Assembly: GCA_938074565.1 (NCBI GenBank)
Contig: CALJEQ010000030.1
Span: forward strand, 1 to 64,000
DNA: 64,000 bases
Source: an uncultured Alkaliphilus sp.
GTDB taxonomy: Bacteria; Bacillota; Clostridia; Peptostreptococcales; Natronincolaceae
Direction: 5' to 3'
Shown here: positions 1 to 64,000 of the stretch, piece by piece
Layout of the letters: every line of letters starts with the position of its first letter
How positions within the stretch are numbered: position 1 is the first letter of the stretch
The notes under the pieces: generated by a model
The model's input: only the letters and a program-made list of their open reading frames with translations
What the model was told of the DNA's origin: nothing
The model's database searches: none
Made by a program: the position numbers and the translations under genes

Positions 1-262
1 CTTTACCTATTTCTATTTTAATATTAGAAGTTGAGTTAGATGGAATAGTTTCTTTATCATCAGTAACTGTATTAGTAAACTTTTCTTTTAGGTTAATAGA
101 ATGAAATACAGGCTCATTTTTCTTATTTATTGCCATTCTTCTATAATACAACTGATGATGTGTTATATTATTCTCTTTACAAAAGTCTTTTATGGTTCCA
201 TCATATGAGGAAAATCTCTCTAAAATATCTTTCCAGTCAACAGCTGGTGCTTTACTAGTCAA
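1..262 (-). CDS. tnpA: IS66-like accessory protein TnpA, partial
   Basis: A minus-strand reading frame opens with TTG at 262 behind an AAGGGGTG ribosome binding site and is still open at the window edge, giving 87 residues. The pattern WKDILERF, then FCKENNITHHQLYYRR, then PVFHSI and finally IKIEIG resembles IS66 TnpA: a helix-turn-helix-like start, an FxPV-like stretch, and the IEI(G) segment near the C-terminus. TnpA is needed for transposition of IS66 elements together with TnpB and the transposase, which would lie to the left. An in-frame GTG nine bases upstream is a possible alternative start but overlaps the ribosome binding site. Confidence 0.62.
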   Translation of the reverse strand, partial: MTSKAPAVDWKDILERFSSYDGTIKDFCKENNITHHQLYYRRMAINKKNEPVFHSINLKEKFTNTVTDDKETIPSNSTSNIKIEIGK

Positions 263-347
263 ACAAATCACCCCTTAAAAGTTTCATTATTTGTTATTTT
301 AGCAAAGCTAGGTATTGTATGCTAGGCGGGAATTTTTTGACGGTTAC
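1..347 (-). mobile_element. IS66-family insertion sequence, one end (continues beyond window)
   Basis: The left edge holds the 5' end of an insertion element that reads leftwards out of the window. The basis is its first gene, which looks like the IS66 accessory protein TnpA, and a possible terminal repeat. Read on the minus strand, the outer end near 347 begins GTAACCGTC, close to the GTAAGCG start known for IS66 ends. The other end and the target duplication lie outside the window, so the boundary is approximate. The element lies just upstream of sigG. Confidence 0.6.
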
Positions 348-380
348 GTTTGAATAAAGAGACTATCTAAAAGGAAAAAA

Positions 381-410
381 AAATCGTCTAGTGATTAGGC
401 GATTTTTTTT
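381..410 (+). terminator. Rho-independent terminator
   Basis: A 10-bp stem (one G.T pair) with a five-base loop is followed by a run of T. No plus-strand gene precedes it in the window, so it may be the original terminator of a gene now separated from it by the IS66 element. Between it and sigG there is a short dyad (TCGATG, CTA, CATCGA at 445-459). Confidence 0.7.
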
Positions 411-533
411 ATCTATAATTTTCCACTGTAAGATTTTTGTGTTATCGATGCTACATCGAATAAAAATGTTCAATCCGTCAATAATTAAAGATAGTAAAGG
501 GGTAATTCACTGTGAAAGGACTGAAAATTTACT

Positions 534-1307
534 ATGCACATAAACAAAGTAGAAATTTGCGGAGTGAATACATCAGAATTACCAGTATTGACGAATCAAT
601 ATATGCGTAAACTTTTTGACAGAATCAATGATGGCGACTTTTCTGCCCGAGAAGAATTTATTCAAGGTAATTTAAGATTGGTGTTAAGCGTCATTCAAAG
701 ATTCAATAATCGGGGAGAACACGTAGACGATTTGTTTCAAGTGGGATGTATAGGCTTAATAAAAGCCATCGATAATTTTGACTTAAGCCAAAATGTAAGA
801 TTTTCTACCTATGCTGTTCCAATGATAATAGGAGAAATTAGACGATACTTACGGGATAACAATTCAATTAGGGTAAGTCGTTCTTTAAGGGACACAGCCT
901 ATAAGGCGCTACAGGTAAGGGATCAATTAACTAATAAAAATGGTAAAGAACCCACCATTACAGAGATAGCTAAACAATTGGAAATTCCAAGAGAAGATGT
1001 AGTATTTGCGTTGGATGCTATTCAAGACCCTGTTTCACTATTTGAACCTATTTACCATGATAGTGGAGACACCATATTTGTTATGGATCAAGTCAGCGAT
1101 GAAAAAAGTGAAGATGAATGTTGGATAGATAACATTGCGTTAAATGAGGCAATGAGAAGATTAAACGATCGTGAGAAACTAATTTTATCCCTCCGTTTTT
1201 TTGAAGGAAGAACACAAATGGAAGTGGCAGATGAAATTGGAATTTCTCAAGCTCAAGTTTCTAGACTGGAAAAAACAGCATTAAAGCATATGAAGAAGTA
1301 TATTTAG
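534..1307 (+). CDS. sigG: RNA polymerase sporulation sigma factor SigG
   Basis: This is the late forespore-specific sigma factor of endospore formers. The 257 residues match the family length (about 260). The N-terminus carries NKVEICGV followed by region 2 (NLRLVLSVIQRFNNRGE, then DDLFQVGCIGLIKAIDNFD), region 3 around 115-180 (SRSLRD, AYKALQVRD, FALDAIQDPVSLFEPIY) and region 4 with the helix-turn-helix TQMEVADEIGISQAQVSR near the C-terminus. A stop four codons upstream in frame fixes the ATG at 534; AAAGGA lies about 13 bases before it. In relatives sigG usually follows spoIIGA-sigE; here an IS66 end occupies the position next upstream. Confidence 0.97.
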   Translation: MHINKVEICGVNTSELPVLTNQYMRKLFDRINDGDFSAREEFIQGNLRLVLSVIQRFNNRGEHVDDLFQVGCIGLIKAIDNFDLSQNVRFSTYAVPMIIGEIRRYLRDNNSIRVSRSLRDTAYKALQVRDQLTNKNGKEPTITEIAKQLEIPREDVVFALDAIQDPVSLFEPIYHDSGDTIFVMDQVSDEKSEDECWIDNIALNEAMRRLNDREKLILSLRFFEGRTQMEVADEIGISQAQVSRLEKTALKHMKKYI

Positions 1308-1365
1308 TTGCTTTATATGAATGTATTTTCATGATAAAACCCACTCTTTATTTCTTGTGAACATT

Positions 1366-1414
1366 AAACCCAGCAGGTTTACGTACTTTAAAATACGTAT
1401 AGTCTGTTGGGTTT
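1366..1414 (+). terminator. Two-stem hairpin downstream of sigG (copy A of a repeated design)
   Basis: An outer 10-bp stem (AAACCCAGCA with TGTTGGGTTT) encloses a 5/6-base internal loop and an inner stem ACGTA/TACGT with an eight-base loop. Only a short T run follows. The same geometry recurs at 44373-44421 and 59482-59532. It probably ends sigG transcription. Confidence 0.6.
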
Positions 1415-1421
1415 TATAATG

Positions 1422-1454
1422 TTGTACTTATAATATTTGATATTATAAGTACAA
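1422..1454. repeat. Perfect 14-bp inverted repeat
   Basis: Arms 1422-1435 and 1441-1454 are perfectly complementary with a five-base loop TTTGA. There is no T run after it, so it is not a typical terminator. It sits seven bases after the two-stem hairpin and could be an operator or RNA hairpin ahead of ymxH. The remainder up to 1598 is AT-rich with no further structure I can see. Confidence 0.5.
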
Positions 1455-1598
1455 AGTTAATCAAACTTTTAGTCATAAAATAGAAGACAAGTCTATAAAT
1501 ATAGATAGAATACTATATTTTATTGATAACAAATAATTATTAGAAATACTTAGTTAAATAATAAAGATACAAATGGGAGAATTAAAGGAGGGGTTTTG

Positions 1599-1925
1599 AT
1601 GTTAAGGGCATCAGATTTAACACAAAAAGAAGTTATTAATACCACTGATGGAAAAAGAGTGGGGTTGATTATGGATTTAGAAGTTGATTTAACAAAAGGA
1701 AAAATAACAGGAATTGTTATACCGGGAACAGGGAAATTTTTAGGTTTATTTGGTAAGGAATTGGATTATGAAATTGGTTGGGATCAAATTAAAAAAATAG
1801 GAGAAGATGTAATTCTAATTGAAATGAAAAATTCAGTAGAACCTAATCAATATAAAGAAGAAGAAAATAAGAAAGCTATTATTAAACCAGAATTCATAAA
1901 GAAAGATTATTATGATGAGGAGTAG
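1599..1925 (+). CDS. ymxH: YlmC/YmxH family PRC-barrel sporulation protein
   Basis: A 108-residue protein with a PRC-barrel fold pattern: it starts MLRASDLTQKEVINTTDGKR and continues through GLIMDLEVDLTKGKITGIVIPG to FGKELDYEIGWDQIKKIGEDVILIE, then a charged tail. The family is common in spore formers and often sits near sporulation genes; the exact role is unknown. The ATG at 1599, directly after an in-frame TTG, has AAAGGAGGGG at ideal spacing. It stands alone between the sigG terminator region and nrdR. Confidence 0.85.
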   Translation: MLRASDLTQKEVINTTDGKRVGLIMDLEVDLTKGKITGIVIPGTGKFLGLFGKELDYEIGWDQIKKIGEDVILIEMKNSVEPNQYKEEENKKAIIKPEFIKKDYYDEE

Positions 1926-2011
1926 CAATAAAAGCTTAGACAATAGAATTATAGTAGGTTATAATGAAACCATGTATATAGCTTTAAAGCAGAAATGATG
2001 GGGGAGATTGT

Positions 2012-2473
2012 ATGAATTGTCCATTTTGTGTTCATCAAGAATCAAAGGTAGTTGATTCAAGGCCTACAGATGAAGGACAGGCAATCAGAAGAAGACGTGA
2101 GTGTATAGCATGTGGTAAACGCTTTACTACTTATGAAAAAATAGAAGAACTACCATTAATTGTTGTTAAAAAAGGTGGTAATAGAGAGGCTTTTAATAGA
2201 AATAAGGTGTTAAATGGTATTATTAGAGCCTGTGAAAAGAGACCTGTGGCCTTGAGTCAAATTGAACATATTGTTGAAGAGATAGAAAAATACTTATATA
2301 ATTCAATGGAAAAAGAAATAACAACCGAACTAATTGGTAGATTAGTAATGGATAAAATTAAAGATTTAGATGAAGTGGCATATGTAAGGTTTGCATCAGT
2401 ATATAGAGAATTTAAAGATATAAATACTTTTATGGATGAACTAATGAAGTTACTGAAGGATAAAAAAGATTAA
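2012..2473 (+). CDS. nrdR: Transcriptional repressor NrdR
   Basis: NrdR senses ATP/dATP and represses ribonucleotide reductase genes. The 153-residue protein is full length. The N-terminal zinc ribbon uses C3, C6, C31 and C34 (CPFC and [12 protein letters not shown]), followed by the ATP-cone domain from about residue 46 ([19 protein letters not shown]) to 136. The ATG at 2012 follows GGGGGAG. No nrd genes are visible in the window, so its targets are elsewhere. A terminator follows directly. Confidence 0.97.
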
Positions 2474-2485
2474 ATATTAGAGGAG

Positions 2486-2513
2486 GCGAGTGATTTTTCA
2501 CTTGCTTTTTTGT
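2486..2513 (+). terminator. Terminator after nrdR
   Basis: A 7-bp GCGAGTG/CACTTGC stem with a T-rich loop is followed by TTTTTTG, 12 bases after the nrdR stop. Confidence 0.8.
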
Positions 2514-2606
2514 TTTTAATAAAAATAAAAATTTATAGTGATATTAATTATGCTAAATAATTATACTAAATAGATACTTACTAATCCATATAAAGGAGGT
2601 AGTAAA

Positions 2607-3419
2607 ATGAATTATAAAATAGTTGAAAAAGAGGGTGTACAATTTGTAGCATTTAACCCTTTGGAGGAAATGTCTTTTATAAAGCATGGCTTCAGCACCC
2701 GCATAGGTGGTGTAAGTAAAAGTAACTTTACTCAATTAAATCTAGGTAGAAAAACGGATGATTTACCAGAAAATATCATTGAAAATACAAAGAGATTTAG
2801 TACAGCAGTGGGGGTTAAATTTGAAGACTTAGTAGTGTCAGATCAAATACATAAGGATAAAATTAAAGTTGTAACAGAAGAAGATAGAGGAAAAGGTTTT
2901 ATAAAGGAAATGGATTTTGACAGTGTGGACGCATTAATTACTAATAGTAGAGGTATTCCTTTAATAACCTACTTTGCCGACTGTGTTCCTTTGTATTTTG
3001 TTGACCCTGTAAAAAAGGCAGTGGGTTTAGCCCACGCAGGCTGGCCAGGGACAGTGTTGAAAATAGGGCAAAAAACAGTAAGTAAGATGCAGAAAGAATA
3101 TCAATCAAAGGCAGAGGATATTATTGTGGTTATTGGACCTTCCATTGGTATATGTTGTTATGAAGTTTCAGAGGATGTAATTAATAAATTTAACACAGAT
3201 TTTACAGAGACTTCTAGCTTCGTTGTTTCAAAGGGTGGAGGTAAGTATATGCTTGATTTATGGGAAGCTAATAGAATAGCCTTAAAGGAAATAGGTGTTT
3301 TAGATAGAAATATAATAGTGAGTAAAATCTGTACAGGATGTAATACAGATTTATTCTTTTCCCATAGGAAAGAAAATGGTAATACAGGTAGAATGGCATC
3401 AATCATTCAGTTAGTATAA
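2607..3419 (+). CDS. pgeF: PgeF/YlmD laccase-domain purine nucleoside phosphorylase (Cu-oxidase_4 fold)
   Basis: A 270-residue member of the YfiH/YlmD family, known for purine nucleoside phosphorylase/adenosine deaminase activity and, in E. coli, for editing peptidoglycan precursors. Visible motifs are HGFSTRIGGVS near residue 28, ITYFADCVPLYFVDP and GLAHAGWPGT with the metal-ligand Cys and His, and a C-terminal CTGCNTDLFFSHRKE motif before a GRMASII end. AAAGGAGGT precedes the ATG. It lies 16 bases before the response regulator and is probably cotranscribed with it. Confidence 0.92.
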   Translation: MNYKIVEKEGVQFVAFNPLEEMSFIKHGFSTRIGGVSKSNFTQLNLGRKTDDLPENIIENTKRFSTAVGVKFEDLVVSDQIHKDKIKVVTEEDRGKGFIKEMDFDSVDALITNSRGIPLITYFADCVPLYFVDPVKKAVGLAHAGWPGTVLKIGQKTVSKMQKEYQSKAEDIIVVIGPSIGICCYEVSEDVINKFNTDFTETSSFVVSKGGGKYMLDLWEANRIALKEIGVLDRNIIVSKICTGCNTDLFFSHRKENGNTGRMASIIQLV

Positions 3420-3435
3420 TAGGAGGTTATTCTAA

Positions 3436-4125
3436 ATGGCTCATAAAAAGATTTTAATTGTAGATGATGAAGAACATATTTTAGAATTAATACAATTTAA
3501 TTTAGAGAAGAATGGGTTTGACGTTACTTCAATGGATAATGGAGAAGAATGTATTCAATTTTTACAAAGTAATGTTGTAGATTTAGTAGTTTTAGATTTA
3601 ATGCTGCCAGGAATTGATGGTTTAGAAGTTTGTAAGAAAATTAGAAAAATAGATGGTTTAGAGAAATTACCCATTATCATGTTGACTGCCCGAAGTGAAG
3701 AAACTGACCGTATTTTAGGGTTGGAATTGGGAGCGGACGATTATATGGCAAAACCCTTCAGTGTAAGGGAATTGATTGCCAGAATTAAAGCAGTATTAAG
3801 AAGAACGGAAGATAAACAAGTTACAAAGTTAAAAATATTAGAGGTTAAAGACTTAATAATGAATACAGAAAAACATGAGGTAACCCTTAATGGAGAATTA
3901 ATTGACTTAACCCTTAAAGAATTTGAACTACTTAAAATTTTAATTGAAAATAGAGGTAAAGTTCTTTCAAGAAACCTTTTGTTGGATGAGGTTTGGGGTT
4001 ATGATTATTTTGGTGAAACAAGAACAGTAGATGTTCATATTAGACATTTAAGAAAAAAGTTAGGTGATGATGAAACTGGTGACTATATTGAAACAATCCG
4101 TGGGGTTGGTTATAAGATGAAGTAG
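3436..4125 (+). CDS. phoP: OmpR/PhoB-family response regulator (PhoP-like)
   Basis: A 229-residue two-domain regulator. The receiver domain (1-120) has acidic D10/D11, phospho-acceptor D54 in VVLDLMLPG, T84 and K106 (DDYMAKPF). The C-terminal winged helix (about 130-228) has TLKEFELLKILIENRGKVLSR and the ETRTVDVHIRHLRKKLG recognition region ending GVGYKM. The paired kinase starts eight bases downstream. Sequence style and partner fit PhoP/PhoB (phosphate response), but no pst or pho genes are in view, so the signal is inferred from family only. Confidence 0.9.
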   Translation: MAHKKILIVDDEEHILELIQFNLEKNGFDVTSMDNGEECIQFLQSNVVDLVVLDLMLPGIDGLEVCKKIRKIDGLEKLPIIMLTARSEETDRILGLELGADDYMAKPFSVRELIARIKAVLRRTEDKQVTKLKILEVKDLIMNTEKHEVTLNGELIDLTLKEFELLKILIENRGKVLSRNLLLDEVWGYDYFGETRTVDVHIRHLRKKLGDDETGDYIETIRGVGYKMK

Positions 4126-4133
4126 GTGGAAAA

Positions 4134-5894
4134 ATGCAAAGAAAAATATTTATTGCTTTCTTTATTATTTTATTGTTAGGTATTTTGCTGACAGGTTTTT
4201 TAAATTTAGGTTTAATTAGATCTAGTTATTTAAATGAGTTGGAACTTCGTCTGATTTCTAATGCTTTACTGATAGAACAATTTCTAGAAGAAAACCAAGA
4301 GGTTGTTAAAAATAATGAACTTAAACGTATAGCAGAGGAATATGGACAGCGAATTGATGCTAGAATCACCTTTATCGATGCCAAAGGTGATGTTTTAGCT
4401 GATACAATGGCAAACTATCAAGTTATAGAAAATCATAGAGGTCGTACAGAAGTAAAAGATGCCCTTGAAGGTAAAATTGGAAAGTCCATTCGTCGAAGTG
4501 TAACAGTGGATGAAGAAATGTTTTATGTAGCTATTCCAGTAGCTTTTGAAGATAACGCCCTAAGGGTAATTCGTTTAGCTGTAAATCTTGAAGAAATAAA
4601 TAGAATTAATCAAACGCTATTTTACTATATTGGCATATCTATTTTAATCGGTTTATTTGCTTCATTGGTGTTGGCTTACCGTTTTATCAGAAAGATGATG
4701 GAGCCCATAAAAGAAATTACAGAGGTGACTAAAAAAATATCAATAGGTGGTTTTGATCGAAGGGTAGAGGTTAAATCTGATGATGAGATAGGTGAGTTGG
4801 CAAATAACTTTAATAACATGGCAGAAAGATTAAAAGAAATGATTAGTATGCTTTCAGAAAATAATACTAAATTTAAAGCACTGCTTACCAGTATGAAAAA
4901 CCCCATCATAGCAGTAGATAACAAACATAGATTAATTCTATTAAACCCAGCAGCCGAGGCATTATTTCATATTAAGATGGAAGATGCCATGGGTAAGCAT
5001 ATTTTAGAGGTTATAAGGAACAATGTTTTAGATACCCAATTAAAAAATATTTTCCAAAATAATCTAGAAACACAAATAGAAATAACCACCCAAGAACCTA
5101 AAGAGAAAATATTAAAAATTTATTCAAATCCTATTAAATTAGAAAAAGATCCCTCTATAACCATTGGGATAGTAGCCTTAATAGAAGATGTTACAGAAAT
5201 AAGAAGATTAGAGAAAATGAGGTCTGATTTTGTAGCTAATGTATCCCACGAATTAAAAACTCCCCTTACCTCTATTAGTGGTTTTGTGGAGACCCTTAAA
5301 ACAGGTGCAATTGATGATGAAGACACAAAAATGCGTTTTTTAGATATTATTGATATTGAAACTGAAAGGCTAACAAGGTTGATAGATGATATTCTAACCC
5401 TATCGGAAATAGAAAACACCCATTTAAGGTCAGTAAATCAAGAAATTATCACCAGTGATGTCATTATGGAAGTGGAAGAAATAATGAGGCCGATTGCCGA
5501 TAGTAAACAAATTGAGCTATTGGCAGAAATAGATTCTAATCTACCACGTATAAAAGGAAACCCTGATTGGTTTAAACAGATGCTAATTAATCTTTTAGAC
5601 AACGCCATTAAATACACTTTAATTGATGGTAAAGTTTATTTGAACGCCTTTAAAAAATATAATAATATTATTATTACTGTAAAAGATACTGGTATTGGAA
5701 TACCTAAGAAAGATATTCCCAGGTTATTTGAACGCTTTTATAGGGTGGATAAAGCTAGATCTAGAAAAGTAGGTGGTACTGGTTTAGGGTTAGCCATTGT
5801 TAAACATATTGTATTGGCACTAAATGGTAGAATAAAAGTTAACAGCGATACAGGTAAAGGGACAGAGTTTACCATCATTATACCTATAGATTAA
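4134..5894 (+). CDS. phoR: Sensor histidine kinase (PhoR-like)
   Basis: A 586-residue membrane kinase. It has an N-terminal membrane segment (about 7-29), an extracytoplasmic domain, a second segment (about 160-182), a HAMP domain (about 183-240), a PAS domain (about 245-360), a HisKA domain with phospho-acceptor H372 in VSHELKTPLTSISGF, and a HATPase domain with the N box (MLINLLDNAIKYT), DTGIGIP and GGTGLGLAIVKHI. The order matches PhoR/WalK-type kinases; the FVANVSHELKTPLTSI stretch is typical of PhoR. It is cotranscribed with the upstream regulator and a strong terminator follows. Confidence 0.9.
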   Translation: MQRKIFIAFFIILLLGILLTGFLNLGLIRSSYLNELELRLISNALLIEQFLEENQEVVKNNELKRIAEEYGQRIDARITFIDAKGDVLADTMANYQVIENHRGRTEVKDALEGKIGKSIRRSVTVDEEMFYVAIPVAFEDNALRVIRLAVNLEEINRINQTLFYYIGISILIGLFASLVLAYRFIRKMMEPIKEITEVTKKISIGGFDRRVEVKSDDEIGELANNFNNMAERLKEMISMLSENNTKFKALLTSMKNPIIAVDNKHRLILLNPAAEALFHIKMEDAMGKHILEVIRNNVLDTQLKNIFQNNLETQIEITTQEPKEKILKIYSNPIKLEKDPSITIGIVALIEDVTEIRRLEKMRSDFVANVSHELKTPLTSISGFVETLKTGAIDDEDTKMRFLDIIDIETERLTRLIDDILTLSEIENTHLRSVNQEIITSDVIMEVEEIMRPIADSKQIELLAEIDSNLPRIKGNPDWFKQMLINLLDNAIKYTLIDGKVYLNAFKKYNNIIITVKDTGIGIPKKDIPRLFERFYRVDKARSRKVGGTGLGLAIVKHIVLALNGRIKVNSDTGKGTEFTIIIPID

Positions 5895-5900
5895 ATTTAA

Positions 5901-5947
5901 AAGAAGGAATATATTGTAGATTTCTATAATATATTCCTTCTTTTTTT
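5901..5947 (+). terminator. Strong terminator after phoR
   Basis: A stem of about 15 bp (AAGAAGGAATATATT with its complement), then seven T, seven bases past the stop codon. Confidence 0.88.
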
Positions 5948-6032
5948 ATGACTGGCTTTTTCGTATAGTTTTAAGTTGGCAAGGGAAAGATAAGGGAAAT
6001 TGAGGTGTAAATAATTTTAAGGAGGAATTTTA

Positions 6033-6788
6033 ATGTCAATAGGAATGATTTTACTGGTTGGTATTTCTGTCCTGATTTTTATGGGATTAGCTGAAAGAGT
6101 ACTAGACCGTTTAAGATTAAATGATAAAGCAGCTATATTGATTATTATTGCCATCATCATTTCAACGATATTCATCCCTAATATAGATATAACCGAAAGG
6201 GTGTCTGTTAATGTTGGTGGCTTTTTAATCCCTTTAGGGCTGGCAATTTACTTATTTATTAAAGCAGAAACAGGAAAAGAGAAAACAAGGGCAGTGGTGG
6301 CAGCAGTGGTGGCAGGGGGAATTATTTACGGTGTTCAACGATACGTATTGCCTGCCGAACCAGAAGCTCAAAATATTGACCCCAATTATGTGTATGCAAT
6401 TCTAGGTGGGTTAACTGCTTATATACTAGGACGTTCAAGAAGGGCAGCTTTTATAGCTGGGGTTGTGGGGGTAATAATTAGTGATGTTATTCAATTGGTT
6501 TTAAATATTATAAATGACATTCCATCACCCACAAGATTTGGTGGAGCTGGAGGAGTTGACACAACTGTTATAGCAGGTATATTGGCAGTATTAATTGCTG
6601 AAATAGTAGGGGAAACAAGGGAAAGATTTCAAGGGGGAACAGCTAAAAAAAGACTGCATTTTGATAAAGGTCATTTTGTTAGTACTTTAGGTCAGGAAGA
6701 AGATCAAGAGAAAGAAAGAGAGCAAGAAAAGAAAAAAGACAATGTGATTCACATTAGAGAAGAGGATGGTGATGGGGATGAAAAGTAA
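6033..6788 (+). CDS. DUF1614 family membrane protein
   Basis: A 251-residue polytopic membrane protein with hydrophobic segments near 2-20, 34-52, 60-77, 88-102, 118-131, 137-158 and 175-192, then a cytoplasmic tail rich in Glu, Lys and Gln from about 200. It resembles the DUF1614 family of spore-forming Clostridia, whose function is not established. It opens the spoIIP-YIEGIA gene run and its 3' end overlaps the spoIIP frame, which points to cotranscription. AAGGAGGA precedes the ATG. Confidence 0.75.
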   Translation: MSIGMILLVGISVLIFMGLAERVLDRLRLNDKAAILIIIAIIISTIFIPNIDITERVSVNVGGFLIPLGLAIYLFIKAETGKEKTRAVVAAVVAGGIIYGVQRYVLPAEPEAQNIDPNYVYAILGGLTAYILGRSRRAAFIAGVVGVIISDVIQLVLNIINDIPSPTRFGGAGGVDTTVIAGILAVLIAEIVGETRERFQGGTAKKRLHFDKGHFVSTLGQEEDQEKEREQEKKKDNVIHIREEDGDGDEK

Positions 6789-7938
6789 AAGTAAAAAATT
6801 GCTATTAGTAACTTTAATAACAGTAATGCTTATCTTTACAGTTAACCCTCTTTCTTATGGTGATGATTGGTATGATCAGTACGGAAGTCATTATAAGATA
6901 TATAATGTAGAAAATAGTCAACTGCTATTTGAGACTGCTAGGGAAGTATATAAAGGCGACCAATATTTAAGTGGTGATAATAAGATGTATGAAGTAATTC
7001 GTGTTAATGCAAAAAATAAAATGGCATATGCTGAATTTAAGAAAGATGTAGAATTGCCCCAAATAGATAAAGTTGCACTGGAAGAGTTTGTAATGGCCCT
7101 TAGAAGTAATGAAGGTTTAGCAGCATTAATAGCACAAGAAGATGAAAGAAGGGTAGGGATTTATTGTACCCATACAGCAGAATCCTATGTACCTACCGAT
7201 GGAACAGAAAGTAATATAGATGGGGGAGGAATATTGAAGGTTGCAGAGCGTTTAGGTGAAAACTTTAAAAAAGTAGGAGTAAATGCTGTGTTTGATAATA
7301 CTTCCCATGTACCCCATGATGCAGGAGCTTATAAACGTTCAAGAAGAACAGCAGTACAATTATTAAGAGAACAGCAACCAAATGCCATCTTTGATCTTCA
7401 TAGGGATGCAACACCAGCAGACCCGTATCTAACAGAAATAAATGGAGAACCTTCTTCAAAGGTGAGGTTGGTTATTGGTAGAAGAAACCAAAATTTTAAA
7501 GCTAATGAGGAAACTGCTCAAAAGATAAAGGCAGTGGGGGATGAAATGTATCCTGGTTTAATAAAAGATATTTTCTATGCAAAAGGTGACTATAATCAAG
7601 ACTTAACTCCAAGGGCTATGTTGTTTGAAATGGGTACTTTTGAACATAGTCGTCAAAGAGCAGAAAAATCTACAGAATTTTTATCGGAGGTTTTAACCAC
7701 AGTTGTGTTTGGTGGTACTTTTGAAGAAAAAGAAACGGGAGAAGAAAAAAAGGTTACACCACAGGAAAAGAGTAATAAAGGATCGGGTATGGGAATTGCA
7801 GGAATATTAGGAGTAATTGGTGGTGGTGGTTTACTATTTTTGTTTTTAAGTAGCGGTGGTAAGGAATGGAAGTCTAAAGTAACAAACTTTAAACAAGAAT
7901 TTAATAGTTTTTTAGGAAGAATAAAACGAAGAAAATAG
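6766..7938 (+). CDS. spoIIP: Stage II sporulation protein P
   Basis: SpoIIP is a peptidoglycan amidase/endopeptidase that thins septal peptidoglycan and drives engulfment with SpoIID and SpoIIM. Three in-frame ATGs (6766, 6772, 6778) are possible; the last gives a clean signal start MKSKSKKLLLVTL. The N-terminal hydrophobic segment precedes the extracellular domain. Family catalytic/zinc motifs are present: YCTHTAESYVP (His near residue 136), DGGGILKVAERL, IFDLHRD and LFEMGTFEHS. Unusually, a glycine-rich hydrophobic segment around 345-365 (GILGVIGGGGLLFLFL) and a basic tail form a second, C-terminal membrane anchor. It overlaps the upstream gene. Confidence 0.95.
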   Translation: MVMGMKSKSKKLLLVTLITVMLIFTVNPLSYGDDWYDQYGSHYKIYNVENSQLLFETAREVYKGDQYLSGDNKMYEVIRVNAKNKMAYAEFKKDVELPQIDKVALEEFVMALRSNEGLAALIAQEDERRVGIYCTHTAESYVPTDGTESNIDGGGILKVAERLGENFKKVGVNAVFDNTSHVPHDAGAYKRSRRTAVQLLREQQPNAIFDLHRDATPADPYLTEINGEPSSKVRLVIGRRNQNFKANEETAQKIKAVGDEMYPGLIKDIFYAKGDYNQDLTPRAMLFEMGTFEHSRQRAEKSTEFLSEVLTTVVFGGTFEEKETGEEKKVTPQEKSNKGSGMGIAGILGVIGGGGLLFLFLSSGGKEWKSKVTNFKQEFNSFLGRIKRRK

Positions 7939-7942
7939 ATGG

Positions 7943-8881
7943 GTGGGGGAAATATTGAATGAGTATTTTATATTAATTGTTACCTCATTAATTATGGGTA
8001 CTATTGGAAGATTGTTAATGATGAAGGTTGATTATCGGCAATATCCCACCTACCCTCAGTCATTTTTAGGACATTTCACCTTAGGGATTATTGCTGCTGG
8101 ACTGGGGGCTGTGGCTATACCAGCAATTGCTGAGAAGGAGTTTGTAGCCATTACCTTTCTTGCTCTAGCAGCCCAACAATTTAGAGATGTTAGAAATATG
8201 GAAAGACAAAGTTTAGATAATATAGAAGTAACAGAGTTAGTACCAAGGGGAACGGCCTACATTGAAGATATTGCAAAAGCCTTCGAAGCAAGAAATTATC
8301 TTGCATTATTGACTGCCCTTGGTACAGGAATAGGTTATTTTACAGGACAATATTTAAAATTCCCCATATTAGTTAGGATATTAATGGGGGTGGTATTGGG
8401 AAGTATCATAATTGTGGGATTAAAACAGATGTTAAAGGGTTATTCCATTGAAGATATTGCAGATGTTAGGGCGGCAGAAATTTCTTTTGAAGGTCCCCTT
8501 TTAACCGTAGCAGGGGTCATCATAATGAATATAGGATTAAAAGAATCGCAAAAAATATATAAAGAAAAAGGAACTGCAATAGAAATTATTCCTCGACATG
8601 AGGATGCAATGTCTATCCTTGCCAATATAGGGCAAAGGCAAGCGATACAACATAATGCATCTACACAGTTGGGAATTAGAAAAGACATAGATGAACCAGA
8701 TTTTACACCTATTGCACGAAGAAATCCTAAAAATGGAAATGTAGTTATGGCAATTGTTACTATGGAACCCAATGTAGACTGTTTAGTAGAGGTGGTAAAA
8801 CGCACACCAGTATTAGAATCTTCTAAAAGAAAAGCATTGGATGTTGCATATACTTCAAAAAATGAGAAATTGGGGAGATAA
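7943..8881 (+). CDS. YIEGIA family membrane protein (YphB-like)
   Basis: A 312-residue protein with membrane segments near 8-25, 42-62, 125-142 and 147-163. The name-giving motif appears as YIEDIAKAFEARNY near residue 106. The family is restricted to spore formers and sits next to sporulation genes; its molecular function is not known to me. The start is uncertain: GTG at 7943 gives the longest frame, while TTG at 7955 has a better placed GGTGGGGG ribosome binding site. Just two bases separate it from the next gene. Confidence 0.85.
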   Translation: MGEILNEYFILIVTSLIMGTIGRLLMMKVDYRQYPTYPQSFLGHFTLGIIAAGLGAVAIPAIAEKEFVAITFLALAAQQFRDVRNMERQSLDNIEVTELVPRGTAYIEDIAKAFEARNYLALLTALGTGIGYFTGQYLKFPILVRILMGVVLGSIIIVGLKQMLKGYSIEDIADVRAAEISFEGPLLTVAGVIIMNIGLKESQKIYKEKGTAIEIIPRHEDAMSILANIGQRQAIQHNASTQLGIRKDIDEPDFTPIARRNPKNGNVVMAIVTMEPNVDCLVEVVKRTPVLESSKRKALDVAYTSKNEKLGR

Positions 8882-8883
8882 AC

Positions 8884-9078
8884 ATGGATTTTGGTATTAC
8901 AGAATTTATTATTGCTGTTGTAACCACCAATAGAGATGTTGTAAGTAGTTCCATTACTCCTGTTTTCTATGCAAATGATGATGAGCATAAGGAAAGATTA
9001 GCACTTCTTATTGCTAAAACCACGAGGGGAATGGTCCATGATTTAGAATCGGGAATATATGTTATAGTAAAACATTAG
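8884..9078 (+). CDS. Small partner ('capping complex subunit') of YIEGIA protein
   Basis: A 64-residue soluble protein (MDFGITEFIIAVVTTNRDVV, then GIYVIVKH at the end). It resembles the short family annotated as capping complex subunit for YIEGIA, always encoded right after the YIEGIA gene. It begins two bases after that gene's stop, so the two are translated as a pair. The function is inferred from this link only. Confidence 0.7.
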   Translation: MDFGITEFIIAVVTTNRDVVSSSITPVFYANDDEHKERLALLIAKTTRGMVHDLESGIYVIVKH

Positions 9079-9086
9079 GAGAGGAA

Positions 9087-9440
9087 ATGAAAATAATATA
9101 TATTTTTAGAAAAAATGATTATGCAGCTACTCTAGCTGCATATCTTCATTTAAAACTAAATATTTCTTTAAAAGATAGTCAAAAATCCTATGAAATAATG
9201 AAACTACACTATTTAGGGATAGATGAAAAAAATAGTGAAGTCTATTTATTAAAATATAATATAAAAAAGTACATTTTAATGAATATCATTTACGGATTGG
9301 GAAATATTTTTAATGAGGAGGTAAGGGTTATTGATTTAAGCAGATTTGATTGTTGTTTAATTCAGATTCTTACCAAGTTTAGTTTTAAAAACTATAAAAA
9401 TACTTTAAAGGAATATATTAATGATGAAAATAATCTATAG
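9087..9440 (+). CDS. DUF3189 family protein (diverged)
   Basis: A 117-residue protein starting MKIIYIFRKNDYAATLAAYLHL. It resembles the next gene's product: both open with MKIIY and have an aligned AAxxHL/M segment, then LGIDxxNSEVY versus LGTDLVGNEVY. It is shorter and lacks the SCYGGAHTS motif at its start, so it may be a degenerate or specialised copy. AGGAG precedes the ATG, and its 3' end overlaps the next gene by 20 bases. DUF3189 is a family of unknown function found next to sporulation genes. Confidence 0.65.
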   Translation: MKIIYIFRKNDYAATLAAYLHLKLNISLKDSQKSYEIMKLHYLGIDEKNSEVYLLKYNIKKYILMNIIYGLGNIFNEEVRVIDLSRFDCCLIQILTKFSFKNYKNTLKEYINDENNL

Positions 9441-9891
9441 TTGTTATGGTGGAGCCCATACTTCCATAGTGGCAGCTGCCATTCATATGGGGCTTTTACC
9501 AGAAGATCGTATTCCTTCTTTTAATAAAATTGCGACAGTACCCTTTTATGATAAAACCAATACAAAATCCATTGGTACGCCCATTTATTTGGGGACTGAC
9601 TTAGTTGGAAACGAAGTCTATGTTATGGGAATGGGAGCTTATAGAAAGGAAGGTTCTGAACTAGTATATCAATTTGTTAATGAATTATATGGTAGATGCA
9701 AAGGAGAAGTACTGATTGTAAATTCCATTGCTTTAATCAATCTTCCAATAAGAATAGGTGGGTTTTTATCTAGAAAAATAAATATGGTGGCTATAGGGAA
9801 ACCTATAACCATTTTTGGAATACAAAATAAATATTACTCTTTTGTAGAATTAGTTAAAAATGTTAAAAAAACTGCAATTCAACAACCTTAG
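9421..9891 (+). CDS. DUF3189 family protein
   Basis: A 156-residue protein with the family start MKIIYSCYGGAHTSIVAAAIH and a LGTDLVGNEVYVMGMGA segment. The CYGGAHTS glycine-rich turn resembles a phosphate- or nucleotide-binding loop, but no function is known. It overlaps the preceding DUF3189 gene by 20 bases and closes the spoIIP-YIEGIA cluster. It also appears as MMKIIY because two ATGs are adjacent. Confidence 0.75.
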   Translation: MMKIIYSCYGGAHTSIVAAAIHMGLLPEDRIPSFNKIATVPFYDKTNTKSIGTPIYLGTDLVGNEVYVMGMGAYRKEGSELVYQFVNELYGRCKGEVLIVNSIALINLPIRIGGFLSRKINMVAIGKPITIFGIQNKYYSFVELVKNVKKTAIQQP

Positions 9892-9898
9892 CCTATAC

Positions 9899-9928
9899 TT
9901 GACTATAGTAGAACTAGAATGTTATTAT
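9899..9928 (+). promoter_or_regulatory. Candidate sigma-A promoter for the DUF512-der operon
   Basis: TTGACT at 9899-9904 and TATTAT at 9923-9928 are separated by 18 bases, in the gap between the DUF3189 gene and the TTG-started DUF512 gene. Confidence 0.45.
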
Positions 9929-10009
9929 TATTTGATGCAATACAATTTATTACTAGGTCATAATATGTTACAATAATTAAGTAGAATAAATATTAAAGTA
10001 GGTGTTTTT

Positions 10010-11332
10010 TTGAAGGAAGTAAAAAATAATAATGTTATCAGTACTGTTGAAACTGGAAGTATAGCAGAAGAGGTGGGCATAGAGGTTGGGGATATACTAT
10101 TAAGTATAAATGGACAACCAATAGAAGATATAATAGAGTATAAGTTTTATTTGGCGGATGAATATTTAGAAATAGAAATAGAGAAACAAAATGGTGAGCA
10201 GTGGATTGTTGAGGTGGATAAGGAGTTTGATGAGGACTTGGGAATTGATTTTGAAAACCCAATTCTAAGCCATATGAAGAGTTGTAAAAACAAATGCATT
10301 TTTTGTTTTGTAGACCAACTTCCCAACAATATGCGACAAAGCTTATATTTTAAAGATGATGATTCTAGACTTTCGTTTTTACATGGAAATTACATAACCC
10401 TTACTAATATGAAGGAAGAGGACATCAATAAAATTATACAATATAGAATAAGCCCTATAAATATTTCCGTACATACCACCAATGGAGAACTAAGAAAAAA
10501 GATGTTAAACAATCGATTTGCAGGAAATATAATGGATACATTAAACAAATTAGCTGAAAATCAAATTCAAATGAATTGTCAAATTGTCCTTTGTCCAGGG
10601 TTTAATGATGAAGAAGAACTGGATAAAACAATAAAAGACTTAGGTAATTTAAGCGATGCCATTGACAGTGTTGCTGTTGTTCCAGTAGGTTTAACCCGAT
10701 ATAGAGAGGATTTAACAGAAATAAAACCTTTTACAAAGGAAACAGCAAAGGAAACCATTCAGCAAGTACATAAATGGCAAAACTTCTTTTATCCTAAATT
10801 AGAACGTAATTTTGTTCATTTGTCAGATGAGTTTTATATTTTGGCTGAAGAACCTTTTCCAAATTATGAAAGCTATGACGGGTTTCCACAATTGGAAAAT
10901 GGTGTAGGAATGATTCAAGATTTTCAGTATTCTTTTAACGAAGCTTTAGAAAGACTGCCCAACACATTAGTGATGGAAAAAAGTATTACAGTGGTCACCA
11001 GTACACTGGCATACGACTTTATGAAGGGATTATGTAATGAACTTGAGAAAAAAGTCAAGGGATTGAAAATCAATGTATTATCAGTAGAAAACAAATTCTT
11101 TGGTGGAGGGGTTTCTGTCAGTGGACTATTGACGGGTGTAGACATTCTAAAAAAACTTATAGACAACTCACCTGGAGATAAGGTCATTATTGGAGATAAT
11201 ATGTTGAAATCAGAAGAAGCAGTTTTTTTAGATGACATGACTGTAGATGAATTAGCAGAAAAAATAGGTGTACCAGTGAACATAAGTAGTATTGATGGTG
11301 AAGTGTTTATCAACACCATTTTAGATATGTAA
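10010..11332 (+). CDS. DUF512 protein: PDZ-like plus radical-SAM-type protein
   Basis: A 440-residue protein. The first 60 residues form a PDZ-like domain (GSIAEEVGIEVGDILLSINGQPI). A C92-xxx-C96-xx-C99 cluster (CKNKCIFC, then FVDQLP) follows, the pattern of a radical-SAM iron-sulfur site, then SVHTTNGELRKKML and the DUF512 C-terminal part (GVSVSGLLTGVDIL). The family lies beside der in many Clostridia and has relatives in cyanobacteria; no reaction is established. The start is a TTG at 10010 behind AGTAGGTG. der follows after 21 bases. Confidence 0.88.
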   Translation: MKEVKNNNVISTVETGSIAEEVGIEVGDILLSINGQPIEDIIEYKFYLADEYLEIEIEKQNGEQWIVEVDKEFDEDLGIDFENPILSHMKSCKNKCIFCFVDQLPNNMRQSLYFKDDDSRLSFLHGNYITLTNMKEEDINKIIQYRISPINISVHTTNGELRKKMLNNRFAGNIMDTLNKLAENQIQMNCQIVLCPGFNDEEELDKTIKDLGNLSDAIDSVAVVPVGLTRYREDLTEIKPFTKETAKETIQQVHKWQNFFYPKLERNFVHLSDEFYILAEEPFPNYESYDGFPQLENGVGMIQDFQYSFNEALERLPNTLVMEKSITVVTSTLAYDFMKGLCNELEKKVKGLKINVLSVENKFFGGGVSVSGLLTGVDILKKLIDNSPGDKVIIGDNMLKSEEAVFLDDMTVDELAEKIGVPVNISSIDGEVFINTILDM

Positions 11333-11353
11333 ATAAAAATAGAGGTGATTAAT

Positions 11354-12679
11354 ATGGCAAGACCTGTTGTAGCAGTTGTAGGAAGACCAAATGTTGGAAA
11401 GTCTACACTATTTAATAGAGTTGCAGGAAAAAGAATATCAATAGTAGAAGATGAACCAGGTGTAACAAGGGATCGAATTTATACAGAAGTGGAATGGTTA
11501 AGTCACAAATTTACGTTAATTGATACTGGTGGTATTGAACCAGAATCTCAAGAACTAATCCCTGCCCAAATGAGACGTCAGGCAGAGTTGGCAGTTGAAA
11601 CAGCTGATGTTATTATTTTTATGGTGGATGGACGTGCTGGTTTAACTTCTTCTGATAGGGAAGTAGCATCAATGTTAAGAAAGTCCCATAAACCTATTAT
11701 ATTAGCCTTAAATAAAGTAGATACCGCAGGTCATTCAGAAAATTACTATGACTTTTTTGAATTGGCTTTAGGAGAGCCTGTAGAAATTTCTTCTGCTTTA
11801 GCCTTAGGAATAGGTGATCTTTTAGATGAAGTAGTAGCCCATTTTCCAGAAAGAAATGAAAATGAAGAAGATGATACCACCATCAAAGTTGCCATTATCG
11901 GCAAACCTAATGTAGGTAAGTCATCTATAGTAAACCGTATATTAGGTGAAAATAGAGTTATTGTTAGTGAAATAGCAGGAACAACTAGAGATGCAATTGA
12001 TACACCTTTTACCCACGGTGAAGATGAATATGTATTAATTGATACAGCTGGAATTAGAAGAAGAAGTAGAATTACAGAAACTATTGAAAAATATAGTGTT
12101 ATTCGTTCATTTACAGCTGTTGAACGGGCTGATGTGTGTTTATTGGTGATAGATGCAGTGGAAGGTGTAACAGAGCAAGATAAAAAAATTGCAGGTTATA
12201 GCCATGAAAATGGTAAAGGAATGATTATTGTTGTTAATAAGTGGGATCTTATAGAAAAAGATAATCACACTATGAACCAATTCATTAAGAATATAAGGGA
12301 TGAATTAGGTTATTTAGAGTATGCTCCAATTATGTTTATTTCAGCACTAACTGGACAAAGGATGAATACTGTTTTAGATAAAGTTAAGTATGTAGCTAAT
12401 CAAAATGCTATGAGAATTCCAACAGGTAGCTTAAATGAAGTTATCGGAGAAGCAACTTTATTAAATCAGCCACCGTCTGATAAAGGAAAGCGACTGAAAA
12501 TTTTCTATGCTACTCAAGCAGCAGTAAAACCACCTACATTTATTTTGTTTATTAATGATAAAGAATTAATGCATTTCTCATATCAACGATATATAGAAAA
12601 TAGAATAAGAGAAAATTATGGATTTGAAGGTACACCAATTAGGTTCATGTTAAGGGAGAAGTCTAAGGGGGATCAATAA
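11354..12679 (+). CDS. der: Ribosome-associated GTPase Der (EngA)
   Basis: Der is a double-GTPase needed for 50S subunit assembly. The 441 residues show two G domains, each with a P-loop (GRPNVGKS near the start and GKPNVGKS near residue 180), DTGG/DTAG G3 motifs and NKxD G4 motifs (ALNKVD, VNKWD), followed by a C-terminal KH-like domain. The ATG at 11354 is preferred over an in-frame GTG nine bases upstream, because AGAGGTG overlaps that GTG and serves as its ribosome binding site. Confidence 0.97.
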   Translation: MARPVVAVVGRPNVGKSTLFNRVAGKRISIVEDEPGVTRDRIYTEVEWLSHKFTLIDTGGIEPESQELIPAQMRRQAELAVETADVIIFMVDGRAGLTSSDREVASMLRKSHKPIILALNKVDTAGHSENYYDFFELALGEPVEISSALALGIGDLLDEVVAHFPERNENEEDDTTIKVAIIGKPNVGKSSIVNRILGENRVIVSEIAGTTRDAIDTPFTHGEDEYVLIDTAGIRRRSRITETIEKYSVIRSFTAVERADVCLLVIDAVEGVTEQDKKIAGYSHENGKGMIIVVNKWDLIEKDNHTMNQFIKNIRDELGYLEYAPIMFISALTGQRMNTVLDKVKYVANQNAMRIPTGSLNEVIGEATLLNQPPSDKGKRLKIFYATQAAVKPPTFILFINDKELMHFSYQRYIENRIRENYGFEGTPIRFMLREKSKGDQ

Positions 12680-12680
12680 A

Positions 12681-13265
12681 GTGAATACTTGGTTGAGTAT
12701 TATACTAGCTTATTTAATCGGTAATTTTTCTGCATCTTTTCTTGTGGGTAAAATGGCTGCTAACATCGATATAAGAAACTATGGTAGTGGTAATGCTGGT
12801 TCTACCAATGTTTTTAGAACTTTAGGTTTAAAGGCTGGAGCATGGGCTTTTTTTGGGGATAGCTTAAAGGGAGTGGTAGCCGTAACCCTTGGTTGGTATT
12901 TGGGGGGAGAACGGTTTGCCCTCCTTTCGGGTTTAGCTGTTATAGTAGGGCATAATTGGCCTGCACTATTGAAGTTTAAAGGCGGTAAAGGTATTGCCAC
13001 ATCTATTGGGGTTATTTTAGTATTACATCCAATATCAGCAATTATTAGTGTGCTCATAGGAATATTAATATTATATAGATATAAATATGTATCGTTAGCA
13101 TCTGTAATAGCAATGGTTTTTTTACCTATCATTCTTTATTATTTCAAAGGGAATACTTATTTCTTATTCGGATTAATTTTAGCAGTTATGGCAGTTTATC
13201 GCCATCGTGGGAATATAAAAAGGTTATTAAATGGTACAGAAAGTAAGATTACTAAGAAATCATAA
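12681..13265 (+). CDS. plsY: Glycerol-3-phosphate acyltransferase PlsY
   Basis: PlsY transfers the acyl group from acyl-phosphate to glycerol-3-phosphate, the first step of phospholipid synthesis. The 194-residue membrane protein has the family motifs GSGNAGSTNVFRTLG, GHNWPALLKFKGGKGIATS and a C-terminal YRHRGNIKRLLNGTE. It starts with GTG one base after der and precedes gpsA, which makes its substrate, so the pair forms a pathway unit. Five or more membrane segments are visible. Confidence 0.96.
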   Translation: MNTWLSIILAYLIGNFSASFLVGKMAANIDIRNYGSGNAGSTNVFRTLGLKAGAWAFFGDSLKGVVAVTLGWYLGGERFALLSGLAVIVGHNWPALLKFKGGKGIATSIGVILVLHPISAIISVLIGILILYRYKYVSLASVIAMVFLPIILYYFKGNTYFLFGLILAVMAVYRHRGNIKRLLNGTESKITKKS

Positions 13266-13281
13266 TAAGGGGGGTTTATCC

Positions 13282-14313
13282 ATGAAACATTCTTCAATAG
13301 CCGTTCTTGGAGCAGGAAGCTGGGGAACTGCCTTGGCACTTTTGCTTTATGGAAAAGGACATCATGTAAACTTATGGATGAGAGATAAAGAGCAAAGGGA
13401 TGAAATACGTCAAACTGGTGAAAACAAACAGTATTTACCAAACGTCTCCATCCCTGAAGAACTAAATCTTTTAACAGACTTGGAAGAGGCTGTTAAAAAC
13501 GTTGATGTTATTCTAACAACAGTACCATCACAAGCTGTTCGTGGCGTACTTCAACAAATTTCCCCTTATATAAATTCAAATCAAGTAATTGTTAATGCTT
13601 CAAAGGGACTAGAACAAAAAACTTTGTTAAGAATATCAGAGGTTGTTGAAGCTGTTTTACCCGGTCAATCCTATGTTGCCCTTACAGGACCTTCCCATGC
13701 AGAAGAGGTATGTAAGGAAATGCCTACAACTATTGTTGTTGCCTCAAAAGAAAGAAAGACAGCAGAGTATATTCAAGATATTTTTATTACCCCTACTTTT
13801 AGGGTTTATACAAACCCAGATTTAATTGGAGTAGAATTGGGGGGGGCTTTAAAAAATGTTATTGCATTTGGGGCTGGTATCGCCGATGGTTTAGGTTTTG
13901 GTGATAATGCTAAGGCAGCTATTATGACTAGAGGAATTCGTGAAATAGCTAGACTAGGGAAAGCGATGGGGGCAAATCTTGCCACTTTTGCAGGACTAAC
14001 AGGAATAGGTGACTTAATGGTTACCTGTACCAGTATGCATAGTAGAAATAGACGTGCTGGCATCTTAATAGGGGAAGGCAAAAGTTTAGACGAGACTCTA
14101 AAAGAAATTGGCATGGTGGTGGAGGGAATTACGACAACACAGGCTGCCTATCAATTGGCTAAGGAATGTTCAATTGAGATGCCAATTACAGAAGAAATTT
14201 ATCGTATTCTCTATGAAGGAACCAATGCTAGAGATGCTGTAACAAACTTAATGACTAGAACTAGAACCCATGAGTTAGAAGAAATTGTGGACGAAGAGAC
14301 AATTAAATGGTGA
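13282..14313 (+). CDS. gpsA: NAD(P)-dependent glycerol-3-phosphate dehydrogenase
   Basis: GpsA reduces dihydroxyacetone phosphate to glycerol-3-phosphate for PlsY. The 343-residue protein has the Rossmann motif GAGSWGTALA at the N-terminus, LTGPSHAEEV, the catalytic-lysine segment GGALKNVIAFGAGIADGLG and the C-terminal GxTGIGDLMVTC/RNRRAG region. The frame is open further upstream into plsY, but ATG 13282 has AAGGGGGG at good spacing and begins exactly at the family N-terminus. A terminator follows. Confidence 0.96.
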   Translation: MKHSSIAVLGAGSWGTALALLLYGKGHHVNLWMRDKEQRDEIRQTGENKQYLPNVSIPEELNLLTDLEEAVKNVDVILTTVPSQAVRGVLQQISPYINSNQVIVNASKGLEQKTLLRISEVVEAVLPGQSYVALTGPSHAEEVCKEMPTTIVVASKERKTAEYIQDIFITPTFRVYTNPDLIGVELGGALKNVIAFGAGIADGLGFGDNAKAAIMTRGIREIARLGKAMGANLATFAGLTGIGDLMVTCTSMHSRNRRAGILIGEGKSLDETLKEIGMVVEGITTTQAAYQLAKECSIEMPITEEIYRILYEGTNARDAVTNLMTRTRTHELEEIVDEETIKW

Positions 14314-14342
14314 AGATGAAAACCAATTAAATAGTAAAAATG

Positions 14343-14376
14343 AAAACCCAATCCTTTATAAATGATTGGGTTTTTT
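14343..14376 (+). terminator. Terminator after gpsA
   Basis: A 10-bp AAACCCAATC/GATTGGGTTT stem with a 10-base loop, ending in TTTTTT. It closes the DUF512-der-plsY-gpsA unit. Confidence 0.88.
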
Positions 14377-14539
14377 AGTGGGGAAAATTATTTAAGCTAC
14401 AGATTGTGTAGATAACCATTTAAAAATGTTATAAATAATTTTAATAAAGATAAAATTATAGGCATAAACTTAGACGGAATAAAATATAAAGTATTAAGCA
14501 GTTTTAAGAAGGTGGATTAGTCATAATGTAGGGGGGTTA

Positions 14540-14570
14540 TCATATACTTATAATGTTAAGCATATATAAG
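14540..14570 (+). promoter_or_regulatory. Candidate sigma-E promoter of spoIVA
   Basis: A CATATATA (-10-like, near 14561) follows a TCATATAC (-35-like, near 14540) with sigma-E-type spacing. The -10 lies in a tandem duplication of a 10-mer, CATATATAAG at 14561-14580, giving a second possible -10. spoIVA is a sigma-E gene in Bacillus. The rest of the 14377-14611 gap shows nothing clear. Confidence 0.4.
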
Positions 14571-14611
14571 CATATATAAGTTTTATATATTTATCAAAAG
14601 GAGGGAAATGT

Positions 14612-16090
14612 ATGGAAGGCTATGATATTTACAGAGATATAGCACAACGGACACAGGGAGACATATATATTGGTGTTGTGGGTCCTGTTAGGACGGGAAA
14701 ATCTACCCTTATTAAAAGGGTAATGGATTTGTTTGTTCTACCAAATATAGAAAACTCATATAAAAAAGAGCGGGCAAAGGATGAACTACCCCAAAGTGGT
14801 ACAGGTAAAACCATCACTACAACAGAACCCAAATTTGTTCCTAATGAAGCAGTGGAATTGGTATTAAAGGATAATGCTTCGTTTAAAATGAGAATGATTG
14901 ATTGTGTAGGTTATTTAGTTGATGGGGCATTAGGCCATCAAGAGGATGGTAAGCCTCGTATGGTTAATACCCCTTGGTTTGAGAAACAAATCCCCTTTGA
15001 AGAAGCAGCTGAAATAGGTACTAGAAAGGTTATTAAAGAACACTCCACCATTGGAATTGTTGTAACCACTGATGGGTCTATTACAGACATTGATAGGGAC
15101 AGCTACATAGAAGCAGAAGAAAGGGTTGTGAGGGAACTAAAAGAAATCAATAAGCCCTTTGTAGTAGTATTAAACACAAAAAATCCTGAAACAGAATCCT
15201 CAGAAGAATTGAAGTTAAAGCTAGTGGAAAAGTATGGAGTTCCTGTTGTCGTTAAGGACTGTGCAAAACTAGATATGAGGGGAATCCATGAAATTTTAGA
15301 AGAAATATTATTTGAGTTTCCTGTAACTGAAGTAAATATTAATTTACCAGGATGGTTAGAAAGTATTGAATCTAGCCATTGGTTAAAGGCTTCTATCTTA
15401 AATGAAATTAAGGAAGCAGCGGCAGAAATGAGACGATTAAGGGATGTAGACTCTATGATAAATCGTCTAAAGAATATTGAAAGTATTAAAAGAGCTGGTT
15501 TAGAGAACATGAAAATGGGAGAAGGGACTGCATTAATAGACTTGGTAACTATTGATAACCTCTTCTATCGTGTTTTAGAAGAAAAAACAGGTTATGATAT
15601 TGAAGGGGATCATCAATTAATTGGGCTAATTATTGAATTAGCCAAAGCTAAAAAAGAATATGATAAGGTTGATAAAGCGTTAAGAGATGTAAAAAATATT
15701 GGTTATGGTCTTGTACCTCCTTCTTTTGAAGAATTAACTTTAGAAGAGCCTGAAATCTTTAGACATGGTAATCAATTTGGTGTAAAACTTCGTGCCAACG
15801 CACCTTCACTACATTTTATTCGTGCAGATATTGCCACAGAGGTATCTCCTATAGTAGGTACTGAAAAACAAAGTGAAGAATTGGTAAAATATCTATTAGA
15901 AGAGTTTGAACAAAATCCAGATGCCATATGGCAAACTAATATGTTTGGAAAATCGTTACATGATATGGTAAAGGAACAGCTTCAAAATAAACTTTATATG
16001 ATGCCAGAAGATACTAGAATTAAGTTACAAAGAACACTACAAAAACTGATTAATGAAGGTAGTGGAGGTTTAATAGCTATTATTCTTTAA
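14612..16090 (+). CDS. spoIVA: Stage IV sporulation protein A (coat basement ATPase)
   Basis: SpoIVA polymerises in an ATP-dependent way on the outer forespore membrane to form the platform of the spore coat. The 492 residues are the usual length. The start MEGYDIYRDIAQRTQGDIYI and the P-loop G24-PVRTG-K30-S31 are diagnostic, as is the later SGTGKTITTTEPKFVPNEA segment. The C-terminal region (QNKLYMMPEDTRIKLQ, then INEGSGGLIAIIL) is typical. AAAGGAGGG precedes the ATG. It is a single-gene unit, followed by a hairpin. Confidence 0.98.
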   Translation: MEGYDIYRDIAQRTQGDIYIGVVGPVRTGKSTLIKRVMDLFVLPNIENSYKKERAKDELPQSGTGKTITTTEPKFVPNEAVELVLKDNASFKMRMIDCVGYLVDGALGHQEDGKPRMVNTPWFEKQIPFEEAAEIGTRKVIKEHSTIGIVVTTDGSITDIDRDSYIEAEERVVRELKEINKPFVVVLNTKNPETESSEELKLKLVEKYGVPVVVKDCAKLDMRGIHEILEEILFEFPVTEVNINLPGWLESIESSHWLKASILNEIKEAAAEMRRLRDVDSMINRLKNIESIKRAGLENMKMGEGTALIDLVTIDNLFYRVLEEKTGYDIEGDHQLIGLIIELAKAKKEYDKVDKALRDVKNIGYGLVPPSFEELTLEEPEIFRHGNQFGVKLRANAPSLHFIRADIATEVSPIVGTEKQSEELVKYLLEEFEQNPDAIWQTNMFGKSLHDMVKEQLQNKLYMMPEDTRIKLQRTLQKLINEGSGGLIAIIL

Positions 16091-16112
16091 TGAATTGCTA
16101 TATTATTTATAG

Positions 16113-16145
16113 TAGCTCCAATCTGTTGGGAAGGGGTTGGAGCTA
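16113..16145 (+). terminator. Hairpin after spoIVA
   Basis: A 9-bp TAGCTCCAA/TTGGAGCTA stem sits 22 bases past the stop. The T run after it is weak, so it may be an inefficient terminator. Confidence 0.55.
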
Positions 16146-16255
16146 TTATAGTTGGTTTGGTTACAATTGATGGTGAATTACTATGTATAAAACTGTTATT
16201 AATTGTGTACAATATAGTTATCTCCTAAATTACCTAATTAATTTTATCAAAAGTA

Positions 16256-16284
16256 TTGACAAAACCCCCAATTCCTCATAAAAT
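16256..16284 (+). promoter_or_regulatory. Sigma-A promoter of the tRNA gene
   Basis: TTGACA at 16256-16261 and TAAAAT at 16279-16284 are spaced by 17 bases, 20 bases before the tRNA. Confidence 0.65.
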
Positions 16285-16304
16285 ATAATACATAGCATTA
16301 ATCA

Positions 16305-16381
16305 CTGGCTGTAGCGCAGTTTGGTAGCGCGCCAGACTGGGGGTCTGGAGGTCGCAGGTTCAAGTCCTGTCAGCCAGACCA
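16305..16381 (+). tRNA. tRNA-Pro (anticodon GGG)
   Basis: A 77-base cloverleaf: acceptor CTGGCTG pairs with CAGCCAG, D arm GCGC...GCGC, anticodon stem CCAGA/TCTGG with loop CTGGGGG (anticodon GGG, codon CCC), T arm GCAGG-TTCAAGT-CCTGT, discriminator A and an encoded CCA. It is a single tRNA transcription unit with its own promoter and terminator. Confidence 0.93.
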
Positions 16382-16392
16382 GTGATGAAAAA

Positions 16393-16424
16393 TCTACATC
16401 CTTAGGGGGTGTAGGTTTTTTTTA
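16393..16424 (+). terminator. Terminator after tRNA-Pro
   Basis: A CTACATCC/GGGTGTAG-type stem followed by eight T. Downstream, 16425-16660 is AT-rich and holds only a weak TTGACA (near 16575) ahead of the next gene. Confidence 0.85.
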
Positions 16425-16668
16425 TTTTTAAAAAAATTATTCTTATGTAAAAAGGATATAAATAATCTATAGAAAACATAAGTGGTGAATTTTAATTATT
16501 TAATACAGTTGTTATTCAGTGTGGGGGGCTTAAATATATAAAAATATGACAATAAAACATAAAAATATACAAATGTATTTGACAATCCCTTAATAATTCA
16601 TTAATATTTTAATGAACTGTATTTTACATACGGTGGTAAAAATTAATATTTAAGAAAGGGGTTTCAAT

Positions 16669-16923
16669 ATGTACTCATACACAACAAGTGGAGTCTGTGC
16701 AAAACAAATTAGTTTTAATATTGATAATGGAGCAGTAAAGAATGTTGTTTTTTATGGAGGATGTCCTGGTAATCTTATTGGGGTTAGTCAATTAATTGAA
16801 GGCATGAGAATAGAAGAAGCAATAAGTAAGTTAAGGGGAATTTCTTGTGGTGGGAAAGCAACTTCCTGTCCAGATCAACTTTCTAAAGCTTTAGAGGAAG
16901 CTATAAAAAGACAAGTTGGTTAA
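16669..16923 (+). CDS. TIGR03905-type TSCPD domain protein
   Basis: An 84-residue protein with the name-giving TSCPD motif near residue 66 and conserved cysteines in SGVCAKQI, YGGCPGNLIG and GISCGGKATSCPDQL. The domain also occurs at the end of some ribonucleotide reductases, where cysteines may carry redox or metal chemistry; the role of the free-standing protein is unknown. AGAAAGGGG precedes the ATG. It is monocistronic with a terminator 74 bases downstream. Confidence 0.88.
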   Translation: MYSYTTSGVCAKQISFNIDNGAVKNVVFYGGCPGNLIGVSQLIEGMRIEEAISKLRGISCGGKATSCPDQLSKALEEAIKRQVG

Positions 16924-16996
16924 TATAATTTTAATAATGATTAAGTAAAAATATTTAATTGACAATCAATAACAATTAAAAATTAATTATTTATAG

Positions 16997-17026
16997 ACCT
17001 GTATTCTTTTGAATACGGGTTTTTTG
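16997..17026 (+). terminator. Terminator after the TSCPD gene
   Basis: A CCTGTATTC/GAATACGGG stem (one G.T pair), TTTT loop, followed by TTTTTT. Confidence 0.85.
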
Positions 17027-17139
17027 CTTATTATAAATAAATATACGTGGTTTGATTATGACGAGTTATATAAATTAGTAACATAATATCTGAAAAAGTT
17101 TTTAACCTGTACTTTTGTATTTACTATATTGTTATTATC

Positions 17140-17174
17140 AAATTGCTAATATTATTAAAAAATATTAGCAATTT
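17140..17174. repeat. Perfect 14-bp inverted repeat upstream of the XRE-TPR gene
   Basis: Arms 17140-17153 and 17161-17174 are perfectly complementary with a 7-base loop. It lies about 190 bases before the regulator's start in a 335-base gap (17027-17361) that otherwise holds only AT-rich sequence and no convincing small gene. It could be an operator for the XRE protein or a weak terminator (only TTTC follows). Confidence 0.5.
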
Positions 17175-17361
17175 CAAACTAATAAATGGTAAATGATATT
17201 AGTTAAAAAGTCCTGATTTCATTAACTGAAAACTTGCTTTTTTGTTAATCATAATGTATCATTTAAATAAAAAAAGTATATTTGGAAAGTAATATTAAAA
17301 GAGTTTGTATGAAAAAAGATAAATAATCATTATGGTTTGATTGAAAGGAGTATCAGATTAA

Positions 17362-18699
17362 ATGGAGTTATTAAGTCCTGGAGAAAAAATTAGAAGAATA
17401 CGTAAAGAGCTTGGGTTAAAGCAGGAAGATATTACTAATGAAGAAGTATCTAAAAGTCTAATAAGTATGATTGAAAAAAATAAAAGAGCACTAAGTTGGA
17501 AAACTGCTAAAATCATAGCTAACTGTTTAAACAAATACTACAGAAATACAGGATATCAAATAACGCCTGAATATTTAATGGAGACAGAACAAGACCTCGT
17601 CAAAAAAGACTTTGTAAAAACTATGAATTATCTTTATTCGATAATGGAAAGTGATGTTCTTGATGTAGAATACGTTAATGAGTGTTTTGAGAAATTGATG
17701 GTGCTAATAAGACCGTGGGGTCTCAAAAAAGAAATGATAGAACTGATAACTTTAAGAGGGAAATTTTATTGTCTAACATATCAGTATAATGAAGCCCTAA
17801 AGGATTTTTGTAGTGCATTAGAATATTATCTAGAAGAAAAGGACTATAGTGAAGTTGCGCGGATTTATAATCAGATGGGAATGATTAATCATATGCTTAT
17901 GAGAATAGACCAAGCCCTAACATATTACACAAAGGCATATGATATTGCATCGGAACATAATATTATAAATAGAATAAGAATAAAAATAGAAGCCATCTAT
18001 AACTTAATTCTTTGTTACCGTAATATTCAAAGATATGATATGGCACTTCAATATGTTATTATGTTTAAAGAAATTGAGTGGAATCATCCAATGTATGATA
18101 TTTATAACCACCAAGTAATGTTAATGGAAGGCAATACCTATAGAGAGATTAAAAACTTTGAAAAAGCTGAAAAAATCTACTTTAAACTATTACAGAAAGC
18201 AAGAACGTTAGATAATAACACCTTGTTTTTGGTTTATGAAAGTTGCTCTATTCATTATAGAGAACAGGGACAAGTAGATAAAGCATTAAATTATATTGAT
18301 AAAGCGTTAAAGATGAAAAGTAGTGTAAAGGCAAGTTATATACCTAATATATTAATTGCTCAGGCAAAGTGCCAAATGTTATTGAAAAGATCAGTTGAAG
18401 CAATAAATACTTTAAAAGATGGGTTAGAGAAGGCAGAAAAAATATATAAAAATGAAATGATTATAGACTTTCATTTTACATTGGCACAGGTATACATTAG
18501 GTTGGATAAACTAGATATAGCATTAAAATACATACAAGATATAGAAAAGGTTATAATAGAAAACAACATAGAATTTAAAATGTATGATCTTTATAGTTTT
18601 TATAGTGAAATATATTGTCGATTAGGTAACGTGACTAAAGGATTAGAATACATAACAAAAACTAGAAAAAATTATTTGGATATTGTACAAACTAGTTAG
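17362..18699 (+). CDS. XRE-family HTH regulator with TPR repeats (RRNPP-like architecture)
   Basis: A 445-residue protein. Residues 6-60 are a helix-turn-helix domain (GEKIRRIRKELGLKQEDI, then SKSLISMIEKNKRALSWKTA). From about residue 90 to the end it is helical with tetratricopeptide-like units (for example YSEVARIYNQMGMINHMLM and AEKIYFKLLQKARTLDNNTL, then ALNYIDKALKMK). This is the layout of RRNPP peptide-responsive regulators, but no signal-peptide gene is visible on either side, so it could equally respond to something else. AAGGAG precedes the ATG. It stands alone. Confidence 0.8.
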   Translation: MELLSPGEKIRRIRKELGLKQEDITNEEVSKSLISMIEKNKRALSWKTAKIIANCLNKYYRNTGYQITPEYLMETEQDLVKKDFVKTMNYLYSIMESDVLDVEYVNECFEKLMVLIRPWGLKKEMIELITLRGKFYCLTYQYNEALKDFCSALEYYLEEKDYSEVARIYNQMGMINHMLMRIDQALTYYTKAYDIASEHNIINRIRIKIEAIYNLILCYRNIQRYDMALQYVIMFKEIEWNHPMYDIYNHQVMLMEGNTYREIKNFEKAEKIYFKLLQKARTLDNNTLFLVYESCSIHYREQGQVDKALNYIDKALKMKSSVKASYIPNILIAQAKCQMLLKRSVEAINTLKDGLEKAEKIYKNEMIIDFHFTLAQVYIRLDKLDIALKYIQDIEKVIIENNIEFKMYDLYSFYSEIYCRLGNVTKGLEYITKTRKNYLDIVQTS

Positions 18700-18748
18700 C
18701 TAGCAATCTTTCTTACGTAGTTACTCTTATTTATAAAAAAACTTCTTT

Positions 18749-18812
18749 GCTTAGTGCAAGTGGCTTTATTAATAAATAAATAAAAATATTAAAAAGTTAT
18801 TTTGCACTGGGC
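18749..18812 (+). other. Potential long-range RNA hairpin downstream of the XRE-TPR gene
   Basis: GCTTAGTGCAA (18749-18759) can pair over 11 bp, with two G.T pairs, with TTGCACTGGGC (18802-18812) across an AT-rich loop of about 42 bases. No protein of note is encoded in 18700-18963. Confidence 0.3.
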
Positions 18813-18963
18813 AACCTCGGTTATTATTATTTCTAATCAAATTATTCAATGTAAACCCTTCTTAATATTGATAGTTTCTATTGTATCTATATTAAAAATT
18901 ATGATATATTAAGTTTGAAAAAACACTGGATATGTTCATTTTTATAGAAGGGGGATCAATAAT

Positions 18964-19428
18964 ATGAAAAAAGAAATCAATATTAGTAAAATTAAAAAAG
19001 ATGCAGAGGAACTATATAGAAAGGGAGACTTCTTTTGTTCTGAGGCAATCGTTTTCTCGATAAAAAACAACTTAGAACTGGATATGCCAGATGAGATGAT
19101 TGCAATGGCTTCAGGTTTTCCAGTAGGGATAGGTAAATCTAAATGTGTATGTGGAGCTGTTTCTGGTGGTATTATGTCTTTAGGGTATTTTTTTGGAAGA
19201 AAAGTTGGGGGAGACCCTAAAGTACACAAAGCATTAGAATTAGCCAATGAATTACAAGAAAGCTTTAAAAATAATCATAAAGTATTATGCTGTAAAATAC
19301 TTACTAATGGTATGGATATGGCTTCTGGAGAACATAAGAAACAATGTGTTGCCTTTACTGGGGAAATAGCAGAGAAGACAGCTGAAATAATTGCTAGAGA
19401 ACTGAATTTTTCAATAATTAATGAGTAA
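18964..19428 (+). CDS. C_GCAxxG_C_C family redox-type protein
   Basis: A 154-residue protein of the C_GCAxxG_C_C family. The signature is FFCSEAIV (Cys about 24), then KCVCGAVSGGIMSLG near residue 60, then CC (HKVLCCKIL) and a final C near KKQCVAFTGEIAEKTAEII. The family is thought to bind redox cofactors through these cysteines and often sits beside transporters or oxidoreductases. Its stop overlaps the longest frame of the TDT transporter, so the two form an operon. Confidence 0.85.
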   Translation: MKKEINISKIKKDAEELYRKGDFFCSEAIVFSIKNNLELDMPDEMIAMASGFPVGIGKSKCVCGAVSGGIMSLGYFFGRKVGGDPKVHKALELANELQESFKNNHKVLCCKILTNGMDMASGEHKKQCVAFTGEIAEKTAEIIARELNFSIINE

Positions 19429-19441
19429 TGGAGAGATAAAT

Positions 19442-20395
19442 ATGAAACAAGTAATTAAGAAAATACCTGTTCCTATGGCGGGTTTAATGTTAGGTTTAGC
19501 TTCAGCAGGTAATTTAGTACTTTCTTATGGAAGTATATACAGGAATATCTTTGGCGGTATTGCGGCACTTATTTTCCTATTATTGGTAATGAAAATAGTT
19601 CTTTTCCCAAAGGATGTGGTAGAAAGTTTAGATAATCCTGTAATAGCCAGTGTATCTCCAACTTTTTCCATGGGGGTTATGATTTTATCCACCTACCTAA
19701 AACCTTATTTTCCTTCTTTGGCTTTAGGGCTTTGGGTTATGGCACTTTTACTACATTTTGCTTTGATGATTTATTTTACTAAAAAATATGTTTTAAATTT
19801 TAATATTAAAAAAGTGTTTCCCAGTTACTTTGTGGTTTATGTTGGTATTGTGGTGGCCAGTGTAACGGCACCAGTGTATAACCTAGCCAGTTTAGGGCAA
19901 TCTATTTTCTGGTTTGGCTTTATATGTTATTTGGTATTGTTACCAATTGTTTTATACAGGGTTATAAAGGTTAAGGAAATTCCTGAACCTGCATTACCAA
20001 CAATTGTAATTATAGCCGCCCCCTCAAGTTTGTGTTTAGCAGGATATATGAATTCTTTTCAAAATAAAAATATGATATTGGTTGGCATTTTAGCAAGTTT
20101 GTCATTATTAATGCTTACTGCTGTATTAATAAATATGCCTAAGTTACTAAAACTTAAATTTTATCCTAGTTATTCTGCATTTACCTTCCCATTAGTAATT
20201 AGTGCTATTGCTATTAAGTTGACAAATGGCTTTTTAGTGAATACAGGTAGACCAATAACTATATTAAAGTATGTGGTAAAAGTAGAAGAAGTATTGGCTG
20301 TTTCAATTGTTTTGTATGTATTAATAAGATATATAGGCTTTTTAACAGCTAAAGAAGAAGCAATAGCAAACGTTAAATCCAGTACAACAACATAG
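19442..20395 (+). CDS. TDT-family transporter (TehA/SLAC1-like)
   Basis: About 317 residues with ten hydrophobic segments. The start KKIPVPMAGLMLGLASAGNL fits the tellurite-resistance/dicarboxylate transporter (TDT) family. The substrate is unknown; relatives move small anions or C4-dicarboxylates. ATG 19442 with GGAGAG upstream is preferred over the in-frame ATG at 19421, which overlaps the preceding gene. It is paired with the C_GCAxxG_C_C protein and followed by a terminator. Confidence 0.82.
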   Translation: MKQVIKKIPVPMAGLMLGLASAGNLVLSYGSIYRNIFGGIAALIFLLLVMKIVLFPKDVVESLDNPVIASVSPTFSMGVMILSTYLKPYFPSLALGLWVMALLLHFALMIYFTKKYVLNFNIKKVFPSYFVVYVGIVVASVTAPVYNLASLGQSIFWFGFICYLVLLPIVLYRVIKVKEIPEPALPTIVIIAAPSSLCLAGYMNSFQNKNMILVGILASLSLLMLTAVLINMPKLLKLKFYPSYSAFTFPLVISAIAIKLTNGFLVNTGRPITILKYVVKVEEVLAVSIVLYVLIRYIGFLTAKEEAIANVKSSTTT

Positions 20396-20408
20396 ATTTT
20401 TTCCCCAA

Positions 20409-20444
20409 GAAAGAATGTCTCTATAATTAAGGCGTTCTTTTTTT
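20409..20444 (+). terminator. Terminator after the TDT transporter
   Basis: An AAGAATG/CGTTCTT stem with a T7 tail. The following 20445-20652 is AT-rich without a clear promoter. Confidence 0.7.
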
Positions 20445-20652
20445 GATTAGTTTTTAGTTCTATATTCAGGTTATATGTTTATAATATGCTTGAGTTATTG
20501 TAAGTAACATATTACACTTATAAGTAAGAGAATAAGCCGATTAAGATTATTTTGGCTAAAAAAATATTTTAAGTGAACTTTGTAATTTTGTAATATATTC
20601 GTTTAACAGTAATTTACGTATTTATTAAACCTACATTATTAGGGGGAGCAAA

Positions 20653-23600
20653 ATGGATAAACACATTGAGATAATAGAAAAATTAGCTAAAAAATGGACA
20701 AGTTTTTCTGAAGTGCTTTTTGAGAAAAAAACAAAAGAAGAAATTTTAAATTATTTATATAATGAATTTAAAGCTACGGAAGATCCTATATTCGTATACC
20801 TATATTTAGAATATGTTTACGAATATGATGTAAAATTAAAAGATACAGAACTAAAGGAATTTGTTCTTTACTTTTTAAACTATGACAAGACTTCACGAGA
20901 CATTTTTATATATATAGATGAAAATAAAGAATTAATAGAACTATTTAAAGAAGATAGTACTTTAAAACACTTTTCCCATGCTCTAATTACCTACTATGAA
21001 AATTTAAAATTTGATTCATTCTACGACTATGAAATATGTATTGAAGTACTATGTAAATTTTATGGTCATTTTAAAGATTGTTTTAAAAATCATATGTTTA
21101 ATGAGTATGAAGAAACTTATTTGCAAACACTGTACCGTTGTATTTCAAATTCAGGTGAGGATGATTATGGCTATGCATACAAAGGCTTAAAAAAGGTTAA
21201 GGAGTATATAAGTTGTTTAAGTGAAGATCTGGTGATAAAACTATTATGGAAATTTGAGCGTAATACTTTGTATAATAATATAACTGTGAAACAAGTACAA
21301 GCTATTGTTAGTGGTTTTTATTGGGAATTTGAGAAATATAGAATAATGAAGTATTTTTTTGTTGATAGGCGAATTCTAGAAGAAGATATAACAGAATCAA
21401 TAGGTTTTGAATTGCGGAAAGTTTGTGATACCAATCAATATAATATTATAAAGATAGAAAAAAATAATAAGTATGAGAAACAAATAAATAAAGAGTATGA
21501 GCTATTAAGAATTAAACATAGGGTAGAGGAAGAAAATCAATCCATCAAGGCTATCTTAGTATATCAAAAAGATTATTCATCCACGTATAAAGTTATAAAA
21601 GAGAAAAGTGGAGTTGTAACAGATATACTAGAAATACATCAATTTTTTTCGGAAAAAGGAGAAATAAAAGTTAAAATTAACAAAACTATTAATTATCCTT
21701 TTTTAGATTATTATGCTCTTTCTGACACAAGCGAAGTATACAAGACGAATAGAGAAGATATTGTTAATTATATAAAAGTGAAATTAAATGAATTAAACAT
21801 AAACGTTGATGGGATAGATGATATAAATGATGATATAGAAAATGATTCAAAAGATGTAGAAGAATTTCATCAAGAAAATGAAGAAGAATTTCAGTTAGTC
21901 TATTTATGGTTAGGAAATTATAAAGGACTGTTTAAAGAGGGTGAAGAGTTTAATTTCACTAGTCAATATGAATTTAGGATTATAAACAAAGTATTAGACT
22001 ATAAAGAAATTAATACGAATTATCCCAATAACTTTTTCTATGTTAAAGACAAAGAATATTCAAAATTAAGAAACATAACTGCTGTTGTGGGTAAAAATGG
22101 TTCTGGTAAAACTTCATTATTAAGATTTATAATGGAAAATTTTAACTACATTAATATAAATGACGAAAATAATAGATTTGCAGTAATATTTAAGAAGAAT
22201 GATGAGTTTCATTTGTTTAGAGTGGGTATTGATGAAGTTGAAATAAGAAAAGATAAAATAATTGACTGGACAAACTTATTAGAAGAAAAAGAACAAAAAC
22301 ATCCTTTTAAAGAAAAACTTAATATAATACCATATTTAAGAGACGATACCCATATAGTATATTTCTCAAATATTTTTGATTTTAGTAAGACAAATAAAGT
22401 AAATAATGTTTTTGACCCAGAGAATGTATATATAGATATTTCAAGTCAAACTATTTTCTATGATGACTACAATAAAGATGATATAAATCACTTAAAAAGT
22501 AGCGAAATAGCAAGGCAAATCAACTTTCTTTATTCAGAATATAAAGACTTAGTACTTGAAAATAAAAAAATAGACTTGTATCTTTATTTAACAGATCCTT
22601 TCAAAGAATTTTATAAAGAATCTGATGTTAAACTGTATAATGAAATAGACAGGTTTATAGAAAAAATAAAGGATAGATACAAAACTGATAATATTTTAGA
22701 GGTAACATTATATATCATTAAGTTAACACTATTAGAATGTGCAGAAATATTTAGCAGTCAAGATAAAGGAGATTATTTAGGAGAGTTTTTAGAGTTACTT
22801 AATGAAATGGTAAATATAGAAGAAACATCATTAATAAAATACATAACTTTATCTTTTAGAATGATTGGTAGTAAAATTACAAAAAGAAATGGTAGAACTA
22901 AAAAAACTGATTTATACAAAGAAAATTCTATTATTATTCAGAAAAAAACTGTAGATATTGTAGAGTATGGAAAACAGTTACCGCACCGTAAAAATTTAAT
23001 ATTATTATTTCAAAAAAATATTAATAAACTTGATATAAATATTGAAAATGCACTTAAAATTCCTATTAATAATAGAAGTTTTGCTTTTAATAAGGGTATG
23101 ATAAAAGAATATCAACAATCCAATTTTACCACTAAAATAATTGACTTTGGGTTATCAGAGCTTTCATCAGGGCAACGGGCAATGTTATTACAGTATTCTA
23201 AGTTTTACTGGTTATTTAATAGAGATGACAAGGCGAGTAAGTTGTTTTTAGACTATACAGTACCTAAATTAAAGAAAAACTTGATTGTTTTAATAGATGA
23301 AGGTGAAGTGTTGTTTCATCCAGAATGGCAACGGCAATACCTTTATAATATGATCTATTTCATAGAAAGACTTACTAAAAATAATGAACAGATAAAAAAT
23401 ATACAAATTATTCTTACTTCAAACTCACCCTTCATTTTATCTGATTTACCAAAAGATAATGTAATATTAATGGCGTTTAAAGATGAAAAATGCCAGAGAT
23501 GTACTAATGAAGGAGACAAGGAAAAAACATTTGGTTCTAATATACATACTCTGTTTGCAAATAGCTTTTTTCTAGATGAGAAAGGGGTTATGGGAGAGTT

Positions 23601-23853
23601 TGCTAAAGATAAAATTAGTAAGGTTATTAAAGCCTTGAACGAGAAAAAACTAGGGGGCTTTACGGAAAGAGAACTCCTTTATATTATCGAAGCTATAGGA
23701 GAACCAATGATAAGAACTAAACTAGAAGAGATGCTTTTGTTATGTGATTTCAACCACAATAAAGAGAAACAAGTTGAAGACATTGACAAAGAAATTAAAA
23801 GATTACAAAAGGAAAAAGAAAACCTCTTAAATAGAAAAAACGGAAATGATTAA
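20653..23853 (+). CDS. Large stand-alone AAA/ABC-type ATPase, defence-like
   Basis: A 1066-residue protein. Residues 1-420 are a mainly helical region I do not recognise. An ATPase core begins near FQLVYLWLGNYKG. Walker A is G480-KNGSG-K486-T487; an ABC-like signature SELSSGQ is at 835-841; Walker B is LIVLIDE with D882-E883. The position that is usually His in TSHSPF is N924 (TSNSPF). After it, the GSNIHTLFANSFFLDEKG stretch and a final coiled coil (about 1035-1060) follow. Such OLD/Septu/retron-type ATPases usually act in phage defence with a nuclease partner, but none is encoded beside it. AT-rich; AGGGGGAG precedes the ATG. Confidence 0.8.
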   Translation: MDKHIEIIEKLAKKWTSFSEVLFEKKTKEEILNYLYNEFKATEDPIFVYLYLEYVYEYDVKLKDTELKEFVLYFLNYDKTSRDIFIYIDENKELIELFKEDSTLKHFSHALITYYENLKFDSFYDYEICIEVLCKFYGHFKDCFKNHMFNEYEETYLQTLYRCISNSGEDDYGYAYKGLKKVKEYISCLSEDLVIKLLWKFERNTLYNNITVKQVQAIVSGFYWEFEKYRIMKYFFVDRRILEEDITESIGFELRKVCDTNQYNIIKIEKNNKYEKQINKEYELLRIKHRVEEENQSIKAILVYQKDYSSTYKVIKEKSGVVTDILEIHQFFSEKGEIKVKINKTINYPFLDYYALSDTSEVYKTNREDIVNYIKVKLNELNINVDGIDDINDDIENDSKDVEEFHQENEEEFQLVYLWLGNYKGLFKEGEEFNFTSQYEFRIINKVLDYKEINTNYPNNFFYVKDKEYSKLRNITAVVGKNGSGKTSLLRFIMENFNYININDENNRFAVIFKKNDEFHLFRVGIDEVEIRKDKIIDWTNLLEEKEQKHPFKEKLNIIPYLRDDTHIVYFSNIFDFSKTNKVNNVFDPENVYIDISSQTIFYDDYNKDDINHLKSSEIARQINFLYSEYKDLVLENKKIDLYLYLTDPFKEFYKESDVKLYNEIDRFIEKIKDRYKTDNILEVTLYIIKLTLLECAEIFSSQDKGDYLGEFLELLNEMVNIEETSLIKYITLSFRMIGSKITKRNGRTKKTDLYKENSIIIQKKTVDIVEYGKQLPHRKNLILLFQKNINKLDINIENALKIPINNRSFAFNKGMIKEYQQSNFTTKIIDFGLSELSSGQRAMLLQYSKFYWLFNRDDKASKLFLDYTVPKLKKNLIVLIDEGEVLFHPEWQRQYLYNMIYFIERLTKNNEQIKNIQIILTSNSPFILSDLPKDNVILMAFKDEKCQRCTNEGDKEKTFGSNIHTLFANSFFLDEKGVMGEFAKDKISKVIKALNEKKLGGFTERELLYIIEAIGEPMIRTKLEEMLLLCDFNHNKEKQVEDIDKEIKRLQKEKENLLNRKNGND

Positions 23854-23870
23854 AATATTTGAGAAAATAT

Positions 23871-23920
23871 AAAAACACTCCCCACGGGAGTGCATAAGTA
23901 AAGGTGGCTCAAGAGCCACC
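23871..23920 (-). terminator. Double hairpin terminator (minus strand)
   Basis: Two hairpins follow the minus-strand gene: GGTGGCT/AGCCACC (23903-23920) and CACTCCC/GGGAGTG (23876-23892). On the minus strand the latter is followed by TTTTTATATTTT. They may also stop the convergent ATPase transcript. Confidence 0.7.
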
Positions 23921-23931
23921 AAATTCATTCA

Positions 23932-24213
23932 TTATTCACTCATTACTTCAACTTTTCCACCGGCTTGTTGAATTGTGTTAAATATACCTGCTAAATTACC
24001 TTTGTTACCACCTAAAATGGGTAATCTTATAATTAAACAGATGCCACTTGGAGAAGTAACTTCAATTAAGTTTAATAAATTAATTACAGCACCAGCAGGA
24101 ATAAATATACGAAGTATTGTGCCAGGTAGTTGAGGACATGGTGTTGGTGTTGGGGTAGGTGTTGGCTTCTTACAACCAGTTGTAATTGGGGCGTTTCTAG
24201 GAACTAGTGTCAT
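23932..24213 (-). CDS. Small sigma-K-controlled protein, paralogue 1 (probable spore coat)
   Basis: A 93-residue protein I cannot assign to a named family. It has a short N-terminus, a TPTPTPTP linker, then a hydrophobic core (PQLPGT...IPAGAVINLLNLIE, TSPSGICLI.RLP.LGG) and a tail NTIQQAGGKVEVMSE. About 38 of 44 core residues match the neighbouring paralogue at 24318-24554. Cys14 and Cys26 flank the linker. GGAGGG precedes the ATG. A perfect sigma-K promoter lies upstream, so expression late in the mother cell and a coat location are inferred. Confidence 0.75.
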   Translation of the reverse strand: MTLVPRNAPITTGCKKPTPTPTPTPCPQLPGTILRIFIPAGAVINLLNLIEVTSPSGICLIIRLPILGGNKGNLAGIFNTIQQAGGKVEVMSE

Positions 24214-24240
24214 TTCATTTCCCTCCTTTCCTTTGCACTA

Positions 24241-24267
24241 TATACTATGCTAATATTTCTAAAGGGT
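24241..24267 (-). promoter_or_regulatory. Sigma-K promoter of paralogue 1
   Basis: On the minus strand, AC is followed after exactly 16 bases by CATAGTATA (24249-24241), a full match to the sigma-K consensus AC-N16/17-CATAnnnTA, 28 bases before the ATG. Confidence 0.68.
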
Positions 24268-24270
24268 GAA

Positions 24271-24315
24271 AAAAAGAAACCAAGATTTAAAAAAATATTA
24301 AATCTTGGTTTCTTT
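24271..24315 (-). terminator. Terminator of paralogue 2
   Basis: A 16-bp stem, perfect, starts three bases past the minus-strand stop and ends in TTTT on that strand. Confidence 0.85.
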
Positions 24316-24317
24316 AG

Positions 24318-24554
24318 TTATTCTGTTACAAATTCAATGCTTCCGCCGGCTTGTGAAATTAAATTAGTTATACTAGATAAGTTTAATGTACCTCCCAACG
24401 CAGGCAATCTTACAATTAAGCATATTCCACTGGGAGATGTAATTTCAATAAGATTTAATAGGTTAATTACAGCCCCTGCTGGAATGGAAATCCTAATCAG
24501 AGTACCTGGTAGTTGAGGACAAGCATCTTTCTTAACTGTAGTTCCATTGGACAT
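24318..24554 (-). CDS. Small sigma-K-controlled protein, paralogue 2 (probable spore coat)
   Basis: A 78-residue paralogue of the gene at 23932-24213, with the same core (CPQLPGT, IPAGAVINLLNLIE, TSPSGICLI, RLPALGG) and tail SQAGGSIEFVTE, but no TPTPTP linker; its N-terminus is MSNGTTVKKDA. The frame is open further upstream, but ATG 24554 has GGAGGTGG at good spacing, and it starts with its own sigma-K promoter. Both genes are transcribed separately (each has a promoter and terminator). Function is unknown; a structural spore protein is inferred. Confidence 0.75.
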   Translation of the reverse strand: MSNGTTVKKDACPQLPGTLIRISIPAGAVINLLNLIEITSPSGICLIVRLPALGGTLNLSSITNLISQAGGSIEFVTE

Positions 24555-24584
24555 AGTATTGCCACCTCCATTTCTTTTCCTATT

Positions 24585-24611
24585 TATCTTATGTATAAAA
24601 ACAAAAAAGGT
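24585..24611 (-). promoter_or_regulatory. Sigma-K promoter of paralogue 2
   Basis: On the minus strand AC is followed after exactly 16 bases by CATAAGATA (24593-24585), again a full CATAnnnTA match, 31 bases before the ATG at 24554. Confidence 0.68.
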
Positions 24612-24721
24612 GCTTAACAATATGGTATTATTTAAAGGATAATGGTAAAAATATTATTGTTTGAAGTATTTTTGAATAAATGTTAATATATTCTTAATTA
24701 AAAATAAAGGAGGCTTATTTT

Positions 24722-24922
24722 ATGCCATATATTTCCCTTGAAATTGGAAAATTAACAGAGGAACAAAAGAGTGCTTTGATTAAAGCCTATACTGACGCTA
24801 CTGTGGAAATAGCAAAGGTACCACCAGAAGCAGTAATTATGTTTATCAATGAACACCAGTTGGAAAACATAGGGGTTGGGGGTATTTCAATAGCAGAGAA
24901 GAGACGGAATGAAAAGAAGTAA
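24722..24922 (+). CDS. dmpI: 4-oxalocrotonate tautomerase family protein (DmpI)
   Basis: A 66-residue tautomerase. After removal of Met, Pro1 (PYISLEIGKLTEEQK) would be the catalytic base, and the family segment VPPEAVIMFINEHQLENIGVGG follows. Members interconvert keto and enol forms of small acids; the physiological substrate here is unknown. AAAGGAGGC precedes the ATG. It is monocistronic. Confidence 0.9.
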   Translation: MPYISLEIGKLTEEQKSALIKAYTDATVEIAKVPPEAVIMFINEHQLENIGVGGISIAEKRRNEKK

Positions 24923-24940
24923 ATAATAGTTATACTCTAA

Positions 24941-24970
24941 AAGCAGATGCATATTTTGTATCTGTTTTTT
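24941..24970 (+). terminator. Terminator after dmpI
   Basis: An AGCAGATGCA/TGTATCTGTT-type stem followed by TTTTTT. Confidence 0.75.
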
Positions 24971-25042
24971 CGTTAAGTTACAAGAATAAAATACTATATA
25001 TGAACTATACTAACAATTAGAAAGGTTAGGAGGTAGTTTTGT

Positions 25043-25624
25043 ATGCAAGTTATTTGGGAATCTTTGTTAATGGTTTTTACAGGTACAGTATTTCTACGCT
25101 TTGCTGGGAGAAAATCAATATCTCAAATGACGGTTGCACAAACGGTTATAATGATTTCTATAGGTAATATTATAGTTCAACCTATTGTTGAGATTAGTCC
25201 ATGGAAAACAATTGTGGCCTCTTTTATATTTATTTCATTTTTAGTTTTTGTTGAATACTTACAATTGAATTTTAATTTTATAGAAAATGTTTTAACAGGA
25301 AAAGGAAAAATTGTTATTTGTAATGGTGAAATTGTCCCTGAAAACTTAAGGAAATTAAGGCTTACTGTAGACCAACTGGAAGTGAGACTTCGACAACAGG
25401 GAATTTCTAATATAAGTGATGTGAAAACAGGAACATTAGAAGCAAATGGCCAACTGGGTTTTGAGCTGATGCCCCATGCTAAGCCTGTAACGATTGGAGA
25501 ATTACAAAGGATGCTTCCTCATTTAATAGATCCACAGTATCAACCACTTCAACTAAATTCAAATTTGTTTACAGAGGCAACGGAGAAAATACATTCTACA
25601 CCAAATCCAGATCATCTAAAGTAA
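25043..25624 (+). CDS. YetF/DUF421 family membrane protein
   Basis: A 193-residue protein. Two or three membrane segments lie in the first 80 residues (FLRFAGRKSISQMTVAQTVIM is a family hallmark, followed by SIGNIIVQPIVE), then a soluble domain with GKIVICNGEIVPENLRKLRLT and LRQQGISNISDVKTGTLEANGQLG. DUF421 proteins are frequent in spore formers; their biochemical role is not settled. AGGAGG precedes the ATG. Confidence 0.88.
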   Translation: MQVIWESLLMVFTGTVFLRFAGRKSISQMTVAQTVIMISIGNIIVQPIVEISPWKTIVASFIFISFLVFVEYLQLNFNFIENVLTGKGKIVICNGEIVPENLRKLRLTVDQLEVRLRQQGISNISDVKTGTLEANGQLGFELMPHAKPVTIGELQRMLPHLIDPQYQPLQLNSNLFTEATEKIHSTPNPDHLK

Positions 25625-25641
25625 AAAAACTATAAGTTAAC

Positions 25642-25684
25642 TAAGCTGTTAATATATGAATGGTTGACCATTATTTACAGCTTA
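25642..25684 (+). terminator. Nested hairpin after the YetF gene
   Basis: An outer TAAGCTGT/ACAGCTTA stem encloses a second AATGGT/ACCATT stem. No T run follows, so termination is uncertain; another role is possible. Confidence 0.4.
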
Positions 25685-25745
25685 ACAATCCTTCCAGTAC
25701 TAATTATAATGTTATTATGATGAGTTAGGAAGGAGGGGAATAACT

Positions 25746-26171
25746 ATGAAGAAAATCAAAAAAATTATGATAATATCACTTGCCTTTCTTATCATTTCTA
25801 GTTCTTTAGTATTTGCTTCACAACAAGGAATATATCAAATGATTATTGATAGACTAATGGGTTTGAGGAATACATATACTCAAAAAGATTCGCAATTAGT
25901 TGAAGATGGTCAAAAAGCACAGGAAGAATTAAAACGTTATACAAATGAACTGGAAGCTGAATTTATAAAAGAATTAGATGCTTACGAAGGGGAACAATTG
26001 GAAGAAGCAAAGAAAGTCTTAAAAAGCAATGTAGATGATGTTAAAAAAATGGTAGACAGTGAAAAAGAAAAAGTATTGAAGGAAATAAAAGAGAAAATTA
26101 AAGATAAAATTAGTAAAGATTTAGAGAAAGAATTAAAAGAATTAGAGAAGGCTTTACAAAAAAATAATTAA
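25746..26171 (+). CDS. Exported coiled-coil protein of unknown function
   Basis: A 141-residue protein with a signal peptide (KKIKKIMIISLAFLIISSSL, likely cleaved after VFA) and then an almost wholly charged helical region of Lys and Glu from about residue 45 to the end, predicted to form a coiled coil. No family is recognised. GGAAGGAGGG precedes the ATG; a terminator follows, so it is transcribed alone. Confidence 0.75.
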   Translation: MKKIKKIMIISLAFLIISSSLVFASQQGIYQMIIDRLMGLRNTYTQKDSQLVEDGQKAQEELKRYTNELEAEFIKELDAYEGEQLEEAKKVLKSNVDDVKKMVDSEKEKVLKEIKEKIKDKISKDLEKELKELEKALQKNN

Positions 26172-26183
26172 TTATTTTTGTAG

Positions 26184-26213
26184 TAACCTCCACTGTTAAG
26201 TGGAGGTTTTTTG
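26184..26213 (+). terminator. Terminator after the coiled-coil gene
   Basis: An AACCTCCACT/AGTGGAGGTT stem with TTTTTT. Confidence 0.88.
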
Positions 26214-26307
26214 CATAAAATTAAGGTGTAAAAAATGAATAAATTACTCTAATTAATAATATAATGGAAATAAGAGAAAAGTAGACAAGGGAAGGGTGTA
26301 GGGCTTA

Positions 26308-26472
26308 ATGAAATATAAGGACAACCACAAGATAATAATAAATGAAATGAGAGTACAGAGTCAGTCTATGGACCTATATTTTATTATAGAAGTTTTTAAA
26401 TCTATATTGGAGTTCTCTCTATTTTTGGGTTGCTTATATGGATTATTAATGCTTTGGGTAGAAATACATTAA
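26308..26472 (+). CDS. Small putative membrane protein (54 aa)
   Basis: A short frame between two confident genes: MKYKDNHKIIINEMRV, then FKSILEFSLFLGCLYGLLML with WVEIH at the end. The C-terminal half is one membrane segment; the N-terminal half is polar. GGGAAGGG lies about 11 bases before the ATG, a little far. No family is recognised. It fills most of the 418-base gap between the neighbouring genes, and one strong hydrophobic segment supports it, but conservation is untested. Confidence 0.45.
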   Translation: MKYKDNHKIIINEMRVQSQSMDLYFIIEVFKSILEFSLFLGCLYGLLMLWVEIH

Positions 26473-26590
26473 TTTAATTATATTTTTAAAACCCGTTGAA
26501 TATTATTTCACAAGTAAAATAAATGAAAATAATGTTTAAAAAAAAGTAAATTGAATGTTATAATGTTATATAGACAGAGGTTAAGTTATC

Positions 26591-26995
26591 GTGGGGAAAA
26601 AAGGAAGTGATATATTAATTATGTATAACTATTTAATAACACTATTGACGTCATTGCTTATAGTAAGTCTTGTAGGATATTCCTTAGTGGTATTAAAGGA
26701 AAAATTTTATTTAAAAAATCATATAATTTTATTAGAACATAGGGGTGTAGAGCCAGACTTATTGGAAAATATTGATATAAAACATTTTGTATTGGGCACT
26801 ACAGAGATTATGGCAGGAGATGAAGTGAAAATAAAAATGGAAAATAGCACCAATGTTAAAGGGGTTGTCTTGGGAATTATTAAATCTGAAAATAGTATTG
26901 CTCTTGTAACAAAGTCTCAAGGTGTGAAAAGTCTTAAAGTAACTTCAATTAAAAAGTTAAAAGTAATAAGTCGTTATGGTAAATTTTTTGCTTAG
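26591..26995 (+). CDS. Membrane-anchored protein of unknown function
   Basis: A 134-residue protein with one membrane segment (YLITLLTSLLIVSLVGYSLV), followed by a soluble region with small beta-rich features (GDEVKIKMENSTNVKGVVLG and KVISRYGKFF at the end). No family is recognised. GTG at 26591 with AGAGG upstream gives the longest form; ATG at 26621, just before the membrane segment, is also plausible. Confidence 0.65.
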   Translation: MGKKGSDILIMYNYLITLLTSLLIVSLVGYSLVVLKEKFYLKNHIILLEHRGVEPDLLENIDIKHFVLGTTEIMAGDEVKIKMENSTNVKGVVLGIIKSENSIALVTKSQGVKSLKVTSIKKLKVISRYGKFFA

Positions 26996-27013
26996 TTTTA
27001 ATTATTAATATAT

Positions 27014-27042
27014 AAATCCTCCTGAAAAGGAGGATTTTATTT
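27014..27042 (+). terminator. Terminator
   Basis: An AAATCCTCCT/AGGAGGATTT stem with GAAA-type loop and a T-rich tail, 18 bases after the preceding stop. Confidence 0.82.
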
Positions 27043-27145
27043 TGAATATCTATAGGTTTAGGACTTAAGAATTAGAAATTAAGAAAAATAAAGGAAGGAC
27101 TTTTTTGGTAAGTGAAGAATAATTAAACTAGAGTAATTATGGTAG

Positions 27146-28441
27146 GTGGTGTCATTGCAAACAAAAGTAAAGAAAAAAAGAAAAAAAGCTCGTAAAGGTT
27201 TTGGTAAAATTTTTATCATATTAATTATAAGCTTATATTTCTTATCTAGGATTTTTCCAATATTGGGTACTAATAGTCAAAAAACTGTTTATACAGAGTA
27301 TGGTAAAATTGAAAATGTAATAGCTGTTACAGGCTATATTGCTAGAGATGAGAAGGTATTCACCAATACAGGTGAAGGCGAAGTAAAATATTTTGTGTCT
27401 GAGGGAGAAAAGGTTTCAAAGGGAGAAAAGTTAGCTGAAGTTTACTTTGAAAATCTTGATGAAAAATATGTTCAAGATTTGGAAATAATTAATCATAGAA
27501 TAGAAAATATAGAAAATAAAAAAGATGAAAAACCCATATTTGAAAGGGATATTAATAAGCTTGATGGTGAAATAAATGTATTATTACAAAAAATACAGCA
27601 AGATGTTCAACAAGGCGATTATCAACATCTTTCCACCAACAAAAAATCTTTACAGGAATTAGCTGAAAAACAAAATGTTATTACCGGTGAAAAAAGTTTT
27701 ACTGGGAGAAGTTTAAGTGAATTACAAGAACAAAAGTCAATTTTAGAAGGTAAGATTAAAACATCTCTACAAGCAATATATAGTGATTATCCGGGGTTTA
27801 TTGCTTTTGGAAATGACGGTTTGGAAGATGTATTTAACTTGATTTCATTAGAATCCATCAAAGTTAGTGATTTAGAGACCATTAAGAAAAATGTTTCTAA
27901 AAATAATGAAACTAAAAAGGATGGAAATTCAACTTTAAGAATAATTAATAGCCATCGTTGGAGTATTGTCTCGGAAGTGGACACAGAAAAGGTTGAAAAA
28001 ATTCAAGTTGGTAGAAAAATGAAATTAAGAAAACAAGGTGAGGAAAGAGAATATATAGCCCATGTCCGTAGGATTGTGACAGAAGGTGAAAAAAGCCTTT
28101 TAATATTGGATCTTACAGAATTAATGGAGGGATATTATCAAACAAGAGCCATTAATTTGGAAATTATCTTAGATAGATATGAAGGTGTTTTAGTACCAAA
28201 TAATGCAATAGTAGAAAAAGATGGTAAAAAAGGACTTTATAGAGTAGATATTAATGGTTTTGTAAGTTTTTTACCAGTTAAGGTTAAAGGAGTTAATAGA
28301 GAGTTTGCCATATTACATGAAGGTACGTTTGATGAAACAAACAAGGAAACAAAAGAAACTGTTAAGGTAAATACAATTAAATTATACGATGAAATTGTTC
28401 TTAATGGCAGTAAAGTCAGTGAAGGAGAAAAGGTAAAATAA
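27146..28441 (+). CDS. HlyD-like membrane fusion/adaptor protein
   Basis: A 431-residue protein with a basic N-terminus, one membrane segment (FIILIISLYFLSRIFPIL), a biotinyl-lipoyl-like half motif (YFVSEGEKVSKGEKLAEVYF), a central coiled coil (about 110-200) and a second beta domain (RWSIVSEVDTEKVEKIQVG, then VLVPNNAIVEKDGKKGLYRV). This is the layout of HlyD-type adaptors, but no ABC or RND transporter is next to it; it heads the yggS-sepF-ylmGH-divIVA run, as similar genes do in many Clostridia. TTG at 27155 with AGGTGG upstream may be the true start. Confidence 0.78.
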   Translation: MVSLQTKVKKKRKKARKGFGKIFIILIISLYFLSRIFPILGTNSQKTVYTEYGKIENVIAVTGYIARDEKVFTNTGEGEVKYFVSEGEKVSKGEKLAEVYFENLDEKYVQDLEIINHRIENIENKKDEKPIFERDINKLDGEINVLLQKIQQDVQQGDYQHLSTNKKSLQELAEKQNVITGEKSFTGRSLSELQEQKSILEGKIKTSLQAIYSDYPGFIAFGNDGLEDVFNLISLESIKVSDLETIKKNVSKNNETKKDGNSTLRIINSHRWSIVSEVDTEKVEKIQVGRKMKLRKQGEEREYIAHVRRIVTEGEKSLLILDLTELMEGYYQTRAINLEIILDRYEGVLVPNNAIVEKDGKKGLYRVDINGFVSFLPVKVKGVNREFAILHEGTFDETNKETKETVKVNTIKLYDEIVLNGSKVSEGEKVK

Positions 28442-28475
28442 ATTTATTAACAAATATGAAAAAGGAGGTCTAATT

Positions 28476-29153
28476 TTGAATATAGCAGAAAATCTAAATT
28501 CAATAATGGAAACGATACAAAAATCGGCTAAAATAAAAAATAGAGACCCAAAAGAGATAACATTAGTTGCAGTGACTAAAACAATACCTCCTGAAAATAT
28601 ACAAGAGGCGATTAATTTGGGTATTTCCCATATAGGAGAAAATAAAGTACAGGAGATTACAAAAAAATATGAAATAATAGGAGATCAAGTTACTTGGCAT
28701 ATGATTGGTCACCTACAAAAAAACAAGGTGAAATACATTGTTGATAAGGTTGATTTTATTCATTCTTTAGATTCATATGAGTTAGCTCAAGAAATTGAAA
28801 AAAGGGCATCCAAAATCGATAGAAATATTAAATGTTTGTTGGAAGTTAATATCTCTGGTGAAGAAAGCAAATATGGGTTGTCTCCAGATGAAGTTAAGCC
28901 TCTATTGGAAAAATTACAACAACTAAAGTATGTTTCTATTGTAGGTTTAATGACAATGGCGCCTTTTGTTGAAGAGCCAGAAGAAACTAGACAATACTTT
29001 GAAGGGTTAAGGGTATTATCTCAAGAAATACGTGAAATGAATTTAATTAATGTAAAAATGGATTATTTATCAATGGGTATGTCGAATGATTTTCATATAG
29101 CAATAGAAGAAGGAGCAAATATGGTTAGAGTTGGTAGTCGGCTTTTTATCTAA
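28476..29153 (+). CDS. yggS: YggS family PLP homeostasis protein
   Basis: A 225-residue alanine-racemase-fold protein that binds pyridoxal phosphate through K35 (LVAVTKTIP) and keeps PLP levels balanced. Other motifs are HIGENKVQE, WHMIGHLQKNKVKYI, CLLEVNISGEESKYG, GLMTMAPF and DYLSMGMSNDF. The start is TTG at 28476 behind AAAGGAGG. In Bacillota it precedes sepF, as here. Confidence 0.95.
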   Translation: MNIAENLNSIMETIQKSAKIKNRDPKEITLVAVTKTIPPENIQEAINLGISHIGENKVQEITKKYEIIGDQVTWHMIGHLQKNKVKYIVDKVDFIHSLDSYELAQEIEKRASKIDRNIKCLLEVNISGEESKYGLSPDEVKPLLEKLQQLKYVSIVGLMTMAPFVEEPEETRQYFEGLRVLSQEIREMNLINVKMDYLSMGMSNDFHIAIEEGANMVRVGSRLFI

Positions 29154-29182
29154 ACTTATGAGGAATAATAGGAGGGAACGCA

Positions 29183-29623
29183 ATGTCAGGTAAACTATTA
29201 GATAAGGTAAAATATTTCATTGGATTAGATGTTTTTGAAGAGGAAGAAGAGGAAATCGTTGAAGAAACTCAGCAAGATCAAGACGACATGTATTCTACTG
29301 TAAACAAGAAAAATAAAGTTGTTAATATACATACAAAGACTCAAATGAAAGTAATAATTTATGAACCAACTAGTTTTGATGAAGCTCCAAGTATTGTTGA
29401 CAACTTAAAAAATAGAAAACCAGTTATTATCAATTTAGAAAATATTGATCAAGAACTGGCAAAGAAGTTTTTTGACTTTTTGAATGGAGCTATTTATGCG
29501 TTAGATGGTAATATTCAAAAAGTTTCAGCAGGTATTTTTATTTTAGCACCTAATAATGTAGATATTGCAGGTAATATTAAAGAAGAATTGAAAAACAAAG
29601 GGGTATTCCCTTGGCAAAAATAA
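29183..29623 (+). CDS. sepF: Cell division protein SepF
   Basis: SepF anchors FtsZ to the membrane and shapes the division septum. The 146-residue protein has an N-terminal amphipathic start (SGKLLDKVKYFIGL), an acidic linker, and the conserved beta domain (KVIIYEPTSFDEAPSIVDNL, KPVIINLENID, FDFLNGAIYALDG, ILAPNNVDI). It is the second gene of the division cluster and AGGAGGG precedes the ATG. Confidence 0.95.
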   Translation: MSGKLLDKVKYFIGLDVFEEEEEEIVEETQQDQDDMYSTVNKKNKVVNIHTKTQMKVIIYEPTSFDEAPSIVDNLKNRKPVIINLENIDQELAKKFFDFLNGAIYALDGNIQKVSAGIFILAPNNVDIAGNIKEELKNKGVFPWQK

Positions 29624-29635
29624 TTTAGGAGAGTG

Positions 29636-29932
29636 ATGTATTTGCCTTTTTCAGTAAGCGTTATAGCTGCATTAGAATATTTAGTAAGATTTATTAATTT
29701 ACTCATTTTAGTGCGGGTTGTATTTTCTTGGATTAATCCTAATCCATCAAATGCATTGGTGCAATTTGTATATAGTGTTACAGAGCCTATTTTATCACCT
29801 ATACGTAATTTAATCTTTAATAAATTAGGCTATAATGGGATGATAGACTTTACACCAATTGCAGCAATTTTTTTAGTAAATTTTCTTTTTTATCGTGTTA
29901 TTGTAGGTATATTCTTAAGATTCATACTTTAA
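29636..29932 (+). CDS. ylmG: YggT family membrane protein YlmG
   Basis: A 98-residue protein with two membrane segments and the family motifs RVVFSWINPNPSN, TEPILSPIRNLI and IDFTPIAAIFLVNFL. YlmG-type proteins are linked with division-site or membrane organisation. The start could be ATG 29636 or TTG 29642 after AGGAGAG. It lies 12 bases past sepF. Confidence 0.92.
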   Translation: MYLPFSVSVIAALEYLVRFINLLILVRVVFSWINPNPSNALVQFVYSVTEPILSPIRNLIFNKLGYNGMIDFTPIAAIFLVNFLFYRVIVGIFLRFIL

Positions 29933-29948
29933 AGGTTACGGTGATGTA

Positions 29949-30746
29949 GTGGATAGAGATAAATTGATACAACATATTGAAGATCCGTTATTAAAACAGG
30001 CAATGATAAAAGTTATCGATAAAGTTCAAGCGGTGTTAAAAAGCCACGAGGTGAAGGCTACAGATTTTTTATCGCCATTTCAAGCTAATTATGCTAAAAA
30101 TATACTTAAATCTATTGATGGTATTAGCTATTATAGTACTGGAGGTTATTTAGAAGCTGAAAGACTCGTACTGGTTATATTTCCAGATTATCTTGATGAA
30201 ACAGTGGTGGAAGCCCCCATTTCAGTCATAGAATCAAGGGGAAGTACACAATTTCATTCTATTAATCATAGAGATTATTTAGGGGCTATTTTAGGATTAG
30301 GGCTTAAACGTGAAAAATTGGGGGATTTGATTTTACATCAAGAAGAAAATCAACATTATTGTCATATTATTCTCCATGAAGAATTAAGAGATTATGTATT
30401 ATTTAACTTGGAAAAAGTTGGCAATATAAAAGTTTTCTTAAGAGAAATACCCTTTGACGACATTAAACCAACTGTGACTAAATACCAAGAACTTACTGGT
30501 AACATAGCGTCCATAAGATTGGACTCTGTATTAGGGTTAGGTTTTAAAATATCTAGGACAGAAGCTCAAAACATTATTGCTAAAGAGTATGTCAGTGTTA
30601 ATTGGGAGACAATTAAGAAAAACTTTTATGAGGTTACTGAAGGGGATGTTATTTCTGTTCGAGGAAAGGGCAGGATTGAAATAGTCTCCATTGGAGGAGT
30701 AACTAAAAGTGGCAGAATAAAAATGACAATAAAAAAACCATTATAA
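29949..30746 (+). CDS. ylmH: S4-domain RNA-binding protein YlmH
   Basis: A 265-residue protein whose C-terminal S4 domain (about 185-245, RLDSVLGLGFKISRTEAQNI and NWETIKKNFYEVTEGD) binds RNA; YlmH/RqcP homologues stabilise tRNA on stalled 50S subunits in ribosome quality control with RqcH, which is also encoded in this window (37723-39495). It starts with GTG and is part of the sepF-divIVA run. Confidence 0.92.
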   Translation: MDRDKLIQHIEDPLLKQAMIKVIDKVQAVLKSHEVKATDFLSPFQANYAKNILKSIDGISYYSTGGYLEAERLVLVIFPDYLDETVVEAPISVIESRGSTQFHSINHRDYLGAILGLGLKREKLGDLILHQEENQHYCHIILHEELRDYVLFNLEKVGNIKVFLREIPFDDIKPTVTKYQELTGNIASIRLDSVLGLGFKISRTEAQNIIAKEYVSVNWETIKKNFYEVTEGDVISVRGKGRIEIVSIGGVTKSGRIKMTIKKPL

Positions 30747-30763
30747 CTTAGGGAGGAAAAGAG

Positions 30764-31225
30764 ATGATAACACCCTTAGATATACAAAATAAGGAGTTTA
30801 AAAAAGGATTAAGAGGCTATAAAGAAGATGAAGTAGATGAATTTTTAGACCAGGTAATGGTGGACTATGAAAAACTTTATAAAGAAAATGCTGAATTAAA
30901 AGATAAAGTGGAGCGGGTTAACCAACAAATAGAACAATTCAAAAACATTGAAAATACATTAAAAAACACTTTGGTAGTTGCACAAAATGCAGCAGAAGAA
31001 GTAAGAGCTAATGCATCAAAACAAGCTGAGTTAATTGTAAAAGAATCTGAAAACCGTAGCAAGGAAATGATCAGTAAAGCCAACCGAGATGTAGAAAAGG
31101 TTAGAGAACAATATGAAGAGATAAAAAAGAATATGCAAATATTTAAAACCCGTTATAAAACTTTATTACAGTCTCAAATAGATGCTGTTTTAGATGCCTG
31201 TGAAGATATTACAGATCAAGAATAA
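30764..31225 (+). CDS. divIVA: Septum site protein DivIVA
   Basis: DivIVA recognises curved membranes and places division and sporulation proteins. The 153-residue protein has the conserved N-terminal membrane-binding region (ITPLDIQNKEFKKGLRGYKE, then DEVDEFLDQVMVDYEKLY) and a long coiled coil (about 40-145). GGGAGG precedes the ATG. It is the last gene before a terminator. Confidence 0.95.
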   Translation: MITPLDIQNKEFKKGLRGYKEDEVDEFLDQVMVDYEKLYKENAELKDKVERVNQQIEQFKNIENTLKNTLVVAQNAAEEVRANASKQAELIVKESENRSKEMISKANRDVEKVREQYEEIKKNMQIFKTRYKTLLQSQIDAVLDACEDITDQE

Positions 31226-31237
31226 ATTTTATAACAT

Positions 31238-31284
31238 ATAGTCTCCTATTTTTTCAAGAAAAAAAGGAGGCTATTTATTTTTTA
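31238..31284 (+). terminator. Terminator after divIVA
   Basis: A long imperfect stem (ATAGTCTCCT with AGGAGGCTAT, plus T/A extension), followed by a T-rich stretch. Confidence 0.85.
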
Positions 31285-31309
31285 TGTGTTTAATTTTGGC
31301 AAGTTTTAC

Positions 31310-31338
31310 TTAACCTTTTTTGTAGGTTGGTGTATAAT
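31310..31338 (+). promoter_or_regulatory. Candidate sigma-A promoter for mtnN
   Basis: TATAAT at 31333-31338 lies 17 bases after TTAACC (4 of 6 match to TTGACA). Confidence 0.5.
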
Positions 31339-31434
31339 AATCTTGTTATATTCATTATTTTGGAAATTACATATGTACCCTTGATAAGTATTGTACTTAT
31401 TAATGATGGGGTAAAATATAGAGGAGGGTAACCA

Positions 31435-32136
31435 ATGAAAAAATATGGTATTATTGGAGCTATGGATGAAGAAATAGAAATACTTAAGTCAGAAATGGAA
31501 ATCACAGAAACTAAGAAAATTGCCAACATGGAGTTTTATGTAGGTACATTAGAAAATCAACAGATAATTTTGGTAAGATGTGGTATAGGAAAAGTAAATG
31601 CCGCTGTTTGTACACAAATTTTAATTAGTCAATTAGGAGCAACTTCTATTATCAATACAGGTGTTGCAGGGGCAATCCATGATGATTTAAATGTATTGGA
31701 CGTAGTTATTTCAACAGATGTTCAACAACATGATTTTGATGTGACAGGGTTTGGTTATCCTATTGGTGAAATTCCACGAATGGACAAATCTATTTTTCCA
31801 GCCGATGAACTATTGGTTAAATTAGCAAATGAAGGTGCTAGTGAAATCTTGGAAAATAGCAAGGTTTTAATGGGTAGAATTGTTACTGGAGACGTATTCG
31901 TTAGTAGCAGTGAATTAAAGGAAAAAATATGGGGTATTTTTAAAGGTTACTGTACAGAAATGGAAGGCGCTGCCATCGGGCAAGCGTGTTATGTAAATGA
32001 TGTACCATTTGTTATAATTAGAGCTATGTCAGATAAAGCTGATGGCTCAGCCCATGAAAACTTTAATGAATTTATGCATCAAGCTGCTATTAATTCAAAA
32101 GAAATTGTAAAATATATTTTAAGACAAATGAACTAA
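31435..32136 (+). CDS. mtnN: 5'-methylthioadenosine/S-adenosylhomocysteine nucleosidase
   Basis: MtnN cleaves adenine from methylthioadenosine and S-adenosylhomocysteine, releasing methylthioribose or S-ribosylhomocysteine. The 233 residues have E12 in GAMDEEIE, the VNAAVCTQILI and GVAGAI motifs, GDVFVSS, EMEGAAIGQ and SDKADGSA with the catalytic Asp. GGAGGG precedes the ATG. aroF follows after 29 bases. Its product methylthioribose is relevant to the RuBisCO-like gene at 56025. Confidence 0.96.
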   Translation: MKKYGIIGAMDEEIEILKSEMEITETKKIANMEFYVGTLENQQIILVRCGIGKVNAAVCTQILISQLGATSIINTGVAGAIHDDLNVLDVVISTDVQQHDFDVTGFGYPIGEIPRMDKSIFPADELLVKLANEGASEILENSKVLMGRIVTGDVFVSSSELKEKIWGIFKGYCTEMEGAAIGQACYVNDVPFVIIRAMSDKADGSAHENFNEFMHQAAINSKEIVKYILRQMN

Positions 32137-32165
32137 TAAAATAGAAACTTAAAGAGGTAAAATAT

Positions 32166-32978
32166 ATGGAATTACGGTTGATTAATAAAGACCAAAACGA
32201 ACCACAAAAAATCATTCAAGTTGGGAATGTAAAGTTTGGTGGGGAAGAACTGGTTATTATTGCAGGTCCCTGTGCTGTAGAAAATAGAAAACAAATTTTT
32301 TCTTCAGCAGAGGTAGTAAAAATAGCTGGAGGACATATACTACGAGGGGGGGCTTTTAAGCCAAGAACATCCCCTTATTCTTTTCAAGGTTTAGGAGAAG
32401 AAGGTTTGGAGTTGTTAAAAGAAGCTGGGGAATATCATCAATTACCAGTTATTTCAGAGGTTATGGATACTAGGGAAGTAGAGGTAATAAGTCAATATGT
32501 TGATATAATACAAATAGGTGCTAGGAATATGCAGAACTATAGTCTACTAAGGGAAGTTGGAAAAACCAATAAGCCTGTAATGTTAAAAAGAGGTATGTCA
32601 GCTACAGTAGAAGATTGGTTGTTGGCGGCAGAATATATTGCTGCTGAAGGTAACTTAGACATTATTTTGTGTGAAAGAGGAATAAGAACATTTGAAACCT
32701 ATACTAGAAACACAATGGATATAGCTGTAATTCCCATCGTAAAAAACTTAACATCTCTACCAATTGTTGTTGACCCCAGTCACGGAACAGGACGGAGAGA
32801 ATTAGTAGCTCCACTTTCTAAGGCAGCTATTGCTGCTGGTGCAGATGGAATAATGATGGAAATCCACCCAAATCCTTGTGAAGCTTTGTCCGATGGTCCT
32901 CAATCTTTAGAGTTTGAGGATTTTAAGGAGTTAGTGAGGGAAATGAAGGCGCTAAATAGTTTTGTTAAGATAAATTAA
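32166..32978 (+). CDS. aroF: 3-deoxy-7-phosphoheptulonate synthase (type I-beta)
   Basis: This enzyme condenses phosphoenolpyruvate and erythrose-4-phosphate, the first step to aromatic amino acids. The 270-residue protein is the short KDO8P-synthase-like form without an N-terminal regulatory domain beyond about 25 residues. Visible motifs are [43 protein letters not shown] and [14 protein letters not shown]. No other aro genes are nearby; it shares a unit with mtnN and a terminator follows. Confidence 0.95.
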
Positions 32979-33007
32979 GGACTTGTTTTTAGAGGGTCCT
33001 TTTTTTA
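32977..33007 (+). terminator. Terminator after aroF
   Basis: An AAGGACt/gGTCCTT stem followed by T7, overlapping the stop codon. The rest of 33008-33212 is AT-rich with no clear feature. Confidence 0.82.
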
Positions 33008-33212
33008 TGTAAAGATATAGATAGTTATTAAACTGTTTAGTAAGTAAGTATATATTATGTTTACTGCATTAATTTCTGTGTCTCAATAATAATTACAAGA
33101 ATTTCTTTGAAATAAACATTCTCCAAATAAAAAGAACAAAAAAGGTAAAAATAAATTTATATACGATAATACAGTAGATTTACTATACCTTAAATAAGAT
33201 AGGAGGATTTCA

Positions 33213-33908
33213 TTGAACCCACGAAAATTAGATCACTATAAAAAATTATTATTGGACGAGAAAAAAGAAGTTTTAGAAACTTTAGAAAGAATGGAAAATC
33301 ATCATGGTACCCATGCTTCAATTAGAGAGTATACAGAAGAGTTATCAGCCTATGATAATCACCCTGCTGATTTGGGCACTGAAATGTTTTTAGTAGGAAT
33401 GCAGGCGAATTTAGAAAACCATCATAGATACAGAATAACGGAGATAGATAGGGCATTACAAAAAATAGAAGAAGGAAGTTATGGGGAATGTGATACATGT
33501 GGAGTAGAAATTCCCTTTGAGAGATTAGAAATAATTCCTGAGGCTAATATTTGTATGGAATGTGCAGAGGAAAAGCTACCACTAGAAGCTATGCTAAATG
33601 ATGATAGGGCAAGACCAGTGGAGGAGCAGGTTTTATTTCCAGACTTTGAAAGACACAATATGGATGGAAAAGATTATACAGGTTTTGATGGGGAAGATGC
33701 TTATCAAGCAGTGGCAAAATATAATGAAGTAAAAAATGATCCATCCTATACTGGTGGAGATCATTTAGGTGTGTTTGATATTCATCCAGAAGGGACAGTG
33801 GAGGAAGTTGATGAAATTACTGTGGAGGAATATGTAGCTCAACTTTATACAGACGAAGTAGATAGAAAACTATCCTCCACTGCACGAATAAAGAAGAAAG
33901 ACCTTTAA
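33213..33908 (+). CDS. yteA: YteA family sporulation protein (TraR/DksA zinc finger)
   Basis: A 231-residue protein with an N-terminal helical coiled-coil (LDHYKKLLLDEKKEVLETLE), then SAYDNHPADLGTEMF and a C4 zinc finger GECDTCGVEIPFERLEI...CMECAEE near residues 91-115. The C-terminal half is acidic (DYTGFDGEDAYQAVAKYNEV). The YteA family is found in spore formers; it resembles DksA/TraR and may bind RNA polymerase. The TTG start has AGGAGG. Confidence 0.9.
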   Translation: MNPRKLDHYKKLLLDEKKEVLETLERMENHHGTHASIREYTEELSAYDNHPADLGTEMFLVGMQANLENHHRYRITEIDRALQKIEEGSYGECDTCGVEIPFERLEIIPEANICMECAEEKLPLEAMLNDDRARPVEEQVLFPDFERHNMDGKDYTGFDGEDAYQAVAKYNEVKNDPSYTGGDHLGVFDIHPEGTVEEVDEITVEEYVAQLYTDEVDRKLSSTARIKKKDL

Positions 33909-33934
33909 AGTACCCTTAAATATAAATTTTAGCT

Positions 33935-33997
33935 AAAAGTCTAAAAGAGACTTTTTCCATAAAGAAAAAGGTACTATAGGTATCTTTTTTCTTTTTA
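33935..33997 (+). terminator. Two tandem hairpins after yteA
   Basis: AAAGTCT/AGACTTT with a T tail (33935-33957) is followed by a second A-rich/T-rich hairpin with GGTAC/GTATC at its top (33962-33997). Confidence 0.72.
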
Positions 33998-34063
33998 AGA
34001 TGATATAATCAGAAAAGATTTAAAGAAAAGAAAAGAAAAGTTAAAAGAAAAGGGGGGCAAAAG

Positions 34064-34504
34064 ATGAGCTTAATAATTATTCTACTGGTGTTGGCACTAG
34101 ATCTATTAACCAAATACTGGGCTGTAAACAAGTTGCAAGAAGTCGGCAGTATTCCAGTGATTCAAAATATTTTTCATCTTACCTATGTAGAAAATAGAGG
34201 AGCTGCCTTTGGAATGTTCCAAAATCAAAGATTATTTTTTATAATAATGACTACAATTGTTGTAGGTGGTGTATTATTATTTATGTACAAGAATAAAAAT
34301 ATGCACCTTCTGTTAAAAATATCTTTAAGTCTTGTTATTAGTGGAGCCATTGGAAATTTCATAGATCGAATTAGACTAGGATATGTCATTGATTTTTTTG
34401 ACTTTAGAATATGGCCTGTTTTTAATATAGCAGATTGTGCAATTGTTATAGGGGCTATTTTAACGTCCTATATGATATTAAAATATGACTCAATAAAGCT
34501 TTAA
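34064..34504 (+). CDS. lspA: Lipoprotein signal peptidase
   Basis: LspA cleaves the signal peptide of lipoproteins after lipid attachment. The 146-residue, four-segment membrane protein has DLLTKYWAV, the YVENRGAAFGMF motif and the two catalytic Asp regions NFIDRIRLGYVIDF and FNIADCAIV. AAGGGGGG precedes the ATG. rluD follows after 12 bases, as in many Bacillota. Confidence 0.97.
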   Translation: MSLIIILLVLALDLLTKYWAVNKLQEVGSIPVIQNIFHLTYVENRGAAFGMFQNQRLFFIIMTTIVVGGVLLFMYKNKNMHLLLKISLSLVISGAIGNFIDRIRLGYVIDFFDFRIWPVFNIADCAIVIGAILTSYMILKYDSIKL

Positions 34505-34516
34505 GGAGAGGTAAGT

Positions 34517-35449
34517 GTGGATAAAGATAAAATTTTTGTTTCAGAAGAAGAAGAAGGTGTAAGATTAGATATTTTTGTTGCAGAGCAATTTGAAGATATG
34601 AGCAGAAGTTATATACAAAAATTAATTAAAGATCAAGCCATAACTGTTAATGGGAAATTGGAAAAAAATAAATATTTAGTTAAGGTGGGGGATGAAATTG
34701 AAGTTAATATTCCACCAGCACAAGAACTAAATATTAAACCGCAGGATATACCGTTAGATATTGTGTATGAAGACGATGATTTATTGGTGATTAATAAACC
34801 TAAAAACATGGTGGTACATCCTGCACCAGGAAACTATGAAAACACCTTAGTAAATGCCCTGTTGCATCACTGCAAAGATCAATTGTCCTCCATAAATGGT
34901 GTTATTCGACCAGGCATTGTCCATAGAATTGATAAAGATACTACAGGACTATTGGTGGTGGCTAAAAATAATAATGCCCATAGAGGCTTAGCAGAGCAAC
35001 TTAAAGACCACAGTATTACAAGAAAGTATCATGCTATTACTATTAAAAATATTAAAGAGAATCAAGCTACAATAGATGCTCCTATTGGTAGACACCCAGT
35101 AGATCGTTTAAAGATGACGGTTATACAAGGGGGAAGACACGCCATAACCCATATTAAAGTTTTGGAGCGTTTCCTGGATTATACATATGTTGAAGCACAA
35201 TTAGAGACGGGAAGAACCCATCAAATACGTGTACACCTATCCTATATAAGACATCCACTATTAGGTGACGATTTGTATGGAGTAAAGTCGAAGTTTAATC
35301 TACAGGGTCAAGTACTTCATGCTAAAACCTTAGGGTTTATACACCCTGCCACAGGGAAGTATATGGAGTTTGATGCGCCATTACCTAGTTACTTTAATAA
35401 ATTGCTTGATGTTATACGTATGAAATCTAAAAAACAAGAAAACAGTTAA
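34517..35449 (+). CDS. rluD: 23S rRNA pseudouridine synthase RluD family
   Basis: A 310-residue enzyme with an N-terminal S4 domain (1-75, GVRLDIFVAEQFEDMSRSYI) and a catalytic domain with D139 in HRIDKDTTGLLVVAKN, then ARKYHAI-like and TGRTHQIRVHLSYIRHPLLGD motifs. It converts uridines of large-subunit rRNA. It starts with GTG behind AGGAGAGG and shares an operon with lspA. The sequence does not settle which RluD paralogue this is. Confidence 0.93.
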   Translation: MDKDKIFVSEEEEGVRLDIFVAEQFEDMSRSYIQKLIKDQAITVNGKLEKNKYLVKVGDEIEVNIPPAQELNIKPQDIPLDIVYEDDDLLVINKPKNMVVHPAPGNYENTLVNALLHHCKDQLSSINGVIRPGIVHRIDKDTTGLLVVAKNNNAHRGLAEQLKDHSITRKYHAITIKNIKENQATIDAPIGRHPVDRLKMTVIQGGRHAITHIKVLERFLDYTYVEAQLETGRTHQIRVHLSYIRHPLLGDDLYGVKSKFNLQGQVLHAKTLGFIHPATGKYMEFDAPLPSYFNKLLDVIRMKSKKQENS

Positions 35450-35510
35450 ACCTATAGACAAGTGTTTATCACTGTGTTATACTTATTTAAACTTAGAAAA
35501 ACTGAAAAGC

Positions 35511-35625
35511 CTTTAAATTAGTCCTGTGAGACTGGTAAGGAAATAAACTTCGATAATATACGTGATTATATTTTTAAGTATATTGAAGAATACTATCTCT
35601 TACCAACCAGTAAGAGATTTTTTTA
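35511..35625 (+). promoter_or_regulatory. PyrR-binding leader with terminator (pyrR attenuator)
   Basis: A PyrR binding loop is readable at 35511-35540 (GTCCTGTGAGACTGGTAAGG, fits the known xGUCCxxxGAGxCUGxxAAGG pattern). An alternative stem can form from 35548 to 35589, and an intrinsic terminator CTCTTAC/GTAAGAG with T7 ends at 35625. Family knowledge: UMP-bound PyrR stabilises the binding loop so that the terminator forms. The GGTAAG of the loop can pair with the terminator's 5' arm. Confidence 0.83.
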
Positions 35626-35631
35626 TGTTAG

Positions 35632-36192
<561 letters not shown>

Positions 36193-36202
36193 AATAAAGA
36201 TT

Positions 36203-36289
36203 TCTTTAAAACAGTCCAGTGAGGCTGAAAAGGAGGACATACATGAAGATAAAAATTCTAACCTCCTTAGACAAAAACTAAAGGAGGAA
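36203..36289 (+). promoter_or_regulatory. PyrR-binding leader of uraA, likely acting on translation
   Basis: A second PyrR loop (CAGTCCAGTGAGGCTG then AAAAGG, 36212-36233) is followed not by a terminator but by an anti-ribosome-binding-site, CCTCCTT at 36262-36268. This can pair either with AAGGAGG next to the loop (36230-36236) or with the uraA ribosome binding site AAGGAGG (36281-36287). PyrR binding would free it to hide the start site. Confidence 0.72.
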
Positions 36290-36294
36290 TAAAA

Positions 36295-37551
36295 ATGTCA
36301 GAAAAAACACTAAATGGGACAAATGATTTAAAAGACATTGCAATGTCAAGAAAGTTGGTACTAGCATTACAACATATTCTAGCAATGTTTGGAGCAACAG
36401 TGTTGGTTCCTATGTTAACAGGTTTAAACCCTTCTGTGGCACTACTTTCAGCAGGTGCAGGCACACTAATTTTTCACTTAATTACAAAAGGCATGGTGCC
36501 AGTATTTTTAGGTTCTAGTTTTGCCTTTATTGCAGTTATTATAGAAGTTGGCGATAAGTTTGGCGGGCTTCAATATGCACAAGGTGGAATAATGGTGGCA
36601 GGTTTCATGTATATCATTATGGCTATATTGGTTAGAGTGTTTGGATTAGAAAAAGTTAAGTCTTTTTTTCCACCTATTGTAACAGGTCCAATGATTATTG
36701 TAATAGGTTTAAATCTAAGCCCAGTGGCAATTGGAATGGCATCAGCCAATTGGACTTTATCCATAATTGTATTGTCAACAGTTTTATTGGTTGCCCTTTA
36801 TGCAAAAGGTTTCTTAAAATTATTACCGATATTAATAGCTGTATTGGTGGGATATGTAGCAGCTATTGCATTAGGTGTTGTTAATTTAGCAGAATTATCA
36901 CTAAAATTAAGTGAAGCAAAACTACTTGCCATTCCAGCAGTAACACTACCTAAATTTCATTTAGGAGCAATTTTGACCATTGTACCAATCGTATTGGTTG
37001 TGTTTATGGAGCATATAGGAGATGTTACTACTAATGGAGCTGTTGTAGGTAAAGATTTCTTTAAAGAGCCAGGGTTGCATAGAACGTTATTAGGAGATGG
37101 TATAGCAACCATGTTTGCAGGTATGGTGGGGGGTCCTGCCAATACCACATATGGAGAAAATACTGGAGTATTAGCAGTAACTAAAGTATATGACCCATCC
37201 ATAATAAGGTTAGCAGCTATGATAACATTAGGTTTAAGTTTTATCGGTAAATTTGCCGTAATACTACAATCTATTCCTGTAGCGGTAATGGGGGGAATAA
37301 GTATTGTGCTATTTGGTATGATTGCCAGTGTTGGAATGAGAACAATAGTAGAAGCTAAAATAGATTTCAGTGAAAATAGAAACTTATTAATTGCAGCCCT
37401 AATCCTTGTAATTGGAATAGGAACAGCTGTAGCCACTGACGGAGCAGGTAACCCAATAGGTATTACTTTGAGAGGTAATATACAACTAAGTGGATTAAGC
37501 TTAGCTGCTATAGTAGGAATTGTAGCAAATAAGATACTACCACAAAGATAG
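36295..37551 (+). CDS. uraA: Uracil permease (NCS2 family)
   Basis: A 418-residue uracil/H+ symporter of the nucleobase-ascorbate family with about 14 membrane segments. Conserved parts are LALQHILAMFGATVLVPMLTG, the GSSFAFIA motif, VFMEHIGDVTTNGAVVGKDF, and LLGDGIATMFAGMVGGPANTTYGENTG (split here in meaning: the GGPANTTYGEN signature). A PyrR leader precedes it, and pyrR is just upstream, so it is repressed when UMP is high. AAAGGAGG precedes the ATG. Confidence 0.95.
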   Translation: MSEKTLNGTNDLKDIAMSRKLVLALQHILAMFGATVLVPMLTGLNPSVALLSAGAGTLIFHLITKGMVPVFLGSSFAFIAVIIEVGDKFGGLQYAQGGIMVAGFMYIIMAILVRVFGLEKVKSFFPPIVTGPMIIVIGLNLSPVAIGMASANWTLSIIVLSTVLLVALYAKGFLKLLPILIAVLVGYVAAIALGVVNLAELSLKLSEAKLLAIPAVTLPKFHLGAILTIVPIVLVVFMEHIGDVTTNGAVVGKDFFKEPGLHRTLLGDGIATMFAGMVGGPANTTYGENTGVLAVTKVYDPSIIRLAAMITLGLSFIGKFAVILQSIPVAVMGGISIVLFGMIASVGMRTIVEAKIDFSENRNLLIAALILVIGIGTAVATDGAGNPIGITLRGNIQLSGLSLAAIVGIVANKILPQR

Positions 37552-37622
37552 TAAAACACAAAATCTATAGGTTCAAATATAGGGTAGATGATGAAAAACA
37601 TTGTCTTACGTATTTCAACTAA

Positions 37623-37668
37623 AAAAGTAAGCCCACTGCGTATTTTGGCACGTAGTGGGCTTACTTTT
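37623..37668. terminator. Bidirectional terminator between uraA and rqcH
   Basis: A 19-bp stem (one G.T pair) with an eight-base loop and T-rich sequence on both outer sides lies between two convergent genes. Its upper stem (CGT, eight-base loop, ACG) resembles the inner part of the two-stem hairpins, but the stem is continuous. Confidence 0.9.
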
Positions 37669-37722
37669 ATTTTACTGAAATTGAAGGTGGGCTGTATTTA
37701 TTAAACTACTTAAATAAATTCC

Positions 37723-39495
37723 CTATAGAATTTCCTTAACATCTTTTATTGTAGATAGATCGCCATCAACATAGATTGTTTGGAAATTATCATAAATTAC
37801 CATTCCTGGTTTTGCACCACTGGGCTTTCTTACATTTTTTCTTAGGGTATAATCTATTGGCACTTTAGTAGAATTTTTCCCTTTACTATAGTAGGCAGCC
37901 AAAGTTGCCGCTTCTAAAAGGGCTTGGTCTGTATAGCTGTTATCGGTTAATTTTAGTATTGTATGGGAACCAGGCATATCTTTTATATGGAACCATAGAT
38001 CATTTTTACCAGACACCTTAAATGTGATTTCATCATTTTGAATATTATTTTTACCAACATATATTTCAAATCCATCAGAAGAAAGGTATTTTAGATAACT
38101 GGATTTTTTTTGATTAGATGTATTTTTCTTACCAACTTTTTTCTTAACATAGCCCGTTTCTATTAGTTCTCTTTGAATTTCTTCAATGTCTGAAAGTTGA
38201 GTAACATGTTCAAGGCTAATTAATATTTGCTCAAGGTAATTTATTTCTTCTTGAGAAATTTCCATTTGATGGGCAACTTCTGTTACTGCTGTTTTATATT
38301 TGTTGTATTGTTTAAAATATTTCTGTGCATTTTGGGCAGGCGTTAGTTTTATATCTAAAGGGACAACAATCTCATTCATTTCTGGGTCATAGTAATTAAT
38401 AACCTTAACTTCATTTAATTTATCTTTTAAAAGATGAATATTGGCAGTAATTAATTCGCCATAGACTTTACATTCTTCTGCCTTTTCTGCTTTGTCTAAG
38501 TCTTTTTGTAGGTTCTCTAGCTTATTATAGAGTCTTTCTACTTTCAGGCTAATATTTTTTCTTAAGTCTTGGGTCTTTTGTTTCATTCTATCTTTAGAGT
38601 CTCTATTTTGATAAAAACACTCCAATAATTGACTGGTGGTTTCAAACTTTTCACTACGATAATAATTTAGATGATTTAATGTAAGCACATTAAAATCTAT
38701 GTACTTATCAACCGAATCGTCTATAAAAAGGCATGGTTGAAATTCTTCATCTTTAACTAGTTTAATTAGTTGTGTAAAGGAACGATACAAACCTTCAAAA
38801 CCGTCTTCGTTAATTGCCAAAACAGGAGCATCTTCAGAAATATTAGCATTATAACAGACTTCCCTAGCAATTAGAGGAGAAATACCAGTAAAGGCAGTAT
38901 AGATGCTTTTGTGGATTTGAGCCTTCATATTTACAGATAGTGAAGATTTAAATTGTTGAAGATCATCTAACTCTAACGGGTTCAATTTGTTTTGAGAAGG
39001 GGGTAGTTCATAGGTTAGACCTGGTAGAACTTGGCGATGCCGACTTATGTCAATAGAAACACGCTTAATAGAATCGACTATACGGTTTGTTTCACCATCA
39101 ACTAAAATAATATTGCTATGTTTCCCCATTATTTCAACAATTAAGTGCTTTTGTTTTATAACATGTAATTCATCGTAAGCTTCTATAGTCAACTTTATTA
39201 TTCTTTCAAAATGGGGTTGTTCTACTCCTACAATCCTTCCCCCTTGAAGATGTTTTCTTAATAGCATACAGAAGTTTGGTGGGGCAATGGGGTTTTCTTT
39301 TGCTATATTTGTAAAATGTACACGTGTATGTTGACTACTGGAAGACAGCAGTAACTTTAGGTTTTTACCTTGACTTCTTATTGAAAATATCAATTCGTCA
39401 GCCTCTGGTTGATGAATTTTTTCAATTTTATTACCTGATAGTAATGATTTTAGTTCTTTAATGGTGGATGCCACCACGATTCCATCTAAGGCCAT
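37723..39495 (-). CDS. rqcH: Ribosome quality control factor RqcH (NFACT family)
   Basis: RqcH binds stalled 50S subunits and adds C-terminal alanine tails (older name: fibronectin-binding protein). The 590 residues contain the NFACT-N domain (MALDGIVVASTIKELKSLL, later LLRKHLQGGRI), a helix-hairpin-helix region, a long coiled coil (about 290-380) and the NFACT-R domain (SGKNDLWFHIKDMPGSHTIL). ATG at 39495 with AGGAGG replaces a longer frame that begins six codons earlier. It is the only large minus-strand gene here and is monocistronic. Its partner YlmH is at 29949. Confidence 0.95.
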   Translation of the reverse strand: MALDGIVVASTIKELKSLLSGNKIEKIHQPEADELIFSIRSQGKNLKLLLSSSSQHTRVHFTNIAKENPIAPPNFCMLLRKHLQGGRIVGVEQPHFERIIKLTIEAYDELHVIKQKHLIVEIMGKHSNIILVDGETNRIVDSIKRVSIDISRHRQVLPGLTYELPPSQNKLNPLELDDLQQFKSSLSVNMKAQIHKSIYTAFTGISPLIAREVCYNANISEDAPVLAINEDGFEGLYRSFTQLIKLVKDEEFQPCLFIDDSVDKYIDFNVLTLNHLNYYRSEKFETTSQLLECFYQNRDSKDRMKQKTQDLRKNISLKVERLYNKLENLQKDLDKAEKAEECKVYGELITANIHLLKDKLNEVKVINYYDPEMNEIVVPLDIKLTPAQNAQKYFKQYNKYKTAVTEVAHQMEISQEEINYLEQILISLEHVTQLSDIEEIQRELIETGYVKKKVGKKNTSNQKKSSYLKYLSSDGFEIYVGKNNIQNDEITFKVSGKNDLWFHIKDMPGSHTILKLTDNSYTDQALLEAATLAAYYSKGKNSTKVPIDYTLRKNVRKPSGAKPGMVIYDNFQTIYVDGDLSTIKDVKEIL

Positions 39496-40088
39496 CGAAA
39501 TTCCTCCTAACATAAAATGAGTATTTAATTAAATAAATTGATGATGATTCTGATGATAATTGACTTAAAGAAATAGAAAAACATATAAAACTATAACCTT
39601 TAAAACTTAATTACTACATAAAGTGCCCTATTCATGTAATAATAACATCATACATTATTTAGACATAAAATGCCAATAAATTAAGCAAAAGCATGATTTT
39701 ATAGTGAAAAAACTTACTAAAATATTATTAAGAATTTACTCTAAACTTTGTAATTTAGCTTCATATTTTGTTATAATAGTTAGTATCAGTAATTTAATTT
39801 TGTAAGATATAATAATATTATTTATATTTGCAGGGAAATTAATATTTCAATTGAATAATTTTATATTAACATTTATAATAATTTAAATATTATGCTTTTT
39901 TCTGACTTGTTTATTTAGAAGACGGGAACTACTAATATATATAGGCTTTTAGTTACCATTTAAAAAGCAAAAGTACATATAGTGTTAACATAGTATAATG
40001 TTTCTATATATAATAAACTGTATACATATTATCTATATAATTATTTAGTGTTGTATATTGCAAGATTAAAATAATATGAGGTGAAAAA
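39496..40088. other. Long AT-rich intergenic region
   Basis: About 590 bases between the divergent rqcH and dapF. It is extremely AT-rich with several TATAAT-like hexamers (for example near 39770 and 39992) on the dapF side. I looked for a lysine riboswitch or other leader ahead of dapF and see none; no coding frame longer than a few dozen codons is convincing. Confidence 0.5.
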
Positions 40089-40931
40089 ATGAATATTCCT
40101 TTTAAAAAAATGCATGGGGCTGGAAATGACTTTGTTGTAATTAGATATGAAGATTTTCCCCATGAAGATAAGTATGGCTACTTTGCAGAAAAAAGTTGTC
40201 ATAGACACTTTGGTATTGGAGCTGACGGCATTTTGGTGGTAACACCCTCCACTGTTGCTGATACAAAAATGGTATACTATAATAGCGATGGTTCGTTAGC
40301 CAATATGTGTGGAAATGGTATTCGATGTTTTGCAAAATTTGTTTATGATGAAGGGATTGTTAAAAAAGAAGAGTTTTCTGTAGAAACCCTAGCAGGCGTA
40401 TTGAATATGAAAGTAAAAGTGTCTAATGGATTAGTGGAAGCTGTAAAGGTGAATATGGGAAAAATGATATTTGAACCAAAACAAATACCCGTTAACACTT
40501 CAAAATCTAAGTTTATTAATGAAACATTAGAAATAGATGGTGAAAAATTTGAAATATCCACAGTATTAATGGGAGTACCCCATACTGTTATTTTTATGGA
40601 AGAACTTAATTTAGACTATATAAAAAAATATGGACCTCAAATCGAAAAACATCAATTATTTCCTAATAAATCAAATGTAAATTTTGCAAAAGTTATTAAT
40701 CGAGGACTCATTCAAGTAAAGACGTGGGAACGGGGGGCTGGTTATACTTTAGCATGTGGTACAGGCGTCACCAGTGTATGTGGCATCGCCCATCATTTAA
40801 ATTATGTGGATTCTCAAGTAACTGTAGATATAGACGGAGGTCAATTAAATATCACAATAATGGATGATGCTAACATTTATATGGAGGGACCAGCAGAAAC
40901 AATTTGCAGTGGATTGTATTTTATAAAATAA
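40089..40931 (+). CDS. dapF: Diaminopimelate epimerase
   Basis: DapF converts LL- to meso-diaminopimelate for lysine and peptidoglycan. The 280-residue protein has both catalytic cysteines, C74 in ANMCGNGIRCFAKF and C223 in LACGTGVTS, plus KMHGAGNDFVVI at the N-terminus and the SNVNFAKV segment. GAGGTG precedes the ATG. No other dap genes are nearby; it appears monocistronic ahead of the yicC operon. Confidence 0.97.
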   Translation: MNIPFKKMHGAGNDFVVIRYEDFPHEDKYGYFAEKSCHRHFGIGADGILVVTPSTVADTKMVYYNSDGSLANMCGNGIRCFAKFVYDEGIVKKEEFSVETLAGVLNMKVKVSNGLVEAVKVNMGKMIFEPKQIPVNTSKSKFINETLEIDGEKFEISTVLMGVPHTVIFMEELNLDYIKKYGPQIEKHQLFPNKSNVNFAKVINRGLIQVKTWERGAGYTLACGTGVTSVCGIAHHLNYVDSQVTVDIDGGQLNITIMDDANIYMEGPAETICSGLYFIK

Positions 40932-41035
40932 TATAAAATAATAGTATAAAAACCCATACTTTAGCTTGTCACTTTGGCAATAGAAGGATAAAATAGTAGA
41001 GGGGTTATTTATGATATAATGGAAGGGTGAATAGA

Positions 41036-41914
41036 ATGTTAACTAGTATGACAGGATTTGGAAGAGGTGAATCCCAATCCAATAATATAAAGTTTTTAGT
41101 AGAATTAAGATCCCTCAACCATCGTTACTTAGATGTAAGCGTTAAAATGCCTAAAATTTATACATATCTAGAAGAAAGTATAAGACAAAACATTAAAGAA
41201 TACGTAAAAAGAGGTCGAGTTGAGGTTTTCATAGCATATGAAAATATAGGTGATACAGAAGTCAATGTTGTGGCTGATGTTGCCTTAGCAAAGGAATATA
41301 TTAATGCATTAAATAAATTAAAAGAACTAGAGGTAAAGGATGATGTTACCGTTTCTTTAATTGCAAAATATCCCGATGTGATTAGGGTTGAGAAGAAGGA
41401 ATTAGACGAAGATACAACTTGGAACTGTCTTTTAGATGCATTAACCAATGCATTAAACAAACTAACAGAAATGAGAAAGTTAGAAGGTGCTCAATTAAAA
41501 GAGGATCTTTTAAAGCGTTTATCGATAATAGCTGATGACATTAACAAAATAGAAGAAAGAAGTCCACAGATTATTATTGAATATAGACAGCGACTAAATG
41601 ATAGAATAAAAGAATTATTAGAAGATGGTCATAATTTAGATGAAAATCGAATTGTTATGGAAGTTGCTATGTTTGCTGATAAAAGCAGTATAACAGAAGA
41701 AATTGTTCGTTTTGCCAGTCATATAAAACAATTTAAAAAGACTATGGAGGAAGATGACTCCATTGGAAGAAAGTTAGACTTTATTATTCAAGAGATGAAC
41801 CGAGAAGTTAATACCATAGGTTCTAAAGCTAATGATTTAACTATAACTAATATTGTTGTTAACATGAAGAGCGAACTGGAAAAAATGAGGGAACAAGTAC
41901 AAAATATTGAATAG
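41036..41914 (+). CDS. yicC: YicC/YloC family endoribonuclease
   Basis: A 292-residue protein of the YicC family, which has endoribonuclease activity. It has the N-terminal MTGFGRGES, VELRSLNHRYLDVSVKMP and the C-terminal GRKLDFIIQEMNREVNTIGSKANDL motif. ATG at 41036 with GGAAGGG is preferred over an in-frame GTG nine bases earlier. It begins the conserved yicC-remA-gmk-rpoZ-coaBC-priA run. Confidence 0.94.
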   Translation: MLTSMTGFGRGESQSNNIKFLVELRSLNHRYLDVSVKMPKIYTYLEESIRQNIKEYVKRGRVEVFIAYENIGDTEVNVVADVALAKEYINALNKLKELEVKDDVTVSLIAKYPDVIRVEKKELDEDTTWNCLLDALTNALNKLTEMRKLEGAQLKEDLLKRLSIIADDINKIEERSPQIIIEYRQRLNDRIKELLEDGHNLDENRIVMEVAMFADKSSITEEIVRFASHIKQFKKTMEEDDSIGRKLDFIIQEMNREVNTIGSKANDLTITNIVVNMKSELEKMREQVQNIE

Positions 41915-41926
41915 GGAGGACATTTA

Positions 41927-42208
41927 ATGAGCATTAAACTAATAAATATAGGTTTTGGTAATATCGTTTCAGGTAATCGAATCGTTGCAATTGTTAGTCC
42001 TGAATCTGCGCCTATTAAAAGAATTATTCAAGAAGCAAGGGATAGAGGTATGTTAATAGATGCCACTTATGGTAGAAGAACTAGAGCAGTAATTGTGACT
42101 GATAGTGATCATGTTATTCTGTCAGCTGTTCAACCAGAAACAGTTGCTCATCGACTAAGTTCAAAAGAATCATCAAAAGAATTAGAATGCGCAAACGAGG
42201 AAGAATAG
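41927..42208 (+). CDS. remA: DNA-binding extracellular matrix regulator RemA (DUF370)
   Basis: A 93-residue protein (family length about 88). Motifs: [60 protein letters not shown]. RemA forms ring-shaped DNA-binding oligomers that activate matrix and osmoprotection genes in Bacillus; the clostridial role is less clear. It lies between yicC and gmk as in Bacillus. Confidence 0.95.
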
Positions 42209-42229
42209 GCTAGAAAGAGGAGATTTTAT

Positions 42230-42829
42230 ATGGCAAGCGGGTTATTATTGGTTATTTCAGGACCATCTGGGGCAGGTAAAGGCACAATTTGTAAAAAATT
42301 AATTGAAACAAATCCACAAATAAAGGTATCGGTTTCTGCCACCACCAGAAAAGCAAGAGACGGGGAGATAGATGGAGTTAATTACTTTTTCTTGGAAAAA
42401 GAAAAGTTTAAAGATATGTTATCGAAGGATGAATTTCTGGAATATGCAACTGTTTATGATAATTATTATGGTACACCTAAAAATTATGTGTTAGAAAACT
42501 TAAAAAATGGCAATGATGTTCTACTAGAAATTGATATTGAAGGGGCATTACAAATAAAAGAAAAATTTCCACAAGGGGTTTTTGTTTTTATTTTACCACC
42601 TTCTATGGAAGAACTAAAAAGTAGAATTGTTGGTAGGGGTACTGAAACAAAAGAAGATATAGATAAGCGTTTTGGTTCGGCATTGGAAGAAATTAAACAA
42701 GTAATTAAATATGACTATGCTGTTGTTAATGACGAACTAACAAGGGCAAAAAATGATATTGAAGCCATCATTAGAGCTGAAAGATGTAAAGTAATAAGGG
42801 CTTATGAAGATATTCAAACTAGATTTTAA
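42230..42829 (+). CDS. gmk: Guanylate kinase
   Basis: Gmk phosphorylates GMP to GDP. The 199-residue enzyme has the P-loop G11-PSGAGKG, the GMP-binding STTRKARDGEIDGVNYFF-like segment (here SATTRKARDGE, then DGVNYFF), EYATVYDNYYGTPK, LLEIDIEGALQIKE and the lid region IVGRGTETKEDIDKRF. AAAGAGGAG precedes the ATG. It is cotranscribed with remA and rpoZ. Confidence 0.97.
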   Translation: MASGLLLVISGPSGAGKGTICKKLIETNPQIKVSVSATTRKARDGEIDGVNYFFLEKEKFKDMLSKDEFLEYATVYDNYYGTPKNYVLENLKNGNDVLLEIDIEGALQIKEKFPQGVFVFILPPSMEELKSRIVGRGTETKEDIDKRFGSALEEIKQVIKYDYAVVNDELTRAKNDIEAIIRAERCKVIRAYEDIQTRF

Positions 42830-42843
42830 AAGGAGAGGATTTT

Positions 42844-43146
42844 ATGTTATATCCATCAGTAAGTGAATTATTGGAAAAGATAGATAGTAGATACACGTTA
42901 GTATTAGCTGCTTCTAAGAGAGCAAGACAAATAATTGATGGGGCTGAGCTAACCGTTAGAGCTAAATCTCAAAAACCTGTTTCAATCGCAACACAAGAAA
43001 TCCACGAAGGTAAAATTACCTACAGTAGATTAAGTGGTGAAAAAGAGCTTATTGAAACGAAAAGAGAACAAAGAGAAAAAGAAGTAAATGATTTAAGAGA
43101 GCAAAATGCATTAAATCAACTAGAAAACAATAAAGAAGATAAGTAG
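42844..43146 (+). CDS. rpoZ: RNA polymerase omega subunit
   Basis: A 100-residue omega subunit, which helps assemble RNA polymerase. The core is YPSVSELLEKIDSRYTLVLA, SKRARQIIDGAE and KPVSIATQEIHEGKITY. The C-terminal charged tail (about 60-100) is longer than the minimal family. It lies 14 bases after gmk with AGGAGAGG upstream. Confidence 0.94.
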   Translation: MLYPSVSELLEKIDSRYTLVLAASKRARQIIDGAELTVRAKSQKPVSIATQEIHEGKITYSRLSGEKELIETKREQREKEVNDLREQNALNQLENNKEDK

Positions 43147-43157
43147 AAGGTGAAGGC

Positions 43158-44348
43158 ATGTTAAAAGGGAAAAATATTGTTGTGGGGGTAACTGGAGGTG
43201 TAGCAGCTTATAAGGCTTGCGACATTGTCAGTCGATTAAAAAAACTCGGAGCAGAAATTAATGTTATTATGACTCATTCAGCTACAGAATTTGTTCAACC
43301 ACAAACCTTCCAAGCATTAACTCAAAATCCAGTAACTATAGATATGTTTGAGACTCCTAGATATTGGGAAATAGAACATATTAGTTTAGCACAAAAAGCC
43401 GATGTTTTGTTGGTGGCTCCTGCCACTGCAAATATTATAGGCAAAGTGGCTAATGGAATAGCTGATGACATGTTATCCACCACCATCATGGCTTCCACAG
43501 CAAAGGTAGTCTTTGCACCTGCTATGAATACAAAAATGTATCAAAATGTAATTGTACAAGAAAATATAAAGAAATTAAAAGCCTTAGGTTATTCATTTAT
43601 TAACCCAGATTCTGGTCGTTTAGCATGTGGAGACATTGGGGAAGGTAAACTTTGTGAAGTTGAGAAGATAATTGATACTGTTTTGGCTATAGCCTTACCA
43701 AAACAAGATTTACAAGATAAAAATCTATTAGTAACGGCGGGACCCACTGTTGAAACAATAGACCCCGTAAGGTTTATTACCAATCATTCATCTGGAAAAA
43801 TGGGTTATGCAATAGCAGAGGCGGCCCAATCCAGAGGGGCAAAGGTTACTTTAATCTCTGGCCCTACAAATCTACACCCTCCAAAAGGAGTAGATGTTAT
43901 TTCTACAACATCAGCATTAAATATGTACGATGCCGTAATGGGTCATTACCAACAACAGGATATTATTATTAAATCCGCTGCTGTAGCTGACTATAGACCA
44001 GAAAATCCTTCAGATATTAAGGTGAAAAAACAGGATGGAACATTATCCATTAACTTTGTTAGAAACCCAGATATTTTAATGGAACTAGGTACTAAAAAAA
44101 CCAATCAAATTTTAGTTGGTTTTGCAGCCGAAACTAATAATTTAATGGAATATGCCACAGGTAAGTTGGTAAAGAAAAATTTAGATTTAATTGTTGCCAA
44201 TGACGTAACAGAAAATGGTGCAGGTTTTGGTGCTGATACAAATATTGTTCATCTAATAGATAGACAAGGTAATCAAACTAAAATTGAAAAGGCTTCAAAG
44301 TTAGAAATAGCCCATAAAATATTAGATAAAATTCTTCAATTAAAATAA
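43158..44348 (+). CDS. coaBC: Bifunctional phosphopantothenoylcysteine decarboxylase / synthetase CoaBC
   Basis: CoaBC makes 4'-phosphopantetheine from phosphopantothenate and cysteine in coenzyme A synthesis. The 396 residues comprise a flavin-binding CoaC half (GVTGGVAAYK at the start, EIEHISLAQKADVLLVAPAT with the active His, APAMNTKMYQN and the substrate clamp ACGDIGEGKL) and a CoaB half from about 187 (LVTAGPTVETIDPVRFITNH-SSGKMG, VKSAAVADYRP-type segment). A two-stem hairpin follows. Confidence 0.96.
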   Translation: MLKGKNIVVGVTGGVAAYKACDIVSRLKKLGAEINVIMTHSATEFVQPQTFQALTQNPVTIDMFETPRYWEIEHISLAQKADVLLVAPATANIIGKVANGIADDMLSTTIMASTAKVVFAPAMNTKMYQNVIVQENIKKLKALGYSFINPDSGRLACGDIGEGKLCEVEKIIDTVLAIALPKQDLQDKNLLVTAGPTVETIDPVRFITNHSSGKMGYAIAEAAQSRGAKVTLISGPTNLHPPKGVDVISTTSALNMYDAVMGHYQQQDIIIKSAAVADYRPENPSDIKVKKQDGTLSINFVRNPDILMELGTKKTNQILVGFAAETNNLMEYATGKLVKKNLDLIVANDVTENGAGFGADTNIVHLIDRQGNQTKIEKASKLEIAHKILDKILQLK

Positions 44349-44372
44349 CTACAAGAATTAAAATTATCTTCT

Positions 44373-44421
44373 AAACCCAGCACGCCAACGTAGTTTTATA
44401 TACGTCGTCTCTGCTGGGTTT
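44373..44421 (+). terminator. Two-stem hairpin after coaBC (copy B)
   Basis: Outer stem AAACCCAGCA/TGCTGGGTTT, internal loop of 5 and 6 bases, inner stem ACGTA/TACGT and eight-base loop, exactly the layout of copy A (1366) and nearly the same outer stem. There is hardly any T run after it, so its terminator strength is doubtful. Confidence 0.6.
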
Positions 44422-44511
44422 CATTACGCTTTGAAAGATAGGCTATTTCGTCAATCTAATTTTAATTTAATAGAATTTCTGTTATAATAATTATTTAGGA
44501 GGTGAGGAAAA

Positions 44512-46998
44512 TTGCAGTCAAATTATATCATGGCACAAGTAATCGTTAATCAAAATAGTTATCAAACTGATAAAATATTTGACTATATTGTCCCCACCCA
44601 TCTACAAAGGGATGTATGTAAAGGTATGAGGGTTTTAGTTCCCTTTGGAAAGGGAAATAAAAGATTAGAAGCCTACGTATTGAATATTGAGGAAAAAAGT
44701 ATTGATGGAGTAGGCTACAAAGAAGTTATAGAATCCATTGATTTTGAGCCAATATTATCAGATGAACAAATTAAATTAATTCTTTGGATGAAAAACAAGT
44801 ATCTGTGTAAGTACATAGAAGCTATCCACTGTCTTATTCCAACAGGAATCGTTCAAAAAGAATCTAAGGTCATTAATTTAATTGAAGTAAACTGGCGAGA
44901 ACAAATATCTTGTTTACAAAAAAAACAGTGGGCAGTACTGGAGTCTTTGGAAGCTTTTGGTGGATCACAACCCCTTGAAAATTTAGAAAAGAATGTTGAA
45001 TTTAAAGAAATCTATTCCACCATAAAAAATTTAGTGGAAGAAAAAATAATTGAAATAAAATATAATTTTTCTTCTAGGGTAAAGATTAAAACGGAAGAAT
45101 ATATAGAGTTATTGATTTCTTCTGAAAAATTTGAAGATGCTTTGTGTCAATTAAAAGGGGCTAAAAAACAAGCAGAAATTTTAAATCTATTAAATGAAAA
45201 GGGAAAATACCCAGTATCAGCTATAGTGAAGGAATTAAACACATCCCGTGCCCCCATAAAGGCATTAATTGAAAAGGGTTGGGTGGAATTATCGGAAGAA
45301 GTAGTTAATAGAGATCCTTTTATTCAGACAGAGGTAGAGAGTTTCCCAAAACTACAGCCATCTGAAGAACAACAAAAAATTATAGATGAAGTTGTCACCA
45401 ATATCCATGAGGGTACAACTGAAACCTATTTAATACATGGAATAACAGGCAGTGGTAAAACTGAAATTTATCTACGGTTGATAGAAGAAGTAATAGGACA
45501 AGGAAAGCAAGGGATTGTACTTGTTCCAGAAATATCTTTAACGCCCCAGACGGTAGAACGCTTTAGAGGGAGATTTGGGGACGGTATTGCCCTTCTTCAC
45601 AGCAGTCTTTCGGAAGGGGAAAGGTATGATGAATGGAGAAGAATTGCCAATGGTGAAGTAAACATTGTGATAGGGGCTCGTTCAGCGGTTTTTGCTCCTT
45701 TTAAAAACTTAGGTATTATTATAATTGATGAAGAACATGAATCTACTTATAAATCTGAACAAAATCCCAAGTATCATGCAGCTGAAATAGCCACTTATCG
45801 TAGTATAAATGAAAATGCTATTGTTTTATTAGGTTCGGCTACACCTTCTTTAGAAAGTTACTACAAGGCTGAAATAGGAGAAATTAAGTTAATGACCCTA
45901 ACTAAAAGGGCACAACAGTCTAAACTTCCTAATGTAGAAATTATAGATATGAAAAAAGAGTTAGATGAAGGCAATTCGGGGATATTAAGTAGACGTTTAA
46001 TCTCGTTAATTAATGAAAATTTAGATAAGAAAAAACAAACTATTTTATTTTTAAATAGGAGGGGTTTTTCAACCTTTATTTCTTGTAAAGGTTGTGGTCA
46101 TGTTGTTAAATGTCATCATTGTGATATTTCTATGACCCTTCACATGCCACAAAACCACTTGAAATGTCATTACTGTGGTGAAAAAAGCATCCCCCCCGCC
46201 ACTTGCCCCGAGTGTAGTAGCGAAACCATTAAGTTTATGGGGGCAGGAACACAAAAACTAGAAAAAATAATTAATGATATATTTCCTACTGCTGTAATTG
46301 CTCGACTAGACTTAGATTCCACCAGTCAAAAAGGCACCCATCAAAAAATCTTAGGCAGTTTTAAAAAAGGAGATATAGATATACTAATTGGTACTCAAAT
46401 GATCTCTAAAGGGTTAGACTTCCCAAATGTCACTTTGGTAGGGATTATTTCTGTAGATGCTACCCTAAACTTACCAGACTTTAGAGGGGCAGAAAAGACC
46501 TTTCAATTAGTTACGCAGGTTGCAGGAAGGGCTGGTAGAGGTTTGGATGAGGGACAGGTTGTTTTACAAACCTTTAGTCCAGAACACTATAGTATTAAAA
46601 CAGCTTCTCAACACAATTATAACGATTTCTATAAGGAAGAATTAACGATAAGAAGGGAATTTGAATATCCCCCCTTTACTAATTTAATTAGTATTAACTT
46701 TAGTGGAGGAAATGAAAAAGAAGTAGCAACATATGCTGAAAAAATGGCAGGTATGATTAGTTATGTATTAAAAGGTAAAGGTGTTACTCAACTAAATGAT
46801 GTTTTGCTAGGTCCTAATGAATCAATCATAACTAGAATTAATCAAAAATATCGTTTTCAGATTATCCTAAAAGACCAGCAAATAGAATATAACTTATTAA
46901 AAGGTATTGTAAAATACTTTTTTATACAACACAGGCAAAAATATGTGCCGAAATCAATTGTAGTTAGCATTGATACTAATCCCTATAATATGATGTAA
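44512..46998 (+). CDS. priA: Primosomal helicase PriA
   Basis: PriA restarts stalled replication forks. The 828 residues have the DNA-binding N-terminal domain, Walker A G313-SGKTE, the DEEH box D406-H409, GSATPS, eight zinc-binding cysteines ([13 protein letters not shown] and CHYCGE...CPEC, about 525-565) and the QVAGRAGRG motif VI. The start is TTG 44512 behind AGGAGGTGAGG; an in-frame ATG six codons later is possible. It heads priA-def-fmt. Confidence 0.96.
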
Positions 46999-47014
46999 CA
47001 AGGAGGAAAATAAA

Positions 47015-47455
47015 GTGGCAATTAGAATAATTAGAAAAGAAGATGATCCTGTTTTACGTAAAAAAGCTAAAGTAGTTGACAAAATTGATGAGAAAATACA
47101 TACTTTGTTGGATGATATGGTGGACACCATGTATGACGCAGACGGTGTAGGTTTAGCGGCACCACAAATTGGCATACTAAAACGTATAATAGTAATTGAT
47201 ATTGGAGATGAATTAATAGAATTAATTAACCCTGAAATGATTGAAGAAAAAGGAAAACAAACTGGCGCTGAGGGGTGTTTAAGTATACCAGGGGTAACTG
47301 GAGATGTAACTAGACCTCAAGTTGTTACGGTTAAAGGGTTAGATCGAAATGGAAAAGATATTGTAATTGAAGGAAAAGACCTACTGGCAAGGGCGTTATG
47401 TCACGAATTAGATCACTTAAATGGTGTTTTATTTACAGATAAAATAGAAGATTAG
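47015..47455 (+). CDS. def: Peptide deformylase
   Basis: Removes the formyl group from new proteins. The 146-residue enzyme has the three family motifs: [10 protein letters not shown] (44-53), EGCLSIPG with zinc ligand C88 and HELDH with zinc ligands H130 and H134 and catalytic E131. It starts with GTG behind AAGGAGG. Its position next to fmt matches its role in N-formylmethionine processing. Confidence 0.97.
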
Positions 47456-47470
47456 AGTAGAGGTGTATTA

Positions 47471-48415
47471 ATGAGAATAATATTTATGGGAACGCCAGAC
47501 TTTGCTGTTCCGTGCCTAGAAAAATTAATTGAAGAAAAACATGAAATTATTGCAGTTTTCACTCAACCCGATAAACCAAAGGGGCGAGGGAATAAAATGA
47601 ATATGCCTCCAGTGAAGGAATTGGCTTTAGAGAAGGATATTCCAGTTTACCAACCAACTAAGGTAAAGAATACTGAAACTGTAGAGTTAATAAAGTCCAT
47701 GAATCCTGAAATTATTATTGTTGTGGCCTATGGTCATCTATTATCAAAAGAGATTTTGGATATACCTCCCTTTGGTTGTGTTAATGTACATGCTTCCTTG
47801 TTACCAAACTATCGGGGGGCAGCACCAATTAATTGGGCAATAATCAAGGGTGAAAAAGTTACAGGAAATACCACCATGTATATGGATGTGGGGATGGATA
47901 CAGGAGACATGATTTTAAAAGAAGAATTAGCAATAGGAGAAGATGAAACAACAGGAGAACTACATGATCGTTTATCGGTGATGGGGGCAGAATTATTAAT
48001 TAAAACCATCAATCAAATTGAAAAAGGTGAAGTAGAAAGACAAAAGCAAGATGAAGAAAAAGCTACTTATGCACCTATTATGAATAAAGAACTTGGAAAT
48101 ATTGATTGGAATAAAACGGCAATAGAGATTAAAAACTTAATACGTGGTACAAATCCGTGGCCTTCAGCTTTTACTTCTTATGAAGGAAAAGTAATGAAAA
48201 TTTGGAAAAGTCGTGTTGAAAAAACAGATAAATCCATTAATCCAGGTAAGGTAATTAAAGTAACTAAAGAAGAGGTATTTGTAGGGACTAGTAAGGACAT
48301 GCTAGTAATACAAGAGCTACAATTTAGTGGTGGAAAACGTCTGTCAGTTAAAGATTTTCTAGTGGGAAACAACATTGAAGAAGATGTTTTTTTAGGAGAG
48401 GGTTATCATATTTAA
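47471..48415 (+). CDS. fmt: Methionyl-tRNA formyltransferase
   Basis: Fmt formylates initiator Met-tRNA using 10-formyl-tetrahydrofolate. The 314 residues have the start MRIIFMGTPDFAVPCLEKL, TQPDKPKGRGNKM, the catalytic NVHASLLPNYRGAAPINWAI with His, DVGMDTGDM, and a C-terminal OB-like domain from about 205. It follows def closely with GTAGAGGTG upstream. Confidence 0.97.
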   Translation: MRIIFMGTPDFAVPCLEKLIEEKHEIIAVFTQPDKPKGRGNKMNMPPVKELALEKDIPVYQPTKVKNTETVELIKSMNPEIIIVVAYGHLLSKEILDIPPFGCVNVHASLLPNYRGAAPINWAIIKGEKVTGNTTMYMDVGMDTGDMILKEELAIGEDETTGELHDRLSVMGAELLIKTINQIEKGEVERQKQDEEKATYAPIMNKELGNIDWNKTAIEIKNLIRGTNPWPSAFTSYEGKVMKIWKSRVEKTDKSINPGKVIKVTKEEVFVGTSKDMLVIQELQFSGGKRLSVKDFLVGNNIEEDVFLGEGYHI

Positions 48416-48458
48416 TCATTCACTTGAGGAAGATAAAACTGAAAAGAAGTTTTTATAT

Positions 48459-49178
48459 ATGCTTTTTACTACACTAGGGTTAATTACTGTTTTAATGGGT
48501 ATATTAATAATTATTTCCCTACAAGATCAATTAAATGTTTTTAGGATTGTTGTTTTAGGACTTTTATTAATACTATTTGTTTTAGGGTTACTATTATTAG
48601 TAACTATTCTTTCAATTGTCATGTTATGGTACAATAAAAAGATACCAAAGTTTTTGATGAATATTGTATCAGTAAGTATTCCTTTATTTTTTCCATTATT
48701 GGTGATGGTGGGTAAGGGACTAAAAATAGAAAAAAATGTTGTAAGAAGGGCGTATACCCTTATTAGCAATAAATTAATTTTAGCAAAAAAATATAGTCTA
48801 AAGGGCGAAAATATATTAATTTTAACTCCCCATTGTATTCAAAAAGCCTTTTGTCCCCATAAAATCACCTATGATGTTGAAAATTGTAAAAGATGTGGTT
48901 TATGCCATATAGAAAATCTTTTGAATTTAAAAGATAAGTATGGAATACAATTTAAAGTAGTGACAGGAGGAACTTTGGCAAGAAAATTAATTTTAGATAT
49001 AAAACCCAAAGCAATTATTGCCATTGCCTGTGAAAGGGATTTAGTCAGTGGATTAATGGATGTAAAGAAAATTCCTGTTATAGCTGTTATTAATCATAGA
49101 CCAGAAGGCCCTTGCATTAATACACAGGTTGATTTACAGGAAGTAGAAAAGGCGATATGTCATTTTTTAAAGGAGTGA
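48459..49178 (+). CDS. DUF116 family membrane/metal-binding protein
   Basis: A 239-residue protein: two membrane segments in the first 85 residues and a cytoplasmic DUF116 domain. The domain has cysteine motifs suited to metal binding (HCIQKAFCPHKITYDVENCK, then RCGLCHIENLL), AIIAIACERDL and a late C in EGPCINTQVDL. Function is not established; the family is often next to fmt and yugP in Clostridia, as here. The frame is open upstream into fmt without a usual start codon; ATG 48459 has GAAAAGAAG before it. Confidence 0.82.
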   Translation: MLFTTLGLITVLMGILIIISLQDQLNVFRIVVLGLLLILFVLGLLLLVTILSIVMLWYNKKIPKFLMNIVSVSIPLFFPLLVMVGKGLKIEKNVVRRAYTLISNKLILAKKYSLKGENILILTPHCIQKAFCPHKITYDVENCKRCGLCHIENLLNLKDKYGIQFKVVTGGTLARKLILDIKPKAIIAIACERDLVSGLMDVKKIPVIAVINHRPEGPCINTQVDLQEVEKAICHFLKE

Positions 49179-49182
49179 TTAT

Positions 49183-49878
49183 ATGTTTTATCCATTTGGT
49201 TTTGGCTTTGATTCAACTTTTATGTACTTAATACCTGCTATAATATTTGCAATGTATGCTCAAGGTAAGGTAAAGTCAGCTTTTAATAAATATTTAAGGG
49301 TACCCACTAGAAAAGGTTATACTGGTTATGATGTGGCTAGAACTATGTTAGATAGAAACGGTTTAAGGGATGTACCAGTGGAACAGGTTGCTGGTCACTT
49401 ATCAGATCATTATGACCCAAGAAAAAGAACCCTTAGGTTATCTAGAGATGTGTACAGTAGTAGTTCTGTTGCTTCTGTCAGTGTTGCAGCCCATGAAGTA
49501 GGCCATGCAATTCAACATGCCAATGGATATATTCCATTGACTTTAAGAAACACTATTGTTCCTGTAGCTAATTTTGGATCAAGGGCAGCTTGGTTTTTTG
49601 TTATAGGTGGTTTTTTCCTACAAGACTTAAGAATTATTGATATAGGTATACTTCTTTATTCTGCTGCTGTAGTTTTCACTGTTATTACATTACCAGTAGA
49701 ATTTAATGCCAGCAGTAGAGCAATGAAACTATTGGATGAATATGGATTTATTACCCAAGAGGAGTATTCTCCAGCTAAAAAAGTATTAAATGCCGCTGCA
49801 TTAACCTATGTGGCAGCTATGGCAACTGCTTTAGCTCAACTATTTAGGTTGATTGCAATTAGGAATAGAAGACGGTAA
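49183..49878 (+). CDS. yugP: Zinc metallopeptidase YugP family
   Basis: A 231-residue membrane-bound peptidase with the zinc motif H104-EVGH108 (AAHEVGHAIQHANGY), several membrane segments, and the family segment LPVEFNASSRAMKLLDEYG. Substrates are unknown. It starts four bases after the DUF116 gene and ends the priA-yugP run; in many relatives rsmB follows closely, but here nearly 10 kb intervene. A terminator follows. Confidence 0.92.
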   Translation: MFYPFGFGFDSTFMYLIPAIIFAMYAQGKVKSAFNKYLRVPTRKGYTGYDVARTMLDRNGLRDVPVEQVAGHLSDHYDPRKRTLRLSRDVYSSSSVASVSVAAHEVGHAIQHANGYIPLTLRNTIVPVANFGSRAAWFFVIGGFFLQDLRIIDIGILLYSAAVVFTVITLPVEFNASSRAMKLLDEYGFITQEEYSPAKKVLNAAALTYVAAMATALAQLFRLIAIRNRRR

Positions 49879-49890
49879 GTAAGGCGTTAC

Positions 49891-49932
49891 AAGACTCAAA
49901 TATTGGTGAAAACTGGTATTTGGGTCTTTTTG
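49891..49932 (+). terminator. Terminator after yugP
   Basis: An AAGACTCAAATA/TATTTGGGTCTT stem (one G.T pair) followed by TTTTT; a smaller AATAAAT/ATTTATT dyad (50027-50056) lies further on with no clear promoter. Confidence 0.82.
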
Positions 49933-50160
49933 ATTGAGTTTTTTTGATATTTAAGTATTGGTTGCCTACAAATAAGGACTACAATCCTATTTTTGACAAT
50001 TAATACTAATTTATGGTTTCGACAGCAATAAATGACAAAATTTTCAGATTTATTGTGATATACTTAACATGTAGTTTATAGAAGTCTTTTAATGTTTTAT
50101 TAAAATACTATTATACAACTACATCTTATCAGAAAAAAATGAAAAATGGGAGGTCAGTTT

Positions 50161-51777
50161 ATGAGAAAAATTCTAGAAAACAGTAGGTATTTACATTTTG
50201 TATTAACGGCTGTACTAATGTTTGGATTATTTTGCACAAATGTAAACTTTGCTCAAGCCAGTGAATCAACAGATGCTGTAGTTGTGTCCATCGATTTAAA
50301 CAATAAACTGGAGAATGATAACATAATATCTTACAAAGTTGATCATGAAGGAAATATTTATGGTCCAGAAGATTTTACAATTGATAATGAAGACATTTAC
50401 TTATTAGATTCATCAGATAATAAGGTTATAAAATTTACTAATGGCAAAGCTACATATAAGAAACTTAAAAACAAAGCAGTGAAGATTGCCAGTAAGGATA
50501 AAAACTTATTTACTTTGAATAATGATTTAAGTATTACAAAATATGATGAATTGGGAAATGATTACACTTATGATTTAGACAAAAATATTTTTAATGAAGC
50601 CATAGTAGATTTTCGAGCAATTGACAAATATATTTATATCACTACTACAGAAGGTAATAGTGGAAAAACTTATAAATTAAATCTACAAAACAATAGTGAT
50701 ATTGCAGAGACTATGGAAAGTTTTGAAGGTAGAATATTTGATGAAAACACTACTTATAAAACTGAGTTAAAACATGAAAAAGGAAAGAGTGTTGGTCGAA
50801 GTGGTAAAATAACTATAGTAGATATTAAAACAGGTGCTGAAAAGGTTATTCCTTTAACATCGAAGTATTGGCTAATTGGAGCAGAATATTTAGGTGTTGA
50901 TAGTAAAGGAAATTATAGAATTAAACTATACGAGATGCTTACAAAAGAAGATTTTACTGTAGAGGTTGAAGAAACAATTAGAATAGTAAAACCTAATGGA
51001 AGTTTAATAGGAATAAAATCTAAAGAAAAACAAAAGAAATATATTTCTAATCAAAATAGGGTTTTTGGAAATGATTTATATGAACTTAAAAACTTAGAAA
51101 ATTCTGTGGAAATCATTAAAGTATCTTCTCCTGATGAAAAAAGCGTAGAAAAATTTACTTCTAAGTTAAAAAATATTGTTGAGCCTTCAGAAGAAATAGT
51201 AAACCCACCGTTTCAAACTGCATCAACAATAACCAGAAGTACAATAATGAGTAATGCTATGAGTTATCATGCATCTTTTAAATGGTCTTGCACCAGTGCA
51301 AATCTAGCAGCTATGACTAATTGGACTAAACCACGCTATGTAGGTTCAGCTGGTAGCTATCAACAGATGCCATATTGTTGGGGCGGATTTAGCTCTCCAT
51401 CTCAATACAATACAGGATTAAGCAACGGAGGTAGAGTTGGTAATATTTATACAGGAACAGGGGCGTATGTTAGCAATACTTATGGAGTTGATTGTTCTGG
51501 TTATGTATCAAGGGCTTGGGGATTAACAAGCAAATATGGAACTTCAACCATTATGAATGTAGCCACAAAAATTAATGCATCTAATTTAATGCAGGGTGAT
51601 GCACTTAATAAAAGTGGGTCCCATATAGTATTATTTTCAAAATATGATACAAGTGGAAATTATGTACTTTATGAAGCAACAACTTGGAATAGTTATGATA
51701 GGGTAGCACTTACTACACGTACAGTTAGTAGTATATCAGAGTATGTACCTATCAAATACAATAATGTAAGTAATTAA
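50161..51777 (+). CDS. Exported NlpC/P60-like cell wall hydrolase with beta-propeller-like N-terminus
   Basis: A 538-residue exported protein. A signal peptide (YLHFVLTAVLMFGLFCTNVN, then FAQA) precedes about 330 residues with repeated beta-strand patterns (IYLLDSSDNKVIKFTNG, LFTLNNDLSITKYDE) like a propeller. The C-terminal domain (about 375-535) has YCWGGFSSPSQYNTGL, catalytic C445 in GVDCSGYVSRAWGL and H488 in KSGSHIVLFSKYD. These fit a Cys/His peptidoglycan hydrolase of NlpC/P60 type, though the third residue is not certain. ATG 50161 with GGGAGG. It is followed by a lipoprotein gene. Confidence 0.75.
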   Translation: MRKILENSRYLHFVLTAVLMFGLFCTNVNFAQASESTDAVVVSIDLNNKLENDNIISYKVDHEGNIYGPEDFTIDNEDIYLLDSSDNKVIKFTNGKATYKKLKNKAVKIASKDKNLFTLNNDLSITKYDELGNDYTYDLDKNIFNEAIVDFRAIDKYIYITTTEGNSGKTYKLNLQNNSDIAETMESFEGRIFDENTTYKTELKHEKGKSVGRSGKITIVDIKTGAEKVIPLTSKYWLIGAEYLGVDSKGNYRIKLYEMLTKEDFTVEVEETIRIVKPNGSLIGIKSKEKQKKYISNQNRVFGNDLYELKNLENSVEIIKVSSPDEKSVEKFTSKLKNIVEPSEEIVNPPFQTASTITRSTIMSNAMSYHASFKWSCTSANLAAMTNWTKPRYVGSAGSYQQMPYCWGGFSSPSQYNTGLSNGGRVGNIYTGTGAYVSNTYGVDCSGYVSRAWGLTSKYGTSTIMNVATKINASNLMQGDALNKSGSHIVLFSKYDTSGNYVLYEATTWNSYDRVALTTRTVSSISEYVPIKYNNVSN

Positions 51778-51814
51778 AATTAGTTAATAATATAGTAAAG
51801 AGGTGTTCATTTAA

Positions 51815-52411
51815 ATGAAATCTAAAATAATTCTTTTATTCTGCTTAATGCTTTTTTTAATAGGTTGCAGTACATCTAATACTCAAAGTAAAAACGGTAA
51901 AGAAGATTTTAATAAGGACATTAATCGTATTTCAAGTTATCAGGGTAAGGTTGGAATAGTAACGAAGGATACTGTATTAAAGAAACCTTATTATATAACA
52001 GTCGATGAAAATAATAAACACGCCTATGAAGAAATAAACTTTGAGTATAAAATTGAAAAAAATGATGTAGTGCTATTTATTGAAGAAGAGAATGAGTACT
52101 ATAGAGTAACACTAGCCCATGGAGAGACACCAAGACCTATAGGTTACATTGCCAAAGATATATTAAGCTTCGATACTAATCTTTTTAAAAATGCCAACCA
52201 AGGGCAAATTAATGAAGCAATGTCGTATGAAAGTAAAAATGGCAAAGAGATGGGTTTGAGAAGTGGTATAGGTATTGTAAAGAAAAGGGAAGATGATTGG
52301 GTTTTGTTTGAATTACCTGGTGGAGAAGATAGCTTTTGGATAAAAAGCGAATCTATAAATTTTGATTTTAATACAGAGATAATAGATTTATCTAGTGAAG
52401 TGGGGAATTAA
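51815..52411 (+). CDS. Lipoprotein with SH3-like segments, unknown function
   Basis: A 198-residue protein with a lipoprotein signal (IILLFCLMLFLIGCS; lipidated Cys18). The rest contains two beta-rich stretches that could be SH3-like (GKVGIVTKDTVLKKPYYITV and YRVTLAHGETPRPIGYIAKD; then GIGIVKKREDDWVLFELPGG). It lies 37 bases after the NlpC/P60-like gene, with AAAGAGGTG upstream, so a shared role at the cell wall is inferred. No family is recognised. Confidence 0.7.
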   Translation: MKSKIILLFCLMLFLIGCSTSNTQSKNGKEDFNKDINRISSYQGKVGIVTKDTVLKKPYYITVDENNKHAYEEINFEYKIEKNDVVLFIEEENEYYRVTLAHGETPRPIGYIAKDILSFDTNLFKNANQGQINEAMSYESKNGKEMGLRSGIGIVKKREDDWVLFELPGGEDSFWIKSESINFDFNTEIIDLSSEVGN

Positions 52412-52515
52412 AGGTAATAAAAAAGGGAATGTAAGTTATGATTTAACTTAATAGGGCAGAAGCTGAAAATATTATAATTAATATGACAGGGAAAAATCAA
52501 ATAAACTAGACTAAG

Positions 52516-52557
52516 ACTAAATAAATAGACACTCCATTGAGTGTCTATTTATTTAGT
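52516..52557. terminator. Bidirectional 19-bp hairpin
   Basis: A perfect 19-bp stem with a CATT loop. It contains the last codons of the minus-strand gene at 52545-52796 and lies downstream of the plus-strand lipoprotein, so it can serve both. Confidence 0.75.
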
Positions 52558-52796
52558 TTATTACTTATTTCATCTAACTTTCTAATGATTATCCAGTTTT
52601 GCTCTACAATATGACCTAAGTGCTTATTTCTAGCTAGCTCGCCTACATTTATGTAACCTGTTAAGTCTTTTACTATCTTATGAATAGCTTCTATGTCTTT
52701 TTCGTTTAAATTGTCTATTCCATGTTGTTCCATGTATTTTTGTATTTCCTGTTGTTTCTTTACTTCTTTACTTTCTTTACTCTCAAATAAAGACAT
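52545..52796 (-). CDS. Small soluble helical protein, unknown function
   Basis: An 83-residue protein starting MSLFESKESKEVKKQQEIQ, with YMEQHGIDNLNEKDIEAIHK and VGELARNKHLGHIVEQNWII, predicted helical and soluble. No family is recognised. AGGGGTG lies before the ATG. Its stop codon lies inside the terminator stem, so translation and termination overlap. It is the only minus-strand gene in the island. Confidence 0.65.
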   Translation of the reverse strand: MSLFESKESKEVKKQQEIQKYMEQHGIDNLNEKDIEAIHKIVKDLTGYINVGELARNKHLGHIVEQNWIIIRKLDEISNKLNK

Positions 52797-52998
52797 CTAA
52801 ACACCCCTTAATTTATTTTTATATAATTATCCCATAATTCAGTAAAAATTTCTACTTAAAAGGTGCAATACAACAAAGGGGTCTTACTAACCAATATAAT
52901 ATTAATAAAAAACCCATCTATACATTTAAAATTATTAATAAAAGTTAATGATAAGGTCTAAACTAATATATAGTAAATGATGAAGTGGGGCGTAATAA

Positions 52999-53697
52999 AT
53001 GAAAAAAAACCGACTAAATAATAAGTTTGTTTGTATAATAGCAGGGATAGTTATAGTCATATTAGCTTTTTTAGCATGGAAGTATGAAGTGTGGAAGTTA
53101 ATATCCATTGGTTATTTAAGAAGATTTACAGGTAGAATTCGTGGTTTAGGATACTTAGGCATATTTCTTTATCTTTTAAGTTTTGTATTAGGAACAATGT
53201 TATTTTTACCTAGTCTACCCTTTATACTTTTAGGGGGCATTACCTATGGAACAGTGTTAGGAATTATCTTTGCTTCTATTGGAGACTTGTTAGGTGCAAC
53301 AATGGCATTTTTAGTTGCTAGATATATAATGAGAGATAGGATAGAAAAAATATTAAATAAAAACAAGACTTTCCATGAAATCAACGAGGGAGTGAAACAT
53401 GATGGATGGCGTATTGTTGTTTTAACTAGGATGGTACCGGTTATCCCCCATTGGTTACAAAACTACGCTTATGGTATAACAGAAATTTCATTTAAAATTT
53501 ACGCATTAGTATCTTTACTATGTATTGTTCCTGCAACAGTGGTATGGATAATTGCTATAAATACAGTGGGTCGAGGTGAAGGTGATGCAAAAAAAACAAT
53601 GATATATCTTGCTATTACAGCAGTGGTTATTGTTGTAATTTCCTATCTGCCTAAACTGTTATATAAAAATAAAATATTAGGAAATAAGAGGAATTAA
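52999..53697 (+). CDS. TVP38/TMEM64 (DedA-like, SNARE-associated) membrane protein
   Basis: A 232-residue membrane protein with the conserved core LGTMLFLPSLPFILLGGITY, GTVLGIIFASIGDLLGATMA, FLVARYIMRD and RMVPVIPHWLQNYAYGITEISF. The family includes lipid scramblase-like proteins involved in moving phospholipid or carrier lipids, but no specific function is known here. GTGGGG-like sequence precedes the ATG. Confidence 0.88.
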   Translation: MKKNRLNNKFVCIIAGIVIVILAFLAWKYEVWKLISIGYLRRFTGRIRGLGYLGIFLYLLSFVLGTMLFLPSLPFILLGGITYGTVLGIIFASIGDLLGATMAFLVARYIMRDRIEKILNKNKTFHEINEGVKHDGWRIVVLTRMVPVIPHWLQNYAYGITEISFKIYALVSLLCIVPATVVWIIAINTVGRGEGDAKKTMIYLAITAVVIVVISYLPKLLYKNKILGNKRN

Positions 53698-53805
53698 AGT
53701 TTAATGCAAAGTTTTAAAATATTTTTATAACAGTAGTATGACAGCAGAAGTATTTTAATAACCTAAAACAAGCATGAAAATCCTCCACAATTAAATAAAC
53801 AATTA

Positions 53806-53906
53806 TTGCATATAAACCTATAAATGGATATAATAAGTTAAATAGGATTATTAAAGCAAACTACTGTAAATAATGCGACATGGGTAAAAACCTATGCCGC
53901 ATTTTC
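53806..53906 (+). promoter_or_regulatory. Candidate promoter and short terminated leader/sRNA ahead of the transketolase operon
   Basis: TTGCAT at 53806-53811 and TATAAT at 53829-53834 are spaced by 17 bases. About 40 bases later a terminator hairpin (AATGCG.CATGGGT with ACCTATG.CGCATT, 53872-53906) ends in TTTTCC. A transcript of about 65 bases would result, either a small RNA or an attenuator before the gene at 54040. No known riboswitch is recognised. Confidence 0.4.
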
Positions 53907-54039
53907 CTAATTTCAGATATTAGTAGTTCATCTAATGTTAAAGCTAGTTTTCATTAAATTACAACTTGTTTTTTAGTAGATTTAATAAGCCTTTTGTAAA
54001 AAGGTTAAAACAATATGTATTAATATAGGAGTGAAATCA

Positions 54040-54978
54040 ATGGAAAAATTAAAAGTAAATAGAGACGAAATTCCATGGCAACAGGTTTATGATGCTGCTG
54101 AAGGCATTAGACATCGTGTGATGGAACATACAATAAAAAACAATGGGGGTTATCTAAGTCAGGCTTGCTCTTCAGCAGAAATATTTGCAGCCCTTTATTT
54201 AAAAATACTTAACTTGGAAGCCGTTGAAAATCCCATCCTTCCTGGCAAATTTCAAGGAGTACCAGGGCATAATAATCCAAATCATATTACTGGCGCTAAC
54301 TTTCATGGTAAAAAAGCTCCACAATATGATCGTTTTTTTCTATCACCAACCCATTATTCCTTAGTTTTATATACTGCTCTTATTGAAGCAGGTCGTTTGG
54401 ACCCCAGTGGGTTACAAGAATTTAATAAAGATGGTGGAGTTGTGGAAATGATAGGAGCAGACCATTCTCCTGGAATGGAAATAATGACAGGCTCCCTTGG
54501 ACAAGGAATTAGTCAAGCAGCGGGGATTGCTTTAGGCAGAAAACTAAAGAAAGAAACAGGTAGAGTAGTGGTGTTTTTATCCGATGGTGAATGTCAATCA
54601 GGTCAATTTTGGGAAGCAGTTCAAGCCATGTCCCACCATAAACTTGATAATATGTTGGCTTATATAGATATTAATGGCTACCAGTGTGATGGAAAAACCG
54701 AAACAGTAATGACCATTGAGCCTTTAGATAAACGTTTAGAATCCTTTGGAGCTAGGGTTTTTAGAGTGGATGGGCATAATGTAGAAGAGTTAGTTGCATT
54801 AGGAAACGTGCAACCTGATGGAAGACCCACCTTCATACTTTGTGATACTGACCCGTGTAAGAATATGGATATACTGAAACAACGTATTCCAAAACTTCAT
54901 TATGTAAGATTTAACAATGAAGAAGAACGTAATCAGTACAGAGAAGTCTATGAAAAATTAAAACAAGGGTTGAAATAA
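54040..54978 (+). CDS. Transketolase, N-terminal (thiamine-diphosphate-binding) subunit
   Basis: A 312-residue N half of a split transketolase, which moves two-carbon ketol units between sugars. Visible: GADHSPGMEIMTGSLGQGIS, the thiamine-diphosphate loop VFLSDGECQSGQFWEAVQAM and YIDINGYQCDG. A region around residues 65-120 (NPILPGKFQGVPGHNNPNHI) is longer than in common N-halves (about 275 residues). The C half follows after 13 bases. The substrate is likely not the central pathway one, given the RuBisCO-like gene in the operon. ATG 54040 with GGAGTG is preferred over a GTG three codons earlier. Confidence 0.88.
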   Translation: MEKLKVNRDEIPWQQVYDAAEGIRHRVMEHTIKNNGGYLSQACSSAEIFAALYLKILNLEAVENPILPGKFQGVPGHNNPNHITGANFHGKKAPQYDRFFLSPTHYSLVLYTALIEAGRLDPSGLQEFNKDGGVVEMIGADHSPGMEIMTGSLGQGISQAAGIALGRKLKKETGRVVVFLSDGECQSGQFWEAVQAMSHHKLDNMLAYIDINGYQCDGKTETVMTIEPLDKRLESFGARVFRVDGHNVEELVALGNVQPDGRPTFILCDTDPCKNMDILKQRIPKLHYVRFNNEEERNQYREVYEKLKQGLK

Positions 54979-54991
54979 GGAGGGGAGCCAA

Positions 54992-55999
54992 ATGGAGATA
55001 CTAACTAAAGTACATGCAAAAAACCTAGTAAAGTGGGCAGAAGATAAACCAGAAGTTTTGGTGCTTTCAGCAGATTTAACAGGATCAACAGAAGTGGATA
55101 GTTTTAGAGATACATATCCAGATCGTTTTTATTCAATGGGAATAGCCGAACAAAACATGATGAGCTTTGCAGGAGGTCTTGCAAGGGAAGGTTTTAAACC
55201 ATTTATTCATACCTTTGCAGTATTTATATATAGAAGAGCCTACGACCAAATTGCAATGTCTATAGCCTATCCAAATCTTCCAGTAACAATGTTTGGTTTT
55301 TTACCAGGGATTATGACACCAGGAGGGGCTACCCATCAGGCAATTGAAGACATTTCTATAATGAGGTCTTTGCCAAATATGACTATACTAGAGTGTGGAG
55401 ATGCCACCGACGTAGAATCTGTCTTAGATGTGGCAAACTCTGTTAATGGACCTGTATATATAAGAATGTTAAGGGGAGAGATACCAAGACTTTTCCCAGC
55501 TACAGAGGCGATGGAACTTGGTAAGTCAAGGTTAATTACCGAAGGAAGTGATCTTGTTCTTTTAACCAGTGGAATATGTACAGAAGAGGCATTAAGGGCC
55601 ACTGAAGTATTAAAAGCAAGAGGTTTATCTATACACCATAGACATATTACAACCTTAAAACCCTTTAATGATGGGGCAGTTATTGATGCAATTGAAAAGA
55701 CAAAATATGGTGTCATAACTATGGAAAATCATTCGGTTATCGGTGGTTTAGGTACTATTGTTGCAGAAAAAATAGCAGAAAAGGGTATCGGTAAAAAGCT
55801 AGTTAAAATAGGTATTCAAGATACCTTCGTCCACGGGGCTAGTAAGCAGTTTCTAATGAAGGAATACAGTTTAGATGCTATGACATTAATCAGTGAAATA
55901 GAAAAACTGGTTGGACTTGAATTAAATATAAAAGAAGATGATTTAACAGAACCCTATGTGGTAGAAGTTCATAGTAAAGCAAAGGTTGAAGCCCTTTAA
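54992..55999 (+). CDS. Transketolase, C-terminal subunit
   Basis: A 335-residue C half with the pyrimidine-binding and C-terminal domains. Motifs are VLSADLTGSTEVDSFRDTYP, FYSMGIAEQNMMSFAGGLAREG with the conserved Glu, GGATHQAIEDISIMRSLPNM, YIRMLRGEIP, and ITMENHSVIGGLG. It works with the upstream N subunit. AGGAGG precedes the ATG. The RuBisCO-like gene starts 25 bases later, so the three form one operon. Confidence 0.9.
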   Translation: MEILTKVHAKNLVKWAEDKPEVLVLSADLTGSTEVDSFRDTYPDRFYSMGIAEQNMMSFAGGLAREGFKPFIHTFAVFIYRRAYDQIAMSIAYPNLPVTMFGFLPGIMTPGGATHQAIEDISIMRSLPNMTILECGDATDVESVLDVANSVNGPVYIRMLRGEIPRLFPATEAMELGKSRLITEGSDLVLLTSGICTEEALRATEVLKARGLSIHHRHITTLKPFNDGAVIDAIEKTKYGVITMENHSVIGGLGTIVAEKIAEKGIGKKLVKIGIQDTFVHGASKQFLMKEYSLDAMTLISEIEKLVGLELNIKEDDLTEPYVVEVHSKAKVEAL

Positions 56000-56024
56000 T
56001 AACATATTGAGAGGAGCGTAAATA

Positions 56025-57176
56025 ATGTTTTTTACAGGTAATAGTAAATTGAATGTACCCTGCGAGAGATTTAATGTAGTCTATAGGGTTTTTGGAAATG
56101 AAAATGATGCATATGCTAAGGCAAAGGATATATGCTTAGAACAAACGGTGGAATTTCCTGGAGAGCTAGTACCTAAAGGGGTTATAGCAGACCATATTGT
56201 AGGAAAGATTGAAGCCTTTGAGGCTTATAATGATGATAGTTACAAGGTTGTAATTAGCTATGCAGTGGATTGTGGAGCTGACGAATTGACTCAGCTTTTA
56301 AATGTAATTTTCGGTAATATAAGCATAAAGCCTGGTATTAGAGTTGAGGAACTAGAGCTTTCAGAAGGAATATTAAAGAATTTTAAAGGACCGCGTTTTG
56401 GTAAAGAGGGATTAAGAAAATATTTAGGTGTGGAAAAACGTTCGTTATTATTTACTGCATTAAAACCAATGGGGCTTACTAATGAGGAACTTGCTGAATT
56501 AGCCTATAAGTTTGCTGTGGGTGGAATTGATATAATAAAAGACGATCATGGATTATCAAATCAAAAATTTTCTCCCTACGAGGAAAGAGTAAGACTCTGT
56601 TCGGCTGCTGTAGAAAAGGCTAATAAAGAAACGGGAAATAAGAGTATTTATGTACCTAATATTACAGCACCCTATAGAGAAGTGATGCAGAGGGCTAAAA
56701 TGGCAAAGGAATTAGGTGCAGGAGGGCTTTTGATAGCCCCTGGTTTAACTGGTTTAGATGCAATGAGGGAAGTTGCAGAGGATGATACTATTGCTCTTCC
56801 TATTTTCAGCCATCCAGCTTTTCAGGGAAGTTACGTTTTAGGAAAAAATGGAATTTCACATCAAGTGTTGTTTGGACAAATCCCAAGATTAGCAGGAGCA
56901 GATGCTACTATATATCCAAACTTTGGAGGACGCTTTTCCTTTAGTATAGAGGAATGTAGAAGGATAGCAGAGTCTAGTAATTCACCAATGGGACAATTAA
57001 AATCTATTTTTCCTTGCCCAGCAGGGGGAATGAGCCTTGAAAGTATACCAGAATCCCTAAAGGTATATGGTAATGATGTAATCTTTTTAGTTGGTGGAGG
57101 TCTTTTTAGACAAGGACCTGACATAATTGAAAATAGTAAATATTTTAAAGGATTAGTTGAAGCAACCATCAAATAA
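56025..57176 (+). CDS. RuBisCO-like protein (form IV, non-carboxylating)
   Basis: A 383-residue RuBisCO superfamily protein. The carbamate lysine is K172 in GGIDIIKDDHGLSNQ; the usual KDDE glutamate is His175. K147 lies in TALKPMGL. Phosphate-binding parts PAGGMS (332-337) and VGGGLF (356-361) remain, but the loop-6 lysine region is changed to YPNFGGRF (297-304). This argues for an enolase, isomerase or decarboxylase on a sugar phosphate, not CO2 fixation. Known form IV roles include methylthioribulose-1-phosphate chemistry and D-apionate/isoapionate breakdown; neither is settled here. GAGGAG precedes the ATG. Confidence 0.9.
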   Translation: MFFTGNSKLNVPCERFNVVYRVFGNENDAYAKAKDICLEQTVEFPGELVPKGVIADHIVGKIEAFEAYNDDSYKVVISYAVDCGADELTQLLNVIFGNISIKPGIRVEELELSEGILKNFKGPRFGKEGLRKYLGVEKRSLLFTALKPMGLTNEELAELAYKFAVGGIDIIKDDHGLSNQKFSPYEERVRLCSAAVEKANKETGNKSIYVPNITAPYREVMQRAKMAKELGAGGLLIAPGLTGLDAMREVAEDDTIALPIFSHPAFQGSYVLGKNGISHQVLFGQIPRLAGADATIYPNFGGRFSFSIEECRRIAESSNSPMGQLKSIFPCPAGGMSLESIPESLKVYGNDVIFLVGGGLFRQGPDIIENSKYFKGLVEATIK

Positions 57177-57250
57177 AATAAGTTATACTATTAAGTAGAT
57201 CATTAACAGCACCCTGTCAAGTAGAGGTGGAAATAATTAAAAATATTTAT

Positions 57251-57287
57251 AACGTCAATCGCTTAATTTTGGTTGACGTTTTTTTTG
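57251..57287 (+). terminator. Terminator of the transketolase/RuBisCO-like operon
   Basis: AACGTCAA/TTGACGTT stem with a T8 tail, 74 bases past the stop. Confidence 0.87.
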
Positions 57288-57385
57288 TATCTTTTTTTTA
57301 GTGTTCTAAGCTAAAATCTGTTTCACCTGTGTAAAATGATTGATTTCCATAGTTTATATTTATTTTGTGTATTAGTACAAAAACC

Positions 57386-57409
57386 TTAAAAGATTATATA
57401 ATCTTTTAA
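57386..57409. repeat. 24-bp perfect palindrome upstream of the chemoreceptor
   Basis: A loopless dyad (TTAAAAGATTAT and its complement) lies 276 bases before the chemoreceptor. It is a candidate operator. The rest of the 57177-57684 gap is AT-rich and noncoding. Confidence 0.5.
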
Positions 57410-57545
57410 ATAAAGAAAAAACATTAATAAATATACACGTTAATTAACTTTTGCTGTATTTTTTTTGTTTATTAATTAGCGATATGATAATAAAAAAATT
57501 AAATTGATTAACTAAATATTGTAACTTCAATACTATTATTATAAC

Positions 57546-57588
57546 ACACAATGACTTATTATGTGAATTTAACTAAAAATCATTGTGT
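57546..57588. repeat. 9-bp inverted repeat upstream of the chemoreceptor
   Basis: ACACAATGA (57546-57554) and TCATTGTGT (57580-57588) flank a 25-base centre, 97 bases before the start codon. It could be a pair of binding half-sites or a hairpin. Confidence 0.35.
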
Positions 57589-57684
57589 TTTAGGGTAAAA
57601 AAGTTTAATATTAAAGTAATGGTAAACAATTAATCGGTAAATTAACGATAGTGAAACAATTAGGGGCTAAAGGAGTGGAAATAA

Positions 57685-59415
57685 ATGAAAATACGTATAA
57701 ATATGAAAAATAAGCTTATAATTTTTACTTGCACATTAATGGTAATAATAATTTCAATTATTGGGATTGTAGGATACACCAAAATTATATCATTAGCAGA
57801 ACAAATGATGGGAGAGAAAGCAATATCTATAGCAAGAGCCGCTTTAATAAATATAGACATAGAACAATTTAAAGCAATGAAAGAAGAAGGAGAAGAACAT
57901 CCATATTATGAAGAGTTTAGACAATATCTCTATAATTTAAAAAACAAAATAGATGTAACTTATTTATATACGGTAGATATTTATGATAAAGATAACATTG
58001 TTTATCTTGTGGATGGTAGCGATATACCGGACGGAGAATATTTTTCATCATTTGGAGAATTAGATACAATAGATTCTTACGGTGACGAATTATTTAAGGC
58101 TTTAGATGGCGAAGATTCATATGGTAATATATATGATGGGCAAGAATGGGGATATTTGTTATCAGCATTTATACCAATTGTTGATAATAAAGGAGAAGTC
58201 ATAGGTATAATAGGTTGTGATATTTCTGCTGAAAAAATAATGAATAGAACACAAAGAATACGATACATACTTATTTCTATTTTGATATTTTTAGTTGTGC
58301 TTAATATGCTATTAATGACTTTTTTCTTAAGATATATATTTAAACCATTTCAACAATTGATTAATGGAATGAAAAAAGTTACCGAAGGTGATCTCAATGA
58401 GAGAATAAAAGTTAAGAAAAAAGATGAAATAGGAGAAATTGCTTTAGTGTTTAATGAAACAATAGATGTATTAAAAAATATCATTATAACTGTTAAGTCA
58501 GAATCAAATGAAGTTTTAAATTTTTCCCAACAAGTTGGTAACACCTCTAAAGAAATAGCATTAGCATCAGAAAAAATTACAAGTCAGCATCTTAATATTG
58601 CTTTATTGACAAGGGACTTAACTAAAGATATGGAGTCTATTCAATCGGGAAATGCTGTATTACAAAAAGATTTTACTGCAACACAAAATAAATTTATATT
58701 CGTGGATAAAGCATTAGATAACTTAACATTAAATTCATGTAAAAGTACACAGTGGGTAAAGGAAGCTAAGGGTTCTATAGGTGATATTGCTAAAAATATT
58801 CTAGAAACCCAAAATGAAGTGGTAAACTTATCAGACAGCATGTGTAATATAGAAAATTTTACTAAAGTAATTACCAAAATTGCAGAGCAAACCAATTTAT
58901 TAGCATTAAATGCATCTATTGAAGCGGCTAGAGCAGGGGAAGCAGGAAAAGGTTTTTCTATTGTTGCAAATGAAGTAAGTAAATTAGCAGAACAATCCAC
59001 AGCAGCTGCAAAAGAAATTACAGCGGTTATAGAAGATATGCTACAAAAAACGATAGAGATAAAAAGTTTAATGGTTAATAATGTTAACTTAACAAATATA
59101 GGTATAAACAAAACAAATGATATTATTACAGGTCTAGATGACATTAGTAACTATTCAAATGAGGTAACAATAAAAGTAAAAGACGTAGAAACTTTTTTAG
59201 ATGTAGTATTTAATAGAATACATGAAATAAATAATCAAACTTTAAAAATACAAGAAAATATTTTAACATTAGATTCAACTAGCCAAACCATTGCCGTTAC
59301 AACAGAAGAACAATTGGCAAGTACACGGGATTTAAATCAATTGGGGGATATACTAGGAAGTGCTTCTCAACAAATGAGAGATTCCGTCCATGTATTTAAA
59401 ACAGAAGACTTTTAG
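57685..59415 (+). CDS. Methyl-accepting chemotaxis protein
   Basis: A 576-residue chemoreceptor: membrane segment at about 10-31, extracellular Cache-like sensor to about 190 ([40 protein letters not shown]), second segment at about 192-214, HAMP domain (to about 265) and a signalling domain whose tip [20 protein letters not shown] (then [20 protein letters not shown]) binds CheA/CheW. The C-terminal end lacks a long tail. Its neighbour, a sugar-phosphate operon, suggests but does not show a related ligand. No other chemotaxis genes are in view. Confidence 0.94.
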
Positions 59416-59481
59416 AAATACCCAGTAACATGTTTTGAAATATCTTTTAGACTGATGAAAACTTCATGTTTCTATAATCAC

Positions 59482-59532
59482 AAAAATCACCACCTTTACG
59501 TATCTCTATATACGTTACAGTTGGTGATTTTT
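59482..59532 (+). terminator. Two-stem terminator after the chemoreceptor (copy C)
   Basis: Outer 11-bp stem AAAAATCACCA/TGGTGATTTTT, internal loop 5/6, inner stem ACGTA/TACGT with an eight-base loop, then a T-rich tail. The layout is identical to 1366-1414 and 44373-44421 although the outer stem differs. Confidence 0.75.
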
Positions 59533-59613
59533 TGTTTTTTTATTAGAAGGTTTTTTACCAGTCCGTAATAGTATATATTTACTATACAGTCTAGAAGATA
59601 TTTTAAAAACACC

Positions 59614-59657
59614 TTTTTTCTTAGTTATAGTTTAACAAGACCATAACTAAGAAAAAA
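59614..59657. repeat. Perfect 15-bp inverted repeat before rsmB
   Basis: Arms 59614-59628 and 59643-59657 (TTTTTTCTTAGTTAT and complement) have a 14-base loop. The T run is 5' and the A run 3' on both strands, the wrong way round for an intrinsic terminator. The gap 59533-59757 shows nothing else clear. Confidence 0.5.
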
Positions 59658-59757
59658 ATAAGAAAAAATAGGCAATAATAATAAAGAAGGTATAATTTCG
59701 ACATTTCTTTACTCAACAGTATTTGTTATACTAAATAAATGGAGGTGCATTAATATA

Positions 59758-61092
59758 ATGAATGCAAGAGAAGGAGCAATAAAGATACTTTATGAAGTAG
59801 AAGTAAACGAAGCATATTCTAATATAGCTTTAAATAAAGAATTAAGTCAAAACCAATACAGTCAGTTGGATAAAGGGTTTTTAACAGAACTAGTCTATGG
59901 TGTGTTGGAAAATATGATTTATATAGATCATGTTATTAGTCAATTTTCTTCGGTGAAACTTAAAAAAATTCATCCGTGGACATTAATTGTATTACGTTTG
60001 GGTATTTACCAATTATTATTTTTAGATAAAGTACCCGTTTCAGCAGCCGTAAATGAGTCTGTGAACTTAGCGAAAAAATATAATAAGGCATCATCGGGGT
60101 TTGTTAATGCTATTTTAAGAAATGTGGAAAGAAAAAAACAAAGCATTAAAATGCCAGATCGCAAAAAAGAAACTGTTAAATTTTTATCCATTACCTATTC
60201 TCATCCTCAGTGGATGGTGGAACAATTTTTAAAGCATTTTACTCTAGAATTTACAGAAGAATTATTGAAAGCTAACAATGAAACACCAGAATTAAACCTT
60301 CGGGTAAATACCCTGAAAATTTCAGTGGAAAATTGCATTAAAGAACTGGAAAAAGTGGGGTTACAGGTGGTACAAAGCCCCTATATAGAAGAAGCTCTTT
60401 ACATAAAAGGTATAACAAATCTTCAAGACTTAGAGTTGTTGAAAAAAGGGTATTTATACATACAAGATTTTGGCTCAATGTTAATTTCTAGAGTATTAGA
60501 ACCAAAGGAAAATGATTTTATTATTGATGTTTGCAGTGCCCCAGGGGGAAAAGCCACCCATTTAGCCCAAATGATGAATAATGAAGGTAAAATTATTGCA
60601 AGGGACGTTCATCAACATAAGTTGAAATTAATACAGAAAAATGCAAAGAACTTAGGTGTTAATATTATTCAAACGGAATATTTTAACGGTAAAGAAGTGG
60701 ATTTAGATCTAATAGAAATGGCAGATGGCGTGTTGGTGGATGCCCCTTGTTCTGGTTTAGGTATTATTCGTAGAAAACCTGAGATTAAATACCGTAAAAA
60801 GTCAGATGATATTAATGAAATTACCTCCATGCAGTTGGAAATCCTTAAAAAGGCATCAAAATATGTGAAACATAAAGGTTACTTAGTGTATAGTACATGT
60901 ACGATTGAACCTTCTGAAAATAATAGCATTATTGAAAAATTTCTAGAAGAAGACAATAAGTTTGAATTAGTGGATATTGGTAAAGAATATAGTAAATTGA
61001 TCCCTGGTGAACCTCAGGGAAAAACAATTCAGTTATATCCTAATATACATAATACTGATGGCTTTTTTATAGCTAAATTAAGAAGAAAATAG
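59758..61092 (+). CDS. rsmB: 16S rRNA (cytosine-967-C5)-methyltransferase RsmB
   Basis: The 444-residue enzyme has an N-terminal NusB-like RNA-binding domain (1-150; YSQLDKGFLTELVYGVLEN) and an SAM-dependent Fmu domain: DVCSAPGGKATHLAQMM, VDAPCSGLGIIRRKPEIKY with the catalytic Cys region, and YSTCTIEPSENN with the second Cys. It methylates C967 of 16S rRNA. The ATG at 59758 follows GGAGGTG. It restarts the conserved operon interrupted after yugP. Confidence 0.95.
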   Translation: MNAREGAIKILYEVEVNEAYSNIALNKELSQNQYSQLDKGFLTELVYGVLENMIYIDHVISQFSSVKLKKIHPWTLIVLRLGIYQLLFLDKVPVSAAVNESVNLAKKYNKASSGFVNAILRNVERKKQSIKMPDRKKETVKFLSITYSHPQWMVEQFLKHFTLEFTEELLKANNETPELNLRVNTLKISVENCIKELEKVGLQVVQSPYIEEALYIKGITNLQDLELLKKGYLYIQDFGSMLISRVLEPKENDFIIDVCSAPGGKATHLAQMMNNEGKIIARDVHQHKLKLIQKNAKNLGVNIIQTEYFNGKEVDLDLIEMADGVLVDAPCSGLGIIRRKPEIKYRKKSDDINEITSMQLEILKKASKYVKHKGYLVYSTCTIEPSENNSIIEKFLEEDNKFELVDIGKEYSKLIPGEPQGKTIQLYPNIHNTDGFFIAKLRRK

Positions 61093-61148
61093 AAAAATAA
61101 ATATATAATGAAGGACTCTAGCAGCTAGCAGGGATTGGAGGATTACAA

Positions 61149-62192
61149 TTGTCAAAAGTAGACTTAATGAGTTTAACAAAGGAAGAGTTAATTATATTTC
61201 TGGAAGAAATAGGGGAAAAGAAATTTAGAGCATTACAGATATTTCAATGGATTCATAAGGGAGTAAAGTCCTTTGAAGAAATGTCAAACTTATCCAAAAA
61301 TCTTAGACAAAAATTATCAGAAAAAGCATATATTAATCAAGTGGGCATTGAAGGTAAGTTTGTATCAAAAATAGATGGTACAACAAAGTACTTGTTTTTA
61401 TTAGAAGATGGACACATTATTGAAGGTGTGGTAATGTCTTACAAACATGGTAATACAGCCTGTATATCTTCGCAAGTGGGGTGTGCAATGGGATGTAGCT
61501 TCTGTGCTTCCTCAGTGAAGGGGTTAGAAAGAAATCTTAAGGCAGGTGAAATGATCGCTCAAATCCATACGATGGAAGAAGATTTTGGTGAACGCATTTC
61601 TAACATTGTTATTATGGGAAGTGGTGAACCTCTACATAACTATAAAGAGGTAATTAATTTTTTAAGGATTGTAAATGATGAAGATGGATTAAATATTGGA
61701 AATCGTCATATTACGTTGTCCACCTGTGGGTTAGTACCTGAAATCAAAGATTTGGCAGATTTGAGAATACCAATTAACTTAGCTATTTCCCTTCATGCCC
61801 CAAATGATGAAATAAGAAGAAAAATGATGCCTATTGCTAATAAATATAAAATAGATGAATTAATTCAAGTATGTAGATATTATTTACAACAAACAAACCG
61901 AAGAATAACCTTTGAGTATGCATTAATTAGAGATGTTAATGATGGGGAAGATGAAGCTTATCAATTAAGTAGACTTTTAAAGGGTCTTCTTTGTCATGTA
62001 AACTTAATTCCTGTTAATGAAGTAGATGAAAGAAGCTTTAAAAAGTCTCAGCATAATCAAATTAAGATATTTGAAGGAATCTTAAAGAAACACGGTATAG
62101 AGGTCACCATTAGAAGGGAAATGGGGGCCGATATTAATGCTGCCTGTGGGCAATTAAGGAATCGACATTTACAGGAAAAAGATAGAAAATGA
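61149..62192 (+). CDS. rlmN: Dual-specificity rRNA/tRNA adenine-C2 methyltransferase RlmN
   Basis: A radical-SAM enzyme methylating A2503 of 23S rRNA and A37 of some tRNAs. The 347 residues have the iron-sulfur cysteines C112, C116 and C119 (GCAMGCSFCAS), VIMGSGEPLHNYKEVI, LSTCGLVPEI, SLHAPNDEIRRKMMP and the C-terminal Cys in INAACGQLRNRH. It starts with TTG at 61149 behind GGAGGA and lies 56 bases after rsmB. Confidence 0.96.
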   Translation: MSKVDLMSLTKEELIIFLEEIGEKKFRALQIFQWIHKGVKSFEEMSNLSKNLRQKLSEKAYINQVGIEGKFVSKIDGTTKYLFLLEDGHIIEGVVMSYKHGNTACISSQVGCAMGCSFCASSVKGLERNLKAGEMIAQIHTMEEDFGERISNIVIMGSGEPLHNYKEVINFLRIVNDEDGLNIGNRHITLSTCGLVPEIKDLADLRIPINLAISLHAPNDEIRRKMMPIANKYKIDELIQVCRYYLQQTNRRITFEYALIRDVNDGEDEAYQLSRLLKGLLCHVNLIPVNEVDERSFKKSQHNQIKIFEGILKKHGIEVTIRREMGADINAACGQLRNRHLQEKDRK

Positions 62193-62243
62193 AGGGTTTT
62201 GAAGAAAGATCACGAATAGATATAAGGTGAGGAGGGGTGATGA

Positions 62244-63002
62244 ATGAATATTGGGGTTCTTACAGATATTGGGAAAGTTAGAGAGATAAATGAAGATAAT
62301 TACTGTATAGTAAATGAGGGGTTACATCTGTATATGGTGGCTGACGGTATGGGTGGACATAATGCTGGAGAAGTAGCCAGTCTATTGGCAATTCAAAAGA
62401 TTAAAGAACACATGATAAAATATATTTCCACGGAAATAGTAGAACTAGATGAAGAAGAGGTAAAAGGAATATTATTTGAAGCTTTTAATCGTGCTAATAA
62501 GGAAATTTTAAGCCGTGGGAAAGAAGATGGTCAATGTGACGGTATGGGTACCACCGCTACTTTAACATTAAAAGTCAACGATAAATTATTTATTGGACAC
62601 ATTGGTGATAGCAGAGCCTATCTTGTCCGTAACAATGAAATACAACAGATTACTCAAGATCATTCTTTAGTGGCTGAATTAGTGAGAAGAGGCAGTATTT
62701 CAGAACGGGAAGCTATGAAGCATCCTCAAAAAAATGTTATAACCCGTGCATTGGGGACGGATGAACAAATAAAAGTAGATATATTTACAAAAGACTTAAA
62801 ACCTTTCGATATTATAGTTCTTTGCACAGATGGGTTAAGCAATTTTGTGGATAAATATGAAATTGAAAAAACTGTATTAGAAATAGATGATTGTGATGAG
62901 TGCTGTAGGACATTAGTTTCCCTAGCAAATCAACGGGGAGGCTATGATAATATAACTATTATCGTTATTAAAAATAATAGCCATGATTTAGAAAGCAGGT
63001 GA
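62244..63002 (+). CDS. stp: PP2C-type protein phosphatase (Stp/PrpC)
   Basis: A 252-residue Ser/Thr phosphatase that reverses PrkC phosphorylation. PP2C metal motifs are present: GKVREINEDNY (first Asp/Glu), MVADGMGGHNAGEVAS, GMGTTATLTL, IGDSRAYLVRN and LCTDGLSNFV, plus RGGYDNITIIVI near the end. GAGGAGG precedes the ATG. The kinase gene starts four bases after the stop. Confidence 0.95.
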   Translation: MNIGVLTDIGKVREINEDNYCIVNEGLHLYMVADGMGGHNAGEVASLLAIQKIKEHMIKYISTEIVELDEEEVKGILFEAFNRANKEILSRGKEDGQCDGMGTTATLTLKVNDKLFIGHIGDSRAYLVRNNEIQQITQDHSLVAELVRRGSISEREAMKHPQKNVITRALGTDEQIKVDIFTKDLKPFDIIVLCTDGLSNFVDKYEIEKTVLEIDDCDECCRTLVSLANQRGGYDNITIIVIKNNSHDLESR

Positions 63003-63006
63003 GGAC

Positions 63007-64000
63007 TTGATTGGTAAAATCCTTGGAAATAGATACGAGATAGTAGAAAAAATAGGCGGCGGAGGAATGGCTTTGGTTTTTAAGGCAAAGTGCAATTTAT
63101 TAAACCGCTATGTGGCTGTTAAAATACTTAGACCAGAGTTTACATCAGATAAAGCCTTGATTGATAAATTTAAGAGAGAGTCACAAGCAGCTGCCAGCTT
63201 GTCCCATCCAAATGTTGTTAATATTTATGATGTTGGAGAATGTGAAGAAATTTATTATATCGTTATGGAATATGTTGCAGGAAAAACCTTGAAGGAAGTT
63301 ATAAGAGAAAAAGGGTTGCTTTCCATTGAGGAAATAATCGATTATAGCAGACAAATTGCCTTTGCACTTAGACATGCCCATCATAATCATATAATTCATA
63401 GAGATATAAAACCCCATAATATTTTGGTGACAAATGATAAACGGGCTAAAGTAACGGATTTTGGTATTGCTTTGGCAGCCAGTTCATCCACCATGACCAA
63501 CTCTGGTAGTGTTTTTGGTTCTGTACATTATTTCTCACCAGAGCAGGCAAGGGGTGGGTACACCGATGAAAAATCTGATTTGTATTCTTTAGGTATCGTG
63601 ATGTATGAAATGGCAACAGGTAAAGTACCCTTTGATGGGGATAGTCCTATAACTGTTGCTTTAAAGCATATTCAAGATAAACCAATAACACCTTCGGAAA
63701 TAAATCCTAAATTACCACAAGTATTAGAAGATATTATCTTAAAACTGATGATGAAAGAGCAATCAAGTAGATATCAAAACACTGAAGAATTATTGGATGA
63801 TTTAACGAAGTTAAAAAATGACCCTCATACTAAAACATTTCATCAAAGGGTTAGTCAAGAAGATTCACCAACGCAAATTATTCCTATCATTAGCGATGAA
63901 GATATAAAGAAAAACACAAATATCAACACAACTACAAATACCAACACAAATGCAAATCAGCCACCTAAAAAGAATAAAAAGGTAAATAAAACAATTGTAA
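63007..64000 (+). CDS. prkC: Serine/threonine protein kinase PrkC, partial (runs off window)
   Basis: The first 331 codons of a PASTA-type kinase that senses muropeptides or cell-wall fragments and controls growth and spore germination. The start is TTG 63007 behind GGTGAGGA. Visible kinase parts: GGGGMALVFKAK, VAVKILRPEF, H131-R132-D133 in IHRDIKPHN, the DFGIA motif, GSVHYFSPEQARGG and DLYSLGIVMYEMATGKVPF. An Asn/Thr-rich linker (NINTTTNTNTNANQ) precedes the expected membrane segment and PASTA repeats, which lie beyond the window. Confidence 0.95.
   Translation, partial: MIGKILGNRYEIVEKIGGGGMALVFKAKCNLLNRYVAVKILRPEFTSDKALIDKFKRESQAAASLSHPNVVNIYDVGECEEIYYIVMEYVAGKTLKEVIREKGLLSIEEIIDYSRQIAFALRHAHHNHIIHRDIKPHNILVTNDKRAKVTDFGIALAASSSTMTNSGSVFGSVHYFSPEQARGGYTDEKSDLYSLGIVMYEMATGKVPFDGDSPITVALKHIQDKPITPSEINPKLPQVLEDIILKLMMKEQSSRYQNTEELLDDLTKLKNDPHTKTFHQRVSQEDSPTQIIPIISDEDIKKNTNINTTTNTNTNANQPPKKNKKVNKTIV

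Follow-up and report, generated by a model that had tools for sequence, protein, structure and literature searches.

The two small genes on the minus strand of the 64,000-nucleotide stretch of DNA analysed here (the window), which comes from an uncultured Alkaliphilus sp., belong to a protein family that, judged by the sequence libraries searched, is unnamed so far and has no named-family match. We consider it probable that its members are small structural components of the spore envelope that depend on sigma-K for their expression and associate with themselves, each built from a variable tail, a conserved, beta-rich core and a pair of co-varying cysteines.

The sequence-only reading of the window had described the genes as paralogues, one of them with a TPTPTPTP linker, that have about 38 of 44 core residues in common. 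Both open reading frames are present (Table 1), and between CPQLPGT and LGG their cores differ at 6 of 44 positions, leaving 38 identical. The ribosome-binding sites and separate terminators attributed to them were likewise found for both genes, and the hairpins could be located. The start of gene 2 was placed at the ATG at position 24554, which has GGAGG in front of it, and not at the TTG that opens the longest reading frame; the N-termini read MTLVPRN for gene 1 and MSNGTTV for gene 2. Divergence from the Alkaliphilus transvaalensis orthologues is biased toward third codon positions (differences at positions 1/2/3 of 18/10/44 for gene 1 and 15/5/45 for gene 2), and both genes are therefore regarded as truly coding. 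Searching the genome from which the window derives with the gene 1 protein returned these two genes and nothing further at E < 0.7. On the plus strand, convergent with gene 1, lies an open reading frame of 1066 amino acids (20653-23853) that contains GKNGSGKTSLL, which we take to be a Walker-type motif, the product presumably being an AAA/SMC-like ATPase.

Table 1. Positions of the gene pair and its associated signals, numbered along the window.
Feature	Position	Strand	Description
Gene 1 (P0001)	23932..24213	minus	93 aa; N-terminal tail with TPTPTPTP linker, then conserved core CPQLPGT...GICLI; open reading frame and homologues
Gene 2 (P0002)	24318..24554	minus	78 aa; short tail, core as in gene 1
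Sigma-K-like promoter, gene 1	24241..24267	minus	AC-N16-CATAGTATA; ends 27 nt upstream of ATG
Sigma-K-like promoter, gene 2	24585..24611	minus	AC-N16-CATAAGATA; ends 30 nt upstream of ATG
Ribosome-binding site region, gene 1	24217..24231 (boundaries approximate)	minus	includes GGAGG
Two terminator-like hairpins downstream of gene 1	23875..23920 (23920-23903 and 23893-23875)	minus	T-rich tails
Long hairpin downstream of gene 2	24273..24315 (T-rich tail; hairpin also delimited as 24255-24333)		T run on minus strand; also terminator-like on plus strand

A scan of genome contigs with the gene 1 protein recovered 25 loci, close relatives only, from Alkaliphilus, Natronincola, Thermohalobacter, Acetivibrio, Pseudobacteroides, Heliobacterium, Desulforamulus, Desulfotomaculum, Desulfosporosinus, uncultured clostridia and one contig labelled Calditrichales. 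Given such close relatives in many other genomes, the gene pair is no local peculiarity but part of a family. Profile searches placed this family in 19 of 398 genomes of the phylum (about 5%), and a broader profile (A2) returned those 19 genomes again together with three marginal matches (E 0.006 to 0.01), which were left out of the membership; the family is thus sharply bounded. From 76 loci, 100 open reading frames matching the profile were condensed to 67 non-identical proteins, and 61 members, each at least 64 amino acids long, entered the alignment and tree.

Full-length members measure about 64 to 148 residues; a genome has one, two or three of them, in some cases arranged in tandem. Their tails vary widely, from Thr-Pro repeats to His-rich and Asp/Arg-rich stretches, with a Tyr-rich C-terminal tail in one group; a subgroup of three loci (L060, L061, L062) combines such a Tyr-rich C-terminal tail (NYDYLNYYQPYYY) with the loss of both otherwise conserved cysteines. 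Broken or truncated copies are frequent beside intact ones, carrying stops or frameshift-like splits (e.g., L068, L072, L073, L049, L040), which suggests birth and death of copies. Multiple, decaying copies and low-complexity tails are common for spore surface proteins.

That the pair matches no familiar family, as the sequence-only reading had it, agrees with the library searches: Pfam and NCBIfam returned no family match for the gene pair or for 22 members, only scattered matches of single members, and the PDB, searched by sequence, gave nothing convincing. The best PDB matches (E 0.07 with the single protein, 0.0091 with the profile) both fall on one 22-residue stretch of an exonuclease and were discarded as chance. 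No family match was detected in the plasmids and phages searched, and none of 48 pattern matches in viral contigs was confirmed as belonging to the family. The core motifs PAGAVINL, INLLNLIE, SPSGICLI, CPQLPGT, IPAGAVIN, SPSGVCLI and SPGGICLI were absent from the literature searched, which lay mostly outside subscription journals and preprint servers, and the available portion of a Moorella spore proteome study (PMC8745062) offered nothing linkable to the family; publications on appendages and on the spore proteins of carriers pointed to F-ENA and to C. difficile.

The sequence-only reading had further placed a perfect sigma-K promoter before each gene. Upstream of both starts there is indeed an AC at -35 and a CATAnnnT at -10, as expected of a sigma-K regulon gene (about 16-17 nt between the two elements), and the full pattern AC-N16-CATAnnnTA precedes both genes; but an exact match is uninformative alone, as this pattern occurs four times in the 64-kb window against 3.57 expected (not significant), so that the evidence has to be positional and comparative. 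We therefore turn to the upstream regions of the whole family, where a strict pattern set in advance (AC-N16/17-CATAnnnTA, no more than 130 nt upstream) was present for 22 of 67 members. With 300 dinucleotide shuffles the number averaged 0.44 and never exceeded 2, and a sigma-E pattern was found for none of the 67. Restricting the count to the 62 members of at least 60 amino acids with at least 60 nt upstream, 20 carry the strict pattern, against 2 of 144 neighbouring control genes. Many members have CATAnnATG for CATAnnnTA, and a relaxed pattern devised afterwards for this reason, and hence fitted on the very sequences counted, is present in 45 of the 62; the corresponding figures are 7 of the 144 neighbouring genes and, for shuffled sequences, 2.2 on average and 7 at most. 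Among members from the phylum sample that lie outside the window's own taxonomic family, 11 of 21 carry the relaxed pattern. Start codons of members were picked by a simple ribosome-site rule, and some of the 17 members (of 62) that lack even the relaxed promoter may do so because these starts are heuristic or the copies broken.

In the clostridial consensus, as given in work on the C. difficile sigma-K regulon (PMC3789822), sigma-E and sigma-K promoters are alike at -10 and differ at -35, where the former has ATA and the latter AC; the family promoters have AC. The comparative support for the proposed sigma-K control is accordingly strong, and on these promoter sequences a late mother-cell timing of transcription appears well supported.

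The carriers also fit with a role in sporulation. Homologues in non-spore-formers, which would speak against a spore protein, did not turn up in the genomes searched: every carrier among the 398 phylum genomes and among 98 relatives possesses the sporulation gene spoIVA, and judged by this gene the family is restricted to spore formers in the genomes examined. In the phylum sample the association is a weak one (19 of 19 carriers, background 340 of 398 genomes; hypergeometric P 0.046), and it is also seen among the relatives (11 of 11 carriers, background 44 of 98; P 7e-5), with the caveat that the carriers are related to one another and not phylogenetically independent, so that both P values overstate the independence. 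The contig labelled Calditrichales bacterium MX18-03 (L010) belongs to a genome that has spoIVA (E 5e-122), and for this reason the contig has probably been mislabelled, or its bin is a mixture.

To examine the genomic context, 97 flanking open reading frames (up to two per side at the 25 loci) were scanned against Pfam and NCBIfam. The family genes are monocistronic, and no conserved neighbour was apparent, no family being represented in more than 3 of the 97; SpoVR, encountered in 2 of the 97, was not regarded as informative. This bears on the suggestion that the proteins are non-structural accessories of the late mother cell or spore, acting in maturation, germination or regulation. Such a role would be compatible with sigma-K control, which according to PMC3789822 extends to germination genes, sleC among them, and a compact, strongly conserved core could bind a partner; yet a conserved gene neighbour is absent, and a surface structure accords better with low-complexity tails that change fast, a copy number that varies and the occurrence of broken copies, so that we regard an accessory function as quite unlikely. 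Precursors of RiPPs or bacteriocins would likewise be small, tandem and equipped with cysteines, but here the conservation is reversed, the start being variable and the C-terminal core conserved, and the 97 flanking open reading frames show no recurrent gene family for modification or export, which makes this origin highly improbable.

Three observations suggest that the core itself, about 65 residues long, is compact and beta-rich: IPAGAVINLLNLIE and SPSGICLI are strictly conserved, strand-like stretches alternate, and structure models of low confidence show four strands, a helix and a strand. These two AlphaFold models, each computed from a 29-row alignment, reached a mean pLDDT of 56.2 and 55.8 and a pTM of 0.30 and 0.32; they are unreliable, and neither the fold nor the assembly draws support from them. 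Of two cysteines, one directly before PQLPG and one in GIC, both are present in 55 of the 61 parsed members, neither in 4, and that of GIC alone in 2, the start of one of these being uncertain (parsing failed for one additional member). Of the four members with neither cysteine, three are near-identical, so that the joint losses amount to about two independent events. The co-occurrence of the two residues fits a disulfide pair, either within or between subunits. No signal peptide or membrane helix was apparent on inspection by eye.

Taken together, the sigma-K timing, the lack of an apparent signal peptide, the low-complexity tails and the absence of conserved neighbours make a structural role in the coat, crust or exosporium the most likely one, and the confinement, in the genomes examined, to spore formers of the clostridial kind, along with the sigma-K-like switch, indicates that the products are probably building blocks of the outer shell of the spore. 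It is reasonable to suppose that they assemble by themselves in the coat or exosporium. We suggest the following scenario: the paralogous genes 1 and 2 would each be transcribed from a late mother-cell (sigma-K) promoter of their own, with their products made in the mother-cell cytoplasm and then deposited on the forespore surface; subunits would pack through the beta-rich core of some 65 residues, disulfides between the cysteines just before the core and in the GIC strand could hold them in place, and the variable tail, often rich in Pro, His, Asp/Arg or Tyr, may set species-specific surface or partner contacts.

Among known spore proteins, several offer points of comparison. Small proteins of the coat and exosporium that clostridia make under sigma-K control include the cysteine-rich CdeC type, which resembles the family in this control, in small size, cysteine content and occurrence in spore formers, but shows no sequence similarity to it in the libraries searched, the family core being a different and strongly conserved one. 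The subunits of the S/L-ENA spore appendages are defined by the domain DUF3992; they have in common with the family the tandem paralogues, the cysteines in tail and core and the spore specificity, whereas no Pfam model was matched at a meaningful E-value by the 22 members scanned, and DUF3992 was absent from the scans of these and of the gene pair. A preprint (PMC11952670) describes S-ENA and F-ENA subunits, the latter being DUF4183 (PF13799) proteins of about 96 amino acids that occur in clostridia and carry an N-terminal hook, with a hook motif (M-P-small-small-polar-P-aromatic) derived from one F-ENA group. The family is similar to these in its small size, in the short N-terminal segment followed by a beta-rich core and in its presence in Clostridia, and differs in having no PF13799/DUF4183 match or profile similarity; no DUF4183 gene was found in the window's genome, and neither MTLVPRN nor MSNGTTV conforms to the hook motif, which reflects that one group. 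Identity with F-ENA was consequently rejected by sequence, although by analogy the family may work like ENA subunits without belonging to F-ENA.

Polymerization into ENA-like appendages, in which the tail would serve as the N-terminal connector, the core would stack, cysteines would bond the subunits and paralogues would be mixed as in Ena1A/Ena1B, therefore has to be weighed. It would account for the conserved core behind a variable N-terminal tail, the cysteines, the tandem paralogues, the size class of F-ENA (96 aa) and the beta-rich prediction, itself of low confidence. However, besides the missing DUF4183 match, hhalign against DUF4183 sequences of relatives gave a probability of 0.3%, an anchor or tip protein does not recur among the 97 flanking open reading frames, and the core is just some 65 residues long with one predicted helix in models that are unreliable; we consider this scenario unlikely. 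A related proposal, also unlikely in our view, is that the proteins are subunits of an undescribed kind of clostridial spore fibre or surface lattice, in which the core, some 65 residues long and related neither to DUF3992 nor to DUF4183, would polymerize by way of a cysteine-bearing N-terminal connector, the two paralogues serving as mixed subunits.

The outer layers of clostridial spores are unlike those of Bacillus, and many proteins there have no known family. As probable structural proteins of the spore envelope, members of this sharply bounded and recognisable family, which has a testable regulator and occurs in Alkaliphilus, Natronincola, Heliobacterium, Desulfotomaculum-type bacteria, relatives of Acetivibrio and others, could give access to the way spore surfaces are assembled in species other than the models, and their genes could serve as a genomic marker for late mother-cell gene expression.

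In the window's genome, sigK itself is split: its N-terminal half (C5:104682-105017, within L097, C5:103500-107500) and C-terminal half (C5:148843-149202, within L098, C5:146500-150500) lie in the same orientation on contig C5, outside the window and separated by about 44 kb, and an open reading frame for a large serine recombinase of 531 amino acids is located directly behind the first half. The intervening stretch of about 44 kb is a skin-like element, of the kind described in B. subtilis and C. difficile (see also PMC5025042).

Follow-up and report, generated by a model that had tools for sequence, protein, structure and literature searches.

The window analyzed here, a 64,000-nucleotide stretch of DNA from an uncultured Alkaliphilus sp., carries three tightly spaced genes on its forward strand. 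TKN (54040..54978, + strand, 312 aa; Pfam Transketolase_N) encodes the ThDP-binding N-terminal half of a divergent split transketolase, and in the ORF reading its ATG start at 54040 has an AGGAG upstream. TKC (54992..55999, + strand, 335 aa; Pfam Transket_pyr and Transketolase_C) encodes the C-terminal half of that enzyme, with the pyrimidine-binding and C domains. The third gene (56025..57176, + strand, 383 aa; Pfam RuBisCO_large) encodes a RuBisCO-like protein (RLP) of the DeepYkr-type clade, and a terminator-like hairpin with a T run, detected by pattern scan only, lies at the 3' end (57251..57280, + strand). Open reading frames, Pfam domains and AlphaFold2 models agree with the original prediction that two transketolase halves and an RLP are adjacent; all three are genuine genes and constitute one unit. 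As also predicted, no kinase or transporter gene adjoins them in the window; relatives, however, have such neighbours. Neither the unit nor the adjoining ORFs contain a cupin methylsulfurylase gene, and Rfam searches around the operon, both in the window and at 16 loci, gave no SAM riboswitch match. The mtnN gene proposed at 31435 (31435..32136, + strand), unlinked to the operon, encodes an MTA/SAH nucleosidase scoring 261 bits with NCBIfam NF004079 against a cut-off of 169.

The RLP has KDDH in place of KDDE at residues 172–175 and lacks the loop-6 lysine, both as first read from the sequence; the loop-6 position is occupied by Arg-303, which is invariant in the RLP family. Its best match in the PDB is 3qfw, an R. 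palustris RLP that we take to be RLP1/RPA2169, the other R. palustris RLP, RLP2, being 2qyg. Since 3qfw also carries KDDH, this motif is rejected as a sign of a new reaction. Of the 60 residues invariant in the family, alignment finds 53 in 3qfw, KDDH among them, and 36 in MtnW. A phylogeny, suggested as a check of the original prediction, places the RLP in one clade with 3qfw (SH-aLRT 100), separate from MtnW. In a careful tree, a Terrarubrum RLP with an adjoining cupin gene pairs with 3qfw (100/100), next to transketolase-linked alphaproteobacterial RLPs (97/80), and 3qfw is nested within the transketolase-linked RLPs. Transketolase-linked and cupin-linked RLPs are distinguished by a single alignment column. 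With MtnW, the 2,3-diketo-5-methylthiopentyl-1-phosphate enolase, the RLP has in common the RubisCO superfamily and methionine salvage, but it differs in having KDDH rather than KDDE. Identity with MtnW and universal aerobic methionine salvage are rejected, because the RLP lies below the MtnW cut-offs (230 versus 409 and 175 versus 514) in a different clade and because no PF03079 match, indicating an acireductone dioxygenase (MtnD), is present in the genome, which is 91% complete. The original prediction had set against itself an MtnW-clade protein with a full standard salvage set and an unlinked transketolase; instead, the RLP is not MtnW, the dioxygenase is missing and the transketolase is tightly linked. 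The clade, as assigned by sequence comparison, is that of the R. palustris and R. rubrum methylthioribulose-1-phosphate 1,3-isomerase and not that of MtnW or OiaX, and so the predicted methylthioribulose-1-P 1,3-isomerase activity of the RLP is well supported by homology. This activity is proven for R. palustris RLP1 and the R. rubrum RLP (PMC5893883, PMC4958253).

The AlphaFold2 models of TKC and TKN resemble 6yaj and 6yak, with 37–38% and 32% identity in structural alignments, respectively. The family shares the two-subunit fold and the ThDP catalytic core with this split transketolase of Carboxydothermus hydrogenoformans (6yaj/6yak) but replaces His-26, His-100, His-461 and Asp-469 (E. coli numbering) and has a conserved insert in the N half. 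The core residues Glu-411, Asp-155 and Asn-185 are retained family-wide, and TKC keeps E53 (E411), H115 (H473) and R161 (R520). The substrate set H26, H100, H461 and D469 is changed to Y, M, L and G in every family member with the respective half (59 N halves and 73 C halves); the family-specific residues are Y38 (H26) and M137 (H100) in TKN, and TKC is altered at L104 (H461), P110 (E468) and G111 (D469). His-100, which contacts the C1-OH, is Met in 59/59 family members and His in 18/18 ordinary split transketolases, which also keep His-26 in 18/18 and mostly keep Asp-469 (17/22). The enlarged N-half insert of the original prediction corresponds to about 27–28 residues at about 64–93 that are conserved in the family and that none of the ordinary split transketolases in the comparison has. 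TKC scores 185 bits against DXS, and neither half reaches an NCBIfam equivalog cut-off. The aligned residues thus indicate that the active site of the transketolase is remodelled.

The association between the transketolase and the RLP is beyond chance, because it is kept across many phyla. At 67 genome loci the DNA extends far enough upstream to show the preceding gene, and at 48 of these TKC lies directly 5' of the RLP gene. Among 391 Clostridia genomes, the transketolase family is present in 6, all among the 7 with the RLP (Fisher 1.5e-12), and the module occurs in many phyla of bacteria as well as in at least one archaeon. MtnA is found in 50/51 RLP genomes versus 118/391 background genomes. 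In relatives, mtnK-mtnA lies immediately 5' of the unit, the order mtnK-mtnA-TKN-TKC-RLP being found in Anaerosolibacter, C. ljungdahlii, C. drakei, Lokiarchaeota, Ensifer, Agrobacterium, Shinella, Mariluticola and Pararhizobium, and sugar (ribose-type) or nucleoside transporters recur. S-oxide reductase, OAH-sulfhydrylase-type and MTA-phosphorylase-type genes are located near RLPs of the clade: an MTA-type phosphorylase gene lies 3' of the RLP gene in one locus (L058), and a Ponticoccus neighbourhood contains a nucleoside-type transporter, a PNP, an MTA/SAH-deaminase-like protein, mtnA and an S/N-oxide reductase. Several clusters have aldolase/SDR genes, a separate class II aldolase being frequent. 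Phage carriage of the RLP was looked for and none was found. Split transketolases and RLPs also occur in apiose/apionate pathways, and from this parallel the original prediction had drawn one of its options, branched-sugar degradation. Such a route, with an RLP like OiaX and a transketolase like AptAB, is very improbable: the RLP reaches only 77.6 bits with OiaX, where the cut-off is 700, and belongs to the clade of 3qfw. The genes that recur nearby are mtnK, mtnA and those of nucleoside or ribose-type transporters, and the neighbourhoods read held no recognisable branched-sugar genes.

The MTA-isoprenoid shunt of Rhodospirillum rubrum and Rhodopseudomonas palustris consists of MtnP, MtnA, the DeepYkr RLP Rru_A1998/RPA2169 and the cupin methylsulfurylase Rru_A2000/RPA2170 (PMC5893883, PMC4958253). 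In other members of the RLP clade, a cupin takes the place of the transketolase, and the tree shows this exchange three or more times. The RLP-linked cupin matches 3jzv, which is Rru_A2000 (E = 1.6e-24), and is a relative of the methylthioxylulose-5-phosphate methylsulfurylase of R. rubrum. The family transketolase is found nowhere in the cupin-linked genomes, and a genome-wide scan of relatives shows that 35 of 37 transketolase genomes lack the cupin and two have both; several genomes (MAGs) have neither. After correction for phylogeny, the exclusivity test retains 3 independent pairs, too few for significance. The RLP clade, the mtnK-mtnA neighbours and the cupin swap together suggest that the substrate of the transketolase is most likely methylthioxylulose-5-phosphate. 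Alternatively, the true substrate could be 5-deoxyribose from 5'-deoxyadenosine, which MtnK, MtnA and the RLP would convert to 1-deoxyxylulose-5-phosphate, to be cleaved or used by a transketolase with a DXS-like C half. The hosts, rich in anaerobes, and the 185 bits of TKC to DXS are in line with this, as is the handling of both sugars by MtnK and MtnA of the DHAP shunt (PMC10986504, PMC12632272). However, the alternative partner, the cupin, has a methylthio sugar as its substrate in the pathway that has been proven (PMC5893883), the sulfur-related genes named above lie near RLPs of the clade, and the separate class II aldolase could serve that sugar, making a 5-deoxyribose route improbable.

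The genome of the window also encodes, elsewhere than in the RLP operon, MtnK (511 bits) and MtnA (C50:2811-3797; 452.8 bits versus a cut-off of 279), for which a genome search had been proposed, in an aldolase-mtnK-mtnA cluster with a class II aldolase, as well as an O-acetylhomoserine sulfhydrylase (C29:24186-25436; 681 bits versus a cut-off of 495). The second option of the original prediction, recycling of methylthioribose through methylthioribulose and xylulose phosphates, is thus the one that stands, being strongly supported by the clade, by mtnK-mtnA in the operons of relatives and by the cupin swap, and the apiose/apionate option falls. We give a probability of roughly 0.6 to the reading of the operon as the lower half of an O2-independent 5-methylthioadenosine/5-methylthioribose salvage, in which the transketolase would cleave methylthioxylulose-5-phosphate with loss of methanethiol. 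MtnN would produce free 5-methylthioribose, MtnK and MtnA would convert it to 5-methylthioribulose-1-phosphate, and the RLP would shift the carbonyl by 1,3-isomerisation to produce 1-methylthioxylulose-5-phosphate. The split transketolase would then stand in for the cupin methylsulfurylase of the R. rubrum pathway: attack of thiamin diphosphate at C2 and C2–C3 cleavage would release glyceraldehyde-3-phosphate, and the remaining C2 enamine would eject methanethiol to yield acetyl phosphate or acetate. O-acetylhomoserine sulfhydrylase would convert methanethiol to methionine. This transketolase chemistry, with the C–S elimination and its products, is inferred. In phosphoketolase and sulfoacetaldehyde acetyltransferase (Xsc), acetyl-ThDP forms as the ThDP enamine expels a C2 leaving group; the elimination proposed here is alike, but the sequence is of the split-transketolase/DXS branch.

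The proposed route and the MTA-isoprenoid shunt have in common MtnA and a same-clade RLP leading to methylthioxylulose-5-phosphate, independence of O2, and conversion of methanethiol to methionine by O-acetylhomoserine sulfhydrylase (PMC5893883, PMC4958253). They differ in that a split thiamin enzyme, which would yield GAP and a C2 unit, replaces the cupin, which yields DXP, and in that entry is usually through MtnN/MtnK rather than MtnP. The DHAP shunt (MtnK, MtnA and class II aldolase) has the same entry enzymes, but its aldolase splits methylthioribulose-1-P directly, without an RLP or a thiamin enzyme. The transketolase could instead be a true two-carbon transferase that passes the methylthio-C2 unit of methylthioxylulose-5-phosphate on to an aldose phosphate or sets it free as 2-(methylthio)acetaldehyde, the C–S bond being cut elsewhere. 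The retained catalytic core (E411, H473, R520, D155 and N185) would suit such a reaction, and the aldolase/SDR genes of several clusters could handle aldehydes. This alternative is nevertheless unlikely, though less so than 5-deoxyribose as the substrate: the acceptor contact Asp-469 is lost, an aldehyde product would duplicate the class II aldolase of the genome's own DHAP shunt, and the alternation of a sulfur-releasing cupin with the transketolase beside the RLP would be left unexplained.

If methanethiol elimination is extended to the whole family, this undescribed two-subunit thiamin enzyme, present in many phyla of bacteria and in an Asgard archaeon, would be a transketolase-fold C–S lyase that forms glyceraldehyde-3-phosphate, acetyl phosphate (or acetate) and methanethiol from 1-methylthioxylulose-5-phosphate, and, as the usual partner of the RLP clade, it would complete an O2- and reductant-free methionine salvage. 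This wider proposal is tentative, its chances being somewhat short of even. In the open-licence literature, no report was found that ties a transketolase to a methylthio-sugar, MTA, methanethiol or an RLP. The Vibrio nigripulchritudo version has the same transketolase signature, with an FGGY kinase in place of mtnK/mtnA, and its RLP has KEDD where others have KDDH. Because this version shares it, the signature is no strict marker of methylthio sugars, and H100M is weakened as proof of a methylthio substrate. H26Y, H461L and D469G lie at contacts to the sugar-phosphate half, and a methylthioxylulose-5-phosphate donor alone leaves them unexplained.

To our knowledge, the means by which anaerobes reclaim the sulfur of methylthioadenosine without an O2-dependent dioxygenase are only partly known. 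If the proposed route is true, the commonest partner of the RLP clade found here is a thiamin enzyme and not the studied cupin, the route gives energy as acetyl phosphate and needs no reductant, and a whole family of generically annotated 'transketolases' gains a function. The operon is found on rhizobial plasmids and in model acetogens such as Clostridium ljungdahlii, and its presence in the latter makes the route directly testable.

The N- and C-terminal halves of a divergent split transketolase (TKN and TKC; together TK) and a RuBisCO-like protein (RLP) form a real and widespread module, probably a transketolase variant of the MTA-isoprenoid shunt and undescribed as far as the open-licence literature searched shows. 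The original prediction had offered methylthioribose recycling alongside apiose/apionate-type degradation, and we put the probability that the module serves methylthio(deoxy)ribose salvage at about 0.85. In the window, open reading frames for TKN (54040–54978), TKC (54992–55999) and RLP (56025–57176) lie on the plus strand with gaps of 13 and 25 nt. The ATG at 54040 is preceded by a ribosome-binding-site-like AGGAG, and a terminator-like hairpin at 57251–57280 is seen by pattern scan only. Pfam and AlphaFold2/Foldseek concur with the predicted split into two transketolase halves, and alignment bears out the enlarged insert in the N half. In the RLP, the KDDH motif (residues 172–175) and the lack of the loop-6 lysine were borne out as read from the sequence, the residue at the lysine position being R303. 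Judged by RLP (80% identity) and TKC (86%), the nearest relative of this genome (3.68 Mb, 91% complete) is Anaerosolibacter.

The locus sample comprised 80 loci on genome contigs with RLPs 51–80% identical, 67 of which have at least 2.1 kb of upstream DNA. TKC lies directly 5' of RLP in 48 of these 67, with TKN present too in 47, and the TKC–RLP junction is mostly a 1- or 4-nt overlap or abutting. Module loci occur in Bacillota, Chloroflexota, Nitrospirota, Spirochaetota, Elusimicrobiota, Acidobacteriota, Calditrichota, Myxococcota, Pseudomonadota, Planctomycetota, FCPU426 and one Lokiarchaeote, and the module is plasmid-borne in Ensifer, Rhizobium, Agrobacterium, Shinella, Pararhizobium, Mariluticola, Ponticoccus and Vibrio. 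Six further RLP loci, five in Planctomycetaceae and one in a spirochaete, have no linked TK, but their genomes encode a family TKC elsewhere. Of 391 evenly sampled Clostridia genomes, 7 encode RLP (54% identity or more) and 6 encode family TKC, all 6 among those 7 (Fisher, 1.5e-12). MtnA, the family transketolase and the cupin described below were not found in the genome of one clostridial locus (L008) with a same-clade RLP (54%); many loci are MAGs, where gene absences carry little weight.

Model scores for MtnW, RubisCO and OiaX all fall below cut-offs for the RLP. Its closest solved structure is the R. palustris RLP (3qfw), and in a first tree the two fall in one clade (support 100) that excludes both MtnW and the bona fide RubisCO-type sequences. 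A second, careful tree joins 3qfw to a Terrarubrum RLP adjoined by a cupin gene (100/100) and places the two as sister (97/80) to transketolase-linked alphaproteobacterial RLPs. From methylthioribulose-1-phosphate, R. palustris RLP1 and its R. rubrum counterpart form methylthioxylulose-5-phosphate and methylthioribulose-5-phosphate at 3:1 (PMC5893883). Because of the shared clade, this proven activity and the 53 of 60 family invariants identical in 3qfw, there are good grounds for predicting by homology that the RLP is a methylthioribulose-1-phosphate isomerase.

At six RLP loci, the place of TK is taken by a homologue of the cupin Rru_A2000 (3jzv), the R. rubrum methylthioxylulose-5-phosphate methylsulfurylase (PMC4958253); family TKC is absent genome-wide from these six genomes, the best matches being ordinary enzymes at 30–40%. 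In a seventh case (L050) the cupin is unlinked to RLP, and the cupin is also present in 2 of the 37 TK genomes scanned. The 2x2 table of cupin versus TK gives a Fisher p = 8e-4, not corrected for phylogeny; correction leaves 3 independent pairs (starred branches), too few to reach significance. Cupin linkage changes at least 3 times over well-supported branches of the RLP tree, and 5 times on the best tree. The cupin replaces TK, the change has occurred repeatedly and just one alignment column tells cupin-linked from TK-linked RLPs; this is most simply explained if cupin and TK act on one common RLP product.

A single operon mtnK-mtnA-TKN-TKC-RLP is found in A. carboniphilus, Anaerosolibacter sp., C. 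ljungdahlii, C. drakei, the Lokiarchaeote and rhizobial plasmids, and in Acetivibrio mtnA is placed between TKN and TKC. Representative operon kinases and isomerases pass the MtnK and MtnA model cut-offs, and 50 of 51 RLP genomes encode MtnA versus 118 of 391 Clostridia genomes. A sugar ABC transporter is added to the operon in C. ljungdahlii and rhizobia, and at one locus (L058) an MTA/methylthioinosine-type phosphorylase lies immediately 3' of RLP. On a Ponticoccus alexandrii plasmid (L166:3458–13161), the module runs together with a BMP-type (nucleoside-type) transporter, a purine nucleoside phosphorylase, mtnA, a BisC/TorA-type S/N-oxide reductase and an amidohydrolase whose scores on MTA/SAH deaminase and 5'-deoxyadenosine deaminase models stay under the cut-offs. 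This cluster looks suited to importing and using 5'-methylthio nucleosides, whether sulfoxidised or intact.

The mtnN gene noted within the window was confirmed, and the suggested genome search found one MtnK and one MtnA, encoded on another contig (C50) 3' of a class II aldolase, in a cluster of the DHAP-shunt type (L105:847–3836). They are distant from the relatives' operon-borne pair (41% identity for MtnK, 55% for MtnA). With both this cluster and the RLP–transketolase operon, the genome possibly has two outlets for methylthioribulose-1-phosphate. It also encodes O-acetylhomoserine sulfhydrylase; acireductone dioxygenase was not found in the search of this 91% complete genome.

The TK family retains the catalytic core residues E411, H473, R520, D155 and N185 (E. 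coli numbering), and the alignment has H26Y, H100M, H461L, E468P and D469G in all members compared; H26 and H100 are kept by 18/18 ordinary split enzymes. In transketolases, H100 touches the donor C1 hydroxyl, D469 and H26 the C3/C4 hydroxyls, and H461 the phosphate. Met at the H100 position suits a donor bearing a non-polar C1 substituent. With H26, H461 and D469 changed as well, the remainder of the sugar must be gripped differently, which a methylthio donor alone does not explain. Methylthioxylulose-5-phosphate is the likely substrate predicted for TK. Its cleavage at C2–C3 would leave CH3S-CH2-C(OH)=ThDP on the cofactor, and expulsion of the thiolate would then give acetyl-ThDP. Phosphoketolase expels hydroxide, and Xsc sulfite, in the same manner. 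The cupin step consumes glutathione (PMC5893883), whereas the proposed elimination would need no thiol reductant; the case for elimination is a chemical argument and not evidence. For the predicted release of methanethiol by elimination, the odds are at best even.

A conjugative plasmid of Vibrio nigripulchritudo (L169:9944–14563) carries TKN-TKC-RLP with an FGGY-family kinase gene next in line and neither mtnK nor mtnA. Its TK signature is unchanged, showing that this signature can occur outside the mtnK/mtnA context, and its RLP metal motif is KEDD. This version may carry out the same reactions with another sugar. At L039:2257–7494, genes for MtaA-like methyltransferases, a corrinoid-type protein and a reductive activase lie directly 5' of TKN-TKC-RLP and resemble the mlp gene clusters, for which a role in methionine salvage has been proposed (PMC10418091). 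Several module clusters carry aldolase/SDR or LsrF-type genes; in Chloroflexota (L064:3626–11107, also L093 and L073), an LsrF-type thiolase, a class II aldolase, an SDR and an extra MtnA-like protein adjoin the module.
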